From NCBI RefSeq assembly GCF_001458195.1, contig NZ_CYPU01000049.1, positions 62,001 to 126,000 of the forward strand: a stretch of 64,000 nt of DNA. The letters are read 5' to 3'. The translations under genes and the position numbers were made by a program. Source of the stretch: Ruegeria atlantica. Lineage in GTDB: Bacteria > Pseudomonadota > Alphaproteobacteria > Rhodobacterales > Rhodobacteraceae. Positions 1 through 64,000 of this stretch are shown piece by piece (the first letter of the stretch is position 1; each line of letters opens with the position of its first letter). The notes beneath the pieces were generated by a model. That model worked only from the letters and a program-made list of their open reading frames with translations. It made no database searches and was not told where the DNA came from.

Positions 1-410
1 TCGCCGCCAAACACTGTTTCGAAGTGATGTGCCAGATCCAGTGCGTCCAGAATATGACGTGCGGGTGCCTCAGGTTTGTTTGTGCATACGCCCAGAACGC
101 AGCCCATTTCGCGCAGTTGTGTCAGTGCCTGCGGGACGCCTGGGTAAGGGATTGTTTTGTCGCTTGAGGCGGCAGAGTAATGGGCCAGTGTGAGTTTGGT
201 CAATTCGCTATGCTGCTCGATCGGCAGGTCGTGATGGCGGATCATGCGTTCGACCAGTTTTGGCAGACCGTTGCCCACAAATTGCTTGATCGTGCTTTCC
301 GGCAACGGGGCGATGCCGATATCCAGTAATGTCCGGTTGGCGGCCGCTGCAATATCCGGAAGGCTGTCGATCAGCGTTCCATCCAGGTCGAACATGATTG
401 TTGCGGTCAT
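1..410 (-). CDS. HAD-family phosphatase, phosphoglycolate phosphatase-like (C-terminal part outside window)
   Basis: The gene reads leftward from ATG at 410 and runs off the window edge; 136 codons are visible. The N-terminus has the HAD nucleophile motif FDLDGT followed by LIDS, and a cap region starting near residue 15 in the style of phosphoglycolate phosphatase (Gph/CbbZ). The motif VCTNKP near residue 105 is the HAD motif II region with its Thr. Family knowledge: these enzymes dephosphorylate 2-phosphoglycolate, a repair and photorespiratory metabolite. The exact substrate is inference because the HAD motifs III and IV lie outside the window. It is divergent from the hemP gene, with about 220 bp between the start codons. 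Confidence 0.8.
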   Translation of the reverse strand, partial: MTATIMFDLDGTLIDSLPDIAAAANRTLLDIGIAPLPESTIKQFVGNGLPKLVERMIRHHDLPIEQHSELTKLTLAHYSAASSDKTIPYPGVPQALTQLREMGCVLGVCTNKPEAPARHILDALDLAHHFETVFGG

Positions 411-504
411 CAGTTTCCCCGTCGGTTAATGCGCGTGAGCCAGACCTAACCTGCTTGTAATCCTTGCGCAATCACCCCACATCCGCGGTTTCTATCGAAT
501 AGGG

Positions 505-533
505 TTGACATACCTGACTAAAATAATCAGATT
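505..533 (+). promoter_or_regulatory. hemP promoter with Iron-Rhodo-type operator
   Basis: TTGACA at 505-510 is a perfect -35 hexamer. A 17-bp spacer later comes a weak -10 (CAGATT, 528-533). Between them lies the palindrome CTGA-N9-TCAG at 514-530, which fits the iron-responsive boxes predicted for Rhodobacterales (Iron-Rhodo-box; the related RirA box is TGA-N9-TCA). An operator between -35 and -10 implies repression when iron is replete. The motif is seen directly; the identity of the regulator is inference. Confidence 0.6.
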
Positions 534-632
534 AACGACAAGATCCCTTCAGCCAACCCAGTGCGGGTCAGCCATATTGTTGAAAGCGCGAACAAATTAA
601 GGCCCTTCGCCCGAGAACCTACTGGAGTTGTC

Positions 633-803
633 ATGATGAATGTGCAGAACCCGAATCCCAGCCAGTCCTATGCGGTGTCCATGCTTCCGGCACATAAGGC
701 CGAAGATCTGACCAAGGGTGGCAACCTGGCCCATATCGAACTGGGCGATCAACTATATACCTTGCGTATCACACGCGCAGGCAAGCTGATCCTGACAAAA
801 TGA
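633..803 (+). CDS. hemP: HemP family hemin uptake protein
   Basis: A 56-residue protein ending in the HemP signature: a short GGNLAHIEL strand, then LYTLRITRAGKLILTK. HemP proteins are small and usually sit at the head of haem-uptake operons; their biochemical role is poorly defined. The longer frame beginning at 561 is rejected because GGAG at 624-627 is well placed for ATG at 633 (or 636) and the upstream residues do not fit the family. The iron-box promoter lies about 100 bp upstream. The stop overlaps the ATG of the next gene (ATGA), so the two are probably translationally coupled. Confidence 0.85.
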   Translation: MMNVQNPNPSQSYAVSMLPAHKAEDLTKGGNLAHIELGDQLYTLRITRAGKLILTK

Positions 804-1276
804 GCAGGCATTCCTCGCGCGGTGGCGCTGCGGTTGGGCGTCTGTCCGACCTCAGCCCAATCGAAGCCGGTGCTGTGATGTATCTGCGATTGTGGAGCGA
901 AAGTTCCGAGGGCCGTGCGGATGCTGCAAGCGATTTCGAGATTGCGCTTGGTCTGGATCAGGGGCGGGCTGCAATGATGACGCTGGATCGTTTGTGCGGG
1001 CTGTGTGCCCATCACGGCCGCCGCCCGTTGGTGCGGCACGGGCTTGGCTGTTCCTGCCTTGGTGCAGATGAAAACTGTTTCGCCCAGATGATTGCTGCCG
1101 CCTCGGAAGGTGCGCGTGAAGACGCGATGATGATGGCAACGCTGATCGTTCGACCAGACTTTGCCCCGGCACTGGCGTCACTGTCCGAAGAGATGGGTAT
1201 GGTGCTGCGCCGGATGACTGCGTCAGTGCCCTTGCCAACAACCGGCCACAAAAACCCCTCGGCCGTGCTGCATTAA
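800..1276 (+). CDS. Cys-rich conserved hypothetical protein in the hemP operon
   Basis: 158 residues with no domain I can name. The start overlaps the hemP stop. The middle (about residues 64-92) carries a cluster of five cysteines with His residues between them (CGLCAHH, then CSC and a further Cys), an arrangement that could bind a metal or haem; that is inference. The remainder is Ala- and Met-rich helix-like sequence without a signal peptide, suggesting a cytoplasmic protein. Co-transcription with hemP under an iron box suggests a role in haem or iron handling. A terminator follows directly. Confidence 0.7.
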   Translation: MSRHSSRGGAAVGRLSDLSPIEAGAVMYLRLWSESSEGRADAASDFEIALGLDQGRAAMMTLDRLCGLCAHHGRRPLVRHGLGCSCLGADENCFAQMIAAASEGAREDAMMMATLIVRPDFAPALASLSEEMGMVLRRMTASVPLPTTGHKNPSAVLH

Positions 1277-1290
1277 GCGGCAGGCGGCTT

Positions 1291-1322
1291 CAAAACCCCG
1301 ACTCTGGCGAGCCGGGGTTTTG
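1291..1322. terminator. Bidirectional hairpin between convergent genes
   Basis: The arms AAAACCCCG (1292-1300) and CGGGGTTTT (1313-1321) form a 9-bp stem with T-rich and A-rich flanks, placed between the stop of the hemP operon and the stop of the leftward three-domain gene. The arrangement suits rho-independent termination in both directions. Confidence 0.8.
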
Positions 1323-1327
1323 TTGTT

Positions 1328-4300
1328 TCAGCAGCACCCGCAGCCCGCGTGATGATGATCATGATCGCAAGTCGGGGCAGGTGCAAAGCCACCCACCTCG
1401 GACAAAACCTCGCGCAGCGCCCAAAGGATCATTTCGACGTCCTCCGCCTCGATAGTTAAAGGCGGGCGGATTTTCAGGATATTATCCTTGGGCCCTTCGC
1501 TGCCGATCAGGATACGGTGATCGCGCATCCGGTTCTTGACGTAACTGCAGATTTCGGTGCCTTCGGATCCGTCCGGATTGATCAGTTCCATGCCAAGAAA
1601 CAAGCCCATGCCGCGCACGTCATCGACACAGGCGAAATCAGCCTCGATCTGACGGAGCCCATCCATCAGCTGCCCACCCATGACACGGGCGTTGTCTTGC
1701 AAGCCTTCGTCATCGACGATGTCCAGTACCTCTTTTCCGATCCGGCAGGACAGGGTGGAGCCGCCAAAAGTCGAAAAGAACTCGATGCCGTTGTTGAAAC
1801 TGTCGGCGATGGCTTTGGTCGTGACCAGTACGCCCAGCGGATGGCCGTTTCCGATGGGTTTGCCCATGACAACGATATCCGGCAGCGCTCCCTGGTGCTC
1901 AAAGCCGAAATAGTGGTCACCAAGGCGACCCAGCCCGGTCTGCACCTCATCAGCAATACAAACCCCGCCGGCCGCACGGATTTTGTCGTAGACGGCTGGC
2001 AGATACCCTTTGGGTGGGATGATCTGGCCGCCAACCGAGGGGAAGGTCTCGGCGATGAAGCCAGCCAACCCTTGGCCTTTGTCCTGTAGCACGGCAATAG
2101 CCGGATCCACGAGATCGGCGAATTTCTGTGCCCGGTCAGGATCGTCGCGCTTGAATGAGCCCCGGTAGTCGTCTGCAACCTCGACCAGTTCGACCCAATC
2201 GGCCTGGCCAATCCCGCCCGGTTTGTTGAACTTGTAGGCAGAGATCGCCACCGCCGCATTCGTATTTCCGTGGTACCCGTGGTCAGGCGTTACGATGCCT
2301 TTGGCCCCGGTATGCGCGAGCGCCAGACGCAAGGCCAGCTCGTTGGCCTCGGTGCCCGAGTTGACGAAAAAGCACACCTTGAAATGATCCGGTAGCTTGG
2401 ACAGGATTTTGTCAGCGAAGGCTGTCTGCGCCGGGTGCAGGTAGCGAGTGTTGGAATTCATCCGCTTAAGCTGATCTGCTGCGACCACTTGAATGCGCGG
2501 ATGCGCGTGGCCCACATGGGGGACGTTGTTATAGGCGTCCAGATAAGGACGGCCCCATTCGTCGAACAGATGATGCTTCCAACCGCGGACCAGCATGACC
2601 GGATCATCATAGGTCAGGCTAAGGTTGCCACCGAAATGGTCATGCCGCGCTTGCAGGATCGCCTGCTTGTCGGTCGGGCGATAGAACACTTTGTCGTCCG
2701 GCAGGTTCAACAGCGCCGCCGGGTTCGGGCAAACGGCGTGCCACAACTCCATTTCATCAGGATCGCCGACACCGGGCCAGTCGTTCTGCATCCCGTCAGT
2801 TGTCAGGGCCAGTTGGAAATGCACATGCGTGGCCCAGCCGCCATTCTGTGTGGCGTCCCCCAGCCGTGCAAAGGCCGCACCCTGCGCGACCGGATCGCCC
2901 GGTTTCAGCCGACCACAGACCTCGGGGTCGAGATGACCGTAGAGCGTATAGAACGGATCACCCTCGGGTGTTTCATGGTGCAGGATCACTACGCCGCCAT
3001 AATCCAGATGCGTATCGCGGTTTTCGACTGCCTCGACCCGGCCACTCATCGGTGCATGCAAAACAGTTCCGGCAGAGGCGAATACGTCTACGGCCAAATG
3101 CACCGTTCGCCTGTCAGAGGCCTTCCACGGTCCTTTGCGGAACGCCGGCTCGACATAGATCAGGCGCGGTTCGTTGTAGTAACCCAGCCAAAGGCCTTCT
3201 CCGAACTCCTCGCCGACGCGCGCGGCTTCGTCTAGCGGCATGTGAAACGGATTCTGGGGCCAGGTCGAGCTTTCAACCGACAGAGATCCCATTGGAATAT
3301 CGCTCAGATCCTGTTCGAACATCTGCGCGAATTGACCGCGATGCTCGGCCAGATAAGCGTGGATGCGTTCAGCTCCGTCAGTCACGGGAAACCCGCAGGC
3401 GGCGCGCAGCCGGGCGGACATCAAGCCGCCATTCACCGTATCGTTCTCTAGGAAGCGCCACGCAGGGGCCTGACTGATGGTCACATAAGGATCGTCCGGA
3501 TTGTCCGCGGCCATCAAGGTCGAGTTCACCACGGACACGGCCAGCCTCATCCGCAGCAGCGGCCAGATCAGATCGACCTCGTCAGCACGCAGGCGGTTGG
3601 CCGCGTGATAGCCACGCACCAACGCCGTCAATGCCCGCTCGGGTTTTGGGTGGTCCAGGACGATATACGCCCCGGCAATTGCCAGATCGCAGATACGCGG
3701 TGCGGCGCACATATCACCAAGATCAATCAAGCCAGAGACGGCTTGCCGCTGACCCAGTTCACCGTCGACCAATATGTTGTAGTCGTTGGCATCATTGTGG
3801 ATCGCCTGTTTCGGCAGGCCCGCCAGAGGGCCCGAGATTGCATCGAATTCAACGCAAATCTCTGACAATATCGCCTGCCGTGCAGGGTCGGCAAAGGCCT
3901 CCAGCTTGTCCGAAATCCAGCCCGCTTGTGTCAGATCCCATTTGAAATCCGCGCGGTGCAGCCCGTCATGGGTAAACCGTTTCAGTGCCCGGTCGGTTGC
4001 CCCCAGAACGCGGCCCAGTTTCAGGATCAGTTCTTCGTATTTCGGCGCAGCCTTGGCATAGCATTGGCCGGGCAGGCATTCGAGCAACCAAACCAGTCGG
4101 GGCTGCCCATCCTGATCAAAGATTTCCGGCAGCAGCGTACCGTTGATATCCGGAAAAACACTGGGAAAGGGCAGTCCCGGTGCCTCGGCGGCAACGTGTT
4201 TCAGCGCCTTGATCTGCAGGTCAATGAACTCTGCCTCGCAACCCGCGCGCATGACTTTCAGTACGTAGTCCTGACCATTGGTGGCCCTGACCAGAAAGTT

Positions 4301-4393
4301 GAAGTCATATTCGCCGTCCAGCCGGTTCAGTTTGGCCTCAAGCCCCCAATGGATGCGCAGGGCGTGGGCCCAGAATTCGGTCAACTCGGTCAT
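1328..4393 (-). CDS. Three-domain protein: APH-type kinase + M23 peptidase fold + class III aminotransferase
   Basis: 1021 residues. Residues 1-330 are an aminoglycoside-phosphotransferase-like kinase (HNDANDYN at 199-206 as the catalytic HxDxxxxN loop, IDLGD at 223-227 as the metal loop). Residues about 430-560 match an M23/LytM fold (H432 and D436, then HVH at 523-525). Residues about 585-1000 are a class III PLP enzyme (DEVQTGLGR near 815, PLP lysine K845 in MGKPIGNG). The tail ends HDHHHAGCGCC, a possible metal-binding extension. Known context: class III enzymes near such kinases can be phospholyases acting on phosphorylated amino alcohols such as O-phosphoethanolamine. A kinase followed by a lyase would phosphorylate and then eliminate; this is inference. 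The M23 domain lacks a signal peptide and may be a structural linker. The gene lies 15 bp downstream of a dehydrogenase gene. Confidence 0.85.
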   Translation of the reverse strand: MTELTEFWAHALRIHWGLEAKLNRLDGEYDFNFLVRATNGQDYVLKVMRAGCEAEFIDLQIKALKHVAAEAPGLPFPSVFPDINGTLLPEIFDQDGQPRLVWLLECLPGQCYAKAAPKYEELILKLGRVLGATDRALKRFTHDGLHRADFKWDLTQAGWISDKLEAFADPARQAILSEICVEFDAISGPLAGLPKQAIHNDANDYNILVDGELGQRQAVSGLIDLGDMCAAPRICDLAIAGAYIVLDHPKPERALTALVRGYHAANRLRADEVDLIWPLLRMRLAVSVVNSTLMAADNPDDPYVTISQAPAWRFLENDTVNGGLMSARLRAACGFPVTDGAERIHAYLAEHRGQFAQMFEQDLSDIPMGSLSVESSTWPQNPFHMPLDEAARVGEEFGEGLWLGYYNEPRLIYVEPAFRKGPWKASDRRTVHLAVDVFASAGTVLHAPMSGRVEAVENRDTHLDYGGVVILHHETPEGDPFYTLYGHLDPEVCGRLKPGDPVAQGAAFARLGDATQNGGWATHVHFQLALTTDGMQNDWPGVGDPDEMELWHAVCPNPAALLNLPDDKVFYRPTDKQAILQARHDHFGGNLSLTYDDPVMLVRGWKHHLFDEWGRPYLDAYNNVPHVGHAHPRIQVVAADQLKRMNSNTRYLHPAQTAFADKILSKLPDHFKVCFFVNSGTEANELALRLALAHTGAKGIVTPDHGYHGNTNAAVAISAYKFNKPGGIGQADWVELVEVADDYRGSFKRDDPDRAQKFADLVDPAIAVLQDKGQGLAGFIAETFPSVGGQIIPPKGYLPAVYDKIRAAGGVCIADEVQTGLGRLGDHYFGFEHQGALPDIVVMGKPIGNGHPLGVLVTTKAIADSFNNGIEFFSTFGGSTLSCRIGKEVLDIVDDEGLQDNARVMGGQLMDGLRQIEADFACVDDVRGMGLFLGMELINPDGSEGTEICSYVKNRMRDHRILIGSEGPKDNILKIRPPLTIEAEDVEMILWALREVLSEVGGFAPAPTCDHDHHHAGCGCC

Positions 4394-4408
4394 CAGTGCG
4401 ACGGTCCT

Positions 4409-5281
4409 TTAATCCAGCGCGCGCAGGCGTTTGATCAGCGAGGATGTGTCCCAGCGTCCGCCGCCCAGTTTCTGAACGTCCTTGTAAAACTGATCGACCA
4501 GAGCGGTCACAGGCAGCGAAGCCCCTGTTTCATTGGCCGTATCCAGACAAATGCCAAGATCCTTACGCATCCAGTCCACCGCAAACCCATGTTCGAAATG
4601 GTCATCCAGCATCGTCTCATATCGGTTTGCCATCTGCCAACTGCCTGCCGCGCCCTGACTGATAACTTCAACAACTGCGCGGCCATCAAGGCCCGCCTTC
4701 TCGGCAAAGTGCAGCGCTTCGCTGAGGCCCTGCACCAGACCGGCAATAGCGATCTGGTTGCACATCTTGGTCATCTGGCCTGCACCGCTGTCGCCGATAC
4801 GACGGCAAATTTTGGAATAGACCTGCATGACCGGTTCAGCCGCGTCATACGCCGCCTGATCCCCACCGCACATAATCGACAGAACCGCGTTTTCTGCCCC
4901 TGCCTGTCCGCCCGAGATCGGAGCGTCCACAAAAGCGATGCCTTGTGTTTGTCCAGCTTCGTATAACTCGCGTGTCACCATGGCGGAAACAGTGGTGTGA
5001 TCAACAAAGGTCGCCCCATTGGACATGCCGCTGAAGGCGCCGTCTTCACCTGTACAAACCATCAGTAGGTCGTCGTCATTACCGACACAGGCCATGACGA
5101 AATCTGCACCCTGCGCGGCCTCTCGGGGCGTTGTCGCCATGGCGCCACCATGTTGGGCGACCCAAGCTTCGGCCTTAGTGGCGGTACGGTTGTAAACGGT
5201 CACCTCATGACCTGCGGCCTGCAAGTGACCGGCCATGGGATAGCCCATGACACCCAGACCCAGAAACGCGACTTTTGCCAT
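4409..5281 (-). CDS. NAD(P)-dependent 3-hydroxyisobutyrate dehydrogenase-family reductase
   Basis: 290 residues, the usual length for the beta-hydroxyacid dehydrogenase family. The N-terminal Rossmann motif is FLGLGVMGYPMAGHL, the substrate motif DAPISGG lies near residue 120, and the catalytic lysine sits in MTKMCNQ near 170 (Kxx-N pattern). The family interconverts beta-hydroxyacids and semialdehydes (3-hydroxyisobutyrate, tartronate semialdehyde). It is the first gene of a two-gene operon with the three-domain aminotransferase protein, so it may handle the aldehyde or hydroxyacid that enzyme forms. Substrate unknown. Confidence 0.85.
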   Translation of the reverse strand: MAKVAFLGLGVMGYPMAGHLQAAGHEVTVYNRTATKAEAWVAQHGGAMATTPREAAQGADFVMACVGNDDDLLMVCTGEDGAFSGMSNGATFVDHTTVSAMVTRELYEAGQTQGIAFVDAPISGGQAGAENAVLSIMCGGDQAAYDAAEPVMQVYSKICRRIGDSGAGQMTKMCNQIAIAGLVQGLSEALHFAEKAGLDGRAVVEVISQGAAGSWQMANRYETMLDDHFEHGFAVDWMRKDLGICLDTANETGASLPVTALVDQFYKDVQKLGGGRWDTSSLIKRLRALD

Positions 5282-5378
5282 TTGGAGATCCTCTCTGCTG
5301 TTCGGTACCCGTTTCTTTCACCGGGCCGGATTGTTTAGCAGTGACAAAGCAAAGCTGCGTCTAAAGGGCAACCCCGCG

Positions 5379-5768
5379 TCACGCTTTGCCGCCCAAATCC
5401 CGTAGGATCGGGCAATCGGGTCTGTCGTCCCCTGCGCAAGCGTCGATCAGATGGCTCAGAGTGTCCCGCATGGCGTTCAGGTCAGCGATCTTGGCTTCGA
5501 TCTGAGCCATATGCGCGCGGGCCACCTTTTTGACATCGGCGCTGGCACGGGTTTCGTCCTCGTACAATGCCATCAGCGTCCGGCAATCCTCGATCGTGAA
5601 TCCTAAGGCGCGGGCGCGGCCCAGAAAATTCAGTTTGTGCACGTCCTGACTGCGAAATCTGCGGTATCCGTTGTCATCGCGCAGGGGCTTTACCAGGCCG
5701 ATATCTTCGTAATACCGGATCGTCTTGGCGGGTAGGCCTGTCTGGTTTGAAACATCGCCGATATTCAT
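5379..5768 (-). CDS. cueR: MerR-family copper-responsive regulator CueR
   Basis: 129 residues. The N-terminal MerR helix-turn-helix (MNIGDVSNQTGLPAKTIRYYE) is followed by a coiled-coil dimerisation helix and the Cys loop CAGDDRPDC near residues 110-118, the C-x7-C Cu(I) site of CueR. CueR unwinds long-spacer promoters to activate copper efflux genes. The start overlaps the copA stop (ATGA at 5765-5768), so it is the second gene of the copA operon, a common alphaproteobacterial order, and is probably co-induced by Cu or Ag. Confidence 0.9.
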   Translation of the reverse strand: MNIGDVSNQTGLPAKTIRYYEDIGLVKPLRDDNGYRRFRSQDVHKLNFLGRARALGFTIEDCRTLMALYEDETRASADVKKVARAHMAQIEAKIADLNAMRDTLSHLIDACAGDDRPDCPILRDLGGKA

Positions 5769-8245
5769 GAGGTCACCGTTTGCGTTGCATGGCCTTGCGG
5801 GGTGTCAGGCAGGCTGGCCCGGACGCGCCGCAAACGCAGTGCATTCGAGACCACGAAAACACTGGACAATGCCATGGCCCCAGCCGCGAGGGCGGGGGAC
5901 AGCAGATGGCCGCCAAAGGGGTAAAGAACACCTGCGGCAACCGGAATGAGCAAGATGTTGTAGCCAAACGCCCAACCGAGGTTCTGCTTGATGTTGCGCA
6001 TGGTTCTGCGGCTGATCTCGACCGCGTTTGCGACACCGCGCAGATCACCCGACATCAGCACCACATCCGCAGTTTCAATCGCTACGTCTGTGCCGGTTCC
6101 GATGGCGATGCCGATATCCGCCGAAGCCAGTGCCGGGGCATCGTTGATGCCATCCCCGACAAAGGCCAGTGCGCCGAACGTGTCGCGCAGCGCATTGATC
6201 GCAGCAAGCTTACCATCGGGCAGCACTTCGGCTGTGACATGATCAATGCCCAGCTTGTCCGCCAGAGCCTGCGCCGTCCGGGCGTTGTCGCCTGTCACCA
6301 TCGCCAAAGTTAGCCCCATTTCGTGCAACCGCCCAAGCGCCTGCACAGTGCCGGGCTTGATCGGGTCCGCGACCGCAAGCATTGCAGCGGCGTGACCGTC
6401 GATGGCGACAAACAAAGGGGTTGCGCCTTCTTCGGCGCGCTGGTTGGCCTCGGCCATCAGGTCCCTGACGGTTATGTCGTTCTGTTCCATCAATCTGGCC
6501 GAACCGATCAGCAACTTATGCCCCTCGACCACAGCCCGAACTCCCAGCCCCGTGAGAGACTCAAATTCTGATACCTTGGGCAATTCAGATGGTCCGGCAC
6601 GAGTGATGGCAGTGGCAACGGGATGCTCTGACCTTGCCTCGACGGCGGCGGCCAAACGCAGAACACTGTCGCGGTCAAAGCCGTTTGCAGTCGTAACACT
6701 CTCCAGTTCCGGCCGCCCCCGCGTCAGTGTCCCGGTCTTGTCCAGTGCGACCACCTTAGCTTGTTGCAACTGCTGCAACGCATCGCCTTTGCGGAACAGC
6801 ACACCCAATTCTGCCGCGCGGCCAGTGCCGACCATGATTGAGGTTGGTGTCGCAAGGCCCATGGCGCAAGGGCAGGCGATAATCAGAACCGAGACGCCGG
6901 CGACCAGCGCCAATGGCAAAACCGGTTCTGGGCCAACGAACAACCAAACGGCAATCGTCAGCAGCGCAACAGCCATCACAACGGGCACAAATCGCGCAGT
7001 AATCCGGTCGACCAGCCCTTGGATCGGCAGCTTCGCCCCCTGAGCCTGTTCGACCATGTGGATCACCTGCGCCAACACCGTATCGGCACCAACGCGTGTT
7101 GCGCGTACCCGCAGCGCTCCGGTGCCATTCACCGTACCACCAACGACCTGATCCGATGGCGACTTGCCCACCGGCACCGGTTCGCCCGTGATCATGCTTT
7201 CATCCACATAAGAGGTGCCGTCCAGAACCTCGGCATCCACGGGAACTCGTTCGCCCGGGCGGATCTGCAGGGTATCGCCTACTGTTATGTCGGCGATGGG
7301 GCGATCAATGAAATTTCCGTCCTGTTCGACCCGCGCTGTTTTGGGCTGCAGCCCAACCAGCTTGCGGATCGCGGCCCCGGTCCTGCCTTTGGCGCGCGCT
7401 TCCATGACCCGGCCCAGCAGTATGAGAACCACGATGACCGAGGCGGCCTCGAAATACACATTGGCGCTACCCTGCGGCAGGATCTGCGGGGCGAAGGTTG
7501 CGGTGACGGAAAACAAATAGGCGGCCCCCGTTCCCAAAGCGACCAGCGCGTTCATATCCGGCGATCCGCGCATCAGTGACGGGATCCCCTTGGCATAGAA
7601 CACGCGCCCCGGGCCAATCAGTATGACCGAGGTCAGTGCGAACTGGATGAGGTGGCTGGTTTGCGTGCCGATTGTGGCCTGGACCCAATGGTGGAAGGCC
7701 GGGATCATATGCCCGCCCATTTCCAGAATGAATACTGGCAGAGCCAATGCCGCTGCGAAGATCGTCGCGCGGGTCAGCGCATGCGCTTCGTCGGATTTCG
7801 TGTGGTCTGTTTGGTCAGCCGTCATGCTGTCTGCCACGCGCGCAGGGTATCCTGCTGCCTCAGACAAACTGGCCAGCTTTTGCGGGTCGGTGGCCCCGTC
7901 GATAAACGTGACCACAGCGGTTTCGGTCGCAAGATTGACTTGTGTGTCGACGACCGCAGGATCAGCGGTCAGCGCGTTCTCGATCTTTGCCACGCACGAG
8001 GCGCAGGTCATCCCGCCAATTTTCAGGGTCGTCTGCTTGCTGGCCGCCGGGTACCCGGCATTGCTCAGGGCGTCAGTCAGTGCGTTGATCGGCCCGGTAT
8101 GTGTGACCTGCGCCGTTTCGGTCGTAAAGTTGACCGAGGCGTCGGTCACTTCTGGCACCGATTGCAATGCGGCTTCTACACGCCCCACGCAGGACGCGCA
8201 GGACATGCCCGAGATTTTAAGTTGTGTTGTTTGCGGCGTAGCCAT
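5765..8245 (-). CDS. copA: Cu(I)-exporting P1B-type ATPase CopA
   Basis: 826 residues. Two N-terminal heavy-metal-associated domains carry MSCASC (about residue 14) and MTCASC (about 79). The membrane Cu site CPC is in IIACPCAMGLATP, the phosphorylation motif is DKTGTLT, and the hinge is GDGINDAPAL. This is the standard PIB-1 architecture for Cu+ export from cytoplasm to periplasm. A CueR-type operator lies just upstream and cueR follows in the same transcript, making a self-contained copper-resistance module. Nothing appears truncated. Confidence 0.95.
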   Translation of the reverse strand: MATPQTTQLKISGMSCASCVGRVEAALQSVPEVTDASVNFTTETAQVTHTGPINALTDALSNAGYPAASKQTTLKIGGMTCASCVAKIENALTADPAVVDTQVNLATETAVVTFIDGATDPQKLASLSEAAGYPARVADSMTADQTDHTKSDEAHALTRATIFAAALALPVFILEMGGHMIPAFHHWVQATIGTQTSHLIQFALTSVILIGPGRVFYAKGIPSLMRGSPDMNALVALGTGAAYLFSVTATFAPQILPQGSANVYFEAASVIVVLILLGRVMEARAKGRTGAAIRKLVGLQPKTARVEQDGNFIDRPIADITVGDTLQIRPGERVPVDAEVLDGTSYVDESMITGEPVPVGKSPSDQVVGGTVNGTGALRVRATRVGADTVLAQVIHMVEQAQGAKLPIQGLVDRITARFVPVVMAVALLTIAVWLFVGPEPVLPLALVAGVSVLIIACPCAMGLATPTSIMVGTGRAAELGVLFRKGDALQQLQQAKVVALDKTGTLTRGRPELESVTTANGFDRDSVLRLAAAVEARSEHPVATAITRAGPSELPKVSEFESLTGLGVRAVVEGHKLLIGSARLMEQNDITVRDLMAEANQRAEEGATPLFVAIDGHAAAMLAVADPIKPGTVQALGRLHEMGLTLAMVTGDNARTAQALADKLGIDHVTAEVLPDGKLAAINALRDTFGALAFVGDGINDAPALASADIGIAIGTGTDVAIETADVVLMSGDLRGVANAVEISRRTMRNIKQNLGWAFGYNILLIPVAAGVLYPFGGHLLSPALAAGAMALSSVFVVSNALRLRRVRASLPDTPQGHATQTVTS

Positions 8246-8275
8246 GCGACTCGTCCCGATGTGTTATCTGCCCTC

Positions 8276-8306
8276 CAAATGGGGGTTCCAGTCACGGGAA
8301 GGTCAA
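8276..8306 (-). promoter_or_regulatory. CueR operator/promoter of copA
   Basis: Read leftward, TTGACC (8306-8301) forms the -35 and runs into the dyad ACCTTCC-N7-GGAACC, very like the E. coli copA promoter. A 19-bp spacer places the -10 at 8281-8276 (CATTTG, poor). A long spacer and a weak -10 are typical of MerR-activated promoters. The site lies 31-61 bp upstream of the copA ATG. Confidence 0.75.
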
Positions 8307-8348
8307 GAGGTATCGCGGATTTTCTTTTTTTCAACCCGCGCGTTGGCG

Positions 8349-8510
8349 TCACCTGTTCGCAAACATTTCTAGCAAGAGAGAGTTGTAGTTATCCGGCGGC
8401 GGCGATCTGACGGCCTCGGGGGAGGCGAAGAACGCAAGCGACACGGCGGCTGTGTTCAGCGCAATGCCTAAAAGAATGAAACCGGCCATATTCAATGAAG
8501 ATCGCGACAT
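8349..8510 (-). CDS. Small single-pass membrane protein (53 aa)
   Basis: The ORF starts at ATG 8510 with AGGA 8 nt upstream and ends at TGA 8351-8349. The product begins with MSRSS, then has one hydrophobic stretch (about residues 8-29, AGFILLGIALNT onward), then a polar Pro-rich tail. It could be a one-pass membrane peptide or a signal-bearing small protein. It lies 42 bp after the PPOX gene on the same strand and about 100 bp before copA, so it is probably the last gene of the TetR-controlled unit. Family unrecognised; coding status rests on start site and hydrophobicity only. Confidence 0.5.
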   Translation of the reverse strand: MSRSSLNMAGFILLGIALNTAAVSLAFFASPEAVRSPPPDNYNSLLLEMFANR

Positions 8511-8552
8511 GGGCAAAGTCCTGATACGAGAGGTTCTTCAGGCGCTGTTGGG

Positions 8553-9173
8553 TCAGGACCGTTTTGCAAGCTCTTGCTTCAAGCTATCGTTTTCTGCCTG
8601 AAGTTGCGCCAATTGCTGCCCTAGCGAGTTCAGATGTGGGCGAAGCTCGGCCTCGGTAAAGCGGGGCGTGATGTGGCGCGGGCAGTTCCAGTCCAGCGCT
8701 TCGACCCGGATGATGACGGCGCGTTCAGCCAGGGCATCGGCACCGTCAGGATAAAGGCTGGTAGAGGCATCTTCGCCCTCGGTGAACGCGACCCGGCCAA
8801 GAATTTTCAGGCGCCGCCGATTGGCGTAATCCATCAGGATCATTGCAATCCGGTCATTACCATCCAGGTTTCCGCGCGAGATATACTGTTTGTTGCCCGA
8901 AAAGTCGGCATAACCGATTGTCTGCGGTCCCAGAACTTTGAGAAACCCGGTCGGTCCGCCACGGTATTGCACATATGGCCAACCCGTTTCGGACACGGTG
9001 GATTGATAGAACCCGTCCCGGGCTTCGATAAACGCCTTTTCAGGCTCGCCGATTTCGTGGCCTTGCTGCGGACCACTTTCGATGAATTTGGCATAGGTCT
9101 TGGCAGATCCCATCCGTTCCTGATGGGCTCGGACGGCAGGTGTGAAGGTCAGTTCGGAAAAGGCGCGAGGCAT
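8553..9173 (-). CDS. Pyridoxamine 5'-phosphate oxidase-fold flavoprotein
   Basis: 206 residues from ATG 9173, which has AAAGGAA 6-8 nt upstream. The longer reading to 9356 overlaps the upstream gene and is rejected. The central part (YVQYRGGPTGFLKVLGPQTIGYADFSGN) and MILMDYANRRRLKILGRV fit the FMN-binding split barrel of PPOX-like proteins. The C-terminal 40 residues are a Gln/Leu-rich coiled coil. The family includes flavin-dependent redox enzymes and haem or F420-type relatives; substrate unknown. It starts 12 bp after the DUF1348 gene in the TetR-controlled operon. Confidence 0.8.
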   Translation of the reverse strand: MPRAFSELTFTPAVRAHQERMGSAKTYAKFIESGPQQGHEIGEPEKAFIEARDGFYQSTVSETGWPYVQYRGGPTGFLKVLGPQTIGYADFSGNKQYISRGNLDGNDRIAMILMDYANRRRLKILGRVAFTEGEDASTSLYPDGADALAERAVIIRVEALDWNCPRHITPRFTEAELRPHLNSLGQQLAQLQAENDSLKQELAKRS

Positions 9174-9184
9174 GAGATTTCCTT

Positions 9185-9649
9185 TCAAAGTCCCAGATCG
9201 GACAGGCCGGGGTGATCGTCGGGACGGGGGCCTTGCGGCCAGAAAAACAGACGTTCTGTTTCTGCAATCGGCAGGTCGTTCAGCGATGCGTGGCGTTCGG
9301 CCATTCGACCATCTTCGGCAAATCGCCAGTTTTCGTTGCCATAAGACCGGAACCACTGACCGCTGTCGTCACGCCATTCATATGCATAACGAACCGCTAT
9401 GCGGTCACCGGAAAAGGCCCACAGCTCTTTGATCAACCGATAGTCCAGTTCCTTGTGCCACTTGCGTGTCAGAAAGGCATGGATGTCTGCATGGCCGCTA
9501 AGGAATTCTGCCCGATTTCTCCACTGGCTGTCTTCGGTATAGGCCGGGGTCACGACATCCGCATCACGGCTGTTCCAGGCGTTTTCCGCCATTTGCGCTT
9601 TTTGCGTTGCGGTTTCCTGAGTGAACGGGGGCAGAGGAGGACGGTTCAT
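9185..9649 (-). CDS. DUF1348 (NTF2-like) family protein
   Basis: 154 residues. The order of motifs ([54 protein letters not shown]) matches the DUF1348 nuclear-transport-factor-2-like family, small cone-shaped proteins that bind or turn over small ligands. No catalytic role is established. It precedes the PPOX gene by 12 bp and follows a 27-codon ORF by 12 bp, forming an operon that reads away from the divergent tetR gene. It is likely repressed by that TetR through the operators upstream of the small ORF. Confidence 0.8.
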
Positions 9650-9660
9650 TTGTAGGTCTT

Positions 9661-9744
9661 TCAGGTCAGAGAAGCTGCCATCAAGGCGATGGTCAAAAGA
9701 AGGGGGATGTACTGGTGCGAGAGAGGTCTGGTGCGGGGTCTCAT
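9661..9744 (-). CDS. 27-residue hydrophobic leader ORF of the DUF1348 operon
   Basis: ATG at 9744 has AGGAA 7 nt upstream, the best ribosome site in the region; the stop is at 9663-9661, 12 bp before the DUF1348 ATG. The peptide has a basic N-terminus ([11 protein letters not shown]) and a hydrophobic run ([15 protein letters not shown]). It could be a tiny membrane peptide or a translational-coupling leader, since the DUF1348 gene itself has a weak ribosome site. Its position directly downstream of two operator copies supports it being the first transcribed ORF. Confidence 0.5.
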
Positions 9745-9760
9745 ATGTTCGTTCCTGAGT

Positions 9761-9804
9761 TTACTGATCGGTACACTGTGCCCTGAATGTGTACAGATCG
9801 GTAA
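9761..9804. promoter_or_regulatory. Two TetR operator copies ahead of the leader ORF
   Basis: Copies TTACTGATCGGTAC (9761-9774) and GTACAGATCGGTAA (9791-9804) match the palindrome GTAC-YGATCR-GTAC at 13/14 and 12/14 positions. Their centres are 30 bp apart, about three helical turns. They lie between the leftward operon and tetR, where the operon promoter should be. Confidence 0.65.
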
Positions 9805-9920
9805 CCTTTTTCAAGTGTTGAGTTGGTTTTTTTTGATCCCACATTTTCGTCTCCTAGGGGGAGCAAGTAAAAACAGCAGGTTAGGCTGTGTCTGTTGCAG
9901 CCATCGCTGTGGTGCATTAT

Positions 9921-9934
9921 GTACCGATCAGTAC
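9921..9934. promoter_or_regulatory. TetR operator copy upstream of tetR
   Basis: GTACCGATCAGTAC is palindromic and lies 17 bp before the tetR ATG, overlapping where its own transcript should start. It is the best of the three copies and implies autorepression. Confidence 0.65.
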
Positions 9935-9950
9935 ATACAGGAGCTGTCAG

Positions 9951-10514
9951 ATGCGCCCGAACAAACGTGACGAGCTGGTCCGCAAGGCTTTGCAGGTCTT
10001 CTATCGTAACGGATTTCACGCCACCGGCATGGACAAGTTGGTGGTCGAGACGGGCGTGTCGAAAACGTCCATGTACAAACATTTTCGTACCAAGGAAGAG
10101 CTGATCCTGGCGGCTTTGCAATTGCGGGATGAGAACTTTCGCAAATGGTTCCTGCAACGGGTAGATGAGCTAGCCGATACACCTGCCGAACGGCTGATCG
10201 CCAGTTTCGATGTGCTGGGCGAATGGTTCCTGGAGGACAGCTTTCGCGGATGCATGTTCATCAAAGCGGGCGCAGAGTATCAGGAACAAGATCACCCAAT
10301 CCATGCGCAGGCAGCCGAACACAAGCATCTGATGCTCGAGTTTCTCACCGATTTGGCCCGTAAGGCGGGCGCACGTAATCCCGATGCATTGGGATGCCAG
10401 CTGCTGCTCTTGCAAGAGGGCGCAATCGTCACGGCCGTCCTGGTAAAAAGCTGCGATCCTGCGCGAGATGCAAAGGCAGCGGCACAGGTTCTGCTGGATA
10501 ATGCTCTGGCTTGA
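9951..10514 (+). CDS. TetR/AcrR family transcriptional regulator
   Basis: 187 residues from ATG 9951, with AGGAG 7 nt upstream; the start at 9888 is not supported. The N-terminal TetR helix-turn-helix is clear (ALQVFYRNGFHATGMDKLVVETGVSKTSMYKHFRTKEEL). The C-terminal ligand domain has no identified effector. Three copies of one palindrome lie between it and the divergent leader/DUF1348/PPOX unit, so it most likely represses both itself and that unit. The acyl-CoA dehydrogenase gene lies 126 bp downstream and could be read through. Confidence 0.9.
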   Translation: MRPNKRDELVRKALQVFYRNGFHATGMDKLVVETGVSKTSMYKHFRTKEELILAALQLRDENFRKWFLQRVDELADTPAERLIASFDVLGEWFLEDSFRGCMFIKAGAEYQEQDHPIHAQAAEHKHLMLEFLTDLARKAGARNPDALGCQLLLLQEGAIVTAVLVKSCDPARDAKAAAQVLLDNALA

Positions 10515-10640
10515 CCGGGTTTAAACCTGTGAACGTAAGGTCTTGTACGAAAAAGACGTTGCGTAGCAATCCGGTGGATGGGTTGGTTTGCGCGGTGCCC
10601 AACGCTACCCTTATCGAAATTCGATTTGGGAGAAGCCTAC

Positions 10641-11798
10641 ATGTCGCTATTCAAGCCAACCGCCAACTGGGTCACTGACGAACATCAGATGTTTGCCGAA
10701 ATGGCAAACCGGTTCATGGACGACGAACTTGTACCCAATATCGAACGCTGGAACCAAAATGGCATGGTCGATCGCGAATTCTGGAGCAAGGCCGGGGATA
10801 TGGGGCTGATGGCCGGCGCTATTGCCGAGGAATATGGTGGCGTTGGCGGCGGGATTGGGTTCGACGCGGTCACGATGTACGGGCAAGCCGCACGCGGTGA
10901 CTCGGGTTGGGGTTTTGGAATTCAGTCGATTGTTGTCCATTACCTGAACGCCTATGGCAGCGAGGATCAAAAACACAAATGGCTGCCCCGTTTGGCATCC
11001 GGTGAAATGGTTGGCGCTTTGGCCATGACCGAGCCGGGAACAGGTTCGGACGTTCAGTCCGTTCGCACCACGGCGGACAAAGACGGAAATTCCTATCGCC
11101 TGAACGGATCCAAGATCTTTATCACCAACGGACAATCCGCCGATTTGATCCTGGTAGCCGCAAAGACGGACAAGACGCAGGGATCCAAGGGCGTATCGCT
11201 GATCGCCGTAGAAACCGAAGGCGCAGAAGGGTTTCGCCGCGGCCGTAACCTCAAGAAATTGGGGATGAAGGCCAACGATACGGCCGAGCTGTTTTTTGAA
11301 GACGTCAAGGTTCCCATGACCAACCTGATCGGACCCGAGGAAGGTCAGGGCTTCTATCAGATGATGAAGCAATTGCCGTGGGAACGCCTGACCATAGGTA
11401 TCATGGCGTTGGGCGCGATCGACTTCGCAATTGCCGAGACAGTGCGTTATACGCAGGAACGCAAGGCTTTTGGCCAGCGCGTTATGGACTTTCAGAACAC
11501 GCGTTTCAAACTGGCCGAGTGCAAAACCAAGGCCGAGGTTCTGCGCAGTTTCGTCAATGACTGCATCGCGCAGCTTGAGGCTGGTACATTGGATGCGGCG
11601 ACGGCTTCTATGGTGAAATACTGGGGTTCAGAAGTGCAGAACGAGATCATGCACGAATGCCTTCAGTTGTTCGGTGGGTACGGGTTTATGATGGAATACC
11701 CGATTGCACGGCTTTATGCGGATGCGCGGGTGCAGATGATCTACGGCGGCACCAACGAGATCATGAAGGAACTGATCGCCCGTTCGCTGGACAAGTAA
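10641..11798 (+). CDS. Acyl-CoA dehydrogenase
   Basis: 385 residues from ATG 10641, with GGGAGA upstream at 10628-10633; the longer frame from 10578 is not supported. Family signatures are ALAMTEPGTGSDVQSVRT, RLNGSKIFITNGQSADL and the C-terminal LQLFGGYGFMMEYPIARLYADARVQMIYGGTNEIM. These FAD enzymes introduce the alpha-beta double bond into acyl-CoA and pass electrons to ETF. Chain-length preference cannot be read from sequence. The gene appears monocistronic, closed by a strong hairpin. Confidence 0.9.
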   Translation: MSLFKPTANWVTDEHQMFAEMANRFMDDELVPNIERWNQNGMVDREFWSKAGDMGLMAGAIAEEYGGVGGGIGFDAVTMYGQAARGDSGWGFGIQSIVVHYLNAYGSEDQKHKWLPRLASGEMVGALAMTEPGTGSDVQSVRTTADKDGNSYRLNGSKIFITNGQSADLILVAAKTDKTQGSKGVSLIAVETEGAEGFRRGRNLKKLGMKANDTAELFFEDVKVPMTNLIGPEEGQGFYQMMKQLPWERLTIGIMALGAIDFAIAETVRYTQERKAFGQRVMDFQNTRFKLAECKTKAEVLRSFVNDCIAQLEAGTLDAATASMVKYWGSEVQNEIMHECLQLFGGYGFMMEYPIARLYADARVQMIYGGTNEIMKELIARSLDK

Positions 11799-11855
11799 CG
11801 CACCCAAAGAGCTCCCGCCTGTCGTCAACGTTTTTGGAAAACGTCTCCTCCTGTT

Positions 11856-11896
11856 GGGCCGGGCAGGTGCGGGCGCAGCCCGCACCTGCCCGGCCC
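11856..11896. terminator. Strong 19-bp perfect hairpin between convergent genes
   Basis: The arms at 11856-11874 and 11878-11896 are perfectly complementary with a 3-nt loop. A smaller stem (ACGTTTT/AAAACGT, 11828-11843) precedes it. Both lie between the acyl-CoA dehydrogenase stop and the LysR stop. There is no long T-run, so the element may also stabilise RNA 3' ends. Confidence 0.6.
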
Positions 11897-11957
11897 CTCT
11901 GCCGTCCGCAGGACGCAAAGCCGGAGGCTGCGCAGTGTTCGGCTGTGCAGTTTAGGA

Positions 11958-12848
11958 TCAGAATGGGCCAACCTGACCTTGCAGCCATATTCGAAACGAC
12001 CGTAGCGGTTCGGATTCCGGTCGTGACTGTGGCCAGACCAGAAAGAATTGCCCAAGGCTGATATGGGGCCCGTTCCATGCTGGAACCAACCTTTCGGTTT
12101 TCAGCTCGTCTTCGATCAGATAGCTGGGCAATAGCGCCGCTCCCAACCCGTGGATCGTGGCCTGCACCATGGTCGAGAACTGATCGAACAGCATTCCCCG
12201 CATCCCCGATGTGTCACGCCCTTGTGCCGCAAACCATCGCTCCCAAGCGTCCGGTCGGGTCTCTAGATGCAGCAAAGGGGCTGTCATCAGCCAGCTCAAG
12301 TCCCGCTCCTGATCGGGCAACAGGCCCGGCGCGCAGACCGGAACCACATCTTCACGCATAATCGGCAGGTAGTTGACGCCCGGCCAGTTCTTTTGGCCGA
12401 AGTGGATGGCGGCATCAAAATGTTCGGTCTCGAAATCAAACGGCTTGAGGCATGTGCTCAGGTTTACGGTCACTTCGGGGTGGCGACGGGCGAAATCCTG
12501 CAGGCGTGGTGCCAGCCAGTGCATTCCAAAGGCGGGCAGGATGGACAGGTTCAGCGACCCGCCTGTTGGGTTGGCCTTCAGTTTCAGTGACGCCTGCGCA
12601 ATCTGGTTTAACGCTGTGCGCGCCACCTGAACATAGTCTTTCGCGGCGGGGGTCAGGTGCAATCGCATCTGGTTTCGCTGAATGAGCGCGACGCCCAGTT
12701 GGTCCTCCATGGACTTTAGCTGTCGGCTGATCGCGCTTTGGGTTAGCGACAGCTCCTCGGCTGCAGCCGAGGCACTGCCGAGGCGATCAACTGCCTCCAA
12801 TGCCAGAAGAGAGGGGATCGAGGGGAGAAACCGACGTGGTGCTATCAT
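11958..12848 (-). CDS. LysR-family regulator of the aminotransferase/E1 operon
   Basis: About 296 residues from ATG 12848, which has GAGGA 8 nt upstream; further starts at 12863 and 12968 are possible but less likely. The N-terminal winged HTH reads FLPSIPSLLALEAVDRLGSASAAAEELSLTQSAISRQLKSME, followed by a periplasmic-binding-like effector domain. It is of the GcvA-like type. Its start is about 95 bp from the divergent aminotransferase start, the classic LysR layout, so it probably controls that operon. Confidence 0.88.
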   Translation of the reverse strand: MIAPRRFLPSIPSLLALEAVDRLGSASAAAEELSLTQSAISRQLKSMEDQLGVALIQRNQMRLHLTPAAKDYVQVARTALNQIAQASLKLKANPTGGSLNLSILPAFGMHWLAPRLQDFARRHPEVTVNLSTCLKPFDFETEHFDAAIHFGQKNWPGVNYLPIMREDVVPVCAPGLLPDQERDLSWLMTAPLLHLETRPDAWERWFAAQGRDTSGMRGMLFDQFSTMVQATIHGLGAALLPSYLIEDELKTERLVPAWNGPHISLGQFFLVWPQSRPESEPLRSFRIWLQGQVGPF

Positions 12849-12944
12849 ATGATATATCCTCATACCTTTCACACGGAATATCACTGGAAATTGCCGTTCA
12901 CCAGCCCGATACAGAGGCGTGGATTCCAATGTGGATGTGGACCA

Positions 12945-14111
12945 ATGACCATAACGACCAGAATTCAAGAGTTTCAGCCCGCCGACCGGCTGGACGGTAT
13001 TGAGCTGTCAGAGATCGTTCGCATTTCCGAACAGGCCGCGCGCCTTCGGGCGCAGGGTGTCGACGTAATCGCGCTCAGCACTGGTGAGCCTGATTTCCCA
13101 ACGCCGTCGCATGTCGTTGAGGCGGCCAACCGCGCAGCTATTGACGGGCAGACGCGATACCCCGCAACGGCAGGAACGCCCGCTTTGCGATCAGCGATAG
13201 CGACTGAGGCTGGCGCGCATCCCGAGAACGTAGTCGTTTCGACGGGTGCCAAGCAGGTTTTGTCCTGCGCAATGATGGCAACTCTGAACCCCGGTGATGA
13301 AGTGATTATGGCTGCTCCATTCTGGACAAGCTATGCGGATATGGTCAGTTTGGCTGGCGGTGTCCCCGTAGTCGTCAGCTGTCCGGCGACGCAGAAATTC
13401 AAACTGACGCCGGATCAGTTGGAGGCCGCGATCACCCCGCGCACGCGTTGGCTGCTGCTGAATTCCCCGTCCAATCCAACTGGCGCGGTCTATTCCAAGG
13501 CGGAATTGCAGGCGCTGGGCGCGGTATTGCAAAACTATCCTCAGGTCTGGGTAATTTCTGACGAGATTTATCAACACCTATCATTTGTGCCTTTCACGCC
13601 CTTTGTGCAGGCTGTTCCCGCATTGGCGGAACGAACGTTGATCGTAAACGGCGTGTCCAAGGCCTATTCCATGACAGGCTGGCGCATCGGGTGGGGTATC
13701 GGCCCTGCTGAGTTGATCAAGGCGATGGTTGCCGTGCAGGGGCAAATCACGTCGGGGGCGTGTTCGATTGCCCAGGCTGCAGCATTGGAGGCCATCACCG
13801 GGCCGCAAGGCTTGCTGGCAGAACGCTGTCAGGCAATGCGAGCGCGCCGCGATCTGGTTGTCGAAGGGCTAAACGCCGCTGGTCTGGAATGTGCCCTGCC
13901 GGATGGCGCGTTTTACGTCTTTCCCAAAACTCACGCGAAAATGGCCACAGACCATGAATTCTGTCGCTTTCTGCTGGATGAGGCGGGTGTGGCGCTGGTG
14001 CCGGGGCGTGCGTTTGGGATGTCGGGGCATTTGCGGCTTTCTTTTGCCTATGCCGCTGAAAGCCTGCAAGAAGGTATGCGCCGTATCGCGGAAGCTACCG
14101 CCAAATTGTAA
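12945..14111 (+). CDS. Class I/II PLP aminotransferase, aspartate-aminotransferase-like
   Basis: 388 residues from ATG 12945. The longer frame beginning at 12849 would overlap the LysR start region and lacks family similarity. Motifs are IALSTGEPDFPTP (N-terminal arm), NSPSNPTGAVY, SDEIYQHL and the PLP lysine in NGVSKAYSMTGWRIGW. It transfers amino groups between amino and oxo acids. It is first in a four-gene operon ahead of a 2-oxoacid dehydrogenase E1, suggesting it makes the 2-oxoacid that E1 then decarboxylates. Substrate not determined. Confidence 0.88.
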   Translation: MTITTRIQEFQPADRLDGIELSEIVRISEQAARLRAQGVDVIALSTGEPDFPTPSHVVEAANRAAIDGQTRYPATAGTPALRSAIATEAGAHPENVVVSTGAKQVLSCAMMATLNPGDEVIMAAPFWTSYADMVSLAGGVPVVVSCPATQKFKLTPDQLEAAITPRTRWLLLNSPSNPTGAVYSKAELQALGAVLQNYPQVWVISDEIYQHLSFVPFTPFVQAVPALAERTLIVNGVSKAYSMTGWRIGWGIGPAELIKAMVAVQGQITSGACSIAQAAALEAITGPQGLLAERCQAMRARRDLVVEGLNAAGLECALPDGAFYVFPKTHAKMATDHEFCRFLLDEAGVALVPGRAFGMSGHLRLSFAYAAESLQEGMRRIAEATAKL

Positions 14112-14135
14112 CCAAATAACTCCGGAAGACACCCA

Positions 14136-16328
14136 ATGGATCGCGCCCAGATCGTTCACGAGAATTTCCTGACCCGGGTCGCCAATCGCGACTTTCCCGA
14201 CGGAGTAAACCCGCGGCAGGGTCTGAGCAATACCGATGTGGTGTCGCTTTTCCGGTCACAGGTCCTTAGCCGTGCGTTGGACCGGACAAGCCGGGCGATG
14301 CAGAAGGCGGGGCAGGGGTTTTACACTATCGGATCATCCGGCCACGAAGGGATGGCCGCCGTGGCGCATGCCTTGCGCCCGACCGATATCGCCTTTCTTC
14401 ACTACCGGGACGCGGCGTTCCAGATCGCGCGGGCTGAGCAGGTGCCGGGCCAGCAGATCGCGTGGGACATGCTGCTGAGTTTTGCCTGTTCGAAAGAGGA
14501 TCCGACCTCGGGCGGGCGGCATAAGGTACTGGGGTCCAAAGCGTTGACGATCCCACCGCAGACCTCGACTATCGCTAGCCACTTGCCCAAGGCGGTGGGC
14601 GCTGCGTATTCGCTAGGTGCCGCGCGGAGACACGATCCTGAACACCGTGAACTGCCCTTGGACGGGATTGCGATGTGTTCCTTCGGGGATGCCTCGGCCA
14701 ATCATTCTACAGCGCAAGGCGCGATCAACACCGCAGGCTGGACCAGCGTGCAGTCGACGCCTCTGCCGCTGTTGTTTGTGTGTGAAGATAACGGGATCGG
14801 AATCTCGGTCAAAACGCCAAAAGGCTGGATACAGGCGTCGATGGAACACCGCCCCGGGATCAAGTATTTTCAGGCCAACGGTCTGGATATCTATGAGACC
14901 TTCGCGGTGGCGCAAGACGCCGCCGAGTATGTCCGTACCCGCCGGAAACCGGCCTTCCTGCATCTGAAAACCGTGCGTCTTTACGGCCATGCGGGCGCAG
15001 ATGTGCCGACCACGTACCTGCCGAAGTCCGAGGTTGAGGCGGACGAGGCCAACGATCCCCTGCTGCACTCGGTGCGCTTGCTGGAACAAGCCGGGGCATT
15101 GGCGCCGGAACAGGCGTTGAAAATCTACGAAGATACCTGCGCCCGCACGGACCGCATTGCGGCGGAGGCCGCAACCCGCCCGCATCTGACTACTGCGTCC
15201 GAGGTCATGGCCAGCCTGATCCCACCCAAACGCGCCTGCAAGCCCAACAACGGCCCCAGCGCCGAAGCGCGCGCCAAGGCCTTTGGCGGCGACACGCGGG
15301 CAATGGATGATCCGCAACCCATGAGCCGTCTGATCAACTGGTCGCTGACCGATCTGATGCTGGAACACGGCGAGGTCGTCTGCATGGGCGAAGATGTCGG
15401 CCGCAAGGGCGGCGTCTATGGCGTGACCCAGAAACTGCAGCAACGCTTTGGCCCGGACCGGGTTATCGACACGCTGTTGGATGAGCAGTCCATTCTGGGA
15501 CTGGCCATTGGCATGGGGCATAACGGGTTCCTTCCGATCCCCGAAATCCAGTTCCTCGCTTACCTGCACAATGCCGAGGATCAGATCAGGGGCGAGGCCG
15601 CGACCCTGCCCTTTTTTTCGAACGGGCAGTTCACCAACCCGATGGTTCTACGCATCGCGGGGCTTGGGTATCAGAAAGGGTTCGGCGGCCATTTCCACAA
15701 TGACAACTCGCTGGCAGTCCTGCGCGACATCCCCGGCGTGATCATTGCCTGCCCATCGACTGGCGCGGATGCGGCGAAGATGCTGCGCGAATGCGTACGG
15801 CTGGCGCGCGAAGAACAGCGGGTCGTGGTCTTTCTGGAACCTATTGCGCTTTATCCGATGCGCGATCTGCACGATGCACAGGACGCAGGCTGGATGACGA
15901 CGTATCCGTTGCCTGACCAGAGTATCGCGCTGGGTGAGGTGGGCGTGTATGGCGAGGGTAAAGATCTGGCCATCGTCACTTATGGAAACGGGCATTACTT
16001 GTCGAAACAGGCTCTGCCCGAGTTGGAGGCAGCAGGCGTGAAAACCCGTATCATCGACATGCGCTGGCTGGCACCTCTCCCGATTGAGGATCTGTGTCAG
16101 GCCACAAAGGGTTGCAAACACGTCCTTATCGTCGACGAGTGTCGCCGGACCGGCAGCCAGTCCGAGGAGCTGATGACCTTTTTCACCGAAAACAGTCCCA
16201 CGACCCCAACTGCACGCGTCGTGGCCGAAGATTGTTTTATCGCCACTGGACCCGCCTATGCCGCTCCGCTGCCGTCGAAAGAGGGGATTGTCGCCGCTGC
16301 GCTAAAACTGACGGAGGGCCGCTCATGA
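14136..16328 (+). CDS. 2-oxoacid dehydrogenase E1 with alpha and beta subunits fused
   Basis: 730 residues. The first half is an E1-alpha thiamine-diphosphate domain (FYTIGSSGHEG near residue 65, then the GDASAN ThDP motif). The second half, from about residue 390, is E1-beta (LMLEHGEVVCMGEDVGRKGG, GLAIGMGHNGFLPIPEIQF). Such enzymes decarboxylate branched-chain or pyruvate-type 2-oxoacids. No E2 or E3 gene lies nearby, so it either borrows a partner elsewhere or releases its product to another acceptor. It starts 25 bp after the aminotransferase gene, and its stop overlaps the acyltransferase start (ATGA). Confidence 0.88.
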   Translation: MDRAQIVHENFLTRVANRDFPDGVNPRQGLSNTDVVSLFRSQVLSRALDRTSRAMQKAGQGFYTIGSSGHEGMAAVAHALRPTDIAFLHYRDAAFQIARAEQVPGQQIAWDMLLSFACSKEDPTSGGRHKVLGSKALTIPPQTSTIASHLPKAVGAAYSLGAARRHDPEHRELPLDGIAMCSFGDASANHSTAQGAINTAGWTSVQSTPLPLLFVCEDNGIGISVKTPKGWIQASMEHRPGIKYFQANGLDIYETFAVAQDAAEYVRTRRKPAFLHLKTVRLYGHAGADVPTTYLPKSEVEADEANDPLLHSVRLLEQAGALAPEQALKIYEDTCARTDRIAAEAATRPHLTTASEVMASLIPPKRACKPNNGPSAEARAKAFGGDTRAMDDPQPMSRLINWSLTDLMLEHGEVVCMGEDVGRKGGVYGVTQKLQQRFGPDRVIDTLLDEQSILGLAIGMGHNGFLPIPEIQFLAYLHNAEDQIRGEAATLPFFSNGQFTNPMVLRIAGLGYQKGFGGHFHNDNSLAVLRDIPGVIIACPSTGADAAKMLRECVRLAREEQRVVVFLEPIALYPMRDLHDAQDAGWMTTYPLPDQSIALGEVGVYGEGKDLAIVTYGNGHYLSKQALPELEAAGVKTRIIDMRWLAPLPIEDLCQATKGCKHVLIVDECRRTGSQSEELMTFFTENSPTTPTARVVAEDCFIATGPAYAAPLPSKEGIVAAALKLTEGRS

Positions 16329-17359
16329 CCCGCACAGCTGTCGTGATCTGCCCCGGTCGGGGTACATACAACAAGCCCGAGCTTGGCTATATGCATCGCC
16401 ATCACGCGCAGCAGACTGCGATGTTTAGGCGCTTCGACGCGATACGTGCGGAAGCAGGGCAAGAGGCCGTTACCGCATTGGATGGCGCAGCGCGGTTCAC
16501 AGTTTCAAAGTATTCAAAAGGCGATATTGCCTCACCGCTCATCTACGCAGCTTCGCTGGCGGACGCGCAATCGTTGGCCGATGATATCGAGGTGGTCGCG
16601 GTCACCGGGAACTCGATGGGGTGGTATATTGCGCTGGCCGCTGCCGGGGCGTTGTCGCCTGAGGACGGGTTTCGCGTCGTGAACACGATGGGAACACTGA
16701 TGCAGGATCACCTGATCGGTGGTCAGTTGGTTTATCCCTTTGCCGACGACGGTTGGGCGGACGACGCTGTTCGCAAGGCAGAGCTGCTGGCGGATGTAAA
16801 ACGCATCAATGCGATGGCAGGTCACGACCTTGCTTTGTCAATTGATCTGGGTGGAATGCTGGTTCTGGCAGGCAATGAAATGGGGCTGAAGGCTTTCGAG
16901 GCGTCACAACCCACCGTGCAGGACCGTTTCCCGATGCGCTTGCCAAACCATGCCGCGTTTCACACATCCTTGCAGGCACCGGTCGCTGCCGAAGGGCGTA
17001 CGCTCTTGGGCGCGGATTTGTTCCGACAGCCTGAACGCCCCCTGATCGACGGTCGCGGAAAGGTTTGGTGGCCGGGTGCGACGGATACGCAGGCGCTTTG
17101 GGATTATACCCTGGGCCACCAAGTGACCGAACCCTATGACTTTACCCGAGCGATCCAGACCGCCGCGCATGAGTTCGCGCCAGACGTGTTCATTGTTACT
17201 GGCCCCGGCGCGACCTTAGGTGGCGCAGTGGCGCAATCTCTTGTTCTGGCGAACTGGCGTGGCATGGGTAACAAGGCTGATTTTCAAGCGAAACAGGATG
17301 CGCAACCCTTCCTGATCGCCATGGGGCGCGAGGATCAAAGAGCGCTTGCAACCGGCTGA
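16325..17359 (+). CDS. FabD-like ACP S-malonyltransferase-family protein
   Basis: 344 residues from ATG 16325, which overlaps the E1 stop. Acyltransferase signatures: N-terminal PGRGTYN, nucleophile elbow GNSMGW (GxSxG, with Asn where FabD has His), and the catalytic His candidate in NHAAFHTSL. FabD moves malonyl groups from CoA to acyl carrier protein, but no ACP or ketosynthase gene is close. Coupling to an E1 suggests it accepts an acyl group from decarboxylation of a 2-oxoacid; this is inference. Confidence 0.75.
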   Translation: MTRTAVVICPGRGTYNKPELGYMHRHHAQQTAMFRRFDAIRAEAGQEAVTALDGAARFTVSKYSKGDIASPLIYAASLADAQSLADDIEVVAVTGNSMGWYIALAAAGALSPEDGFRVVNTMGTLMQDHLIGGQLVYPFADDGWADDAVRKAELLADVKRINAMAGHDLALSIDLGGMLVLAGNEMGLKAFEASQPTVQDRFPMRLPNHAAFHTSLQAPVAAEGRTLLGADLFRQPERPLIDGRGKVWWPGATDTQALWDYTLGHQVTEPYDFTRAIQTAAHEFAPDVFIVTGPGATLGGAVAQSLVLANWRGMGNKADFQAKQDAQPFLIAMGREDQRALATG

Positions 17360-17398
17360 CACTGCCCTGATGATCCGCGCAATTTCAAGGAGCGCGAC

Positions 17399-18670
17399 GT
17401 GAGCGACCACAACCAGTCCCTTTGGCTGAACACATGCCGTGAACTTGTCGAACCCAGTGTTTCGACCGGTGATATCACTGTTGATCTGGCGGTGATCGGT
17501 GGTGGGTACACCGGCTGTTCTGCGGCCCTGACTGCAGCCAAGGCTGGTGCCTCGGTCTGTCTGCTTGAGGCGCATGACATCGGTCACGGCGGATCGGGCC
17601 GCAATGTCGGGCTGGCGAATGCGGGGCTGTGGCTGCCGCCCGCTGAGATTCGCGCGCATCTCGGCGACACGATTGGGGACCGGTTGATTGACCTTCTGGC
17701 TGCTGCCCCGTCAGAGGTGTTCAACCTGATCGACCAGCATGGGATAAACTGCGAACCCGTGCGCAACGGAACTCTGCATTGTGCGCATTCGGCTGCGGGT
17801 CTTCGGGATCTGCAGGTCCGCCATGCGCAACTCAGTGCTGCTGGTGCACCGGTTGAGTTGCTGTCTGCAGAACTGACAGCGCAGCGAACGGGCAGCGCGG
17901 CCTTTGGCGGTGCTCTGTTCGATCCGCGCGCCGGGACCATCCAGCCATTGGCATATGTGCGTGGATTGGCCCGTGCCGGGATCGAGGCTGGCGCGTCAGT
18001 TTCCACGCAAGATCCGGTTCTGTCCATGCAGCAAATGGATGGAATCTGGGAGGTGAAGACTGCTCGGCGCACAGTGCGCGCCAAATGGGTCATTCAGGCG
18101 ACCAATGCCTATCACCGTGATCTGACCGCATCGGCCCCCGCCTATGTGCCGGTCTATTATTTCCAATATGCCACGGCCCCATTGTCGGACAATCTGCGCG
18201 CTAGCGTTATGCCGGGCGATGAGGGGTGCTGGGACACAGACCTAATCATGACCTCGTTCCGAATGGATCAAGAGGGGCGGTTTATCATCGGTGCCATGGG
18301 TGATCTGGATCAGGCAGGCGGCGGGATTCACAAGAGCTGGATCAAGTGCAAACTGGCTCAGTTATATCCGCAACTGAATGATCAGCCGTTGGTCGAAGGT
18401 TGGCATGGCCGCATAGCCATGACGTCGGACCACATCCCGAAGATTACGCAGATCGGTCCCAACGCTCTGTCCGTTCATGGATTTTCGGGGCGTGGAATCG
18501 GGCCAGGCACTGTCTTTGGCCGCCTTGTTGCCCAAAGTCTGTTGCAGGACGACCCAAGTCTTTTGCCAGTGCCCGCAGTCCCCGAGTATCAGGAAAAGTG
18601 GATAGGGCTACGTCGCGCCTATTTTGAAACCGGCGCGGCGCTGACCCATTTTGTCAAAGCGCGGTTCTGA
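17399..18670 (+). CDS. FAD-dependent oxidoreductase, D-amino-acid-oxidase/GlpD type (DAO)
   Basis: 423 residues from GTG 17399, with AAGGAG 6 nt upstream. The N-terminal FAD motif is VIGGGYTGCSAALTAAKAGASVCLLEA. The C-terminal DAO motif HGFSGRGIGPGTVFGRLVAQ places FAD. These enzymes oxidise amine or amino-acid substrates (glycine, sarcosine, gamma-glutamyl polyamine classes). It is the last gene of the LysR/aminotransferase/E1/acyltransferase operon and may supply the oxo acid or imine. It ends 3 bp before the convergent SDR stop. Confidence 0.85.
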   Translation: MSDHNQSLWLNTCRELVEPSVSTGDITVDLAVIGGGYTGCSAALTAAKAGASVCLLEAHDIGHGGSGRNVGLANAGLWLPPAEIRAHLGDTIGDRLIDLLAAAPSEVFNLIDQHGINCEPVRNGTLHCAHSAAGLRDLQVRHAQLSAAGAPVELLSAELTAQRTGSAAFGGALFDPRAGTIQPLAYVRGLARAGIEAGASVSTQDPVLSMQQMDGIWEVKTARRTVRAKWVIQATNAYHRDLTASAPAYVPVYYFQYATAPLSDNLRASVMPGDEGCWDTDLIMTSFRMDQEGRFIIGAMGDLDQAGGGIHKSWIKCKLAQLYPQLNDQPLVEGWHGRIAMTSDHIPKITQIGPNALSVHGFSGRGIGPGTVFGRLVAQSLLQDDPSLLPVPAVPEYQEKWIGLRRAYFETGAALTHFVKARF

Positions 18671-18672
18671 CC

Positions 18673-19374
18673 TCAGACCGCGCGGGTGATGCCGCCATCC
18701 ACCCGGATGTTCTGACCGGTGATATAGCCGCCGCCTTCTGACGCAAGCATCGCCACGACCGAGGCGATCTCGTCATAGCTGCGTCCATAGCGGCCCATCG
18801 GGATGCGCGCGCGGAATTCCTCTTTCTCTGGCAGGCTGTCGATGAACCCTGGCAATACGTTGTTCATCCGGATGTTGTCAGCCGCGTAATGATCCGAGAA
18901 CAGCTTGGTGAAGGCCGCCAAACCCGCGCGAAAAACACCCGAGGTTGGGAAAACAGGGTCGGGTTCGAAAGCGGCAAAGGTTGAAATGTTGATGATCGAC
19001 CCGCTACCTTGTTTCTGCATGATCGGTGTCACCAGCCGGGTTGGTCTGACGGCGTTCAGGAAATAGACGTCCATACCGGTGTGCCAATCCTCGTCCGACA
19101 GCTCCAGCACTGGCGCGCGCGGGCCATGACCGGCCGAGTTGACCAGCACGTCGATACGCCCCCAATGGGACATCGCGGTATCGACCAGTTTTTGCAGATC
19201 ATCCGTCGACTGGTTTGACCCGGTCACGCCAACACCACCCAGCTCGTTCGCCAGTGCCTCACCCTTGCCAGAAGACGACAGGATGCCGACCTTAAATCCA
19301 TCTGCGGCCAGACGTCGGGCTGAATCTGCGCCCATTCCGCTGCCGCCCGCTGTTATCAGCGCCACTTTGGTCAT
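18673..19374 (-). CDS. Short-chain dehydrogenase/reductase with atypical active site
   Basis: 233 residues from ATG 19374, with GGAG upstream; the frame to 19431 is rejected. The Rossmann motif (TAGGSGMGADSARRLA) and NSAG are normal, and the C-terminus GYITGQNIRVDGGITRAV is family-typical. The usual catalytic YxxxK is replaced: the aligned segment reads SGVFRAGLAAFTK, so Tyr becomes Ser and Lys becomes Arg. It may therefore use a different acid or have non-redox activity. It is divergent from a GcvA-like LysR, its probable regulator. Confidence 0.85.
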   Translation of the reverse strand: MTKVALITAGGSGMGADSARRLAADGFKVGILSSSGKGEALANELGGVGVTGSNQSTDDLQKLVDTAMSHWGRIDVLVNSAGHGPRAPVLELSDEDWHTGMDVYFLNAVRPTRLVTPIMQKQGSGSIINISTFAAFEPDPVFPTSGVFRAGLAAFTKLFSDHYAADNIRMNNVLPGFIDSLPEKEEFRARIPMGRYGRSYDEIASVVAMLASEGGGYITGQNIRVDGGITRAV

Positions 19375-19453
19375 GTGATTTCTCCATTCATTGATGGCAT
19401 GAAGATGCGCTTTGGCGATCTGATTGACCAATCAGTTCTGCTGGCCTTATGGT

Positions 19454-19464
19454 GTAGAAAAACT
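19454..19464 (+). promoter_or_regulatory. Candidate LysR operator element GTAGAAAAACT (copy 1)
   Basis: An 11-mer 24 bp upstream of the LysR ATG at 19478, in the divergent SDR/LysR spacer. The identical 11-mer recurs 23 bp upstream of another GcvA-like LysR gene (46174-46184). Conserved identity and spacing suggest a shared regulatory or promoter element. Confidence 0.4.
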
Positions 19465-19477
19465 ACAGGATGCTACG

Positions 19478-20329
19478 ATGACGGCTCTTCCCCCTCTGAA
19501 CGCTTTGCGGGCCTTCGAAGCTTCGGCGCGGCATCTGAACTTTCGCTTGGCTGCCGAGGATCTGGGCGTCACCCAAGGTGCTGTCGCCCAGCAAGTACGC
19601 GGACTTGAGGCGCGATTGGCTGTGACGCTCTTTGACCGCCTGCCGCGCGGCCTTGCGCTGACCGAGGCTGGGCGCAGGTTCCATGCGCCCTTGCGCCGGG
19701 CCTTCCGACTGATCGAAGAGGCCGTCGAGGATCTTTCTGGGGACAGACAAATAACTATATCTGTCACGCCCAGCTTTGCCTCGAAATGGCTGGTTCCACG
19801 ACTTCCGGACTTTACGCGGCACCACCCTGATATTGCCGTGCAGGTCGACGCGCGGGAACGGCTGGCGGATTTCCAGGCAGACGGTGTCGACATTGCTGTT
19901 CGGCAAGGGCGTGCGCCGTTTGGATCCGGGGTGGTCGCAGTGCCTCTGTTTTCCACAACTTTCGTTCCGGTTTGCGGTCCTGAGATGGCGGCCAGAATTG
20001 CGCATCCTGCTGACATGACAAAGCACACTCTGCTGAACGACACCCATGGGCTGTGGCCTTTGTTTCTGCAGCGTGCAGGGATCACGGGCAAGCCGAAGAT
20101 GATGAGTTTCAGCCAGACCAGCCTTGCCATCGACGCAGCCGTGTCGGGCCAGGGTGTTGCGCTTGCTAACGAACCGCTTGTTTCTGCCCAGTTGGCCGCC
20201 GGTCAGTTGGTGCGCCCGATCCCGGACGAGCTGGTCGAGGACTTGGGCTTTTACATCGTAACACCCAAACAGCCACGCCAACCCGCGCTGGTCGCAGTGA
20301 TGAAAGACTGGTTGCTGTCTCAATCCTGA
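19478..20329 (+). CDS. GcvA-like LysR-family regulator
   Basis: 283 residues from ATG 19478, with AGGA upstream; the extra residues from 19424 are not family-like. The HTH is strongly GcvA-type (PPLNALRAFEASARHLNFRLAAEDLGVTQGAVAQQVRGLE). It is divergent from the SDR gene by about 100 bp, so it is its likely regulator. The 3' end overlaps the convergent LysR by 10 bp. Confidence 0.88.
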   Translation: MTALPPLNALRAFEASARHLNFRLAAEDLGVTQGAVAQQVRGLEARLAVTLFDRLPRGLALTEAGRRFHAPLRRAFRLIEEAVEDLSGDRQITISVTPSFASKWLVPRLPDFTRHHPDIAVQVDARERLADFQADGVDIAVRQGRAPFGSGVVAVPLFSTTFVPVCGPEMAARIAHPADMTKHTLLNDTHGLWPLFLQRAGITGKPKMMSFSQTSLAIDAAVSGQGVALANEPLVSAQLAAGQLVRPIPDELVEDLGFYIVTPKQPRQPALVAVMKDWLLSQS

Positions 20330-21222
20330 AGCGTCGCTGCGATGGCTTCGATCCTGTCACGCAACCAGCGATGTGCCGGGTCGTTGGAAGATCTTTGGTG
20401 CCAGACCATGTAGATAGAGACAGGGTCGCACGCGAAGGGCAGAGGTGCACAATCCAACGCATGTAGCGGCCCGTGTTTCATCAACGCCGTATCGGTTGAA
20501 ATCAGGTCGCCGCCTTTCACAAATGAGGTAATGGCATTGAAATGCGGCAAGGTAACCGTCGGTGGCCTGATCTGGTTTTGATCGACACCCCGCATAACAG
20601 CGCGCGAGCTGCGGCCATCCGCAAAGCGCACTTCGACATGTTCGGTTTCGCAATAGGTTTCCCAACTGTCCGGAGGAGATCGTCGCGTGCTATCATAGTA
20701 GATCATCAACGGGCTGCTGAGGATGCGCTTTTGAAAGATGTCCGGCCCATCCGGCGGCAAAGGCGTCAGCATCAATTGACACCGGTCACTGCGCAGCAGC
20801 TCAGGGTCTGGAACACCTGATGGGATAAACCCCAACCCCAGCCGCACGCCTTCGGTCCGAACCTTTTGCAGCAATTGCGGGAAAATCAATTCCCTCGGCA
20901 TGTCGTTTGTGGCGATGTAAAAGACTATCTCTTCGGACAGCGGGTCGAACGGGCGGTCCTCGGTCAGCGCGCGCATATTGTCCAGAACCTGCCGCACAGG
21001 GTCTTTCAGGGACAAGGCGCGCTCAGTAGGCGTCAGACCCTGCCCTGATCTGATGAACAACGGATCGCCCAGAACCACCCGAAGTTTGGACAGGGTGTGG
21101 CTGATGGCCGATTGCGTCACGCCAAGCCGATCTGCGGCCTTGGACACCGAGTTTTCTTCGAGAATGGTTAGAAAGACCCTCAGGACTTTGCCATCCAGAT
21201 CCATGAAATCTGTTTTGCTCAT
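20320..21222 (-). CDS. LysR-family regulator divergent from the reductive dehalogenase
   Basis: 300 residues. The HTH reads KVLRVFLTILEENSVSKAADRLGVTQSAISHTLSKLR, followed by a substrate-binding domain of the kind seen in aromatic-catabolism LysRs (similarity by eye only). The ATG is 76 bp from the dehalogenase start, with the palindrome ATTCATGAAT (21236-21245) between them, a plausible operator. Inference: it senses a halogenated or phenolic substrate and activates the dehalogenase gene. Confidence 0.85.
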   Translation of the reverse strand: MSKTDFMDLDGKVLRVFLTILEENSVSKAADRLGVTQSAISHTLSKLRVVLGDPLFIRSGQGLTPTERALSLKDPVRQVLDNMRALTEDRPFDPLSEEIVFYIATNDMPRELIFPQLLQKVRTEGVRLGLGFIPSGVPDPELLRSDRCQLMLTPLPPDGPDIFQKRILSSPLMIYYDSTRRSPPDSWETYCETEHVEVRFADGRSSRAVMRGVDQNQIRPPTVTLPHFNAITSFVKGGDLISTDTALMKHGPLHALDCAPLPFACDPVSIYMVWHQRSSNDPAHRWLRDRIEAIAATLQD

Positions 21223-21298
21223 ACCGCTTATGATTATTCATGAATGGATTTACTGTCCACGCCGCATTAGGTGAGACCTAGAAATCAGGAGGCGCACG

Positions 21299-24200
21299 AT
21301 GGGGATCCGCTTTTTCTCAGACAAGAACCGGCCGGTCCACATGGGGCCTTATCCGTTGGAGCGGTTGGCACGTCAGAGCGTTGTGCCGGACCTATCTGCC
21401 GTGCCGCCGATGCCCGTACTCAGTTTTCATCGGCCGGATCAGCCTGAAAGCATCGTCAACGCCATGGGTGAGTTTCAGGCGATGATGGACGCTATTCGTG
21501 ATGGGTTCGTGAATGCCGTGCCCTCTGAAATCCCGTCTGATCCGACCGCGCGCGCCCATCACTTGAAGGCTTTTGGCTATTTCAATGACGCGTCGATGAT
21601 GGGATGTGGGCCTTTGCCTGCCGAGGCGATGCTGCCCCAGCCGCGTATTAACCCCGACATAGATCGACTGGCCCATGCGCTGAAGACCCGGCAGACCAAG
21701 ACGCTGGCGTCGGGTATTGATGTCATCATGGCCGACCTGAAAGAAAGCATGGAGGCCGCGCCCAAGCCGATGGACACCCACCGCCATGCCATCGCCTTTG
21801 TCTATGAACACAACCGTGATCCGAACCCGGATGAGCCCGGCTCTGATTGGATCATGGATGCGCAGGATCACCGTTCCTGTTTGCTGGCGACCGAAAATGC
21901 GGTGGTGATTGCCAATTACATCCGGTTGTTGGGGTTCGATGCGCGGGCGCATACCGCGATGTCCTCTGAGGTTGATCTTGGTAAACTGGCGGTGGCGGCT
22001 GGTTTGGCCTCGGTCGAGAATGGCGACGTCGTTGTGCCGTGGCTAGGCACGCGGTTTGGTCTGGCGGCTGTTACAACCGAGATGGAGATTGCGCATGATC
22101 AACCCCTGCAATCCATGGCGCAGCAACCGTGGTTTCGCACTCAGGGTCCGGCGTGGTGGCTGGGAACGGGGTTCGCCAAGAACGCGCTGAACCGGGATGC
22201 TTACGCCAAACGACGCTACGTGGACGGAGCGCATCCGTTCGAGAAGCTTAAGCGCGTCGAGGACCCGACGACCTACATCGACGAAGAAAACGTGGCCCGC
22301 GTTCCCAAACGCGCCGACATGTTTGCCCGCGCACAATTCGGGGATATGGGCAAACCGCTGCAGGATGCAGCCAGGGGGGGGCACTACGTGCGCAAGGCCG
22401 CCCCCAGTTTCGCGCAACGCCGTTCACTGGGCGCATTTGTGCTTTTGCAGGATGGCGACAGCGCGGATGGCCCGCGCCCGACCGATGCCGCCCGAAATGC
22501 CGCGAATATCAAGGCCGCGACCTATTTCATTGGGGGCGATGCCGTGGGCCTCAGCCGTTGTCCTGAATGGGCGTGGTACTCTCACGACGCGACCGGAGAA
22601 GAGATCAACCCGACCCACGATCAGGCCATCAGCATGATCATCGACCAGGGCTATGAAACGATGGAGGGGTCCAGCGGCGATGACTGGATCGCAGTTGCCC
22701 AGTCGATGCGCGCTTATCTGCGGTTTTCGCTACTGGGCGGTGTGATCGCGCAGCAGATCCGCAACCTCGGTTACAAAGCCAAGGCGCATACGGTCATGGA
22801 TGGCGAAGTGCTGCAACCGCCGCTTTTGCTGCTGTCTGGATTGGGCGAGGTCAGCCGGATTGGCGAGGTCATCCTGAACCCTTATCTCGGGCCCCGGCTC
22901 AAGTCCGGTGCGGTGACGACCGACATGCCGATAGAGCACGACAAACCGATTGATTTTGGCCTGCAGACTTTCTGTGAAAGCTGCAACAAATGCGCGCGCG
23001 AATGTCCGTCGGGGGCAATCACCGCGGGGCCGAAACTCATGTTCAACGGCTATGAGATCTGGAAATCCGACAGCCAGAAATGCGCAACCTACCGCGTGAC
23101 CACACCGGGCGGTGCGATGTGCGGGCGCTGCATGAAGACGTGCCCGTGGAACCTTGAGGGCATCTTCAAAGAACGCCCGTTCCGCTGGGCCGCGATGAAC
23201 ATCCCGAAAGCCGCGCCGGCATTGGCGAAACTGGACGATGCCGTGGGTAATGGCGGTTTGAACGACACCAAGAAATGGTGGTGGGATATCGAATTGCAGG
23301 CGGATGGAGCTTACCGCCCGACGAAAAATCCGCTGAACCGGCGTGACCTGCAAACGGATCTGGACCTGCAATTCGAAGATCAGACATTAGCCGTCTATCC
23401 TGCCTATCTGGCCCCCCATCCGTGGCCATATCCTTTTGCGATGGACCGCGAGGCCGGGATTGCGGCCTATCAGGCGATGGTGTCAGCCGAAGAATACAAA
23501 AACCGCAAGGCAGCAGGGGATACGTCGATCGTGCATCGGTACTCGATCGCGGGCGATGCGCCGGTGATGCGAGTTGCGCTGACCAAGGTCGACAAGATGA
23601 CGGCGGATGTGACCAAGTATGAATTCTCGGCCCTGAATGGCGCGCCGTTACCGGATTGGACCGCCGGGGCGCATCTGGATGTGCTGGTCGCGCCTGAGTT
23701 TCTGCGTCAGTATTCTATGTCGGGGGACCCATCGGACGGGTCAGTCTATCAGATCGGCGTCCTGCGCGAGGATGAAGGTCGTGGTGGTTCGGCCCTGTTG
23801 CATCGAATCTTCAGCGAGGGGCGCAAGGTCTTCATCTCGAAACCGATCAACCATTTCGAACTGGATGAAACCGCAACAAAGACCTTCCTGATGGGTGGTG
23901 GGATCGGCATCACCCCGATGATTGCATTTGCTCATCGATTGCATGCGCTGGGCAAGCCGTTCGCACTACACTATTCCGCCAGCACCCGTGCTGGGGCCGG
24001 GTACCTGGACGATCTGGCGGCGATGCCCTGGGCCGACCACGTGCATTTTCATTTCTCGGATGAAGGAACGCGCGCCGATCTGGATGCAGTCCTGTCGGGT
24101 TATCAGGAAGGGTGGCACGTCTATACCTGCGGACCGGATCGCTACATGGACGGTGTCATACAAGCGGCCGACCGGCAGGGATTTCCTGAAGAGGCGCGGC

Positions 24201-24511
24201 ACTTGGAGTATTTTTCGGTCCCCGAACAGCCGGAGTATGAAAATCACTCCTTCAGGTTGAAGCTGGCAAAGTCGGGTAGGGAACTGACCGTCCCCGAAGA
24301 CAAAGATGCCGCTCAGGTTTTGAACGAGGCGGGTATTCATGTGGATGTGAAATGCGCCGACGGCATATGTGGCGTCTGCAAATGCAGTGTGGTTTCCGGC
24401 GATATTGAGCATCGTGATTTCGTTCTGTCCAACAAACAGCGCGAGGGCGCGATCATTTTGTGTCAAAGCCGCGCGGCTGAACCTGACGGTGTGATTGAAC
24501 TCGACCTCTGA
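21299..24511 (+). CDS. Self-sufficient catabolic reductive dehalogenase (RdhA-ferredoxin reductase fusion)
   Basis: 1070 residues, start supported by AGGAGG-type RBS. Residues about 1-700 form the corrinoid/iron-sulfur part: cluster 1 at C559, C562, C565, C569; cluster 2 at C595, C608, C611, C615. Y427 (CPEWAWY) is a candidate catalytic Tyr, by analogy with Y426 of NpRdhA. Residues about 755-970 are an FMN/NAD(P)H reductase (RQYSMS at 803-808, GGGIGITPM at 866-874, CGPDRYM). Residues about 985-1070 are a plant-type 2Fe-2S domain (C1019, C1024, C1027, C1055). No Tat signal, so the protein is cytoplasmic. It resembles the BhbA/NpRdhA class, which removes halide from halogenated phenols using NADPH electrons. 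Residues 200-270 and 480-550 look like duplicated corrinoid-fold halves. Halophenol activity is inference. Confidence 0.85.
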   Translation: MGIRFFSDKNRPVHMGPYPLERLARQSVVPDLSAVPPMPVLSFHRPDQPESIVNAMGEFQAMMDAIRDGFVNAVPSEIPSDPTARAHHLKAFGYFNDASMMGCGPLPAEAMLPQPRINPDIDRLAHALKTRQTKTLASGIDVIMADLKESMEAAPKPMDTHRHAIAFVYEHNRDPNPDEPGSDWIMDAQDHRSCLLATENAVVIANYIRLLGFDARAHTAMSSEVDLGKLAVAAGLASVENGDVVVPWLGTRFGLAAVTTEMEIAHDQPLQSMAQQPWFRTQGPAWWLGTGFAKNALNRDAYAKRRYVDGAHPFEKLKRVEDPTTYIDEENVARVPKRADMFARAQFGDMGKPLQDAARGGHYVRKAAPSFAQRRSLGAFVLLQDGDSADGPRPTDAARNAANIKAATYFIGGDAVGLSRCPEWAWYSHDATGEEINPTHDQAISMIIDQGYETMEGSSGDDWIAVAQSMRAYLRFSLLGGVIAQQIRNLGYKAKAHTVMDGEVLQPPLLLLSGLGEVSRIGEVILNPYLGPRLKSGAVTTDMPIEHDKPIDFGLQTFCESCNKCARECPSGAITAGPKLMFNGYEIWKSDSQKCATYRVTTPGGAMCGRCMKTCPWNLEGIFKERPFRWAAMNIPKAAPALAKLDDAVGNGGLNDTKKWWWDIELQADGAYRPTKNPLNRRDLQTDLDLQFEDQTLAVYPAYLAPHPWPYPFAMDREAGIAAYQAMVSAEEYKNRKAAGDTSIVHRYSIAGDAPVMRVALTKVDKMTADVTKYEFSALNGAPLPDWTAGAHLDVLVAPEFLRQYSMSGDPSDGSVYQIGVLREDEGRGGSALLHRIFSEGRKVFISKPINHFELDETATKTFLMGGGIGITPMIAFAHRLHALGKPFALHYSASTRAGAGYLDDLAAMPWADHVHFHFSDEGTRADLDAVLSGYQEGWHVYTCGPDRYMDGVIQAADRQGFPEEARHLEYFSVPEQPEYENHSFRLKLAKSGRELTVPEDKDAAQVLNEAGIHVDVKCADGICGVCKCSVVSGDIEHRDFVLSNKQREGAIILCQSRAAEPDGVIELDL

Positions 24512-24640
24512 TCTGAGGTCTGAAAACGACTTCGATAAACACAAAAATTGGTCGTTCCAGCCATGGACGCCGTGGGGCTGCTGCACTAACGTCCCCCGCG
24601 AACCCCAGTGAATCCTGATCAACAGGTGCGAGGTATTTTC

Positions 24641-25507
24641 ATGGACTATCACAGCCCCGCCAGCTTTGCCGAGGCGTCGGCTCTGGCCGCGAACGCGACG
24701 GGCATTACCCGGTTTCTGGCAGGCGGCACCGATGTTCTGGTGCAGCTGCGCTCGGAACTTGTGACCCCCGACACGCTGATCGACATCAAAAAGATTGAGG
24801 GCGTCAGCGACATCACCAAAAATGCCGACGGTAGCTGGACGATTGGCGTCGCCGCCACCGGTGCCGAGATGAGCGAACACCCCGAATTGGGCGGCGATTG
24901 GCCCGGCGTGGTCGAGGCGATGGACCTGATCGGATCAACCCAAGTGCAGGGGCGCGCAACGCTGACCGGGAACCTGTGCAATGGCTCTCCGGCGGCTGAT
25001 TCCGTGCCTGCTATGGCCGCCGCCGGAGTGACCGTTACTGTCACAGGACCCGAAGGTACGCGCGAAGTTGCTGTCGAAGAAATTCCGACCGGCCCCGGCA
25101 AAACGTCGCTGTCCAAGGGAGAGCTGGTCTCGGCCGTCCATATCCCTGCACGGGGTGAGGATGGCGGCGACGCCTATCTGCGGTTCATACCACGGACCGA
25201 AATGGACATTGCCGTCGTTGGCGTGGGTGTAAACCTTCGTTTGGATGGCGACACTGTCACCGAAGCCCGCGTGTCGCTGGGTGCTGTCGCTCCGACCGTT
25301 CTGCTGGTCGAAGACTGTGCCAAAGCCATCATCGGCAGTACACTGGACGACGCCGCGCTTGATGCGCTGGCTGCTGCGGCATCCGCTGCGTGCAACCCGA
25401 TTGACGACAAGCGCGGCACCATCGCGTTTCGCACCGAGGTCGCTGGCGTTCTGGCCAAGCGCGCCGCGAAAATCGCCTATGCCCGTGCGAAGGGAGAACA
25501 AGCATGA
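24641..25507 (+). CDS. Molybdenum hydroxylase FAD-binding subunit (CoxM/CutM type)
   Basis: 288 residues from ATG 24641, with GCGAGG upstream. FAD motifs AGGTDVLVQL (about residue 30) and QGRATLTGNLCNGSPAADSVPA (TxGGN-like, about residue 100) define the medium subunit of xanthine-dehydrogenase-family enzymes. It passes electrons from the 2Fe-2S subunit to NAD or another acceptor. It is the first of four overlapping genes (FAD, FeS, Mo, MoaD-like). 130 bp separate it from the dehalogenase gene with no obvious terminator. Confidence 0.88.
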   Translation: MDYHSPASFAEASALAANATGITRFLAGGTDVLVQLRSELVTPDTLIDIKKIEGVSDITKNADGSWTIGVAATGAEMSEHPELGGDWPGVVEAMDLIGSTQVQGRATLTGNLCNGSPAADSVPAMAAAGVTVTVTGPEGTREVAVEEIPTGPGKTSLSKGELVSAVHIPARGEDGGDAYLRFIPRTEMDIAVVGVGVNLRLDGDTVTEARVSLGAVAPTVLLVEDCAKAIIGSTLDDAALDALAAAASAACNPIDDKRGTIAFRTEVAGVLAKRAAKIAYARAKGEQA

Positions 25508-25983
25508 GCAAGTTCCACGTATCCACCACTGTAAACGGCGACTCGGTTGAATACCTCTGCGACCCGCGCGAAACCCTGCTGGACTGTCTGCGCGACAAGC
25601 TGAACCTGACCGGCGCGAAAGAAGGCTGTGGTACTGGTGACTGCGGCGCGTGTTCCGTCTCGGTCGATGGGCGCTTGGTCTGTTCCTGCCTGATGCTGGG
25701 GGTAGAGGCCGATGGCAAGCAGATCGAAACGGTCGAGGGCATCGCAGACGGCGACGTTCTGCACCCGCTGCAGCAGAAGTTTATCGAACACGCCGCGCTT
25801 CAGTGCGGCATCTGCACACCGGGCATTCTGGTCGCGGCCAAGTCGCTGCTGGAAAAGAACCCCAACCCGACCGAAGAGGAAACCCGGTATTGGTTGGCAG
25901 GGAACCTGTGCCGCTGCACCGGTTATGACAAGATCATTCGCGCCGTCATGGAAACGGCAGAAGAACTGCGGGAGGCTTCGTAA
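25504..25983 (+). CDS. Molybdenum hydroxylase 2Fe-2S subunit (CoxS type)
   Basis: 159 residues. The plant-type 2Fe-2S motif is CGTGDCGACSV (about residues 40-60), and the second cluster has CGICTPG and CRCTGY, both needed for electron transfer to FAD. This is the full CoxS/XdhC-like small subunit. The start overlaps the preceding stop by ATGA and its stop abuts the next start (TAATG), so expression is coupled. Confidence 0.92.
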   Translation: MSKFHVSTTVNGDSVEYLCDPRETLLDCLRDKLNLTGAKEGCGTGDCGACSVSVDGRLVCSCLMLGVEADGKQIETVEGIADGDVLHPLQQKFIEHAALQCGICTPGILVAAKSLLEKNPNPTEEETRYWLAGNLCRCTGYDKIIRAVMETAEELREAS

Positions 25984-28238
25984 TGGCACTCGACGATCGC
26001 AAATCTGAATTCACTTTTGTTGGCACGCGACCGAACCGTCCCGATGGGTTGGACAAGGTTACGGGCCGCGCCAAGTTCGGGGCCGATATGTCGGCACCCG
26101 GTATGTTGCACGGCGCGATCCTGCGCTCGCCTCACGCCCATGCGCGGATTGTGAAAATTGACACGTCGAAAGCCGAGGCGCACAAGGATGTCAAAGCCGT
26201 CGTGACCCGCGCGGATTTTGCGGACGTCCCGTTCAAACCGGGACTGGAGGGCGAATTCTGGAATGTTCTGGAAAACGTCATGGCAGGCGAAAAGGCTCTG
26301 TATGACGGACACGCCGTTGCGGCTGTAGCAGCTACGTCTGCACTTGCAGCGCGCGATGCGCTCAAGCTGATCGAGGTTGAATACGAGGTGTTGCCCCACG
26401 TCACCGATGTGGACAAGGCGATGGCCTCGGATGCTCCAGTCATTCGCGAAGGTGCCGCGGACTATTCAGTTCCCGAAGGAATGCATCCAAACGTCGTGCG
26501 GTACCACGAAAGCGGACACGGTGATGTCGAGGCTGGCTTTGCCGAGGCCGATCTGGTCATCGAAGACAGCTTTGTCACCGAGGCGACCCATCAGGGTTAC
26601 ATCGAGCCGCACGCCTGTTTGGGTATGCTGGGCAATGATGGCAAGGGTGAGCTGTGGTGCACGACCCAGGGCCACTGGATCGCGCAGAAAACCTGTGCAG
26701 CGCTGTTGGGCATTGAGACCTCACAGCTGCGCGTCACGGCATCCGAGATTGGTGGTGGCTTTGGCGGCAAGACGACCGTCTTCATCGAACCCGTCGCGCT
26801 GGCGCTAAGCCGTAAGGCCAACCGTCCGGTCAAACTCGTGATGACCCGGTCCGAGGTGTTCCGGGCAACCGGCCCCACTTCGTCGGCGTCGATGGACATC
26901 AAGATCGGCATGAAGAAGGACGGTACCATCTCGGCCGCGCAGGGCGTGTTCCGCCTGCAAGGCGGCGCGTTTCCGGGTGCGCCGGGCGATATGACCGCCA
27001 TGTGTGCCTTTGCGCCTTACAATCTGACCAACGTCAAACAGGTTGGCTATGACGTTATGGCCAACCGACCGAAACAGGCAGCCTACCGTGCACCCGGTGC
27101 ACCAATGGGGGCATTTGCCGTTGAGTCGGTGATTGATGAGCTGTGCAAAAAGCTGGACCTTGATCCTGTCGATGTACGCCTGAAAAATGCGGCGTATGAA
27201 GGCACCAAGGCCAGCTACGGCCCGCGTTATGAACGCATCGGTCTGGTTGAGACGTTGGAAGCCGCCAAGGCGCATCCGCACTATTCAGCGCCGCTGAAAC
27301 CGGGGCAGGGACGCGGGATCTCCTGTGGGTTCTGGTTCAACCACGGTGGAGAGACCTCGGTGTCTCTATCTCTGTCTGAGGACGGCTCGGCCCAGTTGAT
27401 GGTTGGTACGCCGGACATCGGCGGCTCGCGTGCATCTATGGCGCTGATGGCGGCTGAGGTTCTGGGTATTCCCTACGAAAACATCCGGGTGACCATCGCC
27501 GATACAGCGACGCTTGGGTACAACGACGTCAGCCACGGCTCTCGCGTGACCTACGCTTCTGGCCTGGCCACCATCAAAGCAGCCAATCACGCGGTCGAAA
27601 AACTGTGCGAACGCGCGGCGGCCAGCTGGGGAATTCCGACCGACGCGGTGAAATGGGAAAACGGCTGTGCGGTGCCCTCTGGCCCCAATGCCGGTGACTT
27701 CGATCCGCGCCCGCTGGCCGATATCACGGCCCATATGGGTTCGACCGGCGGTCCGATCTCGGGCCACTTTGAGGCGACCCCGGAAGGCGCGGGCGTGTCC
27801 TTTGGTACCCATATCGTTGATGCCGAGGTTGATCCGGAAACCGGCAAAACCGCGATCACTCGCTACACGGTTGTTCAGGATGCCGGTAAGGCCATCCATC
27901 CGACCTATGTGGAAGGCCAGTATCAGGGCGGTGCCGCGCAAGGCATTGGTTGGGCTTTGAACGAGGAGTATATCTACGGCGAGGATGGTCGCCTGCAGAA
28001 CTCGATCTTCCTCGACTATCGCATCCCCGTCGCCAGTGACCTGCCGATGATCGACACGGTGATTGTCGAAGTGCCAAACCCCGGCCACCCATTCGGTGTG
28101 CGTGGCGTCGGTGAGACCGGCATCGTGCCGCCCTTGGCTGCCATTGCCAACGCCGTGTCGCACGCGGCGGGCGTACGTATGCGACAACTGCCAATGTCAC
28201 CGCCGCGTATTCTGGCCGCGCTGAAGGACAATGGTTGA
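25983..28238 (+). CDS. Molybdenum hydroxylase catalytic subunit (xanthine dehydrogenase family)
   Basis: 751 residues. Mo-cofactor motifs GGGFGGKTTVFIEP (near 260) and the catalytic-Glu motif GVRGVGETGIVPP near the C-terminus are present. The active-site segment reads AYRAPGAPMGAF. It is neither AYXCSFR (form I CO dehydrogenase) nor the form II AYRGAGR, so CO oxidation is unlikely. Such enzymes hydroxylate heteroaromatic or aldehyde substrates with water-derived oxygen. The substrate is unknown, but the dehalogenase neighbour makes an aromatic one plausible. Confidence 0.88.
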   Translation: MALDDRKSEFTFVGTRPNRPDGLDKVTGRAKFGADMSAPGMLHGAILRSPHAHARIVKIDTSKAEAHKDVKAVVTRADFADVPFKPGLEGEFWNVLENVMAGEKALYDGHAVAAVAATSALAARDALKLIEVEYEVLPHVTDVDKAMASDAPVIREGAADYSVPEGMHPNVVRYHESGHGDVEAGFAEADLVIEDSFVTEATHQGYIEPHACLGMLGNDGKGELWCTTQGHWIAQKTCAALLGIETSQLRVTASEIGGGFGGKTTVFIEPVALALSRKANRPVKLVMTRSEVFRATGPTSSASMDIKIGMKKDGTISAAQGVFRLQGGAFPGAPGDMTAMCAFAPYNLTNVKQVGYDVMANRPKQAAYRAPGAPMGAFAVESVIDELCKKLDLDPVDVRLKNAAYEGTKASYGPRYERIGLVETLEAAKAHPHYSAPLKPGQGRGISCGFWFNHGGETSVSLSLSEDGSAQLMVGTPDIGGSRASMALMAAEVLGIPYENIRVTIADTATLGYNDVSHGSRVTYASGLATIKAANHAVEKLCERAAASWGIPTDAVKWENGCAVPSGPNAGDFDPRPLADITAHMGSTGGPISGHFEATPEGAGVSFGTHIVDAEVDPETGKTAITRYTVVQDAGKAIHPTYVEGQYQGGAAQGIGWALNEEYIYGEDGRLQNSIFLDYRIPVASDLPMIDTVIVEVPNPGHPFGVRGVGETGIVPPLAAIANAVSHAAGVRMRQLPMSPPRILAALKDNG

Positions 28239-28476
28239 GGTCCATCTCTGGTCCGGCCTCCGGTCTTTGACCGGGGGCCAACAGGTGGTCGAGGTTGAGG
28301 CCAAAACCACCGGCGATCTATTGCGGGAACTGGTGAAGCTACACCCGCAGCTTCAGGCGCCGATTGATGCGGGCGTATCCATCGCCATTGATGGGCGCGT
28401 CATCGCCAGCGGATTAACTGAGCCGATCCCTGAGGGCAGCGAGATTTACCTGATGCAACGTTTGCGGGGCGGTTAA
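28231..28476 (+). CDS. MoaD/ThiS-family sulfur-carrier protein
   Basis: 81 residues ending RLRGG. The C-terminal double Gly is the site adenylated and thiocarboxylated in MoaD/ThiS proteins; the beta-grasp pattern (VEVHLWSGLRSL, GSEIYLMQRL) fits. It overlaps the Mo-subunit gene by 8 bp. Family role: donating sulfur for molybdopterin synthesis. A copy tied to one hydroxylase may serve that enzyme's maturation; this is inference. It overlaps the convergent acyltransferase gene by 4 bp. Confidence 0.8.
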   Translation: MVEVHLWSGLRSLTGGQQVVEVEAKTTGDLLRELVKLHPQLQAPIDAGVSIAIDGRVIASGLTEPIPEGSEIYLMQRLRGG

Positions 28477-29180
28477 GCCTCTGGCGACCACGGTTCACGT
28501 CCGACCATGCGGTCGGCCTCGGCGGTGATGTCGTTCATATGTTGTTCAAGGCTTTGCCGCAGCTCTTCGATTTGCTCTTCTGATGCTTTGCGTGGAACGG
28601 TTTCAGTCCACTCGCGGCACAGAAATACTCCCCTGTTCCGCCAGGGGCGGGGCATCAACAGGCGATCCCATGTACCCGCTTCGCTGCCATATTGCGCGGA
28701 ATAGGTGATTCCGAAGATCCGTTTGCCCGAGGTGCGCGCCCAGACCAGCGGCACCGTGGACAGCACACGCTCGGGGCCGCGTGGTCCGTCGGCGGCGATG
28801 CCGATGGAAACCCCTTTCTTAATCTTGCCGAACACCTCTCGCGACACGGCGACGTTGCTCTTGTGTTTGCTGGCCATGGCGATTGTATCCATGCCGAACA
28901 GTTTCTGCACCCGACCTACCATGCTGCCTGCTCGTGCAGACGAAGTGATCGAGCAGATGCGCCCTTTGTCCAGCGGAAAGAAATACGGCGACTGCGCCAG
29001 CCGCTGATGCCACAGCACCACGATCACCGGCTCACCTTGTTCGGCCAGTTGGTCCAGTTCTTCGTATCCGATGCGCTGCCACTTGGTGTTGCGATTGACC
29101 ATCCGAATATAACTTGCGATGCGGCGCGCGGCCCAGTTCAAAACGGCTTCGCTGTCGGCGATCTTTTTGCGGATACTCAC
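28473..29180 (-). CDS. DUF374 (lysophospholipid/lipid-A type) acyltransferase-like protein
   Basis: 235 residues. Motifs LWHQRLAQSPYFFP (an HxxxxxxxF type acyltransferase start), DGPRGP and GITYSAQYGSEAGTWDR match DUF374, a family related to lysophospholipid and lipid acyltransferases. No long membrane segment is evident, so it is probably peripheral to the inner membrane. Acceptor lipid unknown. It is convergent with the MoaD-like gene and divergent from tRNA-Trp. Confidence 0.78.
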   Translation of the reverse strand: MSIRKKIADSEAVLNWAARRIASYIRMVNRNTKWQRIGYEELDQLAEQGEPVIVVLWHQRLAQSPYFFPLDKGRICSITSSARAGSMVGRVQKLFGMDTIAMASKHKSNVAVSREVFGKIKKGVSIGIAADGPRGPERVLSTVPLVWARTSGKRIFGITYSAQYGSEAGTWDRLLMPRPWRNRGVFLCREWTETVPRKASEEQIEELRQSLEQHMNDITAEADRMVGREPWSPEA

Positions 29181-29323
29181 GGATTGGGCCCCTCGTACTG
29201 ACCAAACCGTGTCTTATAGAACTAAACGCTGCACGCAACTTGTTTGTCGGGTGCATTAGTCGCGCGGAATCTAAAAAAGCCTCTTGAGTCCGCTGCGCGG
29301 CTGGCATATTTGATGCGCACCTT

Positions 29324-29399
29324 AGGGGTATAGCTCAGTTGGTAGAGCGACGGTCTCCAAAACCGTAGGTCGCGGGTTCGAACCCTGCTGCCCCTGCCA
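29324..29399 (+). tRNA. tRNA-Trp (anticodon CCA)
   Basis: 76 nt with encoded CCA. The acceptor stem AGGGGTA pairs with TGCCCCT (one G-U). The D stem is GCTC/GAGC, the anticodon stem ACGGT/ACCGT carries CCA at positions 34-36, and the T arm GCGGG-TTCGAAC-CCTGC is intact. Position 24 is G, the wild-type base. Confidence 0.95.
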
Positions 29400-30205
29400 T
29401 TCCTTTTTTGATCTGCGGCCGGTTCATTCAAAGAACGAAACCCAATTTGGTTATCCTACAATAGCTTGAAATATAATCTGAGTCTGGAGAGACCCGGACG
29501 CGAGGCGCGATTCCTAACTTTTCGAACAACGCCGCAGCACGGCATTGATAGCTAGAAAAATTTGAATTCGTCGACGGAGAGCATACTGACCAACCGACCG
29601 TTGTTTGAGTCCCAGCCCGCAGGTGACTTTGAGATGAAGTCTTCGAAGTTAGGCCCGTGCAGCTTCATAAGCCGAGACCTCTCTATCTCGTGAAGCAAAT
29701 AGAACAGCCCTCCGCGTTTGCCCTTTAAGGACTCCGGCACGGTGAGCGCTGCGACGCTCTTAGAATATTTTGACTGCTGCTCTATTTTGGCCACCGGCAT
29801 TCGCCTTTTTTGCGACCGTATCAACTGAAAGGAAATATGGCAAATATGTGGCGTAGAAAACTTTGCCGGTGTTGCATACGGGAATTTTGAGATCCCGGGG
29901 GGGTCTAAAGGCGGCTGAATCTGACCGATCCATTTTCTGCATCCAACTGGCTTCACGCCGCATGCGATTGTACGAGGCTTTAAAAGACGCCCATTTCGGT
30001 GATGAAGTCTGCGTGGGCCATCTTATTCTCCTCCATCGCGTGCTCGGTTGTTCATTCCACTCAGATTGGCGGCTGTGTTGAACCAGGGGTTTGGATGGAA
30101 TTTACATTGGTTTAGCCAGGTGCCGCGAAATTCGATCAATCCGGTTTCCTACGCCTTTGGAATGGCCTATGGTCCTGCCCACAACAGACAGGCGGAAGAG
30201 GATTC
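29400..30205. other. 800-bp gene-poor stretch after tRNA-Trp
   Basis: Only one weak leftward ORF is supported here. No ribosomal-protein or secE genes follow the tRNA, as I would expect in many alphaproteobacteria. The base composition looks more AT-rich than the neighbours. It contains GTAGAAAACT near 29852, close to the LysR element seen elsewhere. No integrase and no repeat of the tRNA 3' end were found. It may be a decayed insertion. Confidence 0.4.
29552..29800 (-). CDS. Unrecognised small protein, possible remnant
   Basis: 82 residues from ATG 29800, with AAGG just upstream; the frame extends to 29956 but that part looks less protein-like. The sequence has a charged middle (LLHEIERSRLMKLHGPNFEDF) without any motif I know. 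It is isolated after tRNA-Trp in an AT-richer segment, so it may be a fragment of a lost mobile gene. Coding status is uncertain. Confidence 0.3.
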   Translation of the reverse strand: MPVAKIEQQSKYSKSVAALTVPESLKGKRGGLFYLLHEIERSRLMKLHGPNFEDFISKSPAGWDSNNGRLVSMLSVDEFKFF

Positions 30206-31345
30206 ATGTCGCGTTTTGATGGTTACTTCCTGCGGCAGCTGCTGATTCTGTTCGGCTTTTTCACCCTGGTTCTGGTGGGTGTGTTCTGGATTACCCGTTC
30301 CGTCAGCCTTTTTGACCGGGTGATCAGCGGCGGCCAACCCGCGATGGTGTTTCTGGAATTCACCGCACTGACCCTACCAACCCTTATCCGCACCGTGATG
30401 CCGATGGCGGTGTTTGCCGCAGCCGTCTATGCCACCAATCGCCTGAGCCGCGAAAGCGAAATGACTGTGATGCTGGCCACCGGGACCAGCCCCTGGAGAT
30501 TGGCGCGCGCAGTGTTCGTATTTGGCATCGTAACCGGCCTGATGATGGCCGCGATCAGCGTCTTCCTGCGCCCCGCGTCCGTTGAACAATTGGAACAGCG
30601 CCAAGCCGAGGTCGCAGGGGATGTCACCGCCCAGCTTTTGAATGAGGGTGAATTTTTGCACCCCGCGCAAGGCGTTACGGTTTATATTGGGAAAATTGAT
30701 CTGGATGGCACTTTGTCCGAGGTCTTTGTCTCAGACCGTCGGAATGAAGAGGAACCGGTAAGCTATTCCAGCAAGACGGCTTATTTGGTCAACAATGGCG
30801 CCGGCATTCATCTTGTGATGGTGGACGGGATCGCATTGCGCCTGAATCCAGAAGGCAGGACGCTGTCTTCAACGCTTTTTGCGGATGCTTCTTATGACAT
30901 CTCGGAACTGACAAATTCAGACACCAACGCCATGCGCAGTCTTGAGGCGATCCCAACGCTCGAGCTTTTGCAGGGCCGGGAAAGTATTCTGGCGACCGAG
31001 CAGTTCTCGGAAGGGGAACTGATCGAAGAGCTGCATCAGCGTTTTTCATGGATCGCTATTTGTATCGCGGTGGCGATGGCTGGTTTTTCAACGCTGATGC
31101 TGGGCAGTTTTTCGCGCTTTGGGCTGTGGCCACAGATATTCGGAGCTTTCACGATTTTGGTCCTGTTGGAGGGGGTCCGGGGCTTTGTGTCCCCGGTCGT
31201 GATTGATGATCCAAACCTGTGGATTTTGCTTTATCTTCCCGCGATTGTCGGCGTCTTGATTTCATGCGTGTTCCTGTTGATCGCCGGGCGGCCATTGCTG
31301 CGCACCCGAACGCGGGGGGCGAATGGAGCTTTGTCTCAAGCTTAA
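30206..31345 (+). CDS. lptF: LptF/LptG-family permease, LptF-like
   Basis: 379 residues, RBS GGAAGAGGA. An N-terminal DGYFLRQLL-type start, then membrane helices at about 12-32, 50-75 and 100-120, a periplasmic beta-rich middle (about 130-270) and three C-terminal helices give the YjgP/YjgQ topology. LptF and LptG form the LptB2FG transporter that extracts lipopolysaccharide from the inner membrane. The usual lptG partner is not next to it: a convergent LysR follows, overlapping by 4 bp. Whether it is the main LptF or a paralogue cannot be told here. Confidence 0.85.
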   Translation: MSRFDGYFLRQLLILFGFFTLVLVGVFWITRSVSLFDRVISGGQPAMVFLEFTALTLPTLIRTVMPMAVFAAAVYATNRLSRESEMTVMLATGTSPWRLARAVFVFGIVTGLMMAAISVFLRPASVEQLEQRQAEVAGDVTAQLLNEGEFLHPAQGVTVYIGKIDLDGTLSEVFVSDRRNEEEPVSYSSKTAYLVNNGAGIHLVMVDGIALRLNPEGRTLSSTLFADASYDISELTNSDTNAMRSLEAIPTLELLQGRESILATEQFSEGELIEELHQRFSWIAICIAVAMAGFSTLMLGSFSRFGLWPQIFGAFTILVLLEGVRGFVSPVVIDDPNLWILLYLPAIVGVLISCVFLLIAGRPLLRTRTRGANGALSQA

Positions 31346-32172
31346 TCCGCCGCACGCAGTTCGGTCAGGCAGGCCACCACGTCATCGAAGGCTTCGCTGT
31401 CCCGCCGGGTCACCAGATAAAGCGGCAACATCAGGTCTATCGCTTCGGCAACCGGCACCAACGTGCCTTCGTTCAATTGTTCCCGAATAACATATTCGGG
31501 GAAATACCCCGTGCCGCCGCGCTGCAAAACATACCGCAGGCCCATCATGCAATTGCCCAAAAAAAGCGTCTGGCCTGCCGCTTTGCGCGCTGCTGACCGC
31601 ACGTGGTCCTGATAAACTTCGCCTAACTCGAGATTCACGAAAACCGGGTCTTTGCCCGCGCCGGGGGTTTCGACCAACAATAAAAGTTCCGGTGCCAGTT
31701 CGTGATATAGAACGCGCCGATCAGATGGTTTTTCGTGGGTCAGTGCTGCATCCAATACATGCGTCGCCACGGCTTCGACCATGTTGAGGTCATGATCGTA
31801 GTTCAGGGTCAGCAATAGCTGGCCATGGCGTTGTTCATAGCGAACGGCCAGATCGACCAGTAATGGGTCCCAAACGCTGAGCTGTGCACCAAGGCGAAGG
31901 GCGATCCGGTGCGGTGTCTGCCCCGGAAGGTCACGAGAGGCGAAGGACCACAATGACAACATCTGCTCGGCATAGGGTCGAAACTGCCGTCCGAATTCTG
32001 TCAGGTTGGTGCCGCCTGCGCCCCGAGTGAACAGCGGCTTTCCGGTTTCCTCTTCGATCAGTTTGATACGGGCGCTGACCGCGGTCTGTGTTATGTTGAG
32101 GCGTCGAGCAGCGGCATGGAAGCCACCGGTGTCTGCAACGCACAGAAATGTCTCAAGAGCTTTGATTTGCAT
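31342..32172 (-). CDS. LysR-family regulator divergent from the HD-domain gene
   Basis: 276 residues from ATG 32172; the frame upstream to 32439 runs through the divergent promoter and is rejected. The HTH is KALETFLCVADTGGFHAAARRLNITQTAVSARIKLIEEE. Its start is 100 bp from the HD-domain gene start, with an AT-rich spacer (TTGACAGTATTTTTTGATC). It is probably the regulator of that gene. Confidence 0.88.
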   Translation of the reverse strand: MQIKALETFLCVADTGGFHAAARRLNITQTAVSARIKLIEEETGKPLFTRGAGGTNLTEFGRQFRPYAEQMLSLWSFASRDLPGQTPHRIALRLGAQLSVWDPLLVDLAVRYEQRHGQLLLTLNYDHDLNMVEAVATHVLDAALTHEKPSDRRVLYHELAPELLLLVETPGAGKDPVFVNLELGEVYQDHVRSAARKAAGQTLFLGNCMMGLRYVLQRGGTGYFPEYVIREQLNEGTLVPVAEAIDLMLPLYLVTRRDSEAFDDVVACLTELRAAD

Positions 32173-32272
32173 GTTGACAGTATTTTTTGATCGAAGTGAT
32201 AAAATCAATTCATTTTTTTCAGCTGCTGCCTTCGGATATGCTGGCCGTAGCAGATCAGCCAGAGGAAACATC

Positions 32273-32863
32273 ATGCTGGACAAAAGCCACAAACCCACCT
32301 GGACCAGTTTTGAAGAGGCGACCAAAGCCGATTGGGACGCCGTCATGGAGTATGAAGAGGCGTTCAACGCCGCCCTTCCAGACCGAATCCTGGACGCGAT
32401 CCGTTCCCTGGACGAGGCGTGGACGCCATACCCGGTCAATCGTTACCAGCACAGCCTTCAGGCCGCGACGCGTGCTTATGAGGATGGTGCGGATGAAGAA
32501 CTGGTGGTCGCGGCACTGATACATGACACCGGAGATATTTTGTCACCGTATAACCACGGTGAGTTGTCGGCAGCGATGATGAAACCTTATGTCAGCGAGA
32601 AAACCCACTGGATATTAAAACACCACTGCGTGTTCCAAGGCTATTACTACAATCACCACCTGGGTGGTGATCGTAACGCCCGCGACAAGTACCGCGACAG
32701 CCCCTATTGGGAGGATTGCCGTTACTTCTGCCATGAATACGATCAGAAGGCGTTTGATCCCGAGTATCCGACTAAACCGCTTGAGTTCTTTGAACCCATG
32801 CTGCGCCGCGTCCTGAACAAGGGCGAAGGCCATATGGAACTGAACGAAACGTCCGAGGGTTAA
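32273..32863 (+). CDS. HD-domain protein, candidate PhnZ/MIOX-like oxygenase
   Basis: 196 residues from ATG 32273, with AGAGGAAA upstream. The metal motif begins YQHSLQAATRAYEDGADEELVVAALIHDTGD, very close in pattern to PhnZ and the inositol-oxygenase class (HSLQ before HD, then HGE and KHH). Most HD proteins are phosphohydrolases; the HSLQ form is seen in mixed-valence diiron oxygenases acting on hydroxyphosphonates or inositol. No phosphonate genes adjoin, so the substrate is open. It is single-gene, LysR-divergent, and overlaps speB by 4 bp tail to tail. Confidence 0.72.
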   Translation: MLDKSHKPTWTSFEEATKADWDAVMEYEEAFNAALPDRILDAIRSLDEAWTPYPVNRYQHSLQAATRAYEDGADEELVVAALIHDTGDILSPYNHGELSAAMMKPYVSEKTHWILKHHCVFQGYYYNHHLGGDRNARDKYRDSPYWEDCRYFCHEYDQKAFDPEYPTKPLEFFEPMLRRVLNKGEGHMELNETSEG

Positions 32864-33702
32864 CAGGCAGCCATCAGGCGATAAACGATCTGCGCGGCGG
32901 TGAAGTCCCAGGCGGCATTGCCGTTCGGGGCCAGTTCCACAACGTCGAAGCCTACGCATTTGCGGCCTTTCAGGGTGTGTTCTACCAGCCGTAACGCCTG
33001 ATAATACCCCAGGCCACCGGGCACCGGAGTTCCCGTGGCGGGCATGATCGCCGGGTCCAGCCCGTCGACATCGAAACTGACATAGACCAGCTCGGGAAAA
33101 TCCTCTGGCAGGTCGACAGCGTGGATATTGCCTGTGACCAGATCTTCTGCATCCACGTGGAAGATGTGGTTTTTCAGGCGGCTCTGTGCCTCTTCAGTCG
33201 AAAAGGCGCGGACACCGAACTGAGCCAATCGAACGTCTTCTTCGGCCAGCAGGTGCATGACCGAAGCATGGGAGTGTTTTTCCCCCTGATATGCATTGCG
33301 CAGGTCGGCATGGGCGTCGATCTGAACGATGCCGATTGGTTGACCTAATGCGCGGGCCACTCCCATGACGGCGCCGTAACTGAGCGAATGCTCTCCGCCC
33401 AAAGTCACTGGAACCCTGCCAGCGCGAACAGCGGCTTCGGTGCGCTGGGCAAGGCGCTCCATGATCTCGGACAGGGCGGCGTCGCAATCCACTGGTTCTT
33501 CGGTGAAAATCCCCTCGACGCATGGCTCGGCATGTCCGGTAATGCGTTCCAGCTCATTGCTGGCCTCGATGATGGCATCAGGCCCTTTGGCCGTGCCCGA
33601 GCCGTAAGAGACCGTGCGCTCCAGCGGCACCGGGATAACGCGAAAACGGGCATCTTCGGTGCGCTCAAATGTGGTCAGTTCACTGTCGAGGAAAATGCTC
33701 AT
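32860..33702 (-). CDS. speB: Agmatinase
   Basis: 280 residues of the ureohydrolase family: metal ligands in GGEHSLSYG, DAHADLRN and SFDVDGLDPA (the DxHxD and DxD sets of the Mn2+ pair). It hydrolyses agmatine to putrescine and urea. It is the last gene of the spermidine operon; its ATG overlaps the nspC stop by 4 bp. The presence of speA upstream supports agmatine over arginine or guanidino acids as substrate. Confidence 0.88.
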   Translation of the reverse strand: MSIFLDSELTTFERTEDARFRVIPVPLERTVSYGSGTAKGPDAIIEASNELERITGHAEPCVEGIFTEEPVDCDAALSEIMERLAQRTEAAVRAGRVPVTLGGEHSLSYGAVMGVARALGQPIGIVQIDAHADLRNAYQGEKHSHASVMHLLAEEDVRLAQFGVRAFSTEEAQSRLKNHIFHVDAEDLVTGNIHAVDLPEDFPELVYVSFDVDGLDPAIMPATGTPVPGGLGYYQALRLVEHTLKGRKCVGFDVVELAPNGNAAWDFTAAQIVYRLMAAC

Positions 33703-34868
33703 GAGAGTCTGTCCTTAAAGTCGTCATAGCCGAACTGCTTGATGATCTTCAGCTCGTCCGTTTCGCTATTCCACAGGGCAATGGTGGGCAGCGGTACGCC
33801 GTTGAACGTATTGGTCTTGACCATCGAATAATGCGCCTGATCCAGGAAGGCAAAGCGCTGGCCGATTACCAGTGGTCGATCCCATGTGTAGTCGCCGATC
33901 ACATCGCCCGCCAGGCAGGAGGGGCCACCCAATCGATAGGTGTGGCCCGTTTCTGCCTCGTTCATCAGGGCAGGGCGGTAGGGGGCTTCGATCACGTCGG
34001 GCATATGGCAGGTGGCCGAGATATCGGTGATTGCAAGGTTCATGCCATTGGTAGGCAGGTCGAGGATTTCGCCGACCAAGATACCTGCGTCCAGCGCGAC
34101 CGCCTCACCGGGTTCGAGATAGACTTCGATGCCGTATGTCTCGCGGATGTCCCTGATGAACGCCACCAGCCCATCGCGGTCATAGTCGTCGCGCGTGATA
34201 TGATGGCCACCTCCAAAGTTCAGCCATTTGAGTTGGCCGAGGAAGGGCTTGAGTCTTGGCAGGACGGCTTCCCAAGTGCGTTGCAATGGCGCGAACCCTT
34301 GTTCGCAGAGCGTGTGCATGTGCAGGCCATCAACCCCGGTCAGTTCGTCGGTCGTCAACTGACTGATTGGGGTGCCAAGGCGAGAGCAGGGCGCACAGGG
34401 GTCATATTTTGGGATCTCGCCTTCGGAATGCTCCGGGTTGATGCGCAGACCGACCTGAACGCCAGCGTTCCGAGCTTTGTCAAGAAACCGGTCTTTTTGC
34501 GCTGGTGAGTTGAATATGATGTGATCGGACAACGACAGAATTTCATCGACGTCCGCGTCCTTGTACCCGGCGCAGAAGGTCGCGACCTCGCCACCATAGT
34601 CTTCGCGACCCAGCCGTGCTTCGAAAATGCCAGACGCGCATGTGCCGCCAAGATGTTGGCGGACAAGCGGGGCGAGCGAGAACATCGAGAATGCCTTAAG
34701 CGCGCTCAGCACATGTGCGCCGGATCGGGTGCCAATATCGGCGAGAATGGTCAGGTTCCGCTCGACGGCCTTTTCATCAACCACGAAGCAGGGGCTTGGC
34801 ACGCGGCTCAGGTCAAAGCTGCGAAAGGCTCCGGCGTCTCCGGCCTGTGCGGTCATCATGTCGGACAT
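33699..34868 (-). CDS. nspC: Carboxynorspermidine/carboxyspermidine decarboxylase
   Basis: 389 residues of the fold III PLP decarboxylase family. The PLP lysine lies in LSALKAFSMFS near residue 58; the C-terminal catalytic Cys region (GGPSCLAGDVIGDY) and the FGGGHH glycine loop match the NspC/CASDC branch rather than ornithine decarboxylase. It decarboxylates carboxyspermidine to spermidine, the second step after the dehydrogenase next door. GGAGG is 8 nt upstream of the start. Confidence 0.9.
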   Translation of the reverse strand: MSDMMTAQAGDAGAFRSFDLSRVPSPCFVVDEKAVERNLTILADIGTRSGAHVLSALKAFSMFSLAPLVRQHLGGTCASGIFEARLGREDYGGEVATFCAGYKDADVDEILSLSDHIIFNSPAQKDRFLDKARNAGVQVGLRINPEHSEGEIPKYDPCAPCSRLGTPISQLTTDELTGVDGLHMHTLCEQGFAPLQRTWEAVLPRLKPFLGQLKWLNFGGGHHITRDDYDRDGLVAFIRDIRETYGIEVYLEPGEAVALDAGILVGEILDLPTNGMNLAITDISATCHMPDVIEAPYRPALMNEAETGHTYRLGGPSCLAGDVIGDYTWDRPLVIGQRFAFLDQAHYSMVKTNTFNGVPLPTIALWNSETDELKIIKQFGYDDFKDRLS

Positions 34869-34893
34869 GTCCGGCGCCTCCGAATTGTGGAGA

Positions 34894-34943
34894 GGCCGGG
34901 GGCTCTGCCCCCGGACCCCCGGAGTATTTTGGAAAAGATGAAG
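34894..34943. repeat. Roseobacter-type intergenic stem-loop repeat
   Basis: Stem CCGGGGGC (34896-34903) / GCCCCCGG (34907-34914) is followed by CCCCCGGAGTATTTTGG and AAAAGATGAAG. From memory, near-identical units are widespread between genes in Roseobacter genomes. It lies between nspC and the dehydrogenase gene inside the operon and could act as an RNA processing or attenuation element. Confidence 0.5.
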
Positions 34944-36167
34944 TTAGAACTCGACCGGACCGTCGAGTTCGTGGACCTGCCACGGCAAGCCATGTTCGTT
35001 CAGCATGTCCATGAAGTTGTCCGGATCCAGCTGTTCCGTGTTCCACACGCCGGGTTCGTTCCAGTTGCCTTTCAGTACCTGCGCTGCACCGATCATGGCG
35101 GGGACACCGGTGGTGTAGCTGACTGCTTGTGATCCGACCTCCGCGTAGCATTCTTCGTGATCGCAGATGTTATAGATGTAATAGGTCTTCTCGCCCGAGC
35201 CGTCCTTGGCCTGACCCGTGGCGATATCGCCGATGCAGGCTTTGCCCTTGGTTTCGGCACCCAGATCGCCGGGATCGGGCAGCAGAGTTTTCAGGAACTG
35301 GATCGGGATGATTTCCTTGCCGTCATGCATCACCGGATCGATGCGGGTCATGCCGACGTTTTCCAGTACCTTGGCATGCATGATGTAGGCATCGCCAAAG
35401 GTCATCCAGAAGCGGGCGCGCTCAATCTCGGGGAAGTGGGTCGTAAGCGACTCCAATTCCTCGTGGTACATCTGGTACATGTTTTTCTGGCCGATGGCGG
35501 GGAAATCGTATTCGACTTTTGTGGTCATCGCCGGGCTGGTATGCCATGCGCCGTTTTCCCAGTGGCGCACTTCGGCCAGCACTTCGCGCAGGTTAATCTC
35601 AGGGTTGAAGTTGGTGGCGAATTCCTGATCGTTCGAACCGCCATTGGCATCCAGAACGTCGATCTGGCGAATGGTGTCCAGCTTGTGTTTCTTCAGCCAT
35701 TTGGCGAACACGCTGGTTACACCCGGATCGAAGCCCGAGCCGAGGATGGCCGTCAGGCCAGCCTCTTTGAACCGGTCCTGATAGGCCCATTGCCAGTGGT
35801 ATTCAAACTTGGCCACGTCTTCGGGTTCATAGTTCGCAGTGTCGAGATAATGAATGCCCGCCTCAAGACACGCATCCATCAGCACCAGATCCTGATAGGG
35901 CAGGGCGAGGTTCACCAGCAACTCGGCGCCGGTTTCCTTAATCAGCTTAACCGTGTCTTCGACCTTGTAGGCGTCTAGCTCAGCGGTCGCGATATCAACG
36001 CCCACACGCTCTTTCACCGCCTTGGCGATGGCATCGCATTTAGATTTGGTGCGGCTGGCCAGCGTGATTTCGGTAAAAATATCCGAATTCATCGCCATCT
36101 TGTGCACGGCTGCGTGGGATACGCCGCCCGCGCCTACAACCAGTGTTTTGCCGCTCAAAGTTCCCAT
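34944..36167 (-). CDS. Carboxynorspermidine/carboxyspermidine dehydrogenase (saccharopine dehydrogenase family)
   Basis: About 407 residues. Rossmann motif VVGAGGVSHAAVHKMA at the N-terminus and the saccharopine-dehydrogenase-like body (FDPGVTSVFAKW, DANGGSNDQEF) fit the CANSDH/CASDH family. It condenses putrescine with aspartate semialdehyde using NADPH. The start is set at ATG 36167 because GAGAGGAG sits 9 nt upstream; the first in-frame ATG at 36176 is too close to it. It lies between speA and nspC, consistent with pathway order. Confidence 0.88.
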   Translation of the reverse strand: MGTLSGKTLVVGAGGVSHAAVHKMAMNSDIFTEITLASRTKSKCDAIAKAVKERVGVDIATAELDAYKVEDTVKLIKETGAELLVNLALPYQDLVLMDACLEAGIHYLDTANYEPEDVAKFEYHWQWAYQDRFKEAGLTAILGSGFDPGVTSVFAKWLKKHKLDTIRQIDVLDANGGSNDQEFATNFNPEINLREVLAEVRHWENGAWHTSPAMTTKVEYDFPAIGQKNMYQMYHEELESLTTHFPEIERARFWMTFGDAYIMHAKVLENVGMTRIDPVMHDGKEIIPIQFLKTLLPDPGDLGAETKGKACIGDIATGQAKDGSGEKTYYIYNICDHEECYAEVGSQAVSYTTGVPAMIGAAQVLKGNWNEPGVWNTEQLDPDNFMDMLNEHGLPWQVHELDGPVEF

Positions 36168-36189
36168 GGGGGTCATCTCCTCTCTGGGG

Positions 36190-38079
36190 TTATTCGTAAT
36201 AGGTGTAGCCGTTGATCGAGTCGCGATAGGCGCTCATCAGGGTTTTGCGTTCGCTGGCTTTCAGAGTACCGGTCGAGATCGCCTCGTCCACCATTTTGCG
36301 GAAGGCGGCAACACAGTCGTGAGGGTCGAATTCCACATAGGACAGGACCTGGCTGATCGTGTCGCCCTCTTGTTCGTGTAGCAGGTCAAAGCCGCCGTCC
36401 GCGCGCAGGTCGATGGTGACGACGTTCGTGTCGCCGAACAGGTTGTGCAAATCGCCCAGTGTTTCCTGATAGGCCCCGACAAAGAAAACACCCATGAGGT
36501 ATTCCCGATCTTCGGGCAGGGAGTGCACAGGCAAGCTGGGCGAGACACCGTCGGCCAGGATGAACCGATCAATCTTCCCGTCGCTGTCGCAAGTGATATC
36601 GGAGAGAACCGCGCGACGATCAGGCGTTTGGTTCAGGCCCTGCAGGGGCACAATTGGGTGTAGCTGGTCGATCGCCCAGACATCAGGCAGCGACTGGAAC
36701 AGTGAGAAGTTGCAGTGATAGATATCGGCCACTTTCTCAAGCTGATCATCCACATCCGTGTCCAGATCGTCGCTTGCGGCCAGCGCCTTGAGACGGGCCA
36801 TCAGCGACAGGTAGATCCGCTCAGCCCGGGCCATCTGACGCAGGTCCACATAGCCGCGGCGGAACAACGCGCGCAGTTCGTTGCGGTAGAAATTCGCGTC
36901 GTTCCAGCATTCCTGCAGGCGGTCGCTGCTGAGATAGCCGTTGATTGCAGCCAAGTCTGAGACCAGATGGTGATCGTCCGCTTCGACCTTGGGTCCGTTG
37001 GGTGCGTCATACAGAGTGCTTTCCAGCACGTTGAAAACCAGCATCGACGATGTTGCCACCACGGCGCGGCCGCTTTCAGTGACCAGCGTGGGGTGGTTCA
37101 CTTCTGCCTCATCCATCGCGTAGGCGACAGTCTCGACAACATTGGCGCAGTATTCCTCGACCGTGTAGTTGATCGAGTTCTCGGCGGCCTTCTTCTCACC
37201 TGTGTAATCCACGCCCATACCGCCGCCGAGGTCCAGATGGGTGAGCGGCACGCCCTCGCGCGTCAGTTCGGTGTAATACCGGCAGGCTTCGCCCACCGCG
37301 CGGCGCACATCGTTGACGTCCTGCACCTGCGAACCAAGGTGTGAGTGCTGTAGTTTCAGGCAATGCAGCAAGCCCGCCGCTTTCAGCTTGTCCACCGTGG
37401 CGACCAGCTGATCGGTGTTCATGCCAAAGGCCGATCGATCACCCGAGCTTTCTTCCCACTTGCCGCTGATCTGGTTGGTCAGTTTTACCCGCACGCCGAT
37501 CAGGGGTTCGATGCCCAGCTCGTTATAGACTTCGATCACCGTGTCAGCCTCTTTCGGGCTTTCCAGAACAATGACCGTGTTAAACCCGATCTTGCGGCTG
37601 AGGATGGCCAACTGAATGAACTCGGCATCTTTGACGCCGTTGCAGACAATCAACGCCTCACTGGCCAGACGGTGCGCCAAGGCCACTACCAGCTCAGGCT
37701 TTGACCCGGCCTCAAGTCCATAATTGTATTTCTTGCCGAACTCGACAATCCGGTCGACCACCTGCGCTTGCTGGTTCACCTTGATCGGGAAGACACCGCG
37801 ATAGCTGCCCTTGTAGCCGGTGCGTGCAATCGCATCGCGAAAGCTCTCGTTAATGTGGACAATCTCGTGTTCCAGATAAGAACTGACGCGCAGGATCATC
37901 GGCGCTTTGATGCCGCGTTCATCTAGATCACTGAGAATACCCGGTAAGCTGATCGCTTCGGCCTCGGGAGCCATCGGATTGCGCAGACCGATTTCGCCCA
38001 GCTCCGTCACCTCAATGAGACCTTTGCCCCATTTCTCAACTCCGTAGATGGAATGCGGTGCGTCGGGCGTGTGTTTCAA
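36190..38079 (-). CDS. speA: Biosynthetic arginine decarboxylase
   Basis: 629 residues, the normal length for SpeA. PLP lysine in GVFPIKVNQQAQVVD near residue 100; the fold III barrel has LDLGGGMGVDY and QDVNDVRRAVGEACRYY. The reaction is arginine to agmatine plus CO2, feeding speB. It is the first gene of the four-gene spermidine operon, with AAGGA 8 nt before the ATG. This gives an arginine-only route to putrescine here. Confidence 0.93.
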   Translation of the reverse strand: MKHTPDAPHSIYGVEKWGKGLIEVTELGEIGLRNPMAPEAEAISLPGILSDLDERGIKAPMILRVSSYLEHEIVHINESFRDAIARTGYKGSYRGVFPIKVNQQAQVVDRIVEFGKKYNYGLEAGSKPELVVALAHRLASEALIVCNGVKDAEFIQLAILSRKIGFNTVIVLESPKEADTVIEVYNELGIEPLIGVRVKLTNQISGKWEESSGDRSAFGMNTDQLVATVDKLKAAGLLHCLKLQHSHLGSQVQDVNDVRRAVGEACRYYTELTREGVPLTHLDLGGGMGVDYTGEKKAAENSINYTVEEYCANVVETVAYAMDEAEVNHPTLVTESGRAVVATSSMLVFNVLESTLYDAPNGPKVEADDHHLVSDLAAINGYLSSDRLQECWNDANFYRNELRALFRRGYVDLRQMARAERIYLSLMARLKALAASDDLDTDVDDQLEKVADIYHCNFSLFQSLPDVWAIDQLHPIVPLQGLNQTPDRRAVLSDITCDSDGKIDRFILADGVSPSLPVHSLPEDREYLMGVFFVGAYQETLGDLHNLFGDTNVVTIDLRADGGFDLLHEQEGDTISQVLSYVEFDPHDCVAAFRKMVDEAISTGTLKASERKTLMSAYRDSINGYTYYE

Positions 38080-38180
38080 TCAAGTCAGTCCTTGTAAGTC
38101 AGGGTGCCAGTTTCGCGCCCGCCAATACGGCAGCTATATGATTCTTCCAAGTGTAATCTATGGGGCGGAATTTTCCGAAT

Positions 38181-39266
38181 TCATGCAGCTGTGCGAATTG
38201 GGATCAAATGGTTGTCCCATTGGCAATCAGCCCGGTTGGATATTTGGGCCTTGTTTGTGGACAATTGCCCGATGACTCCTGTCCCGGATGTGAACACAAA
38301 CCCGTTTGATGCGGTGCCTAGGCCGCAAACATCCTCGTGCAGGAAGACGCCATCAAGCTGTCCGTCCGCGACCCGAAAACGGTGCACGGCGTTGCCGCGG
38401 GGGCAGGTGATAGCGACTGTTTCGCCTGCACCGGAAAACGCGATGCTGCCCGCATATCCATGCAACGTACTTTGCTCTGCGTCGGGCGCGCTGAGTAGAA
38501 GGGGCTTTTCGCCACTGCGATGCAAACCCAAAAGGGGAGGGTGTTGCGATGTATTGCCCTGCCATTGCATCGCAAAGCCGATCAAACCGTCAGGTCGCAC
38601 CGCCAGATGGCGGATCGAGTTTTTGTGCAGCTCTTGTGGCAGCTCTACCTGCTCCAGAACCCTGCCATTTTGGTCCAGATAGGTCAGGCGCGGTTGCATC
38701 ACGGGCAGGTTGAGCTTGGTTCTTCCTGTTTCTGGGTGGGTTTCGATCCCGCCATTTGCCACAACCAATGTGCGACCATCTGGCATGAGACGCATGTCAT
38801 GGGGACCGACACCGCCCGAAGCGAACTCGCCAATTCGTGTGTAGTCATCTGTGTTCCAGACACCAATCACGCCCTGACCAGTCTCAAAATCGTTTTCAGT
38901 GGTGAGCAGCCGTGTTCCATCGGTTGAGAACACGCCGTGACCATAGAAATGGCGGCCTTTTAGGGCTTCTAACACAGCGGTCTGTGTGCCGGTCGCGCAG
39001 TCGATAATGATTGCAAATGTTCCCGGACGGCGTGCAAAGGCTACTGCCTGCGCATGGTGGGGATGCGCCGCCGCCGCGTGCCCGCGCGCGGGCAACGGCA
39101 GAGAAAACAGGATGTCACCGCCCATATCCAGCCCGGCCAGCCGAAAAGTCCCATCCGGGAACAGTGCGGCGGCCAGATAATCCGGTGCGCCGACAGCGGA
39201 CCATCCACGAATGGGCGCAAGGCTGGCAGCAGCCAACCCAGCGAGAAAGCTTCGACGGCTTGTCAC
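38181..39266 (-). CDS. DUF1513 protein, exported, of the iron-uptake cluster
   Basis: 361 residues from GTG 39266. The N-terminus MTSRRSFLAGLAAASLAPIRG carries an RR motif typical of Tat export. The body has repeated WD-like beta segments (SVFSTDGTRLLTTEN and VGPHDMRLMPDGRTLVVANGG), suggesting a beta-propeller. DUF1513 genes travel with imelysin and di-haem oxidoreductase genes. It is the last gene of that operon, 3 bp after the imelysin stop. Role in iron handling is inference. Confidence 0.8.
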   Translation of the reverse strand: MTSRRSFLAGLAAASLAPIRGWSAVGAPDYLAAALFPDGTFRLAGLDMGGDILFSLPLPARGHAAAAHPHHAQAVAFARRPGTFAIIIDCATGTQTAVLEALKGRHFYGHGVFSTDGTRLLTTENDFETGQGVIGVWNTDDYTRIGEFASGGVGPHDMRLMPDGRTLVVANGGIETHPETGRTKLNLPVMQPRLTYLDQNGRVLEQVELPQELHKNSIRHLAVRPDGLIGFAMQWQGNTSQHPPLLGLHRSGEKPLLLSAPDAEQSTLHGYAGSIAFSGAGETVAITCPRGNAVHRFRVADGQLDGVFLHEDVCGLGTASNGFVFTSGTGVIGQLSTNKAQISNRADCQWDNHLIPIRTAA

Positions 39267-39269
39267 GGT

Positions 39270-40280
39270 TCAATCCCCGTCCAGTGAGTTGAACCCGGCA
39301 TTGATGCCCAGCGTGGGGCCAAGCTCGGTCGAGGCAATGACGCGGATATCGTTGATGGATTGCTGTAATGCCTCAAGGCGGAACCGTCCCTGCAGGTTTG
39401 CCACCCCGGCAAACGCCGGATCGTTCAGCGACTGCGCCCGGTCGATGGCTGCAGCGAATGCGCCGTCCAGATCTGCCGCGATGTCCGGATGATCTGCCGA
39501 CAGGCGCGCGGCAAGGTCACACAAGGTGGTCAGAGACAGCTGCACATGACGCAGTGAACGATCCGAACGCCGCGCCTCGGCGCGTTTTGGGCGGGGGCGA
39601 TCGAACGTGCCCATCGGGCGGCCAAGGCGGGTATCGGCCGTGAATTCCAGACCGGTAATCAGAGCCTTATAAAGCTCTTGCATGGCTTCGTCTTCCGACC
39701 GGTATGGGCTGTTTTCGCCCGGGTTTGCCAATGCGGGCGCGTAGCCCGCCCAATCCGCGTCAATTGCCATCGCGTTGCGATTGATATCGGCAGTGATTGC
39801 CTGCATCAGTGCGCAGCGATACTCGGCGCTGCCTTGGTCGGTGAACCGTGGATCGTAGAGCATCAGTTCCAGCGAAAAAAATCCGCGCCCGGCCACGGAC
39901 GTTTCCGCGAACGTGTCGGGTGACTGGATGGCTGTGTCTTCGGCAGCGATCAGGCCGGACAGGGCTTTGGGCGTAAAGCCCTTGGTGTCGGGCCAAAACG
40001 CCAATGCAAACGCGCGGTCTTCTGCCTCAGATGGGCCAAAGCGCAGATGACTGACTGAAACCCAGTCGTCAAACGCCGCGTGGTAAGCAGTGCGAAGCGA
40101 GACCGAGGTTGGGTTGCAATCTGTCTGCGCTGCCTCGGCCAATGCGTCGGTGGTCTCCGTCAGTCTGGCATAGCCGGGCAGGATGTGCGCCTCGATGGCG
40201 TCGGACAGGATCGGGCCGCGCTCTTGCGCATAGGCGCCAAGCGGCAATGTCAGGGAAAGGGCAAGTACGAAGGCGCGCAT
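39270..40280 (-). CDS. Imelysin-family iron-regulated periplasmic protein
   Basis: 336 residues with a signal peptide (MRAFVLALSLTLPLGAYA). Imelysin-like helices (HAAFDDWVSVSHLRFGPSE, YRCALMQAITADIN) fit the EfeO/ICMP-type family of iron-binding or peptidase-like proteins. The family's GxHxxE motif is not obvious in this copy. It follows the di-haem oxidoreductase gene by 3 bp. A second imelysin gene lies just upstream as its own unit. Confidence 0.8.
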   Translation of the reverse strand: MRAFVLALSLTLPLGAYAQERGPILSDAIEAHILPGYARLTETTDALAEAAQTDCNPTSVSLRTAYHAAFDDWVSVSHLRFGPSEAEDRAFALAFWPDTKGFTPKALSGLIAAEDTAIQSPDTFAETSVAGRGFFSLELMLYDPRFTDQGSAEYRCALMQAITADINRNAMAIDADWAGYAPALANPGENSPYRSEDEAMQELYKALITGLEFTADTRLGRPMGTFDRPRPKRAEARRSDRSLRHVQLSLTTLCDLAARLSADHPDIAADLDGAFAAAIDRAQSLNDPAFAGVANLQGRFRLEALQQSINDIRVIASTELGPTLGINAGFNSLDGD

Positions 40281-40283
40281 GGG

Positions 40284-41831
40284 TCAAAGGCTTTCTAGAA
40301 AACGGATAAGGGCATCGCGGTCGGGTTTTGGCATCTCGACGACAGCGTCACGCGCTGCCTGTGCCTCACCGCCGTGCCACAGGATCGCTTCAAGTAACGA
40401 CTGCGCGCGCCCGTCATGCAGAAACTGCGTATGTCCTGACACCTGCTGGGTCATGCCGATTCCCCAAAGCGGCGGCGTGCGCCATTCACGACCCGTGGCG
40501 CGCGCTTCGGGCCGATTATCGGCCAAACCTTCGCCCATGTCGTGCAGCAGCAGGTCCGAATAGGGCCAGATCAGCTGAAAGCTATGCTCGGGACGGTCTT
40601 CCATACGATGCGTCACGAACGAGGGCGTGTGGCACGATGCACACCCGGTGTCGTGGAACACCTGCTTGCCGCGCAACACGTCAGCGTCGTTCATATTCCG
40701 CCGGGCCGGAACACCCAGATTCCGGCTGTAGAAGGCGACCAGATCCATGCCGATTTGATCGATTTCGAAGGTCCGGTCGTCGCCATCACCATGCGGCGCG
40801 CTCACGCAATCGACTTGCGAATCAGTGCAATCGCCGTGCGCCGCTGGATAGAGCGGGCTGGAAATGCCTATATCCCCGGCGAAGGCCGCCGCGGATTGCT
40901 CCATGATCGTGGGCATGCCTGCCTTGTGGCCAAACCGGCCCATCATCGGCGCGCCGTATTCAATCGCCCATACGATGTTGGGGCGGCCGGAAACCCCGTC
41001 GCCATCCTCATCTTCTGGGTCCGCATTCGCCAGCAAGTCTTCAACTGGGATCGCTTCGAGTAGACCCAGACCGATCATCTGCGGGGCTACGCGTGGGCTT
41101 AACATGGCGTCGGGGTGCAGCGGGCCATAACCCAAATCCGCAGCCTCGTAGGTCGGGCGGCGCAAGGTAATGGTTTCCCCATCAGCCAACGTGACGGGAA
41201 CGTCCTCGTAAGTGATATCCAGCCTGTATTCCGCCGGGTGGCCGGGAAGGGCCAGATCCTGCATCTGCCCGCCGTAATTCGGTTCGGGCAGGGTGGCGAT
41301 GTAGTCTTCGATCTCGACGTACCCGTCTTCGGATGTGCCAGGGATGGACACGCGCAGGAACATCGAAATCGCGTTGTCATCTGACCCGTTGGGCGTATGT
41401 CCGCGCCCGTCTTTGATGTGACAGCGTTGACAGGATCGTGCGTTGTACAGCGGCCCCAACCCATCCGAGGCCAGTGTGGATGACGGAGATGACACCCAGA
41501 TTTTCTTGAACAGTCCGTTGCCGACTTTGAAGTCAAGCTCCTGCTCGAAACTCAGGTTGCCCGAGGGCTGCGAAAACGCATCTGCGTAGGTGCGCACGCG
41601 GACAGTTGCGGCACCACCGGGCAACTCTTCAAAGCGCTGCGGCGCGCTGAAATCGTCAGGTGCGGCAGTTACCCGCGCAATCCTCGCTTGTTCGTCTTCG
41701 GTTCTGGGAAGGTAGTTGAGGTGAAGATCCCGCAGCTCTGCCGACAGGGATTGGGTGGCCGCAAGGGCGGCCACCGTCACCAGCGAAAGCTTACGCGCCT
41801 TCGTCCATTTTCGATGCGTTGAGTTGCGCAT
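40284..41831 (-). CDS. Di-haem oxidoreductase (thiol oxidoreductase family)
   Basis: 515 residues from ATG 41831, giving a signal peptide ([18 protein letters not shown]). Two haem-c motifs are visible, CQRCH (about residue 115) and CASCH (about residue 400). This matches the DHOR family found with imelysin genes and thought to support periplasmic iron redox. The frame extends upstream to 42056 but there it is a shadow of bfr. Its start lies inside the last codons of bfr by 41 bp. Confidence 0.85.
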
Positions 41832-42276
41832 AATTGGCTTCGCCAATCCTTTCGTACAGGTCCAGCTGCGTTTCGAGGAAATCGATATGCCCTTCCTCAT
41901 CCGCCAGCAATCCTTCAAAGAGAGACATAGTGACGTAGTCGCCAGCGCTCTGACAGTATTCGCGCGCTTCCTTGTACAAGGCCCGGGCGTCGACCTCTGC
42001 GGCCAGATCACATTCCAACGTCTCTTTTGGGGTCTGGCCGATGCGCAACGGGTCAAGTTGCTGCAAATTCGGGTGACCGCCCAGGAAAATGATTCGCTCG
42101 ATCAGCTTGTCCGCGTGCTCCATTTCTTCGATGGATTCTTCGCGGCTTTTCTTGGCCATGTGGCCGAGGCCCCAATCCTCTTGCAGGCGGTAATGCAGTC
42201 AATACTGGCTGACCGCCGTCAGTTCATGCCGCAGAGATTTGTTGAGATATTCTATGACCTTGGGGTCGCCCTTCAT
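41791..42276 (-). pseudogene. bfr: Bacterioferritin interrupted by an in-frame TGA at codon 26
   Basis: Reading from ATG 42276 (MKGDPKV, AGGAG 7 nt upstream), 161 codons fit bacterioferritin except for TGA at 42201-42199. The context is SQY[14 protein letters not shown], where relatives I recall have Trp. All ferroxidase ligands are present: E18 before the stop, then E51, H54, E94, E127 and H130, plus the haem-ligand Met52. Restarting at ATG 42159 would give a 122-residue protein lacking helix A and E18. Either a nonsense mutation, a readthrough site or a base-call error explains this. Bacterioferritin stores iron and sits downstream of bfd, overlapping it by 53 bp. Confidence 0.8.
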
Positions 42277-42517
42277 CTGCATGCTCCTGTGTTACCTCGC
42301 TGCGAAGCTCGCGAAGCTGCATCGGGACCTCCAACTTATCGCTGGAGCGCATCGAGTCTAGGAAAAGCGGCATGCACCCGCCACAATCTGCTGATTTTCC
42401 AAGGGCATGGTAGATTTTACCAGGGGTAATGACCGCGTAAGGATCAGACGTGCGCATCCAATCGATGGCTGCGCGGATATCGTGATCCGAGATGTTTGTG
42501 CAGTGGCATACGATCAT
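42224..42517 (-). CDS. bfd: Bacterioferritin-associated ferredoxin
   Basis: 97 residues. The 2Fe-2S ligands are CHC at residues 4-6, then the pair CGGC near residue 45 (C-x-C ... C-x2-C). Bfd reduces bacterioferritin's haem to release iron. The tail beyond residue 70 is longer than in E. coli Bfd and overlaps the bfr start by 53 bp in another frame. The ATTAGTAAGTTA element lies 35-46 bp upstream of the start. Confidence 0.88.
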   Translation of the reverse strand: MIVCHCTNISDHDIRAAIDWMRTSDPYAVITPGKIYHALGKSADCGGCMPLFLDSMRSSDKLEVPMQLRELRSEVTQEHADEGRPQGHRISQQISAA

Positions 42518-42551
42518 AGCAATCAGGGCTCTGAGTTGTATTTCCTACTGT

Positions 42552-42563
42552 ATTAGTAAGTTA
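42552..42563. promoter_or_regulatory. Shared 12-bp element ATTAGTAAGTTA upstream of bfd
   Basis: The exact 12-mer recurs at 44001-44012 ahead of the second imelysin gene, in the same orientation relative to the leftward genes. It may be an iron operator or part of the promoter. The regulator is not identified. Confidence 0.45.
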
Positions 42564-42611
42564 ATTTGGAAACGTCCAGAGGCAACAGATCCAAGGTACC
42601 TCACAAGATTT

Positions 42612-42636
42612 GGAGGCGGCGTGAACAGCCGCCTCC
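42612..42636 (-). terminator. Hairpin after the second imelysin gene
   Basis: The arms GGAGGCGGC (42612-42620) and GCCGCCTCC (42628-42636) form a 9-bp stem with a 7-nt loop, located just past the stop at 42658 in the leftward sense and before the bfd promoter. Confidence 0.65.
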
Positions 42637-42657
42637 GCTAGGCGCGAACCTTGTGTT

Positions 42658-43926
42658 TTACTGGAAGACCGCGTCTGGGTTGTCCAGGCTGTCCGAACCT
42701 TCGAACGCGATTTGGTCAAGTTCCAATAAAGTCACAATGCGCTCGATCGTCTTGGTCTGATCGACCAGGCCGTTAACGCCGCCCATGATCAGCACTTCGC
42801 CGCCTTCGTTGCCGCGTTCCAGCATCTGGTCATAGGCAAATCCGGCTTCCGCGGTTGATTTCAGACGTCCCAGAGCCCGCATGGTGTTGGCCAGTTTCAC
42901 CTTCATCTCCGCGTCCAGAGATGGGTCGCTGGCGACCACCAGATCCGACAGCGATGCGCCGGAAACCGGAGTGCCGTCGATGCGGGTGTAGCTGCCCAGA
43001 TAGACGTTCTGAACGCCAAGACCATCGTAGTAGTGGCTGTTGTGGGTGTTGTCCGAGAAGCAATCATGCTCTTCTTCGGGGTCGTTCAGCATCAGGCCCA
43101 GACGCATACGTTCACCGGCCTGCTCGCCGTATGACAGCGAACCCATGCCGGTCAGAATGGCGCTGACGCCAGCGGTTTCGTCAGCCGTCAAGGCGGCGCG
43201 TGCTTCGCCACCTTCGGCCCATTGCGCGGCCATCCATTCCAGATCGCTGACCAGCAGATCAGTCGCAGCGCTCAGGTATTGTGCACGGCGGTCGCAATTG
43301 CTGTTGGTGCAGTCTTCACCCTGAACGTAATCGGTATACGGACGGTCGCCTGCGCCCGCGCCATGGCCGTTCAGATCCTGACCCCACAGCAGGAACTCGA
43401 CTGCGTGGTAGCCTGTGGCAACGTTTGCCTCGATCCCGTCGGCTTCGTGCAGGGTTTCGCCCAGCAATTCCGGGGTGATTTCGCTGGCGTCGATAGTTTT
43501 GCCCGACAGCTCAAAGCTGGGGTTGGCGATGACATTCAGCGCGGCGAACTCGTTCTCGTCAGTCGGATCGCCATAGGCTGCGTCCACATAGTCGATCAGC
43601 CCTTCGTCCAGCGGCCATGCGTTTACCTTGCCTTCCCATTCGTCAACGATCGCGTTGCCGAAACGGTAAACCTCGGTCTGCTGGTAAGGAACACGTGCGG
43701 CAACCCAAGCGGCGCGTGCTGCGTTGAGTGTGGCGTCTGATGGATCAGCAATCAGCGCATTTACGGCGGCCTGCAGCGACTTTGCCGCGATCAGGCTGTC
43801 GTCATATTTGGCTTCGGCGATGTTCGCGTAGGTGGTCAGAACGTCGATCTTCGCTGGGGCGTCCGCAAACGCTGTAGTCGCGATCCCAAGGGTCAATACG
43901 CTTGTGGCGGCAAAAAATTTGGTCAT
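42658..43926 (-). CDS. Imelysin-family iron-regulated protein, IrpA-like
   Basis: 422 residues with a signal peptide (MTKFFAATSVLTLGIATTAFA). The imelysin GxHxxE motif is present (GYHAVEFLLWGQD, about residue 168), and the Cys pair CTNSNC follows. These periplasmic proteins bind iron or haem-linked substrates and are repressed by iron in known cases. It is a separate transcript ahead of the bfd-bfr-DHOR-imelysin-DUF1513 operon; the 12-mer ATTAGTAAGTTA lies about 75 bp upstream. Confidence 0.88.
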   Translation of the reverse strand: MTKFFAATSVLTLGIATTAFADAPAKIDVLTTYANIAEAKYDDSLIAAKSLQAAVNALIADPSDATLNAARAAWVAARVPYQQTEVYRFGNAIVDEWEGKVNAWPLDEGLIDYVDAAYGDPTDENEFAALNVIANPSFELSGKTIDASEITPELLGETLHEADGIEANVATGYHAVEFLLWGQDLNGHGAGAGDRPYTDYVQGEDCTNSNCDRRAQYLSAATDLLVSDLEWMAAQWAEGGEARAALTADETAGVSAILTGMGSLSYGEQAGERMRLGLMLNDPEEEHDCFSDNTHNSHYYDGLGVQNVYLGSYTRIDGTPVSGASLSDLVVASDPSLDAEMKVKLANTMRALGRLKSTAEAGFAYDQMLERGNEGGEVLIMGGVNGLVDQTKTIERIVTLLELDQIAFEGSDSLDNPDAVFQ

Positions 43927-44000
43927 GGAGGTGACACTTTCCTGTCAAAAAAACTCACTAGCGCCGCCTCAGCGACGCGCATGCGCCAAAAACTGAGTGA

Positions 44001-44012
44001 ATTAGTAAGTTA
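44001..44012. promoter_or_regulatory. Shared 12-bp element ATTAGTAAGTTA upstream of the imelysin gene
   Basis: Second exact copy of the element seen before bfd, within 75-86 bp of the imelysin ATG. Confidence 0.45.
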
Positions 44013-44157
44013 GGTCAACCTGAGTCTTATTGTCGGAAATAAATGTCGCACCCTTTCCCCATAATTAGCGGGGTAGGTGGACCGAAGCCGCGATTGCACG
44101 GGGTATTAATCACATTAGAATGGACGACGTGATTCCTTGTTGGATGGTGCTTTGTTT

Positions 44158-44685
44158 ATGAAATGTGCAGCCATTGCTTTGATGCTGACACCGGCGATTG
44201 TTCTATCGCAGGTGCAAGGCCCTGCCCATGAACATGGTACAGGATATGTGGATATCGCCATTTCTGATCAGGCATTTACTTTGTCCCTCAACGTGCCTTC
44301 TGCAGACATCATTGGTTTTGAAGGGCCGGCCGAAACCGATGACGATCGCGCGCAGGTTGCGGTTGCGGTCTCCGACTTGTCCAAACCTTTGGGCCTGTTT
44401 GTGCTACCGGAAGAGGCCGGATGCGTTACCGCATCAGCCAATGTCACCCTTACGGGTGAAGGATTGGGGCAGGACAATACCACCAAGTCTGCTGATCAAG
44501 ATCAACATAGCGATTTTTTGGCCAACTACCTGATTCAGTGCCAGGATATTACAGCGCTGGCTAATATCCGGTTTGCGTATTTCGAACGGTTCGAAAATGC
44601 CCAGAAGTTGATCTTGCAGGTTACCCGATCCGGTCAAACCCGAACGTATGAGATAACTCGGAACCAACCGGATCTGGCAATGTGA
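44158..44685 (+). CDS. DUF2796 (ZrgA-like) exported metal-binding protein
   Basis: 175 residues from ATG 44158; this start gives a clean signal peptide (MKCAAIALMLTPAIVLS), while the start at 44137 does not. The mature N-terminus has HEHGTG and continues with DUF2796-type beta segments (YVDIAISDQAFTLSLNVPSADIIGFEG). ZrgA-type proteins serve zinc uptake in Vibrio. The His-rich start suits metal binding. It lies next to the iron cluster but is transcribed the other way. Confidence 0.72.
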   Translation: MKCAAIALMLTPAIVLSQVQGPAHEHGTGYVDIAISDQAFTLSLNVPSADIIGFEGPAETDDDRAQVAVAVSDLSKPLGLFVLPEEAGCVTASANVTLTGEGLGQDNTTKSADQDQHSDFLANYLIQCQDITALANIRFAYFERFENAQKLILQVTRSGQTRTYEITRNQPDLAM

Positions 44686-44791
44686 AACGCCATAACGCAG
44701 GCCATGACGGTCGGCCCGCGCCCATATACGATTAAAAGGGCGCAATCGTGCGGGCGCGACGAAAGCGCCTTGGATAGCACCCAACGTGCCG

Positions 44792-46099
44792 TCAGTGCAC
44801 GAAATGCAGTTTTGAGAAACTCTGCCGCCACTCTGCAACCTCGGGGGCGATATCCGCGCCCGCCAATCCAGAGGTGATCAATGCCGCCAACCGATCAGCG
44901 TCTTGCGACGTCATCCCCCATCTGACCAGTTCAGGCGTCCCGAACCGAAGGCCGTTCATGTCCCCTTTTACTTCGGGTGCAGGCAGTCCAATTCCGCAGG
45001 CAAGAAACCCAGCGCGGCGCAGCGTTTTGGACGCCGCTTGCCCGCCGCCATAAGAGTCTGCCAACACAGCAAACTGGTGCGAGTTGGTAAATCCTTCCCG
45101 ACCCGCAAAGACGGGAACGCCACGAGTGTCCAATCGTTCTGCGAGCGCTTGCGCCATCGAGATCATTTCGGCCGCGTATTGTTGGCCGAAGTCACGCCAG
45201 TCCAGCATTGTTACGGCCAACGCTGCGGACTTGGCCGCGTCGAAATTGGCCGTCATGCCCGGAAAGGCAATCGCGTCGAGCCTTTGCGCAATTTCCGCGT
45301 CATTGGAGACGATCAAACCACCAGCGGGGCCGCCCAGGCTTTTGTAAGTGCTCATCGTCATGAAATGCGCGCCCTCGGCCAAAGGATTGCACCACGCTTT
45401 GCCTGCGATGATCCCGCATTGGTGCGCAGCGTCGAACATGACCTTGGCCCCGATCTCATCAGCGATCTGCCGGACTTCTTTTACGGGATGTTCAAACAGA
45501 TTGAGGCTGCCCCCGATGGTGATCAGCTTGGGCCGTTCTTTCAGAGCCAATGCGCGCAGCTGATCCAGATTGACGGTATAACCGTCAGTATCCGTCGGTG
45601 CCTTGATTGTACGTAGACCAAAGAGACCGGCACATCCAGCTAAGTGATGGGTCACGTGCCCACCGATGGAGGCTGGGGGCGCAATTATTGTATCGCCAGG
45701 TTTGCAGGTGGCCATAAAACCATAAAGGTTGGCAATCGCGCCCGACGGCACACGGATTTCGGCGAATTTGGCATCAAAGACCTCGGCGCAGAGCTGGGCA
45801 GTGATCACTTCGATCTCTTCAATGGCCTCCAACCCCATCTCATATTTGTCGCCGGGATAGCCCAGCGACGGCCGCGACCCGATGCCCGACGATAACAGGG
45901 CCTCGGCCTTTGGGTTCATCACGTTGGTTGCGGGGTTTAGGTTGAAACACTCTCGCTCGTGGATCTCGCGGTTTCGGGTCGCAAGATCATCGATCCGTTT
46001 GATCAGTTCATCAGACGAGGCCTGAGACGCCTTAACGGCGATTTGTTGAACCCGAGTTTCGCACTGATCCGGGACCCAGTTTCGGTGTGTGATTGTCAT
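44792..46099 (-). CDS. Serine hydroxymethyltransferase-family PLP enzyme
   Basis: 435 residues from ATG 46099 with a strong AGGAGG site; the frame to 46432 is a shadow of the divergent LysR. SHMT features: SGSRPSLGYPGDKYEMG-like substrate loop (IGSRPSLGYPGDKYEMG), DAAHQCGII, the PLP lysine segment MSTYKSLGGPAGGL (canonical SHMT has TTHKTLRGPRGG) and GLRFGTPELVRWGM. The altered lysine loop suggests a paralogue acting on another beta-hydroxy amino acid. It is divergent from a GcvA-like LysR. Confidence 0.82.
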   Translation of the reverse strand: MTITHRNWVPDQCETRVQQIAVKASQASSDELIKRIDDLATRNREIHERECFNLNPATNVMNPKAEALLSSGIGSRPSLGYPGDKYEMGLEAIEEIEVITAQLCAEVFDAKFAEIRVPSGAIANLYGFMATCKPGDTIIAPPASIGGHVTHHLAGCAGLFGLRTIKAPTDTDGYTVNLDQLRALALKERPKLITIGGSLNLFEHPVKEVRQIADEIGAKVMFDAAHQCGIIAGKAWCNPLAEGAHFMTMSTYKSLGGPAGGLIVSNDAEIAQRLDAIAFPGMTANFDAAKSAALAVTMLDWRDFGQQYAAEMISMAQALAERLDTRGVPVFAGREGFTNSHQFAVLADSYGGGQAASKTLRRAGFLACGIGLPAPEVKGDMNGLRFGTPELVRWGMTSQDADRLAALITSGLAGADIAPEVAEWRQSFSKLHFVH

Positions 46100-46173
46100 G
46101 TCTGTGACCTCCTGCTTGCCACCAGATTGAACAATTGAGGCGACATCGCAAATCAGAATTGCTATTTCTTGGC

Positions 46174-46184
46174 GTAGAAAAACT
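46174..46184 (+). promoter_or_regulatory. Candidate LysR operator element GTAGAAAAACT (copy 2)
   Basis: Identical to 19454-19464 and placed 23 bp before the LysR ATG at 46197, in the divergent SHMT/LysR spacer. Confidence 0.4.
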
Positions 46185-46196
46185 GAGTCTAAGGCA

Positions 46197-47066
46197 ATGG
46201 CTGTTCTCCCAAGACGCCCGAAAGGGCCACCTCTTAACGCACTCCGCGCTTTTGAAGCTGCGGCAAGGCTGGGCAGTTTCGTAGCTGCTGCCGAAGAGCT
46301 GAGCGTCACTCCCGGTGCGATTTCGCAACATATAAAGACAATTGAAGCGTGGGCGGATGTGCCTCTGTTCCGGCGAAACGCGCAAGGGGTTGAGCTGACC
46401 GCGCCCGGGCGCCAACTGGCTGGTGATTTCACCCTGGCCTTCGATCAGCTTGCGGCCGCAACGCAGAACCTGCGGAACCTGAGCCCGAGCGTTGAGATCC
46501 ATATCGCCGCCCTGCCTTCGGTCGCGCAACTTTGGCTGCCGGCGCGATTGGGGCGAATCCGAAACACTTGGCCGGACATGAAGTTCTCGGTAACGGCCAT
46601 GGAAACATCGCCTCGCCTATCACGTGATCTGTTTGATCTTTCGGTCTTCATTTCCGAACCCGACGGGACGGCTGATCAAATTGTAATCACGGAGGACGTC
46701 ATTTTCCCGGTTTGCGCGCCGGAACTGGCCGAGAGTTTCAATTTTGAATCCACCCCGCTGCTGCACGATCAGACATGGCATGATGACTGGCGGCGGTGGT
46801 CCGAGGAGACGGGGACACTCATCAGCGATCCTAATAAAGGGCCGAAGTATTCGCTTTATGGTCTTGCAGTTGAAGAGGCTAAGTCCGGGGCTGGTGCCTT
46901 GATGGCGCATGGATGTCTGATCGAACCTGCGCTCAAAGCCGGGCATTTGGTGCGTGTATCGGCGCAGGCCTGCGAAACAGGCCGGTCGCTGATGATAAAC
47001 CTTCCGCATCCATCGAGACGACGCGCGGCACTTGAAAAAATTGTTGAACTATTGCGGGAAGGTTAG
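46197..47066 (+). CDS. GcvA-like LysR-family regulator of the SHMT-like gene
   Basis: 289 residues. The HTH (PLNALRAFEAAARLGSFVAAAEELSVTPGAISQHIKTIE) is GcvA-type. It is divergent from the SHMT-like gene by about 100 bp. GcvA senses glycine in E. coli, which fits an SHMT-type target, though the effector here is inference. AAGG precedes the ATG. Confidence 0.88.
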   Translation: MAVLPRRPKGPPLNALRAFEAAARLGSFVAAAEELSVTPGAISQHIKTIEAWADVPLFRRNAQGVELTAPGRQLAGDFTLAFDQLAAATQNLRNLSPSVEIHIAALPSVAQLWLPARLGRIRNTWPDMKFSVTAMETSPRLSRDLFDLSVFISEPDGTADQIVITEDVIFPVCAPELAESFNFESTPLLHDQTWHDDWRRWSEETGTLISDPNKGPKYSLYGLAVEEAKSGAGALMAHGCLIEPALKAGHLVRVSAQACETGRSLMINLPHPSRRRAALEKIVELLREG

Positions 47067-47150
47067 CGGCGATAGGGCGATGACTACTGCCCCTAAAAAG
47101 TAACTGAACTTTGCGAGGATGGTTTCGGAGGTCCGATTTGGATGCGAACT
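47067..47150. other. Short gap before the IS remnant
   Basis: About 85 bp; ACTGCCCCTAAAAAGTAAC at 47085-47103 could be a decayed IS end, but no matching inverted repeat was found. Confidence 0.2.
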
Positions 47151-47423
47151 TCAGACAATAAACTCCGTAATCCTTGGCCACGTCTTCCGCTTGGCTTCGG
47201 TCGTCACCACTTTTTTTGAGTTCACATTCCGCAGCATTGCGATTTCGGCTTCCAGTAACTGGAGCTTCTTCGCATCCGACGGTCCCATCCCGCCATACTT
47301 ACTTATGTGTTTGTAGGCGTCTTGGCTGACTCCATAGCGCTTGAACACGTCGGCCGTCTCCTCGCCAGCTTTCTGTTCCTAGATCATCTGAATGATTTGT
47401 TCGTCGGTGAATCTCGTTTTCAA
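47151..47423 (-). pseudogene. IS3-family transposase OrfA remnant
   Basis: Read leftward from TTG 47423: LKTRFTDEQIIQMI, then a TAG, then EQKAGEETADVFKRYGVSQ, KYGGMGPSDAKKLQLLEAE, and a final basic stretch. This is the N-terminal HTH and leucine-zipper portion of an IS3 OrfA. It carries an amber stop at codon 15 and lacks OrfB, so it is inactive. Confidence 0.75.
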
Positions 47424-47885
47424 TTGTCCATCCTTTGATTTGGCCGACTCTACACAAAGATGGAGGAGATTCCGGGTTCAAGGCACCGAGAGGTGAACTG
47501 CTATTGATATTTTGCCTACTAACATTCCTGCATGGAATGCTAGTAGGCAAATTTTGCAAACTGTGCGGCGCGCGCAAACATGGTTTCTTGTATCTAGGAA
47601 AAGTTCGCGAAATCCAGCGGGTCGGTGGACTGCGAACTGAGCAAGCCTCAATAGAAGTCTGGGTCTCTCAGGAAAGGAGCTCCTTTTCAGACTTGATTAC
47701 GCGACTTGATGGAATCAGTAGCTTTGTCGCCGCGGGCACATACTCCTTCACCATAGATACGCCTGAAGAAAAAATAGGTATCCCACTATAGTTTGAGATC
47801 ATTAGAAAAATAGAATCGAATTGGGATTGGACTAAACCTTTTTATCAGCAGAGGAAGAACCATAACCACGGCAACGAAACCTCCA
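47424..47885. other. AT-rich gap after the IS remnant
   Basis: A rightward 118-codon frame (47435-47791) is open, with a hydrophobic N-terminal part (LLLIFCLLTFLHGM) and a C-terminal polar part, but no family, weak start context and a position straddling the IS remnant. It may be spurious or a host gene disrupted by the IS. Confidence 0.3.
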
Positions 47886-48779
47886 TCAATGGGGCGCGGA
47901 CGGATTTGCAAAGATGTCTTCCAGCCAAGCTTCAAAACGCTGTTTGGCTACCGCATCCGCTTTTGTGTTTTGCCCTGAAATCAAATAGTGGCTTTGTATT
48001 ATTGGAACTGCTTCACCAACTATGGCGACTTTTCTACCGGTCTCAACTGCGGTTTTGGCAAACCTCTCGATAACGATCGCATTGCCGCCACCTGCGGCCA
48101 CGATGTCCACGGCGGCTATTGTCGTGTCGACCACAAAGGTTGATGCGAATTGGGTTTGTCGAACCCCGATTGCGGAAAAATACCGTTCCCACATTTGCTG
48201 GAAGCCCAGAATGTGAATGAGTGGCCGTTGTTGCAGATTTTCGATGGAAGGAGCTTTTTCCTCGACCATCTTGGGGGCAATAGGGACGATACGTTCAGTA
48301 GATATTTTCCGAGCGGGGATTTCATTCCAATCGCCACTTCCTGTCCTCAGTTCGACATCGACATTTTCGCGGCCTGCGGATTCAGCCCAAATGTTCGAGA
48401 TCAGCTTTATGGAAATATCGGGATGAATCCGCAAAAACTCTGGCAACCTGTGAGCGAGAAACAAGGTCGCTGTAGATATTGGCGCGCGCACGACAAGCTC
48501 GTGCTTCTGGTTTGATCCGAAAAGGCTGATCGTTGACAGATCGATGTCTCTCAGGGCTTGCCGCACAGAAAAAGCGTATGCCTGACCAACTTCGGTCAGG
48601 CTTAGGTTGCGTGCGGCGCGATAGAACAAGGGGCAACCAAGTTGCGCTTCCAGCGAGCGGACATGAAGGCTGAGTGCCGATTGCGTGATGCCCAGCTCGG
48701 CTGCGGCAGCAGTAAAGCTCAGATGCCGCGCCGCGCATTCAAAGGACCGAAGCCAGATAGGGTTAGGAGATCGCGGCAT
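47886..48779 (-). CDS. LysR-family regulator of the 48.9-50.2 kb operon
   Basis: 297 residues from ATG 48779; the extra residues to 48842 (KTNNTGRYQRK) are not family-like. The HTH reads PIWLRSFECAARHLSFTAAAAELGITQSALSLHVRSLE. It closely resembles the LysR at 50262-51131 in layout, implying a duplicated regulator pair. It is divergent from the dehydrogenase gene at 48914. Confidence 0.87.
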   Translation of the reverse strand: MPRSPNPIWLRSFECAARHLSFTAAAAELGITQSALSLHVRSLEAQLGCPLFYRAARNLSLTEVGQAYAFSVRQALRDIDLSTISLFGSNQKHELVVRAPISTATLFLAHRLPEFLRIHPDISIKLISNIWAESAGRENVDVELRTGSGDWNEIPARKISTERIVPIAPKMVEEKAPSIENLQQRPLIHILGFQQMWERYFSAIGVRQTQFASTFVVDTTIAAVDIVAAGGGNAIVIERFAKTAVETGRKVAIVGEAVPIIQSHYLISGQNTKADAVAKQRFEAWLEDIFANPSAPH

Positions 48780-48913
48780 TCTTAGCACCGAAAATTTTCG
48801 CTGATACCTGCCGGTATTATTCGTTTTACACCCTGCCATCAACGTTTGTAATTTTTTTCAAAGTAACATCTTTGCCGATCATCCGGCGGGAACTGGAACA
48901 GGGAAACACGCGC

Positions 48914-49879
48914 ATGAAAGTTGGGTTTATTGGTCTTGGAAATGTCGGCGGGAAACTCAGCGGCAGTTTGCTGCGGAATGGCATTGATCTGACGGTTCAT
49001 GACCTCAATCCTGAGCTTGTGGAAGATTTCGTCTCGCGCGGGGCAACCCGTGGGGAAAGCCCGGCGCAGCTGATGCGCGATTGCGATGCTGTTATCACCT
49101 GTCTGCCAACTCCCGCCGCCTCGGATGCCGTCATGCAACAGATGCTGCCCGAGGTGAAACCGGGCAAAATCTGGATGGAGATGTCCACCACTGACGAAGC
49201 CGAGGTCAAACGCTTGGGCGCAATGGTGATGAACGCAGGTGGTGCAGCCGTGGATTGCCCGGTATCGGGCGGATGCCACCGCGCAGCGACGGGCAATATC
49301 TCGATCTTTGCGGGCTGCGACCGTGCCACATTTGATCGCATCGCGCCTTTCCTGAAAACCATGGGTCGACGCATTCTGCACACTGGTGATCTGGGCTCGG
49401 CTTCGGTTTTGAAAGTGGTGACGAACTATCTGGCCACGGCCAATCTTGTCACTTGCTGCGAAGCGCTTGTCACCGCCAAGGCGGCCGGTATGGACCTCAA
49501 TACGACCTATGAGGCGATGAAGATTAGCTCCGGCACGTCATTCGTACATGAAACCGAAAGCCAGGTGATCCTGAACGGCAGCCGTGACATTTCTTTCACC
49601 ATGGATCTGGTCAAAAAGGATGCCGGCCTTTTCCAGCAGGTGGCTGACCGTCACAATGTGCCGCTGGAAATCTCGCCTATGTTGGTTCAGATCTTTGAGG
49701 ACGGCATCGAACGCTATGGCGAGCGTTGTTTTTCGCCCAACATCATCAAACGTCTGGAAGAGGCCACCGGTCTGGACATTCTCGCCCCCGGTTTCCCGCC
49801 GGAAATGACGGATGATGAGCCGGAAGAACCCGGTTACGAGGTGATCCCGCAAGGCTCTGAACGCAAAGCCGCTGAATAA
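48914..49879 (+). CDS. 3-hydroxyisobutyrate-dehydrogenase-family oxidoreductase
   Basis: 321 residues from ATG 48914. Rossmann motif FIGLGNVGGKLSGSLL, DCPVSGG near residue 118 and the catalytic Lys in VLKVVTNYL. The C-terminus extends about 20-30 residues beyond usual relatives with an acidic DDEPEEPGYE tail. It is followed after 16 bp by a truncated PanB-like gene, so it may act on a beta-hydroxyacid in that pathway. Substrate unknown. Confidence 0.85.
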   Translation: MKVGFIGLGNVGGKLSGSLLRNGIDLTVHDLNPELVEDFVSRGATRGESPAQLMRDCDAVITCLPTPAASDAVMQQMLPEVKPGKIWMEMSTTDEAEVKRLGAMVMNAGGAAVDCPVSGGCHRAATGNISIFAGCDRATFDRIAPFLKTMGRRILHTGDLGSASVLKVVTNYLATANLVTCCEALVTAKAAGMDLNTTYEAMKISSGTSFVHETESQVILNGSRDISFTMDLVKKDAGLFQQVADRHNVPLEISPMLVQIFEDGIERYGERCFSPNIIKRLEEATGLDILAPGFPPEMTDDEPEEPGYEVIPQGSERKAAE

Positions 49880-49895
49880 AAAAAGGACAGCGGTT

Positions 49896-50171
49896 TTGAA
49901 ACGGATCTATACTTTTGGTGGGCATCCGGCGACGCGTAACTTGACGGTGGCGGATATCAAGGCAGGCAAGGGCAGGCGTAAATTCGTGCAGACGACCGCC
50001 GTGAGCCGCACCGAGGCTGCTGCGGCTCAGGCCGCGTGCATTGATCATCTATCAGGAGTCGATCGCGATCTGGTCGAAGCGCGAGTGCGTGCACCTGATA
50101 GGTTCACCACTGCCGCGCTGATGGCCAGCGACTATAAGAACCAAGAGGACACCCTGCGTGCCGGTACATAA
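49896..50171 (+). pseudogene. Truncated PanB-like (ketopantoate hydroxymethyltransferase family) N-terminus
   Basis: 91 residues. The run TVADIKAGKGRRKFVQTTAVSRTEAAAAQAACID resembles the start of PanB-family proteins (TVADI..KG, then a TT segment and AGID). Normal members exceed 250 residues; here the frame ends at ACATAA and none of the substrate loops or metal ligands follow. The gene seems cut off, its tail lost in the 90 bp before the convergent LysR. PanB family assignment is by eye. Confidence 0.45.
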
Positions 50172-50261
50172 TCTCTTTGGCCCTTACGATGTAGCAGCAA
50201 CCCTCTCCAATTGTATCAATTTAGACTGTCTCATTGCGTTGGAGCCAGACAGAAGGTCAGC

Positions 50262-51131
50262 TTAAAAACGGGTTTGTAACCATTCGCAAAAAGCAGTCGA
50301 AACGTGTAATCTTGCCGTACCTGTTTTGTGTTGCAGGATGTAGTGGGCTTGGCCTGTAACAACGGGGGCACCGACAATTCTGATCTGGCGGCCGCTTGCG
50401 ATGGCCTGCTGCGCGAACCGGTTGATCATAATAGTGCAGCCGCTTTCCGCGGCCACCAATTCGCAGGCGGCAACTGAGGTATCGACGATAAGGCGCGGGG
50501 ATATTTCAGTATTGGGCAGACCACGGGCCGACAGATACCGCGCCCAATGGTCGTCAAACCCCAGAACGTGGATGGCAGCGTGCGCCGTCAGGTCCTCGGG
50601 TGTTTTGATCATTGGCGCGGTGCGCGCACCGCAAACTGGAACGATGAACTCATCGGAAAGCTTGACCATGCGCGTGTCGGAATGGGATTGCGGAGCCAGC
50701 AGGATGTCAATGTCCACGGGATGCCCTTCCTCGCCGCTCTGCCACAGAGAGGTGACAAGTTTGATCCCGATACCGGGATGGGCTGTCTGAAAGGTCGCAA
50801 GTTGCGGCGCCAGCCAAATGATCATAGCCGCCGACGCCCGCACAACGATCGTCGTCTCCAAGGCAGGCCCAAACAGCCCGTTTGTGGAAAATGCGATGTG
50901 CTCCAGTGAGTCCCGGACCGATATCAAATAGGCCCGGCCGATTTCCGTCAGTTGCAGGCTTTTGGCCTTGCGAATGAACAGTTTCTGCCCCAGCTGACCT
51001 TCCAGCGCCTTCATGTGCTGACTGACAGCCGTTTGTGTCAGCCCCAGCTCTCGGCTGGCGGCGGTAAAGCTTAAATGACGGGCGGCGGCCTCGAAAGTGC
51101 GAAGCCAGTTCAGGTTGAGATTGCTTTTCAT
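50262..51131 (-). CDS. LysR-family regulator of the oxygenase operon
   Basis: 289 residues. The HTH reads NLNWLRTFEAAARHLSFTAASRELGLTQTAVSQHMKALE, of the same type as the LysR at 47886. It is divergent from the 2OG-oxygenase gene by 119 bp; AGACAAAAG is repeated at 51202-51210 and 51232-51240 in that spacer and could be part of an operator. Confidence 0.88.
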   Translation of the reverse strand: MKSNLNLNWLRTFEAAARHLSFTAASRELGLTQTAVSQHMKALEGQLGQKLFIRKAKSLQLTEIGRAYLISVRDSLEHIAFSTNGLFGPALETTIVVRASAAMIIWLAPQLATFQTAHPGIGIKLVTSLWQSGEEGHPVDIDILLAPQSHSDTRMVKLSDEFIVPVCGARTAPMIKTPEDLTAHAAIHVLGFDDHWARYLSARGLPNTEISPRLIVDTSVAACELVAAESGCTIMINRFAQQAIASGRQIRIVGAPVVTGQAHYILQHKTGTARLHVSTAFCEWLQTRF

Positions 51132-51250
51132 TGCCCATTCATAAGTTTTTTATGTGCATGGACGCAAATTGTTTCATTTTCCTTCATTTCGGCCGGCAGT
51201 TAGACAAAAGCAACTGACGACGAAGTCGACCAGACAAAAGGGAGCGATCT

Positions 51251-52117
51251 ATGCCGGAGATCAATCAAGATGCAGCCACCGACCTGGTTTTGAGCCTTGT
51301 GGATCTGGAGCGCTATCCCCTTGCGGATCTGGAAAGTGCCGAAGGCGCTGCGTTTCTCAAGACCTGTCAGGATCAGATGGAGGAACATGGCTGGTGCAAT
51401 CTGGATGGATTTATCCGTCCCGAGGCACTGGCAGCGCTGGCCGATGAATCCAACGCCTTACTACCGACCGCTGACGTGCTGACCATCAAGCGCAACATCT
51501 ATCAGGGCGCAATTGACCCGTCGCTGCCCATGGATGATCCGCGTCGTAAGGAATATACGCATGTGGCGACGCAATTGGCGGATGATCAGCTGCCGAATGA
51601 AACGCTTATTCAGCGGCTTTATCAGTCGCCGCGTTTGACGGATTTTGTGCGCCGCGTCCAAAAGAAAGAGGTGCTGCATCGCTGCGCCGATGAGTTTCAA
51701 GCGCTGAATGTCGTCGCCCTGCATCCAGGAAGCTGGCACGCCTGGCATTATGATACGACGGAATGTACCGTGACGCTGCTGTTGCAGGCCGCTGAAACCG
51801 GGGGTGATTTTGCCTTCTTGCCAAACTCGCGCACCGACGAAGCCGAAGACCGCGAAGCGGTGGATCGTTTGCTTGCTGGTGATATGTCCCATGCGCAGAA
51901 GTTTGACCGGGGTGCCGGTACTTTTACCCTGTTTCGCGGTGGCTATTCATTGCACGGGGTGACAGAGGTCGAAGGGTCGACCCCCCGTGTCACCGCGATC
52001 ATGACCTATGACGAACAGGAAGGCCGTGTGATCAGCGACGACATCAACATCCGGATCTATGGTGATCGTGTCAAAAATATCCTCGCGGAACGCGCAGCCT
52101 CCAGCATCAACGCATAA
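51251..52117 (+). CDS. Fe(II)/2-oxoglutarate oxygenase, HalD/BesD-like family
   Basis: 288 residues. Iron ligands are seen in WHAWHYD (HxD, about residue 170) and the distal His in FRGGYSLHGVTEV, followed by Arg in TPRVTAIMTY for 2OG. The segment CTVTLLLQAAETGGDFAFLPNSR and the LLAGD...FTLFRGG order resemble the HalD/BesD family. BesD-type halogenases replace the Asp of HxD with Gly to admit chloride; here Asp is kept, so hydroxylation is predicted. It is first in an operon with an isochorismatase-type hydrolase and a dehydrogenase. Substrate likely an amino acid; inference. Confidence 0.68.
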   Translation: MPEINQDAATDLVLSLVDLERYPLADLESAEGAAFLKTCQDQMEEHGWCNLDGFIRPEALAALADESNALLPTADVLTIKRNIYQGAIDPSLPMDDPRRKEYTHVATQLADDQLPNETLIQRLYQSPRLTDFVRRVQKKEVLHRCADEFQALNVVALHPGSWHAWHYDTTECTVTLLLQAAETGGDFAFLPNSRTDEAEDREAVDRLLAGDMSHAQKFDRGAGTFTLFRGGYSLHGVTEVEGSTPRVTAIMTYDEQEGRVISDDINIRIYGDRVKNILAERAASSINA

Positions 52118-52128
52118 AGGACCAAGCC

Positions 52129-52677
52129 ATGAAAACTGCTCTACTCGTCATCGATGTGCAAATGGCACTGGCTCATGAGGATGCCGCCGGTGCCGTGCGA
52201 TCTTGCCCCGAGGCAGGCGACAATATCGGCCGGCTTCTCAGCCGGTTTCGCGCGCACGGTGACAAGATCGTCCATGTGCATCACCACGGGCTTGACCCCG
52301 GCGATCCATTTCATGCGGATGCGCCTGGTGCGGCTGTTCAACCCTTTGCGGCACCGCAGGGGGACGAGTCGGTGATCATCAAAAACGTCTCCAGCGCCTT
52401 CGCCGGAACCTCGCTCGAAGCTGATCTGCGTGCCGACAATATTGAGCGTGTGGTCATCTGCGGGGCCACAGCAAATCACTGTGCCGAGTCCGCCGCGCGC
52501 TCTGCAAGCAGTCTGGGCTTTGAGATGGTCTATGCCTCTGACGCCGTCTGGGCTTATGACGCGACCGGGCCGGACGGGGTGACCCACAGCGCCGAACAGA
52601 TCCATTCCGTCACGCTTGCCAACCTGCAGGGTGAGTTTGGTGAGGTATGTTCGACCGACACCATCCTGAACGCGTAA
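52129..52677 (+). CDS. Isochorismatase-family cysteine hydrolase
   Basis: 182 residues with the triad D9 (LLVIDVQ), K85 (IIKNVSSAF) and C118 (GATANHCAES). The family cleaves amide, imide or vinyl-ether bonds (isochorismate, nicotinamide, ureidoacrylate). A cis-peptide-type GATA before the Cys loop is in place. It lies 11 bp after the oxygenase gene. It may remove ammonia or a carbamoyl group from the oxygenase product; this is inference. Confidence 0.85.
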   Translation: MKTALLVIDVQMALAHEDAAGAVRSCPEAGDNIGRLLSRFRAHGDKIVHVHHHGLDPGDPFHADAPGAAVQPFAAPQGDESVIIKNVSSAFAGTSLEADLRADNIERVVICGATANHCAESAARSASSLGFEMVYASDAVWAYDATGPDGVTHSAEQIHSVTLANLQGEFGEVCSTDTILNA

Positions 52678-52707
52678 GCAATATAACTAACCCCGAGGAC
52701 GGCGAAG

Positions 52708-53619
52708 ATGCGCATTGGATTTATTGGGCTTGGCACCATGGGCGGCCCGGCGGCCCTGAACCTGATCAAGGGCGGGCATGACCTGACGGTCTGCGACCTT
52801 GATCGGAACCGGGCAGAAGAGCACCTGGCGCTTGGGGCGAAGTGGGCAGAGACCCCTGCGGCAGCAGCGCAAGCGGCGGACATCGTGTTCACCATGGTCT
52901 TTGGACCAAAACAAATCGAACAAGTGGCAGGTGGCGACGATGGGCTGCGATCCGCCATGTCCGCGGGGCAGGTTTGGGTGGATATGACAACAAACAAACC
53001 CGCCTTTGTGCGCGAGCTTGCCGCCACCTTTGCTGAAAACGGTGTACAGTTGATTGATGCGCCGGTCACAGGTGCCGTCGATGGTGCACGCACCGGCAAC
53101 ATGCCCCAATTTGCAGGTGGGGATGAGGCGACCGTCGCGCGTATTCGCCCCGTGATGGAACTGATGGGTCCGCTTCATTACATGGGTCCCAGCGGCAGCG
53201 GGTCCGTGACGAAACTGGCCAGCAATCAGCTTTGGGCCATCCACGCGACAGCCATGGGTGAAGCACTTGTCATGGCGGTGAAATCAGGTGTCGATCTGTC
53301 ACGAGCCTGGGACGCGCTTAAGATCGGGGCCAGCGAAAGCTGGTGCATGCATCACGACGCCCCGTCCGTTTTTGCCGGACATTATGATCCGTCCTTCACA
53401 CTGGATCTGTGCCAAAAGGATCTGGGCCTGATCGTTGAGGCCTGCAACGACGCCGGCACCGCCGCCCCGGCCACACGGCTGGTGTGCACGCTGTTCGAAG
53501 CGGCCCGCGAAAAATACGGCGGTGACAAGGGCGAATTGCATGTGGTGAAGCTTGAAGAAGACAATGCTGGCGTGTCACTTCGCCTTGACGGGGATTGGAT
53601 CCCGCACTGGGAAAAGTAA
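52708..53619 (+). CDS. 3-hydroxyisobutyrate-dehydrogenase-family oxidoreductase
   Basis: 303 residues. Rossmann FIGLGTMGGPAALNL, DAPVTGA and the catalytic Lys in SVTKLASNQ. C-terminal EDNAGVSLRLDGDWIPHWEK is a short extension. It follows the isochorismatase gene by 30 bp, with GAGGA as ribosome site. It would oxidise a beta-hydroxyacid made by the preceding oxygenase/hydrolase pair. It is the third family member in this window. Confidence 0.87.
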   Translation: MRIGFIGLGTMGGPAALNLIKGGHDLTVCDLDRNRAEEHLALGAKWAETPAAAAQAADIVFTMVFGPKQIEQVAGGDDGLRSAMSAGQVWVDMTTNKPAFVRELAATFAENGVQLIDAPVTGAVDGARTGNMPQFAGGDEATVARIRPVMELMGPLHYMGPSGSGSVTKLASNQLWAIHATAMGEALVMAVKSGVDLSRAWDALKIGASESWCMHHDAPSVFAGHYDPSFTLDLCQKDLGLIVEACNDAGTAAPATRLVCTLFEAAREKYGGDKGELHVVKLEEDNAGVSLRLDGDWIPHWEK

Positions 53620-53623
53620 CGAG

Positions 53624-53640
53624 GGGCCCATTCTGGGCCC
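53624..53640. terminator. Short hairpin after the oxygenase operon
   Basis: GGGCCCA (53624-53630) and TGGGCCC (53634-53640) pair with a 3-nt loop right after the stop. No T-run follows. Confidence 0.5.
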
Positions 53641-53736
53641 TAACCCCGAGGACAGGTGACGCTGGTTCATGAGCGCATCTGCTGCCCAGCATTCGAGGGC
53701 CCGCTTTGACGCGGTAGCTGACGTAAATGTTGATCC

Positions 53737-54216
53737 TTATCGTTCCAACCCAACATCCTGAACAGGAACACTCAAACCGACTTTCTTTCTTCCCATGACA
53801 ACAGATGTGCGAAAGCGACGGACGTTTGAGTTGTCGAAGAACAGTCGTTTCGTGAGTTCCTGAAAATCGTCCATATCCTTTGCGGTGCAGACGAGACAGA
53901 AGTCGGCGTCTCCGGTGATGTAATAGCACTGCTGTACCATAGGCTCTGATTGCGCCTGACGTGAGAATGCGTCGATCTGATCCTGACGCTCACGCTCCAA
54001 TTCGACCATGACAATGAAACTCATCGCGACACCCAGCTTTTTCGGGTCAACGATCGCGACTTCCGAAAGAATTGCGCCCGAGGTTCTGAGCGCCTTTAAC
54101 CGCCGCTGAACGGAGGCCACAGACAAGCCTGTCTCGGACGCAAGCGCTTCGAGGCCTATCTTGGCATCGGTTTGCATCAACTGAAGCAGATTTTGGTCAA
54201 ACTGATCGAGTTTCAT
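53737..54216 (-). CDS. Lrp/AsnC-family regulator
   Basis: 159 residues. The HTH is FDQNLLQLMQTDAKIGLEALASETGLSVASVQRRLKALR and the ligand-binding RAM domain follows (YITGDADFCLVCTAKDM). Divergent from the PLP lyase gene by 87 bp. Lrp-type regulators sense amino acids, which fits control of the lyase/M20 pair. Confidence 0.88.
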   Translation of the reverse strand: MKLDQFDQNLLQLMQTDAKIGLEALASETGLSVASVQRRLKALRTSGAILSEVAIVDPKKLGVAMSFIVMVELERERQDQIDAFSRQAQSEPMVQQCYYITGDADFCLVCTAKDMDDFQELTKRLFFDNSNVRRFRTSVVMGRKKVGLSVPVQDVGLER

Positions 54217-54303
54217 GAGAATTTCCTTTGTGGCGAGAAAATTTCCCGAAAATTAGTAAACATTGACCATAAAAGATCACCTTTCGCGTGTACAACTTTC
54301 GGT

Positions 54304-55314
54304 ATGAAAAATCCAACGATACTCGATGTCGCAAAACCGCTGGCTCTCCTGGCTGCATGCCCCACCTATAAACCAAGTCCGTTGGAGACACGCAGTCTCC
54401 AAGACAGACCTATCCTGATCAAGGATGAAACCAACAGGATGGGATTGGGCGCTTTCAAAGCGCTCGGAGGCGTTTACGCTGTTGCCAAGCTGATAGAAGC
54501 GCGCGTCGGCCGCCCTTTGGAAGCAAACGCCTATTTGGATGATTCCATAAAAACCATCGCACGCACGATGACTTTTGTCTGTGCCAGTGCAGGTAATCAT
54601 GGCATGGCCGTGGCGGCCGGAGCGCGGCTGTTTGGCGCAAAGGCCCGCATTCACCTTTCTGAGACAGTGCCAGAGGATTTTGCAATTCGCCTGCGGGACA
54701 AAGGCGCGGAAGTTGTCCGATCGGGTGACGATTACGAGGCGAGCGTTGCGGCAGCCATAGCCGACGCCGAGGCGTCCGGCGCAATCCACCTCGCCGATGG
54801 ATCTTGGCCTGGCTATACGGAACCTCCGAAGTTGGTAATGGAAGGCTATACCGTAATCGCCGAAGAAATGCGGACAGGGTTGCAAAGCTCCGGAAATTGG
54901 CCAAGCCACGTTTACTTGCAGGCAGGCGTTGGTGGGCTGGCTGCGGGGATCGCTTACATGATCCGGTCCACCTGGGCGGTTCAGCCAAAGATCATAGTGG
55001 TCGAACCTGATGCGGCCCCTTGCCTTGCCGAAAGCGCCCGGGCAGGACAGATCGTAACGGTTGAGGGCCCGGTGTCCAATATGGGGCGCTTGGATTGCAA
55101 AACGCCTTCTATGTTGGCTTTCGAAATTCTGGAACGGTGCGCCGACGACTGGGTAACGGTCACTGACCTGCAGGCCTTGGACGCTGTAAAACATGCGCGC
55201 GATCTGGGCTTTTCCACCACGCCATCTGGCGCAGCGGGGCTTGCAGCCTTGTTGATGGACGAGGCTAAATTGCCGTTGATCGTGCTATCCGAAGGAGACG
55301 TTCCCGATGCTTGA
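54304..55314 (+). CDS. Diaminopropionate ammonia-lyase-like PLP enzyme (fold II)
   Basis: 336 residues from ATG 54304. PLP lysine in LGAFKALGGVYA; phosphate loop GVGGLAAG; SAGNHGMAVAAGA and the DpaL-like MEGYTVIAEE. DpaL removes ammonia from 2,3-diaminopropionate to give pyruvate. At 336 residues it is shorter than E. coli DpaL (about 400), so it may be a related 2-amino-3-substituted lyase. No clear ribosome site precedes the ATG. It overlaps the M20 gene by 8 bp. Confidence 0.75.
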   Translation: MKNPTILDVAKPLALLAACPTYKPSPLETRSLQDRPILIKDETNRMGLGAFKALGGVYAVAKLIEARVGRPLEANAYLDDSIKTIARTMTFVCASAGNHGMAVAAGARLFGAKARIHLSETVPEDFAIRLRDKGAEVVRSGDDYEASVAAAIADAEASGAIHLADGSWPGYTEPPKLVMEGYTVIAEEMRTGLQSSGNWPSHVYLQAGVGGLAAGIAYMIRSTWAVQPKIIVVEPDAAPCLAESARAGQIVTVEGPVSNMGRLDCKTPSMLAFEILERCADDWVTVTDLQALDAVKHARDLGFSTTPSGAAGLAALLMDEAKLPLIVLSEGDVPDA

Positions 55315-56431
55315 TCTCGTTGCGTTTCGCCGTGATCTGCATGCCCACCCTGAAACAGGCTTCGACCTTGATCGGACCTCGGATCTGATCGCGACCGAGT
55401 TGGAACGCGCGGGGCTTGAGGTCACCCGGGGTGTAGGCCGCACGGGTATTGTGGCCACCCTGCGCCGTGGTCCGGACGAAACCGCAATCGGTTTTCGAGC
55501 CGACATGGACGCGCTGCCGATACACGAGGCCACCAACTCGCCGTACCGCTCGGGAACGGAAGGCAAGTTTCATGGATGTGGCCATGATGGCCACAGCACC
55601 ATGCTGCTGGGTGCCGCGCTGGAGCTTTCGGCGGACCCGTCTTTTGACCGCACCATTCACTTCATCTTTCAGCCGGACGAAGAGAACGGAAACGGGGCTG
55701 CCGCGATGATCGCGGACGGATTGTTCGAACGTTTCCCGATGGCCGCGATCTTCGGCCTTCACAACATGCCCGGAATGGAGCTTGGTCGCTTTGCCACGCA
55801 AAGGGGCTCATTCTGCGCGTTCGAGGATAATTTTGAGATACGCGTTCAGGGTCAGGGCGGGCACGCGTCGATGCCGGAAAAAGGCGTTGATCCGATTGTG
55901 ACAGGTGCCGCAATTGTGCAGCAGTTGCAATCGATCGTCTCTCGCTCGGTTCCGGCGAGCGAGCATGCAGTGGTTTCCGTTACGGAGTTCCTGACAGACG
56001 GCGCGCGCAACATTCTGCCTAGCAACGTAACTCTACGGGGGGATTGCCGGGGCTTTTCCAGAGATGTGTCCGAGAATATCGAGCGAAGAATGCGCGCCAT
56101 AGTCGCCGGTGTATGTGCAGCACAAGGCGCTGAGGCGGAGGTTGATTACTCAACTTCCTTCCGGCCATTGGTGAACGATGCCAGAGCCACAGACATGATC
56201 GCGGGTGCCGCTCGTGATGTTGGTAGCGTTGATGCGGATTACGGTCGGGTAGGATTCTCTGAGGATTTTGCAGAGTTTCTTGCTCACCGCCCCGGGGCCT
56301 TCATCTTGATGGGCAACGGAGTGGAGGGGAACAATTCAATGCCGCTTCATAACCCATCGTATGATTTCAACGACGAGGCGATCAGACATGGGATCGCGTT
56401 CTGGACCAGCACTGCGCAGCGGGAATTTTGA
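55307..56431 (+). CDS. M20-family amidohydrolase (hippurate hydrolase-like)
   Basis: 374 residues. Metal ligands in GFRADMDALP, GCGHDGHSTM and QPDEENGNGA, a VQGQGGHASMP dimerisation-domain motif, and the last ligand in PLHNPSYDF. These enzymes release amino acids from N-acyl forms. It overlaps the lyase gene, so the pair may deacylate a compound and then deaminate the freed amino acid. The Lrp gene is its likely regulator. Confidence 0.87.
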   Translation: MLDLVAFRRDLHAHPETGFDLDRTSDLIATELERAGLEVTRGVGRTGIVATLRRGPDETAIGFRADMDALPIHEATNSPYRSGTEGKFHGCGHDGHSTMLLGAALELSADPSFDRTIHFIFQPDEENGNGAAAMIADGLFERFPMAAIFGLHNMPGMELGRFATQRGSFCAFEDNFEIRVQGQGGHASMPEKGVDPIVTGAAIVQQLQSIVSRSVPASEHAVVSVTEFLTDGARNILPSNVTLRGDCRGFSRDVSENIERRMRAIVAGVCAAQGAEAEVDYSTSFRPLVNDARATDMIAGAARDVGSVDADYGRVGFSEDFAEFLAHRPGAFILMGNGVEGNNSMPLHNPSYDFNDEAIRHGIAFWTSTAQREF

Positions 56432-56904
56432 TGGCAATTGATGCCTGAATAAGCCTTAACGGCGGGCAGTTTATCCTCCCCGCAGTTCCCGATCGAACCT
56501 TCCACCGATTTCATGCGGCCAGTGTTTTTTTTGCTGGGCCACTTCGTTGGGTGACCACCGCTAGGGCCGCATCGAGACCCAGATACATTGCGGGAAGCCG
56601 TAGGCGCAAAGCCTCATGATCACGAACTTCGCCCCGGCAGATCGCGGCAAGTCTGTTTCGTACCGCCGTCTGCGCCATGTGAACCAAAACCACTGGGCGG
56701 GTGCTTTTGTCTTATGCCGACGGCAGTTCCCAAAGGTTAATAGATGGTTAACATATCTCGGTACTTGATTGCGCGGCGATCTTCTTGTTTTACTGAAAAT
56801 CAAATCAACCCATGCCCAAACGCGGTGTGAATATACAGTGACATTCGGTACCAAAACTCTGAATCTACAGAACTTTATGACGATGCGGGCAATGGAGTAG
56901 CAAG
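56432..56904. other. 470-bp gap with one weak small ORF
   Basis: A weak GCGGG/CCCGC stem lies around 56465-56485. A leftward 55-codon frame from ATG 56678 to 56511 has plausible residues (LRLPAMYLGLDAALAVV), but no good ribosome site or family. The rest, about 56700-56904, is AT-richer and probably holds the promoter of the polyprenyl synthase pair. Confidence 0.4.
56511..56678 (-). CDS. Possible small protein (55 aa)
   Basis: ATG 56678 or GTG 56693. The peptide is Leu/Ala/Arg-rich without membrane-like runs. No homologue recognised and no strong ribosome site. It may be a spurious frame in the gap. Confidence 0.2.
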   Translation of the reverse strand: MAQTAVRNRLAAICRGEVRDHEALRLRLPAMYLGLDAALAVVTQRSGPAKKTLAA

Positions 56905-57381
56905 ATGGATCAAGACGACGGATCATCACGCAATGAGTTTGGGAACCCCGGCTCGATTGACGATATGGTGGCGATGTATCTGGAGGCGCTTGAGGGTGTT
57001 CTGGGCTCGCTGCGGGACTACAGCGAAAAGGGTGCACGGGTCGAACCCGACGTGATGTTTCTGCTTGCGCAGGCACAAGCGCGTTGGCTTAGCTCGGCTT
57101 TGCGGTACTGGCGGCAAATCGCGACCATCGTCTCGACCCAAGGGACGGACGCGATCGAAGCAACCATACCCAACACGGATGGCCCGTCGCTGGAAGCCAG
57201 ACAACTGATCGTGTTGGACAAGGCCCGTGCCGTGTTGCGCGAAATATCGGATCTGTCGCTGAGTGAGGCAAAACTGTTGCAACGTGATCTAATGGAAATC
57301 GAGGCCGAGCTTCGCAAGTCAGTCGGCCCCGTGGGTAATGACCGGGAAGGCCCCCATCGCTATGCAAAATCCAAACCATGA
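56905..57381 (+). CDS. Hypothetical protein coupled to a polyprenyl synthase
   Basis: 158 residues, mostly helical and acidic, no motif I can name; the centre (LLAQAQARWLSSALRYWRQIATIVS) looks amphipathic, and residues about 110-140 (LDKARAVLREISDLSLSEAKLLQRDLMEIEAELRK) look like a coiled coil. The stop overlaps the synthase ATG (ATGA), so the two are translated together. It may be a partner or scaffold of the synthase. Confidence 0.6.
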   Translation: MDQDDGSSRNEFGNPGSIDDMVAMYLEALEGVLGSLRDYSEKGARVEPDVMFLLAQAQARWLSSALRYWRQIATIVSTQGTDAIEATIPNTDGPSLEARQLIVLDKARAVLREISDLSLSEAKLLQRDLMEIEAELRKSVGPVGNDREGPHRYAKSKP

Positions 57382-58313
57382 ATAACGAAGGTGCCCGCGC
57401 CGATTGGGTGATACCGGAACTGGGATTTGAGTCTGAGACCGAACGGTTGCGCACTGCCATCGGCGCGTGGGTTGAATCCACACCCGAAGAGATGCGGCCG
57501 CAGTTGGAAGAACAGTTTCTGGCCGGCTCAAAGTACTTTCGCCCGTTGACCATATTTGCCTGCCAGACGGCTGTGGGCAGCGAAGAGATCACGGATGAGA
57601 CCATCCAGTCGGCCGTAACGCTTGAACTGTTTCACAACATGACGCTGGTTGTGGACGACATTTTGGACCAGTCGGACGAGCGGCGTGGCAAACCGACCAT
57701 GCACACGGCTTTTGGGCAACTTGCGGCGCTGATGACGTCTGGGTTCATGGTTGCGGAAGGCTATCGGATGATGGCGACCGAGCCGCAGGTGGTCGGGTTG
57801 TTGTCCGAGTTGATGTCCCGACTTGGCGCGGCTGAGATCGCGCAGTGGGACAGCCGCACGATGCCGCGGGGGGTCGAGGATTGGCGCAAGCTGGCGCAGG
57901 AAGACACCGGTTCGATGTTTGAGGTGGCTGCTTGTCTCGGCGACCGTAGCGAGGGTTTGCGCCATTTCGGAGGTCTGTTGGGCACCTTGTATCACGCCTG
58001 CGATGACGTGTCCGACGTGCGTGGAACCGAAGCCCTGGGTGGCGGCGGTGAAGAGGATATCCGCGACGGAATTCTAACCCTGCCGGCCGCGATAGCTGTA
58101 CGCGAACCTGCAATTGCCGAAATGTTCCGCGATCCGAACCCGGGCAATTACGACGCGCTGGCCGAGGCCTTTCGCGCCGCTTTGCCAGAAGCCGAGGCAG
58201 AGTTGGACCGGATCGCTGCAAGCGCGATAGCTGAGGCAAATCGATTTGCCCGGAACCCCAAAAAGCTGATCACACTTGTGGATCGCACGCGGGCTTTAGG
58301 CGAAGCCCGCTGA
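57378..58313 (+). CDS. Polyprenyl synthetase-family prenyl chain elongase
   Basis: 311 residues. First aspartate motif DDILD at D93-D97, second DDVSD at D209-D213, and the GSKYFRP pyrophosphate-binding segment with K52 and R55. The family builds farnesyl, geranylgeranyl or longer diphosphates. Product length is not readable by eye. It is coupled to the small gene before it and convergent with the cyclase gene, whose stop is at the next base. Confidence 0.83.
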   Translation: MNNEGARADWVIPELGFESETERLRTAIGAWVESTPEEMRPQLEEQFLAGSKYFRPLTIFACQTAVGSEEITDETIQSAVTLELFHNMTLVVDDILDQSDERRGKPTMHTAFGQLAALMTSGFMVAEGYRMMATEPQVVGLLSELMSRLGAAEIAQWDSRTMPRGVEDWRKLAQEDTGSMFEVAACLGDRSEGLRHFGGLLGTLYHACDDVSDVRGTEALGGGGEEDIRDGILTLPAAIAVREPAIAEMFRDPNPGNYDALAEAFRAALPEAEAELDRIAASAIAEANRFARNPKKLITLVDRTRALGEAR

Positions 58314-61300
58314 TCACAAATAGGCCTGTGCCGCTGTCAGATATTGGTTGTCGAGCCCTTCTTCGAACTGCGCCACCAGCGGTTCGATAAGCGCGCGTTG
58401 CGCGTCTTTCGCGGGCTGCAAAGATGCCAACCCCAAAGCTGCGCGCAGTTGCCATGCCAACGCGGAACGGCTTTCGGCAGCGTCAAATGCAGCGCGATAA
58501 TGCCGCTCTGCGTCACTGGTATCGCCACGTTTCTGCGCCAGTTCCCCTTTGACCAGACTCAGGTCAAGTAGGTGGTTCAGTTCGCCGCCAACTTGCAGTG
58601 GTTGGTCAAGATCGTCCAGAACACGGGCGGCGTCCTCGATCCGATCCTGCGCCAGCAGCAGGCGCGCGTGATTGGCTTCAAAGCAGACGCGGTGGTAATG
58701 GACACCGGCATTCTTACAGGCAGCAACGGCGGTGGCCGTGATCTTTTCGGCCTCTTCCAGTTGACCGAGTTTTGCCATGGCCCGGGCGCGCCAGAATGAT
58801 GCCCAGACACCCAGGAACCTATAGCCATATTCTCCGGCAACTGCGCTGCATTCTTCGGTCAGGTCCATGACCTGTTCCCAGTCACCATTCCAGTCGTGAA
58901 TGCGGATCACACCGTTCGAAAGGGCATATACAAGCGAGTAGGGGTCTGGCAGCGACCGGGTGTAATTCAGGATGTCATTACCAGCCTTCACCGCCTGATC
59001 CGGGCGGCCCAGAGACCAAAGCGCCGCTGCCCGGAAACATTCTGAGATCACTTTGGGTTCTGCGGCCGACAGGCGTGGCCCGGGCTGGTCCCAAATGCCT
59101 TCTTCATAAAGCTGCAGTACCCGTTCGCCATAACGCACCGACTCGGCGTAGTCGCCACGGTTGAAATGCGACCATGCCTGCATCGAGGCGGAATAGACTT
59201 CATAACGGGTGTTGCCGCTGCGCGTCGCCTCGTCAGCAAGCGCCGCAAAGGTATCATGCCCTGAGCTTACGTCGCCACGCATGGTTTCGAAGGCCCCGAT
59301 CCCGTATAGAACCGCGACGCGCAGGTCTGGATCGTCAACATCCAAAAATAGCTCGCGGGCGCGCTCAAATGCGGTCTGCGCCTGTGGCGAGGCGTAGCTG
59401 GTCGCCGCAAAATGCACCACGCCAATGGTCGACTGCAGTTGCAGCTCCAGCTTTGCGCGATCCGTCAGGTCATCGACCTCTCCAACATATTCCAAACCAT
59501 TGCTGAGTTGAGCGAGCGCTTCTTTCATCGAAGCCCGGCCCCACGCGGATTTACCTGCCGTCAGCCAATAGGGGACTGACCGGTCACCAAGTCCGGCGGC
59601 AACAAAGTGGTTTGCCACCTGTTCCGGACCGGACTTGCAACGTTCAGGGAATTTTTCTTCCAGCGTTTCGGCAATCTTTCCATGTAATTGCTGCCGCCGC
59701 CGCCGCAATATAGATCGATACGCAGCCTCCTGAATCAAGGCATGGCGGAACATCAGGCTTTGGCCGGTTTGGTCCGGGTATGCGAGGTCTGCGTCACCCA
59801 GTTGCGAAAGCGAATCCGAGAGCTCGGGCAGCGGAGTTCCGGTCACCTGAGACAGCAGGTCGACATCGAATTCCCGGCCGATCACAGCGCCGATCTGGGC
59901 GTATTCGCGGGCAGCCCCCAGCTTGTCGAGACGCGCCATCAAACTGTCTTGCAGGGTTTCAGGCACCAAATCCGCACTGTTTCTGAATTCCATCGCAGAG
60001 CGGGTCAGCTCTTCGGCAAATAGCGGCACGCCGTCCGATCGTTCCAGCAGTTGCTGGCGCTGTTCAGGAGAAAACGTATCCGACCCTGTCATGCTGTCCA
60101 AAAGCTCTTCGACTTCTGCGGGTTTGAGGCGCGCCAGTTCGCAGGTGATCAGGTGATCTGCCTGCCAGTCATGGGTGAATTCCGGCCTGCAGGTCACAAG
60201 CAACAAGATCTGATGATCGGCGAGTTTGGCGGCGAATTTGGTCAGCAAATCCAGCGATGTGGGGTCGATCCAGTGCAGGTCTTCGAAATGCACCATAAGA
60301 GGTGCCCGCTTAGCCTGCACGATGACCTGTTCGATTAGCATGTCGATCGTACGGGTTTTTTGCAGTTCGGGCGACAGGTTCAGCGGTGGATACCTGTCAC
60401 AGGGCAGAGAAAACAACGACGCCATTAGGGCGCGCGCTTCGTTCAGATTATCTTCGGCGACTACCAGTTTTTCCAGCTTGTCTAACCTGGCGTTACTATC
60501 ATCCTCTTCAGTGAACCCAAGCAAGGTCTCGATCTGACGGCGGATGGGATACAGGGCCGTGTTCTCGAAGTAGTGCGCGGATTGCAGGTGAAGGACGGTG
60601 GCGCCTTCGCCCTTGGCCTGATCAACCACCTCATATGTTAGGCGGCTTTTGCCAATGCCGGCCTCACCAGAGACAAGGCAGACACGCCCCTTGCCTGACT
60701 TGGCATCCTCCCAGGCTGACATCAAGTGCGTCCGCTCGGGCATGCGACCGACCAGTGGTGTAAGTTGCCGCCGTGCCGAGTTGACGGTGAACCGGTCCTG
60801 ACGCTGTGCCGTGGATATTACACGCCAAGCTACCTGACCGGGGTCAAACCCCTTCAGGTGGATGTTCTCTAGCGCTTCATAGACGAACATATCCCCTAAC
60901 AGCGAGTGCGTCTTGTTGCCGATTACGATCTGCCCTGGCTTTGCCAACCCCTGTAGTCGGGCGGCAAGATTTGGCGTATCCCCAGCCACGGCAGAGGTTG
61001 AGTTCACTCCGATCTGGTCGAGATCACCGGCCACAACCAAGCCACTTGCAATGCCGATGCGGGCCTGCAGGCGGTCACCTGCTGCAGTATCCAGCCCGGC
61101 GACGGCCTCGACAATCTCCAAAGCCGCGCGGCATGCGCGTTCAGCCGCGTCCTCCTGGGCGACCGGATAGCCAAAATAGACCACAACGCCATCACCAAGG
61201 TATTGGGCCACGTGCCCCCTGGCATCTTTGACCAACTGCGAAACAGTATCCTGATACAACGCCATAAGATCGCGATAGTCTTCGGGATCAAGCCGCGCCG

Positions 61301-61595
61301 ACAGGGCGGTCGAGCCAACCAGATCACAAAACATGATTGTAAGGTGCCGCCGTTCGGCGCTTTCCTCACCCGTCATAGCTCCGCTGGGTCTGGGCTGTGC
61401 CGCGTCCGGCTTCATCGCCGCGATCGCCTTGCTGATCTTGAGCCGATGACCCAACACCGTGACACCCATTTCTCTGAGATGGTCACCGGTCACATCTTCA
61501 AGAATGTCCAGGTCGATACCGTTCTCATCAAATAGTGTGGTGTATTGTGGCAGGCCAATTTCGTTCAGCCATGCCGCAATTGATTTAGTAGTCAT
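58314..61595 (-). CDS. SAM-domain class III adenylate/guanylate cyclase with ATPase and TPR-like repeats
   Basis: 1093 residues. Residues about 1-62 are a SAM domain (WLNEIGLPQYTTLFDENGI). The cyclase domain follows (about 80-250) with metal Asp in MFCDLVGSTAL and the GDGVVVYFG segment. A STAND-type ATPase has Walker A SGEAGIGKSRL (about residue 310). The C-terminal half is helical repeat-rich (TPR-like). Such proteins are signalling hubs; whether the cyclase is active cannot be told. It ends at 58314, immediately after the synthase stop, and 33 bp separate its start from the next gene in the same direction. Confidence 0.85.
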   Translation of the reverse strand: MTTKSIAAWLNEIGLPQYTTLFDENGIDLDILEDVTGDHLREMGVTVLGHRLKISKAIAAMKPDAAQPRPSGAMTGEESAERRHLTIMFCDLVGSTALSARLDPEDYRDLMALYQDTVSQLVKDARGHVAQYLGDGVVVYFGYPVAQEDAAERACRAALEIVEAVAGLDTAAGDRLQARIGIASGLVVAGDLDQIGVNSTSAVAGDTPNLAARLQGLAKPGQIVIGNKTHSLLGDMFVYEALENIHLKGFDPGQVAWRVISTAQRQDRFTVNSARRQLTPLVGRMPERTHLMSAWEDAKSGKGRVCLVSGEAGIGKSRLTYEVVDQAKGEGATVLHLQSAHYFENTALYPIRRQIETLLGFTEEDDSNARLDKLEKLVVAEDNLNEARALMASLFSLPCDRYPPLNLSPELQKTRTIDMLIEQVIVQAKRAPLMVHFEDLHWIDPTSLDLLTKFAAKLADHQILLLVTCRPEFTHDWQADHLITCELARLKPAEVEELLDSMTGSDTFSPEQRQQLLERSDGVPLFAEELTRSAMEFRNSADLVPETLQDSLMARLDKLGAAREYAQIGAVIGREFDVDLLSQVTGTPLPELSDSLSQLGDADLAYPDQTGQSLMFRHALIQEAAYRSILRRRRQQLHGKIAETLEEKFPERCKSGPEQVANHFVAAGLGDRSVPYWLTAGKSAWGRASMKEALAQLSNGLEYVGEVDDLTDRAKLELQLQSTIGVVHFAATSYASPQAQTAFERARELFLDVDDPDLRVAVLYGIGAFETMRGDVSSGHDTFAALADEATRSGNTRYEVYSASMQAWSHFNRGDYAESVRYGERVLQLYEEGIWDQPGPRLSAAEPKVISECFRAAALWSLGRPDQAVKAGNDILNYTRSLPDPYSLVYALSNGVIRIHDWNGDWEQVMDLTEECSAVAGEYGYRFLGVWASFWRARAMAKLGQLEEAEKITATAVAACKNAGVHYHRVCFEANHARLLLAQDRIEDAARVLDDLDQPLQVGGELNHLLDLSLVKGELAQKRGDTSDAERHYRAAFDAAESRSALAWQLRAALGLASLQPAKDAQRALIEPLVAQFEEGLDNQYLTAAQAYL

Positions 61596-61628
61596 CAGTC
61601 GTCTCTTATTCGTGCGAGGTATTCTTGG

Positions 61629-63416
61629 TTACTTTTTACGGGGCTTGCCGTCTTCTGTATAGTTCCAGAACATTGGACCCAGGCCCAAAGTCTTTTCGTT
61701 CCACTTACTTGCAGGCAGCCAATCCGTAAACAGCGAACCAAGATTCTCGGGGTTCGGTGTGAATTTTGACTTCGGAAACTTGAAGTCTTTCGGTGGCCAT
61801 AGCTTATTGATCCCCAGCGCTTTGTCCGCAAGCGTCCAGGCTTTGGCACTGGCGGCATAAGGTGCCCAGGCGATCTTGAGCGTCTGAAACATCTGACTGG
61901 GATAGAAATCGGGTGTGATTACTTCGACTGGTTTACCCGCATCGCCTTTGTCCGGTTCTCTTTGCGCGGCCTGACGGACGCCTTCTGCTGCGATCAGCCC
62001 TGTTGCACAAGCTCCTTCGACGGTCGAAACATCTGCGAAATTTCTGACGTAAGTCCCGGCAAGAAACAGGTTCTCGAACTTGGTGTTGACCTCGGGGCGA
62101 TGTTCCCAGCTGCCGGTTAGATTGGCAAAAAGCTCTTCGCCCGTATTTGTGTCGACAGAGGTCTGGAACAGATCGATATCGGCCTCGGTTATCTCTAACT
62201 TGGCAGTGATTTCTCGCAGAATATAGTCGATTGCGGTTTTGGGGCTTTTGAGATCCAGAATGAGGTTCTGGTTTTCGTCTCGGCGTTCGGGTTTTACAGA
62301 CAACAGCGATTTGAAATCCGATACCGTCACATAAAGGAATGTGTTTTTGAGGCCCCATGTCGCCGAGTAGTTTAGGAACGTCATCTCATAGGGCGTATCC
62401 ATGAAAACCACCACTTCCGTAGGGATGCCGGGTAGTTTCCGCTTGAGATAAAGCTCCACCGACGCCATCGGCTCGGCTTCCAGATATCGCAACTGGCCCA
62501 GGTCAGGGTCGGCATTGTACAAATCATCGGTCACCATCGATGCCATCCCACCAGGTGTAATGCTGATGATTACGTTCTCATCGCTTACATCGTCGACGAT
62601 GTCTTTCTTTGCGACCTTCCAATCGGGATTAACCGATGGCGACTTGGTCACCTTGTCGAACACCAGCCGCTCGATCCGAGTTCCATCCTCACTGGGATGA
62701 ACTTCGCGAAGTCGGTGACGGTACTTGAGTTCGAACCGGTCACCAAACTGCTTGAGCTTGGCATGGAAAGGATCAATCAGGGTGTCCTTCTTGGACCCAT
62801 CAAACAGCCAGAGCTGCGGAACCGGAACGCGGTTGCCGTACTTCAGGAATGTTTTGTAGCTGCGCGCTGAGGCTTGCCAGCTGTCGATGGCCCAGACGGT
62901 CTGCCAGATCTTCTCATGAAGTTGGGCGACCTCATCGGTGCAATAGGGCCGTCCACGCAACCAGCCGTTGAACGACATTCGGTCAAGCTTGTCATCTTCA
63001 CTGTCCGGGATCGAAAGCAGATCGACCATCGAATACATGAACAGGAAGAGTTCAGCAGGCGGCGCCGCGCCGCCGGTGAGATTGCGATAGAAATCCTGAA
63101 TGCCGCCCGGGTTCACCATTTCCGGCATGTTGTCGAGATCACCGTCATAGAGGAACTTGAAGGCTTCACGCGGTGTAAAGTTGTCTTCGATCCCCAAATC
63201 TTCTGCGACCGACCAGAAGTTGTAATACCAATTGCACAGCATGTGATAGCTGTGCTCGCGCGGATAATCACCGTGGTCGTGCTCCTTATGGGATCGCAAC
63301 ATTCCACCAATGAAATTGTCCTGCTCATACAGTGTGACGTGGTATCCCCGCTCCAACAAACGAAGCGCCGCGGTGAGCCCAGCAATCCCGGCCCCGACGA
63401 TAGTTACCTTATGCAT
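61629..63416 (-). CDS. FAD-dependent amine-oxidase/desaturase-like oxidoreductase
   Basis: 595 residues from ATG 63416, with GGGGGAATGAGC giving a workable spacing; 63422 and 63473 are alternatives. FAD motif VTIVGAGIAGLTAALRLLERGYHVTLYEQ, then GGM.RS as in phytoene-desaturase and hydroxysqualene-dehydroxylase relatives, and the C-terminal FAD motif LFLAGTYVRNFADVSTVEGACATGLIAAE. It acts on a hydrophobic, probably isoprenoid substrate (inference). It stands upstream of the cyclase gene in the same direction and close to a polyprenyl synthase. Confidence 0.8.
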   Translation of the reverse strand: MHKVTIVGAGIAGLTAALRLLERGYHVTLYEQDNFIGGMLRSHKEHDHGDYPREHSYHMLCNWYYNFWSVAEDLGIEDNFTPREAFKFLYDGDLDNMPEMVNPGGIQDFYRNLTGGAAPPAELFLFMYSMVDLLSIPDSEDDKLDRMSFNGWLRGRPYCTDEVAQLHEKIWQTVWAIDSWQASARSYKTFLKYGNRVPVPQLWLFDGSKKDTLIDPFHAKLKQFGDRFELKYRHRLREVHPSEDGTRIERLVFDKVTKSPSVNPDWKVAKKDIVDDVSDENVIISITPGGMASMVTDDLYNADPDLGQLRYLEAEPMASVELYLKRKLPGIPTEVVVFMDTPYEMTFLNYSATWGLKNTFLYVTVSDFKSLLSVKPERRDENQNLILDLKSPKTAIDYILREITAKLEITEADIDLFQTSVDTNTGEELFANLTGSWEHRPEVNTKFENLFLAGTYVRNFADVSTVEGACATGLIAAEGVRQAAQREPDKGDAGKPVEVITPDFYPSQMFQTLKIAWAPYAASAKAWTLADKALGINKLWPPKDFKFPKSKFTPNPENLGSLFTDWLPASKWNEKTLGLGPMFWNYTEDGKPRKK

Positions 63417-64000
63417 GCTCATTCCCCCGGTTTTCTGCGTCACAAGCCTGCAATCCCAGACCGGCGCCGTCAAAACATATCTAAGGTTACGCTGCTTGGG
63501 GCAACAAAGGAAACTGTTTCAGAGTGTTGCAGGGAAATGAACTGTGCCGAATCACTCATTCCTAGATTAAGGGGCCTTGGTTCGCGTTCCGTGGTGCACC
63601 CTTTGTTTTGGCTGCGCTCGTGAAATCGCAAAAGTGACCGCCAGCCGGGGCGCTGGCTCGAAATCCGCACATTGAGCCGTTAAGGCCCAATCGAATACCT
63701 TTTTATTAAAACAAGAAGAACTGTCTGTGCTGAGTGTGAAGTTTCGAGGACCAGAATTTGTTGCCCCAAGCCAACAAGATTGCGACACTTCGTTTCAGTC
63801 CGTGTAATCTGAACTGCTGGATGCCAGAAAGACGGCCGATTTCGCAGTTTGCTTGTGGTTATCGAAACAAATACTCTGACGACGGACAAAGTCGAGCGGT
63901 TCTACGGTGTTCAACCTTACGAAATAGCCACGTGCGCATGATAAGCCGAGAACCCACGAATTAGACATCACCTACATTACAGAGAGGAGAGAAAGCTATA
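63417..64000. other. Right-edge intergenic region
   Basis: About 580 bp with no supported gene; several short frames lack ribosome sites. At the very end GAGAGGAGAGAAAGCTATA looks like a ribosome site, so a rightward gene probably begins just past 64000. Confidence 0.4.

Follow-up and report, generated by a model that had tools for sequence, protein, structure and literature searches.

The window analysed is a stretch of 64,000 nucleotides from Ruegeria atlantica. Its forward strand carries at 21299-24511 an open reading frame of 1070 amino acids, rdhA, present as a single copy in the genome, which starts with ATG immediately preceded by AGGAGG. A LysR-type regulator identified by its family match (20320-21222, reverse strand) diverges from rdhA across a 76-bp spacer (21223-21298). 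Alignment of 34 such spacers revealed a block, TATGATTATTCATGAATGGATTTACTGTC (21229-21257), that is conserved in Ruegeria and its kin and constitutes a candidate LysR site or promoter. Downstream, family matches identify three forward-strand genes of a CoxMSL-type molybdenum hydroxylase (24608-28238): a coxM-like FAD subunit (24608-25507, with the ATG at 24641 judged by eye the likelier start), a coxS-like 2Fe-2S subunit (25504-25983) and a coxL-like molybdenum subunit (25983-28238), whose product matched 13 NCBIfam models, each of them below its cut-off. The neighbours between 12849 and 28238 comprise an aminotransferase, an E1 dehydrogenase, one ORF without a family, a pipecolate-oxidase-like gene, an SDR, two LysR genes and CoxMSL; no clear ring-hydroxylation or ring-cleavage gene was found among those identified. 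Scanning 21000-24900 gave one promoter-like site, not above chance (1.6 in shuffled sequences, s.d. 1.2), and six terminator-like sites (3.5 in shuffled sequences, s.d. 2.0). Rfam models at gathering scores detected only a single tRNA in the window.

The product, RdhA, scores 196.4 bits with the NCBIfam model TIGR02486 (RDH, cut-off 160.35) and exceeds the cut-offs of the Pfam families Fer2, Fer4, Fer4_7 and Fer4_16. In PDB sequence searches, residues 160-728 match NpRdhA of Nitratireductor pacificus (6zxu/4ras, E 7.7e-153), a second, separate match to this protein covers residues 2-104, and residues 757-1067 match the phthalate dioxygenase reductase 2pia (E 2.9e-53). The predicted domains follow one another on the forward strand, the boundaries of the first two being approximate. 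Like its counterpart in NpRdhA, the N-terminal part (about residues 2-380, 21302-22438) would be a second, vestigial copy of the cobalamin-binding domain; it is followed by the functional corrinoid domain with its two [4Fe-4S] clusters (about residues 381-730, 22439-23488). The 2pia match and sequence motifs then delineate flavin and NAD(P)H domains like those of phthalate dioxygenase reductase (23567-24217), and a plant-type 2Fe-2S domain forms the C-terminus (24251-24508, Fer2 at residues 990-1059). The motifs are RQYS (803-806), which we take to be the flavin motif, and GGGIG (866-870) and CGP (944-946), presumably those for NAD(P)H. About 42 residues are extra relative to NpRdhA near residues 105-159; they may be the counterpart of an insert described for RdhA-PDOR fusions (PMC10463259). 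Inspected by eye, the N-terminus MGIRFFSDKNRPVHMGPYPLERLAR lacks a twin-arginine plus hydrophobic stretch, and the RdhA-PDOR plan is complete, with a duplicated N-terminal corrinoid domain, a reductase module and a Tat-less start. As judged from its sequence, the ORF is a full-length RdhA-PDOR fusion, a catabolic reductive dehalogenase.

The eight cysteines of the two 4Fe-4S clusters (559, 562, 565, 569 and 595, 608, 611, 615; 22973-23143) align with those of NpRdhA, and the four of the 2Fe-2S domain (1019, 1024, 1027, 1055) were located by motif. The six active-site residues of NpRdhA are also kept: F342 precedes the functional corrinoid domain, within which lie S469, M470, Y473, K535 and R599. 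These 18 residues are invariant in all 130 aligned homologues, which are distinct sequences down to 51% identity and include BhbA. The first-pass annotation had proposed a self-sufficient dehalogenase of the BhbA type with no Tat signal and with all its cysteine ligands, and had suggested an alignment to NpRdhA as a check; the family score, the two structural matches, the N-terminus and the conservation of Y473, K535 and R599 all bear this out. Only the numbering of the catalytic NpRdhA tyrosine has to be corrected, from Y427 to Y426. The AlphaFold model of RdhA is weak (mean pLDDT 69.9, pTM 0.62, with pLDDT below 50 at residues 414-470 and 499-536, inside the corrinoid domain) and thus gives no confirmation of the pocket.

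The annotation was also right that the class is known and that few members have been characterized, among them BhbA, JtRdhA and Ros_A3X954, with Roseobacter-clade members among those published (PMC10463259, PMC13101508). BhbA of Comamonas sp. 7D-2 (WP_015585978) is a collinear full-length fusion, 49.8% identical to Ruegeria RdhA and sharing 18 of the 18 checked residues. Its gene lies on a conjugative plasmid, pBHB, in a cluster that also contains IS elements and the genes for protocatechuate 4,5-dioxygenase, whereas Ruegeria rdhA is genus-wide and has no BhbA-like cluster. JtRdhA, whose marine host is Jhaorihella thermophila, is likewise described as a Tat-less RdhA-PDOR fusion with a duplicated corrinoid domain, and its key residues, as published, are those of Ruegeria RdhA (PMC10463259). 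NADPH-driven debromination and deiodination by JtRdhA, also under aerobic conditions, are reported as measured in that paper, whereas for Ruegeria RdhA these activities are predicted. Ros_A3X954 of Roseobacter sp. MED193, which we liken by its description, is a Tat-less catabolic RDase of the Roseobacter clade reported to convert 2,6-dibromophenol to 2-bromophenol (PMC13101508). NpRdhA has the same corrinoid, 4Fe-4S and vestigial N-terminal domains and the same active site (215 of 499 aligned residues identical to Ruegeria RdhA), but is described as devoid of the reductase domain that Ruegeria RdhA possesses (PMC10463259). A figure legend in the same paper places the RdhA of Ruegeria pomeroyi DSS-3 (AAV93904) in its tree among the catabolic RdhAs.

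Full-length rdhA was found in 53 of the 54 genomes of the genus Ruegeria. In a family-wide sample of 295 genomes, covering 294 genera, 112 gave an rdhA match. Comparison with ten chosen Ruegeria homologues gave dN/dS values of 0.04-0.10, and rdhA is therefore not a chance ORF; it is under purifying selection in Ruegeria. In two relatives (L029, L035) it resides on scaffolds of 3.1-3.2 Mb. It looks like a core gene of the genus. When viral carriage was considered, searching the rdhA protein against viral contigs yielded four pattern matches and no relatives; PADLOC returned nothing. A wide spread of bhbA homologues across the Roseobacter clade is already in print (PMC13101508), and the best matches of three groundwater RdhA sequences, at less than 60% identity, are reported to be to Ruegeria (PMC3832961), so that a Ruegeria sequence of this kind had entered the databases by 2013. 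The enzyme class itself is published, and has been proposed for bioremediation. What is new here is the count that gives rdhA near-universal, selected, genus-core status, which adds the distribution of a B12-dependent dehalogenase in a marine genus and makes a natural, oxic role testable in a culturable organism.

Taken together, RdhA is very probably a cytosolic, self-sufficient, cobalamin-dependent reductive dehalogenase with the cycle and role outlined here. By homology, it would debrominate or deiodinate ortho-halophenols with NADPH. In this cycle, whose cofactors, electron path and halide preference we infer from characterized homologues, a hydride from NADPH would pass to the reductase module's flavin, and electrons would travel one by one from the 2Fe-2S domain through the two 4Fe-4S clusters to a base-off corrinoid. 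The reduced cobalt would take the ortho bromine or iodine off the phenol, and a proton from Y473, with K535/R599, would give the dehalogenated phenol and halide. The most likely role in the cell would be the removal of natural bromo- and iodophenols, the dehalogenated ring entering ordinary p-hydroxyaryl catabolism; we infer this role, the natural substrate and regulation by the adjacent LysR only weakly. The natural target might be iodine and not bromine, RdhA then deiodinating iodophenols or iodotyrosine-like compounds. For JtRdhA, deiodination of three iodinated phenols is reported, at rates of 66-84% of its highest (PMC10463259), and a Pararhodobacter relative of Ros_A3X954 is reported to reduce 2,4,6-triiodophenol (PMC13101508). 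However, marine systems are said to be rich in bromophenols (PMC13101508) and no pointer to iodine was seen at the rdhA locus, which makes this alternative unlikely.

From the divergent LysR and the molybdenum hydroxylase, both of which are indeed present, the first-pass annotation had suggested a halo-aromatic catabolic locus. In such a dedicated locus, LysR would sense the halo-aromatic compound, RdhA would dehalogenate it and the hydroxylase would oxidise the product. In favour of it stands the divergent LysR with its conserved spacer, and this LysR is a plausible, though unproven, regulator of rdhA. By tblastn, a LysR orthologue occupies the rdhA-adjacent place in 36 of 80 loci, and LysR and cox jointly flank rdhA in 33 of the 80. 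Calling ORFs gave LysR in 34 of 134 loci, a set with at least seven repeats of the same region, once LysR ORFs overlapping rdhA by more than 60 bp were dropped; the greedy calling used for the neighbour survey is noisy in GC-rich DNA, and one survey omitted L033 and L035. Among the 36 loci of the 134 in which this ORF calling found coxM, 33 carry it on the same strand, 97-147 bp 3' of rdhA, and the related BhbA and Nitratireductor OM-1 RdhA sit inside catabolic clusters. However, neither LysR nor cox lies beside rdhA in 41 of the 80 loci, and the two neighbours also occur separately: in L028, L032 and L034 rdhA has LysR beside it but no cox, and L029, L038 and L056 have cox but no LysR. Moreover, the sole genus member without rdhA (G047, locus L155) retains cox, 90-94% identical, at the same site and lacks LysR, and in the R. 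atlantica genome PobA and PcaH both fall below cut-off. No neighbour common to all genera was found among the rdhA loci examined. A dedicated pathway at this site is thus quite improbable: the locus is not evidently a halo-aromatic catabolic one, and the molybdenum hydroxylase is probably a neighbour of rdhA and not its partner.

HmgA (homogentisate dioxygenase) scores 634.3 bits in the R. atlantica genome, above cut-off. Of these two routes searched for in this genome, the dehalogenated ring would leave by homogentisate, which was found, and not through 4-hydroxybenzoate and protocatechuate via PobA and PcaH. At E<=1e-120, HmgA was detected in 98 of the 112 genomes with rdhA versus 99 of the 183 without, a comparison that ignores phylogeny and genome size; seven of the 112 lack both PobA and HmgA. 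Elsewhere, rdhA lies less than 500 bp from a pobA-like gene in L095, L092, L047 and L159 and adjoins hmgA in one locus, L158. Its links to pobA are thus scattered and that to hmgA occurs once, all outside the R. atlantica locus. Tentatively, Ruegeria rdhA could encode a debrominase/deiodinase that belongs to the genus core, has been passed on mainly by vertical descent, is under LysR control and channels natural halogenated p-hydroxyphenyl compounds into the homogentisate route. Its substrates would be halotyrosine and the corresponding keto or acetic acids, for use or detoxification. If true, rdhA would provide these aerobes with an intrinsic sink for marine organobromines, and would not be a pollutant-degrading accessory.

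It is very improbable that RdhA has drifted to another corrinoid redox reaction, such as a queuosine-like reduction, and is no dehalogenase: RdhA and QueG are described as one cobalamin enzyme class (PMC10463259) and the QueG model gives 26.9 bits on RdhA, but its cut-off is 200 bits and the six NpRdhA active-site residues are all retained. We give almost no credence to a respiratory enzyme using an organohalide as terminal electron acceptor. TIGR02486, which models reductive dehalogenases broadly, would be compatible with it, but the Tat-less N-terminus, the fused NAD(P)H reductase, the vestigial N-terminal duplicate and a best match to the catabolic NpRdhA, far above that to PceA (1.7e-29), all argue against it. 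In favour of the cobalamin-dependent reading, CobN scores above cut-off in the R. atlantica genome, two pieces being counted jointly, and four cobalamin riboswitches are present, all on contigs other than that of rdhA.

The rdhA open reading frame (21299-24511, + strand) encodes a protein of 1070 residues, which scores 196.4 bits against TIGR02486, the NCBIfam reductive dehalogenase model (cut-off 160.35). Sequence searches of the PDB matched residues 2-104 and 160-728 to NpRdhA of Nitratireductor pacificus (E 7.7e-153), the respiratory PceA being far weaker (only 1.7e-29), and residues 757-1067 to phthalate dioxygenase reductase (2pia, E 2.9e-53). Membership of the known reductive dehalogenase class, as called in the first-pass annotation, is well supported. 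The rdhA product carries about 42 residues more than NpRdhA near positions 105-159, a candidate match to the insert that PMC10463259 describes in RdhA-PDOR fusions. Alignment places F342, S469, M470, Y473, K535 and R599 opposite the NpRdhA residues named in PMC10463259 (F291, S422, M423, Y426, K488 and R552, respectively). None of these six active-site residues, nor any of the twelve cysteines (eight of the 4Fe-4S clusters, four of the 2Fe-2S cluster), varies across 130/130 distinct rdhA sequences, the most distant of which, BhbA of the Comamonas plasmid pBHB and its Nitratireductor relative, are 51% identical. The 130 are the distinct members of a set of 139 (the window and related loci L004-L137 and L158-L161), which had to match over at least 1000 residues in an ungapped frame with no stop, shorter or broken copies being excluded. 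The cysteine ligands reported earlier are therefore all present and unchanged, as are the catalytic tyrosine and Lys/Arg residues (Y473, K535, R599); the tyrosine, previously numbered Y427, is Y426 in NpRdhA.

JtRdhA of Jhaorihella thermophila uses NADPH, FMN, a 2Fe-2S cluster, two 4Fe-4S clusters and base-off cobalamin (PMC10463259). It is active on bromo- and iodophenols, also under air, shows no action on the chloro compounds tested, and allows E. coli W to grow on 3-bromo-4-hydroxyphenylacetate (PMC10463259). Because all the parts of JtRdhA are also present in the rdhA product, the best explanation is that the latter would run the same catalytic cycle. An AlphaFold model built from 46 close sequences (the window and 45 picked from 80 loci, identity at least 73%) reached a mean pLDDT of 69.9 and a pTM of 0.62; large stretches of the N-terminal part and of the reductase part are modelled well, and large stretches of the corrinoid/4Fe-4S core poorly.

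Full-length rdhA was found in 53/54 genus genomes, at an identity of at least 80% in 52/54 and of only 71% in G037; G047 is the sole genome of the 54 lacking it. The source genome of the window holds one copy, and two further matches cover the reductase part only. Against ten chosen Ruegeria homologues, dN/dS (NG86) over the whole gene is 0.04-0.10, dS being rough in the eight comparisons where it exceeds 1. These low values argue for a long-kept, selected gene. In the tree of the 130 sequences, which has low support at several inner and outer nodes, the window falls inside a 38-leaf clade (support 0.958) with 31 Ruegeria-titled loci, one Silicibacter, one Rhodobacteraceae KLH11, one alphaproteobacterial MAG and three others; one Ruegeria-titled locus, L037, lies outside. 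The genus member G036 has three full-length copies (C115, C88 and C78; 85, 71 and 69% identical to the window protein).

Family-wide, 112/295 genomes (294 genera) have a match at E<=1e-150, partial or split ones included (e.g. G151, G154, G321, G339). In G321, rdhA is broken into two adjacent matches (C1:2006484-2009686), and G245 carries a partial second copy with internal stops (C12:38798-40090); both point to decay of the gene in some genera. Relatives are encoded by 352 stretches in genome_contigs; the top-scoring 80, which were retained, have Ruegeria, Shimia, Tropicibacter and Thalassobius among their record titles. Three MAG records of this set, with the titles Nitratireductor, Oricola and Rhizobiaceae (L042, L059, L079), contain close relatives (74-78%), which suggests either transfer across orders or faulty binning. 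Among plasmid records there are nine matches at 1e-60, eight of them across at least 80% of the query.

The first-pass annotation had also proposed a halo-aromatic catabolic locus, comprising rdhA, the divergent LysR gene (20320-21222, - strand) and the molybdenum hydroxylase that follows (coxM/coxS/coxL, 24608-28238, + strand). Both neighbours are present in the window; the two flank rdhA together in 33/80 loci and neither does in 41/80. An orthologous LysR is divergent from rdhA in 36/80 loci, and CoxL follows it in 35/80 (36/80 counting anywhere in the locus); LysR occurs without Cox in L028, L032 and L034, and Cox without LysR in L029, L038 and L056. In G047, which lacks rdhA and has no LysR match at the corresponding site, coxM, coxS and coxL (90, 94 and 94% identical) come directly after the pipecolate-oxidase-like gene. 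The cox genes are therefore independent of rdhA and, given a large subunit 94% identical in a species lacking rdhA, the hydroxylase probably has a substrate of its own. This subunit (coxL, 25983-28238, + strand) is below cut-off in all 13 NCBIfam models matched; its highest score, 454 bits against a threshold of 994.55, is with 4-hydroxybenzoyl-CoA reductase alpha. The genes upstream of rdhA (SDR, pipecolate-oxidase-like protein, E1 dehydrogenase, aminotransferase) include none that is aromatic-specific. A core-gene account of rdhA replaces that of a halo-aromatic locus. The spacer between LysR and rdhA, 76 bp in the window, was aligned over 34 sequences: that of the window and those of 33 among the 34 loci in which ORF calling over 134 loci had placed a LysR. 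The columns TATGA.TA..CATGAATGG.TTT...GTC reach 90% identity or more and the stretch on the rdhA side is variable, the pattern expected of a shared operator or promoter, for which these columns are a candidate.

Most loci examined show no aromatic-gene link beside rdhA. BhbA on pBHB adjoins protocatechuate 4,5-dioxygenase genes, and the cluster of its Nitratireductor relative holds pobA and ring-cleavage genes. A pobA-like gene lies within 500 bp of rdhA in at least L095 (G249), L092/L160 (G125), L047 and L159 (G279), of which L047 was identified by phmmer alone and may be close kin of L092. In L158 (G346), hmgA is divergent from a MarR-rdhA pair and is followed at some distance, on its own strand, by an FAD monooxygenase; L137, L123, L126 and L130 each have a co-oriented MarR-like gene immediately upstream of rdhA. 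Shimia loci have upstream a fumarylacetoacetate-hydrolase-family gene, well below the HpaG cut-off. The aromatic links found fit p-hydroxyaryl substrates.

The ring-cleavage context of the source genome was assessed with three models: HmgA is above cut-off (634.3 bits), PobA reaches at best 60.3 bits (cut-off 538.7) and PcaH 52 bits (cut-off 296.4). CobN, the cobalamin gene searched, is above cut-off as two pieces summed, and none of the four cobalamin riboswitches is on the rdhA contig. PobA (E<=1e-100) occurs in 21/54 genus genomes, 18 above cut-off, and G047, which lacks rdhA, has it; core rdhA therefore does not track PobA. When the 295 family genomes are split by rdhA, 88/112 with the gene have PobA at E<=1e-120 vs 110/183 without (Fisher p 0.0013), and for HmgA at the same threshold the counts are 98/112 vs 99/183 (p 1.2e-9), both p values ignoring shared ancestry and genome size. 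PobA and HmgA are both absent from 7/112 rdhA-bearing genomes.

L162:2818-3987 and L163:2761-3936 (both - strand) each encode a second kind of reductive dehalogenase, unfused and about 390 residues long; these two, the ones scanned, score 186.7 and 172.1 bits, above the reductive dehalogenase cut-off. Similar matches occur in 11/54 genus genomes (one with an internal stop), with a shorter one in G048 and none in the source genome of the window. A PDB search with one of these proteins gave a stronger match to respiratory PceA (1.5e-51) than to NpRdhA (3.4e-31), and no obvious Tat-type signal is visible in it by eye. This short, cytosolic-looking, PceA-like enzyme in Ruegeria merits separate attention.
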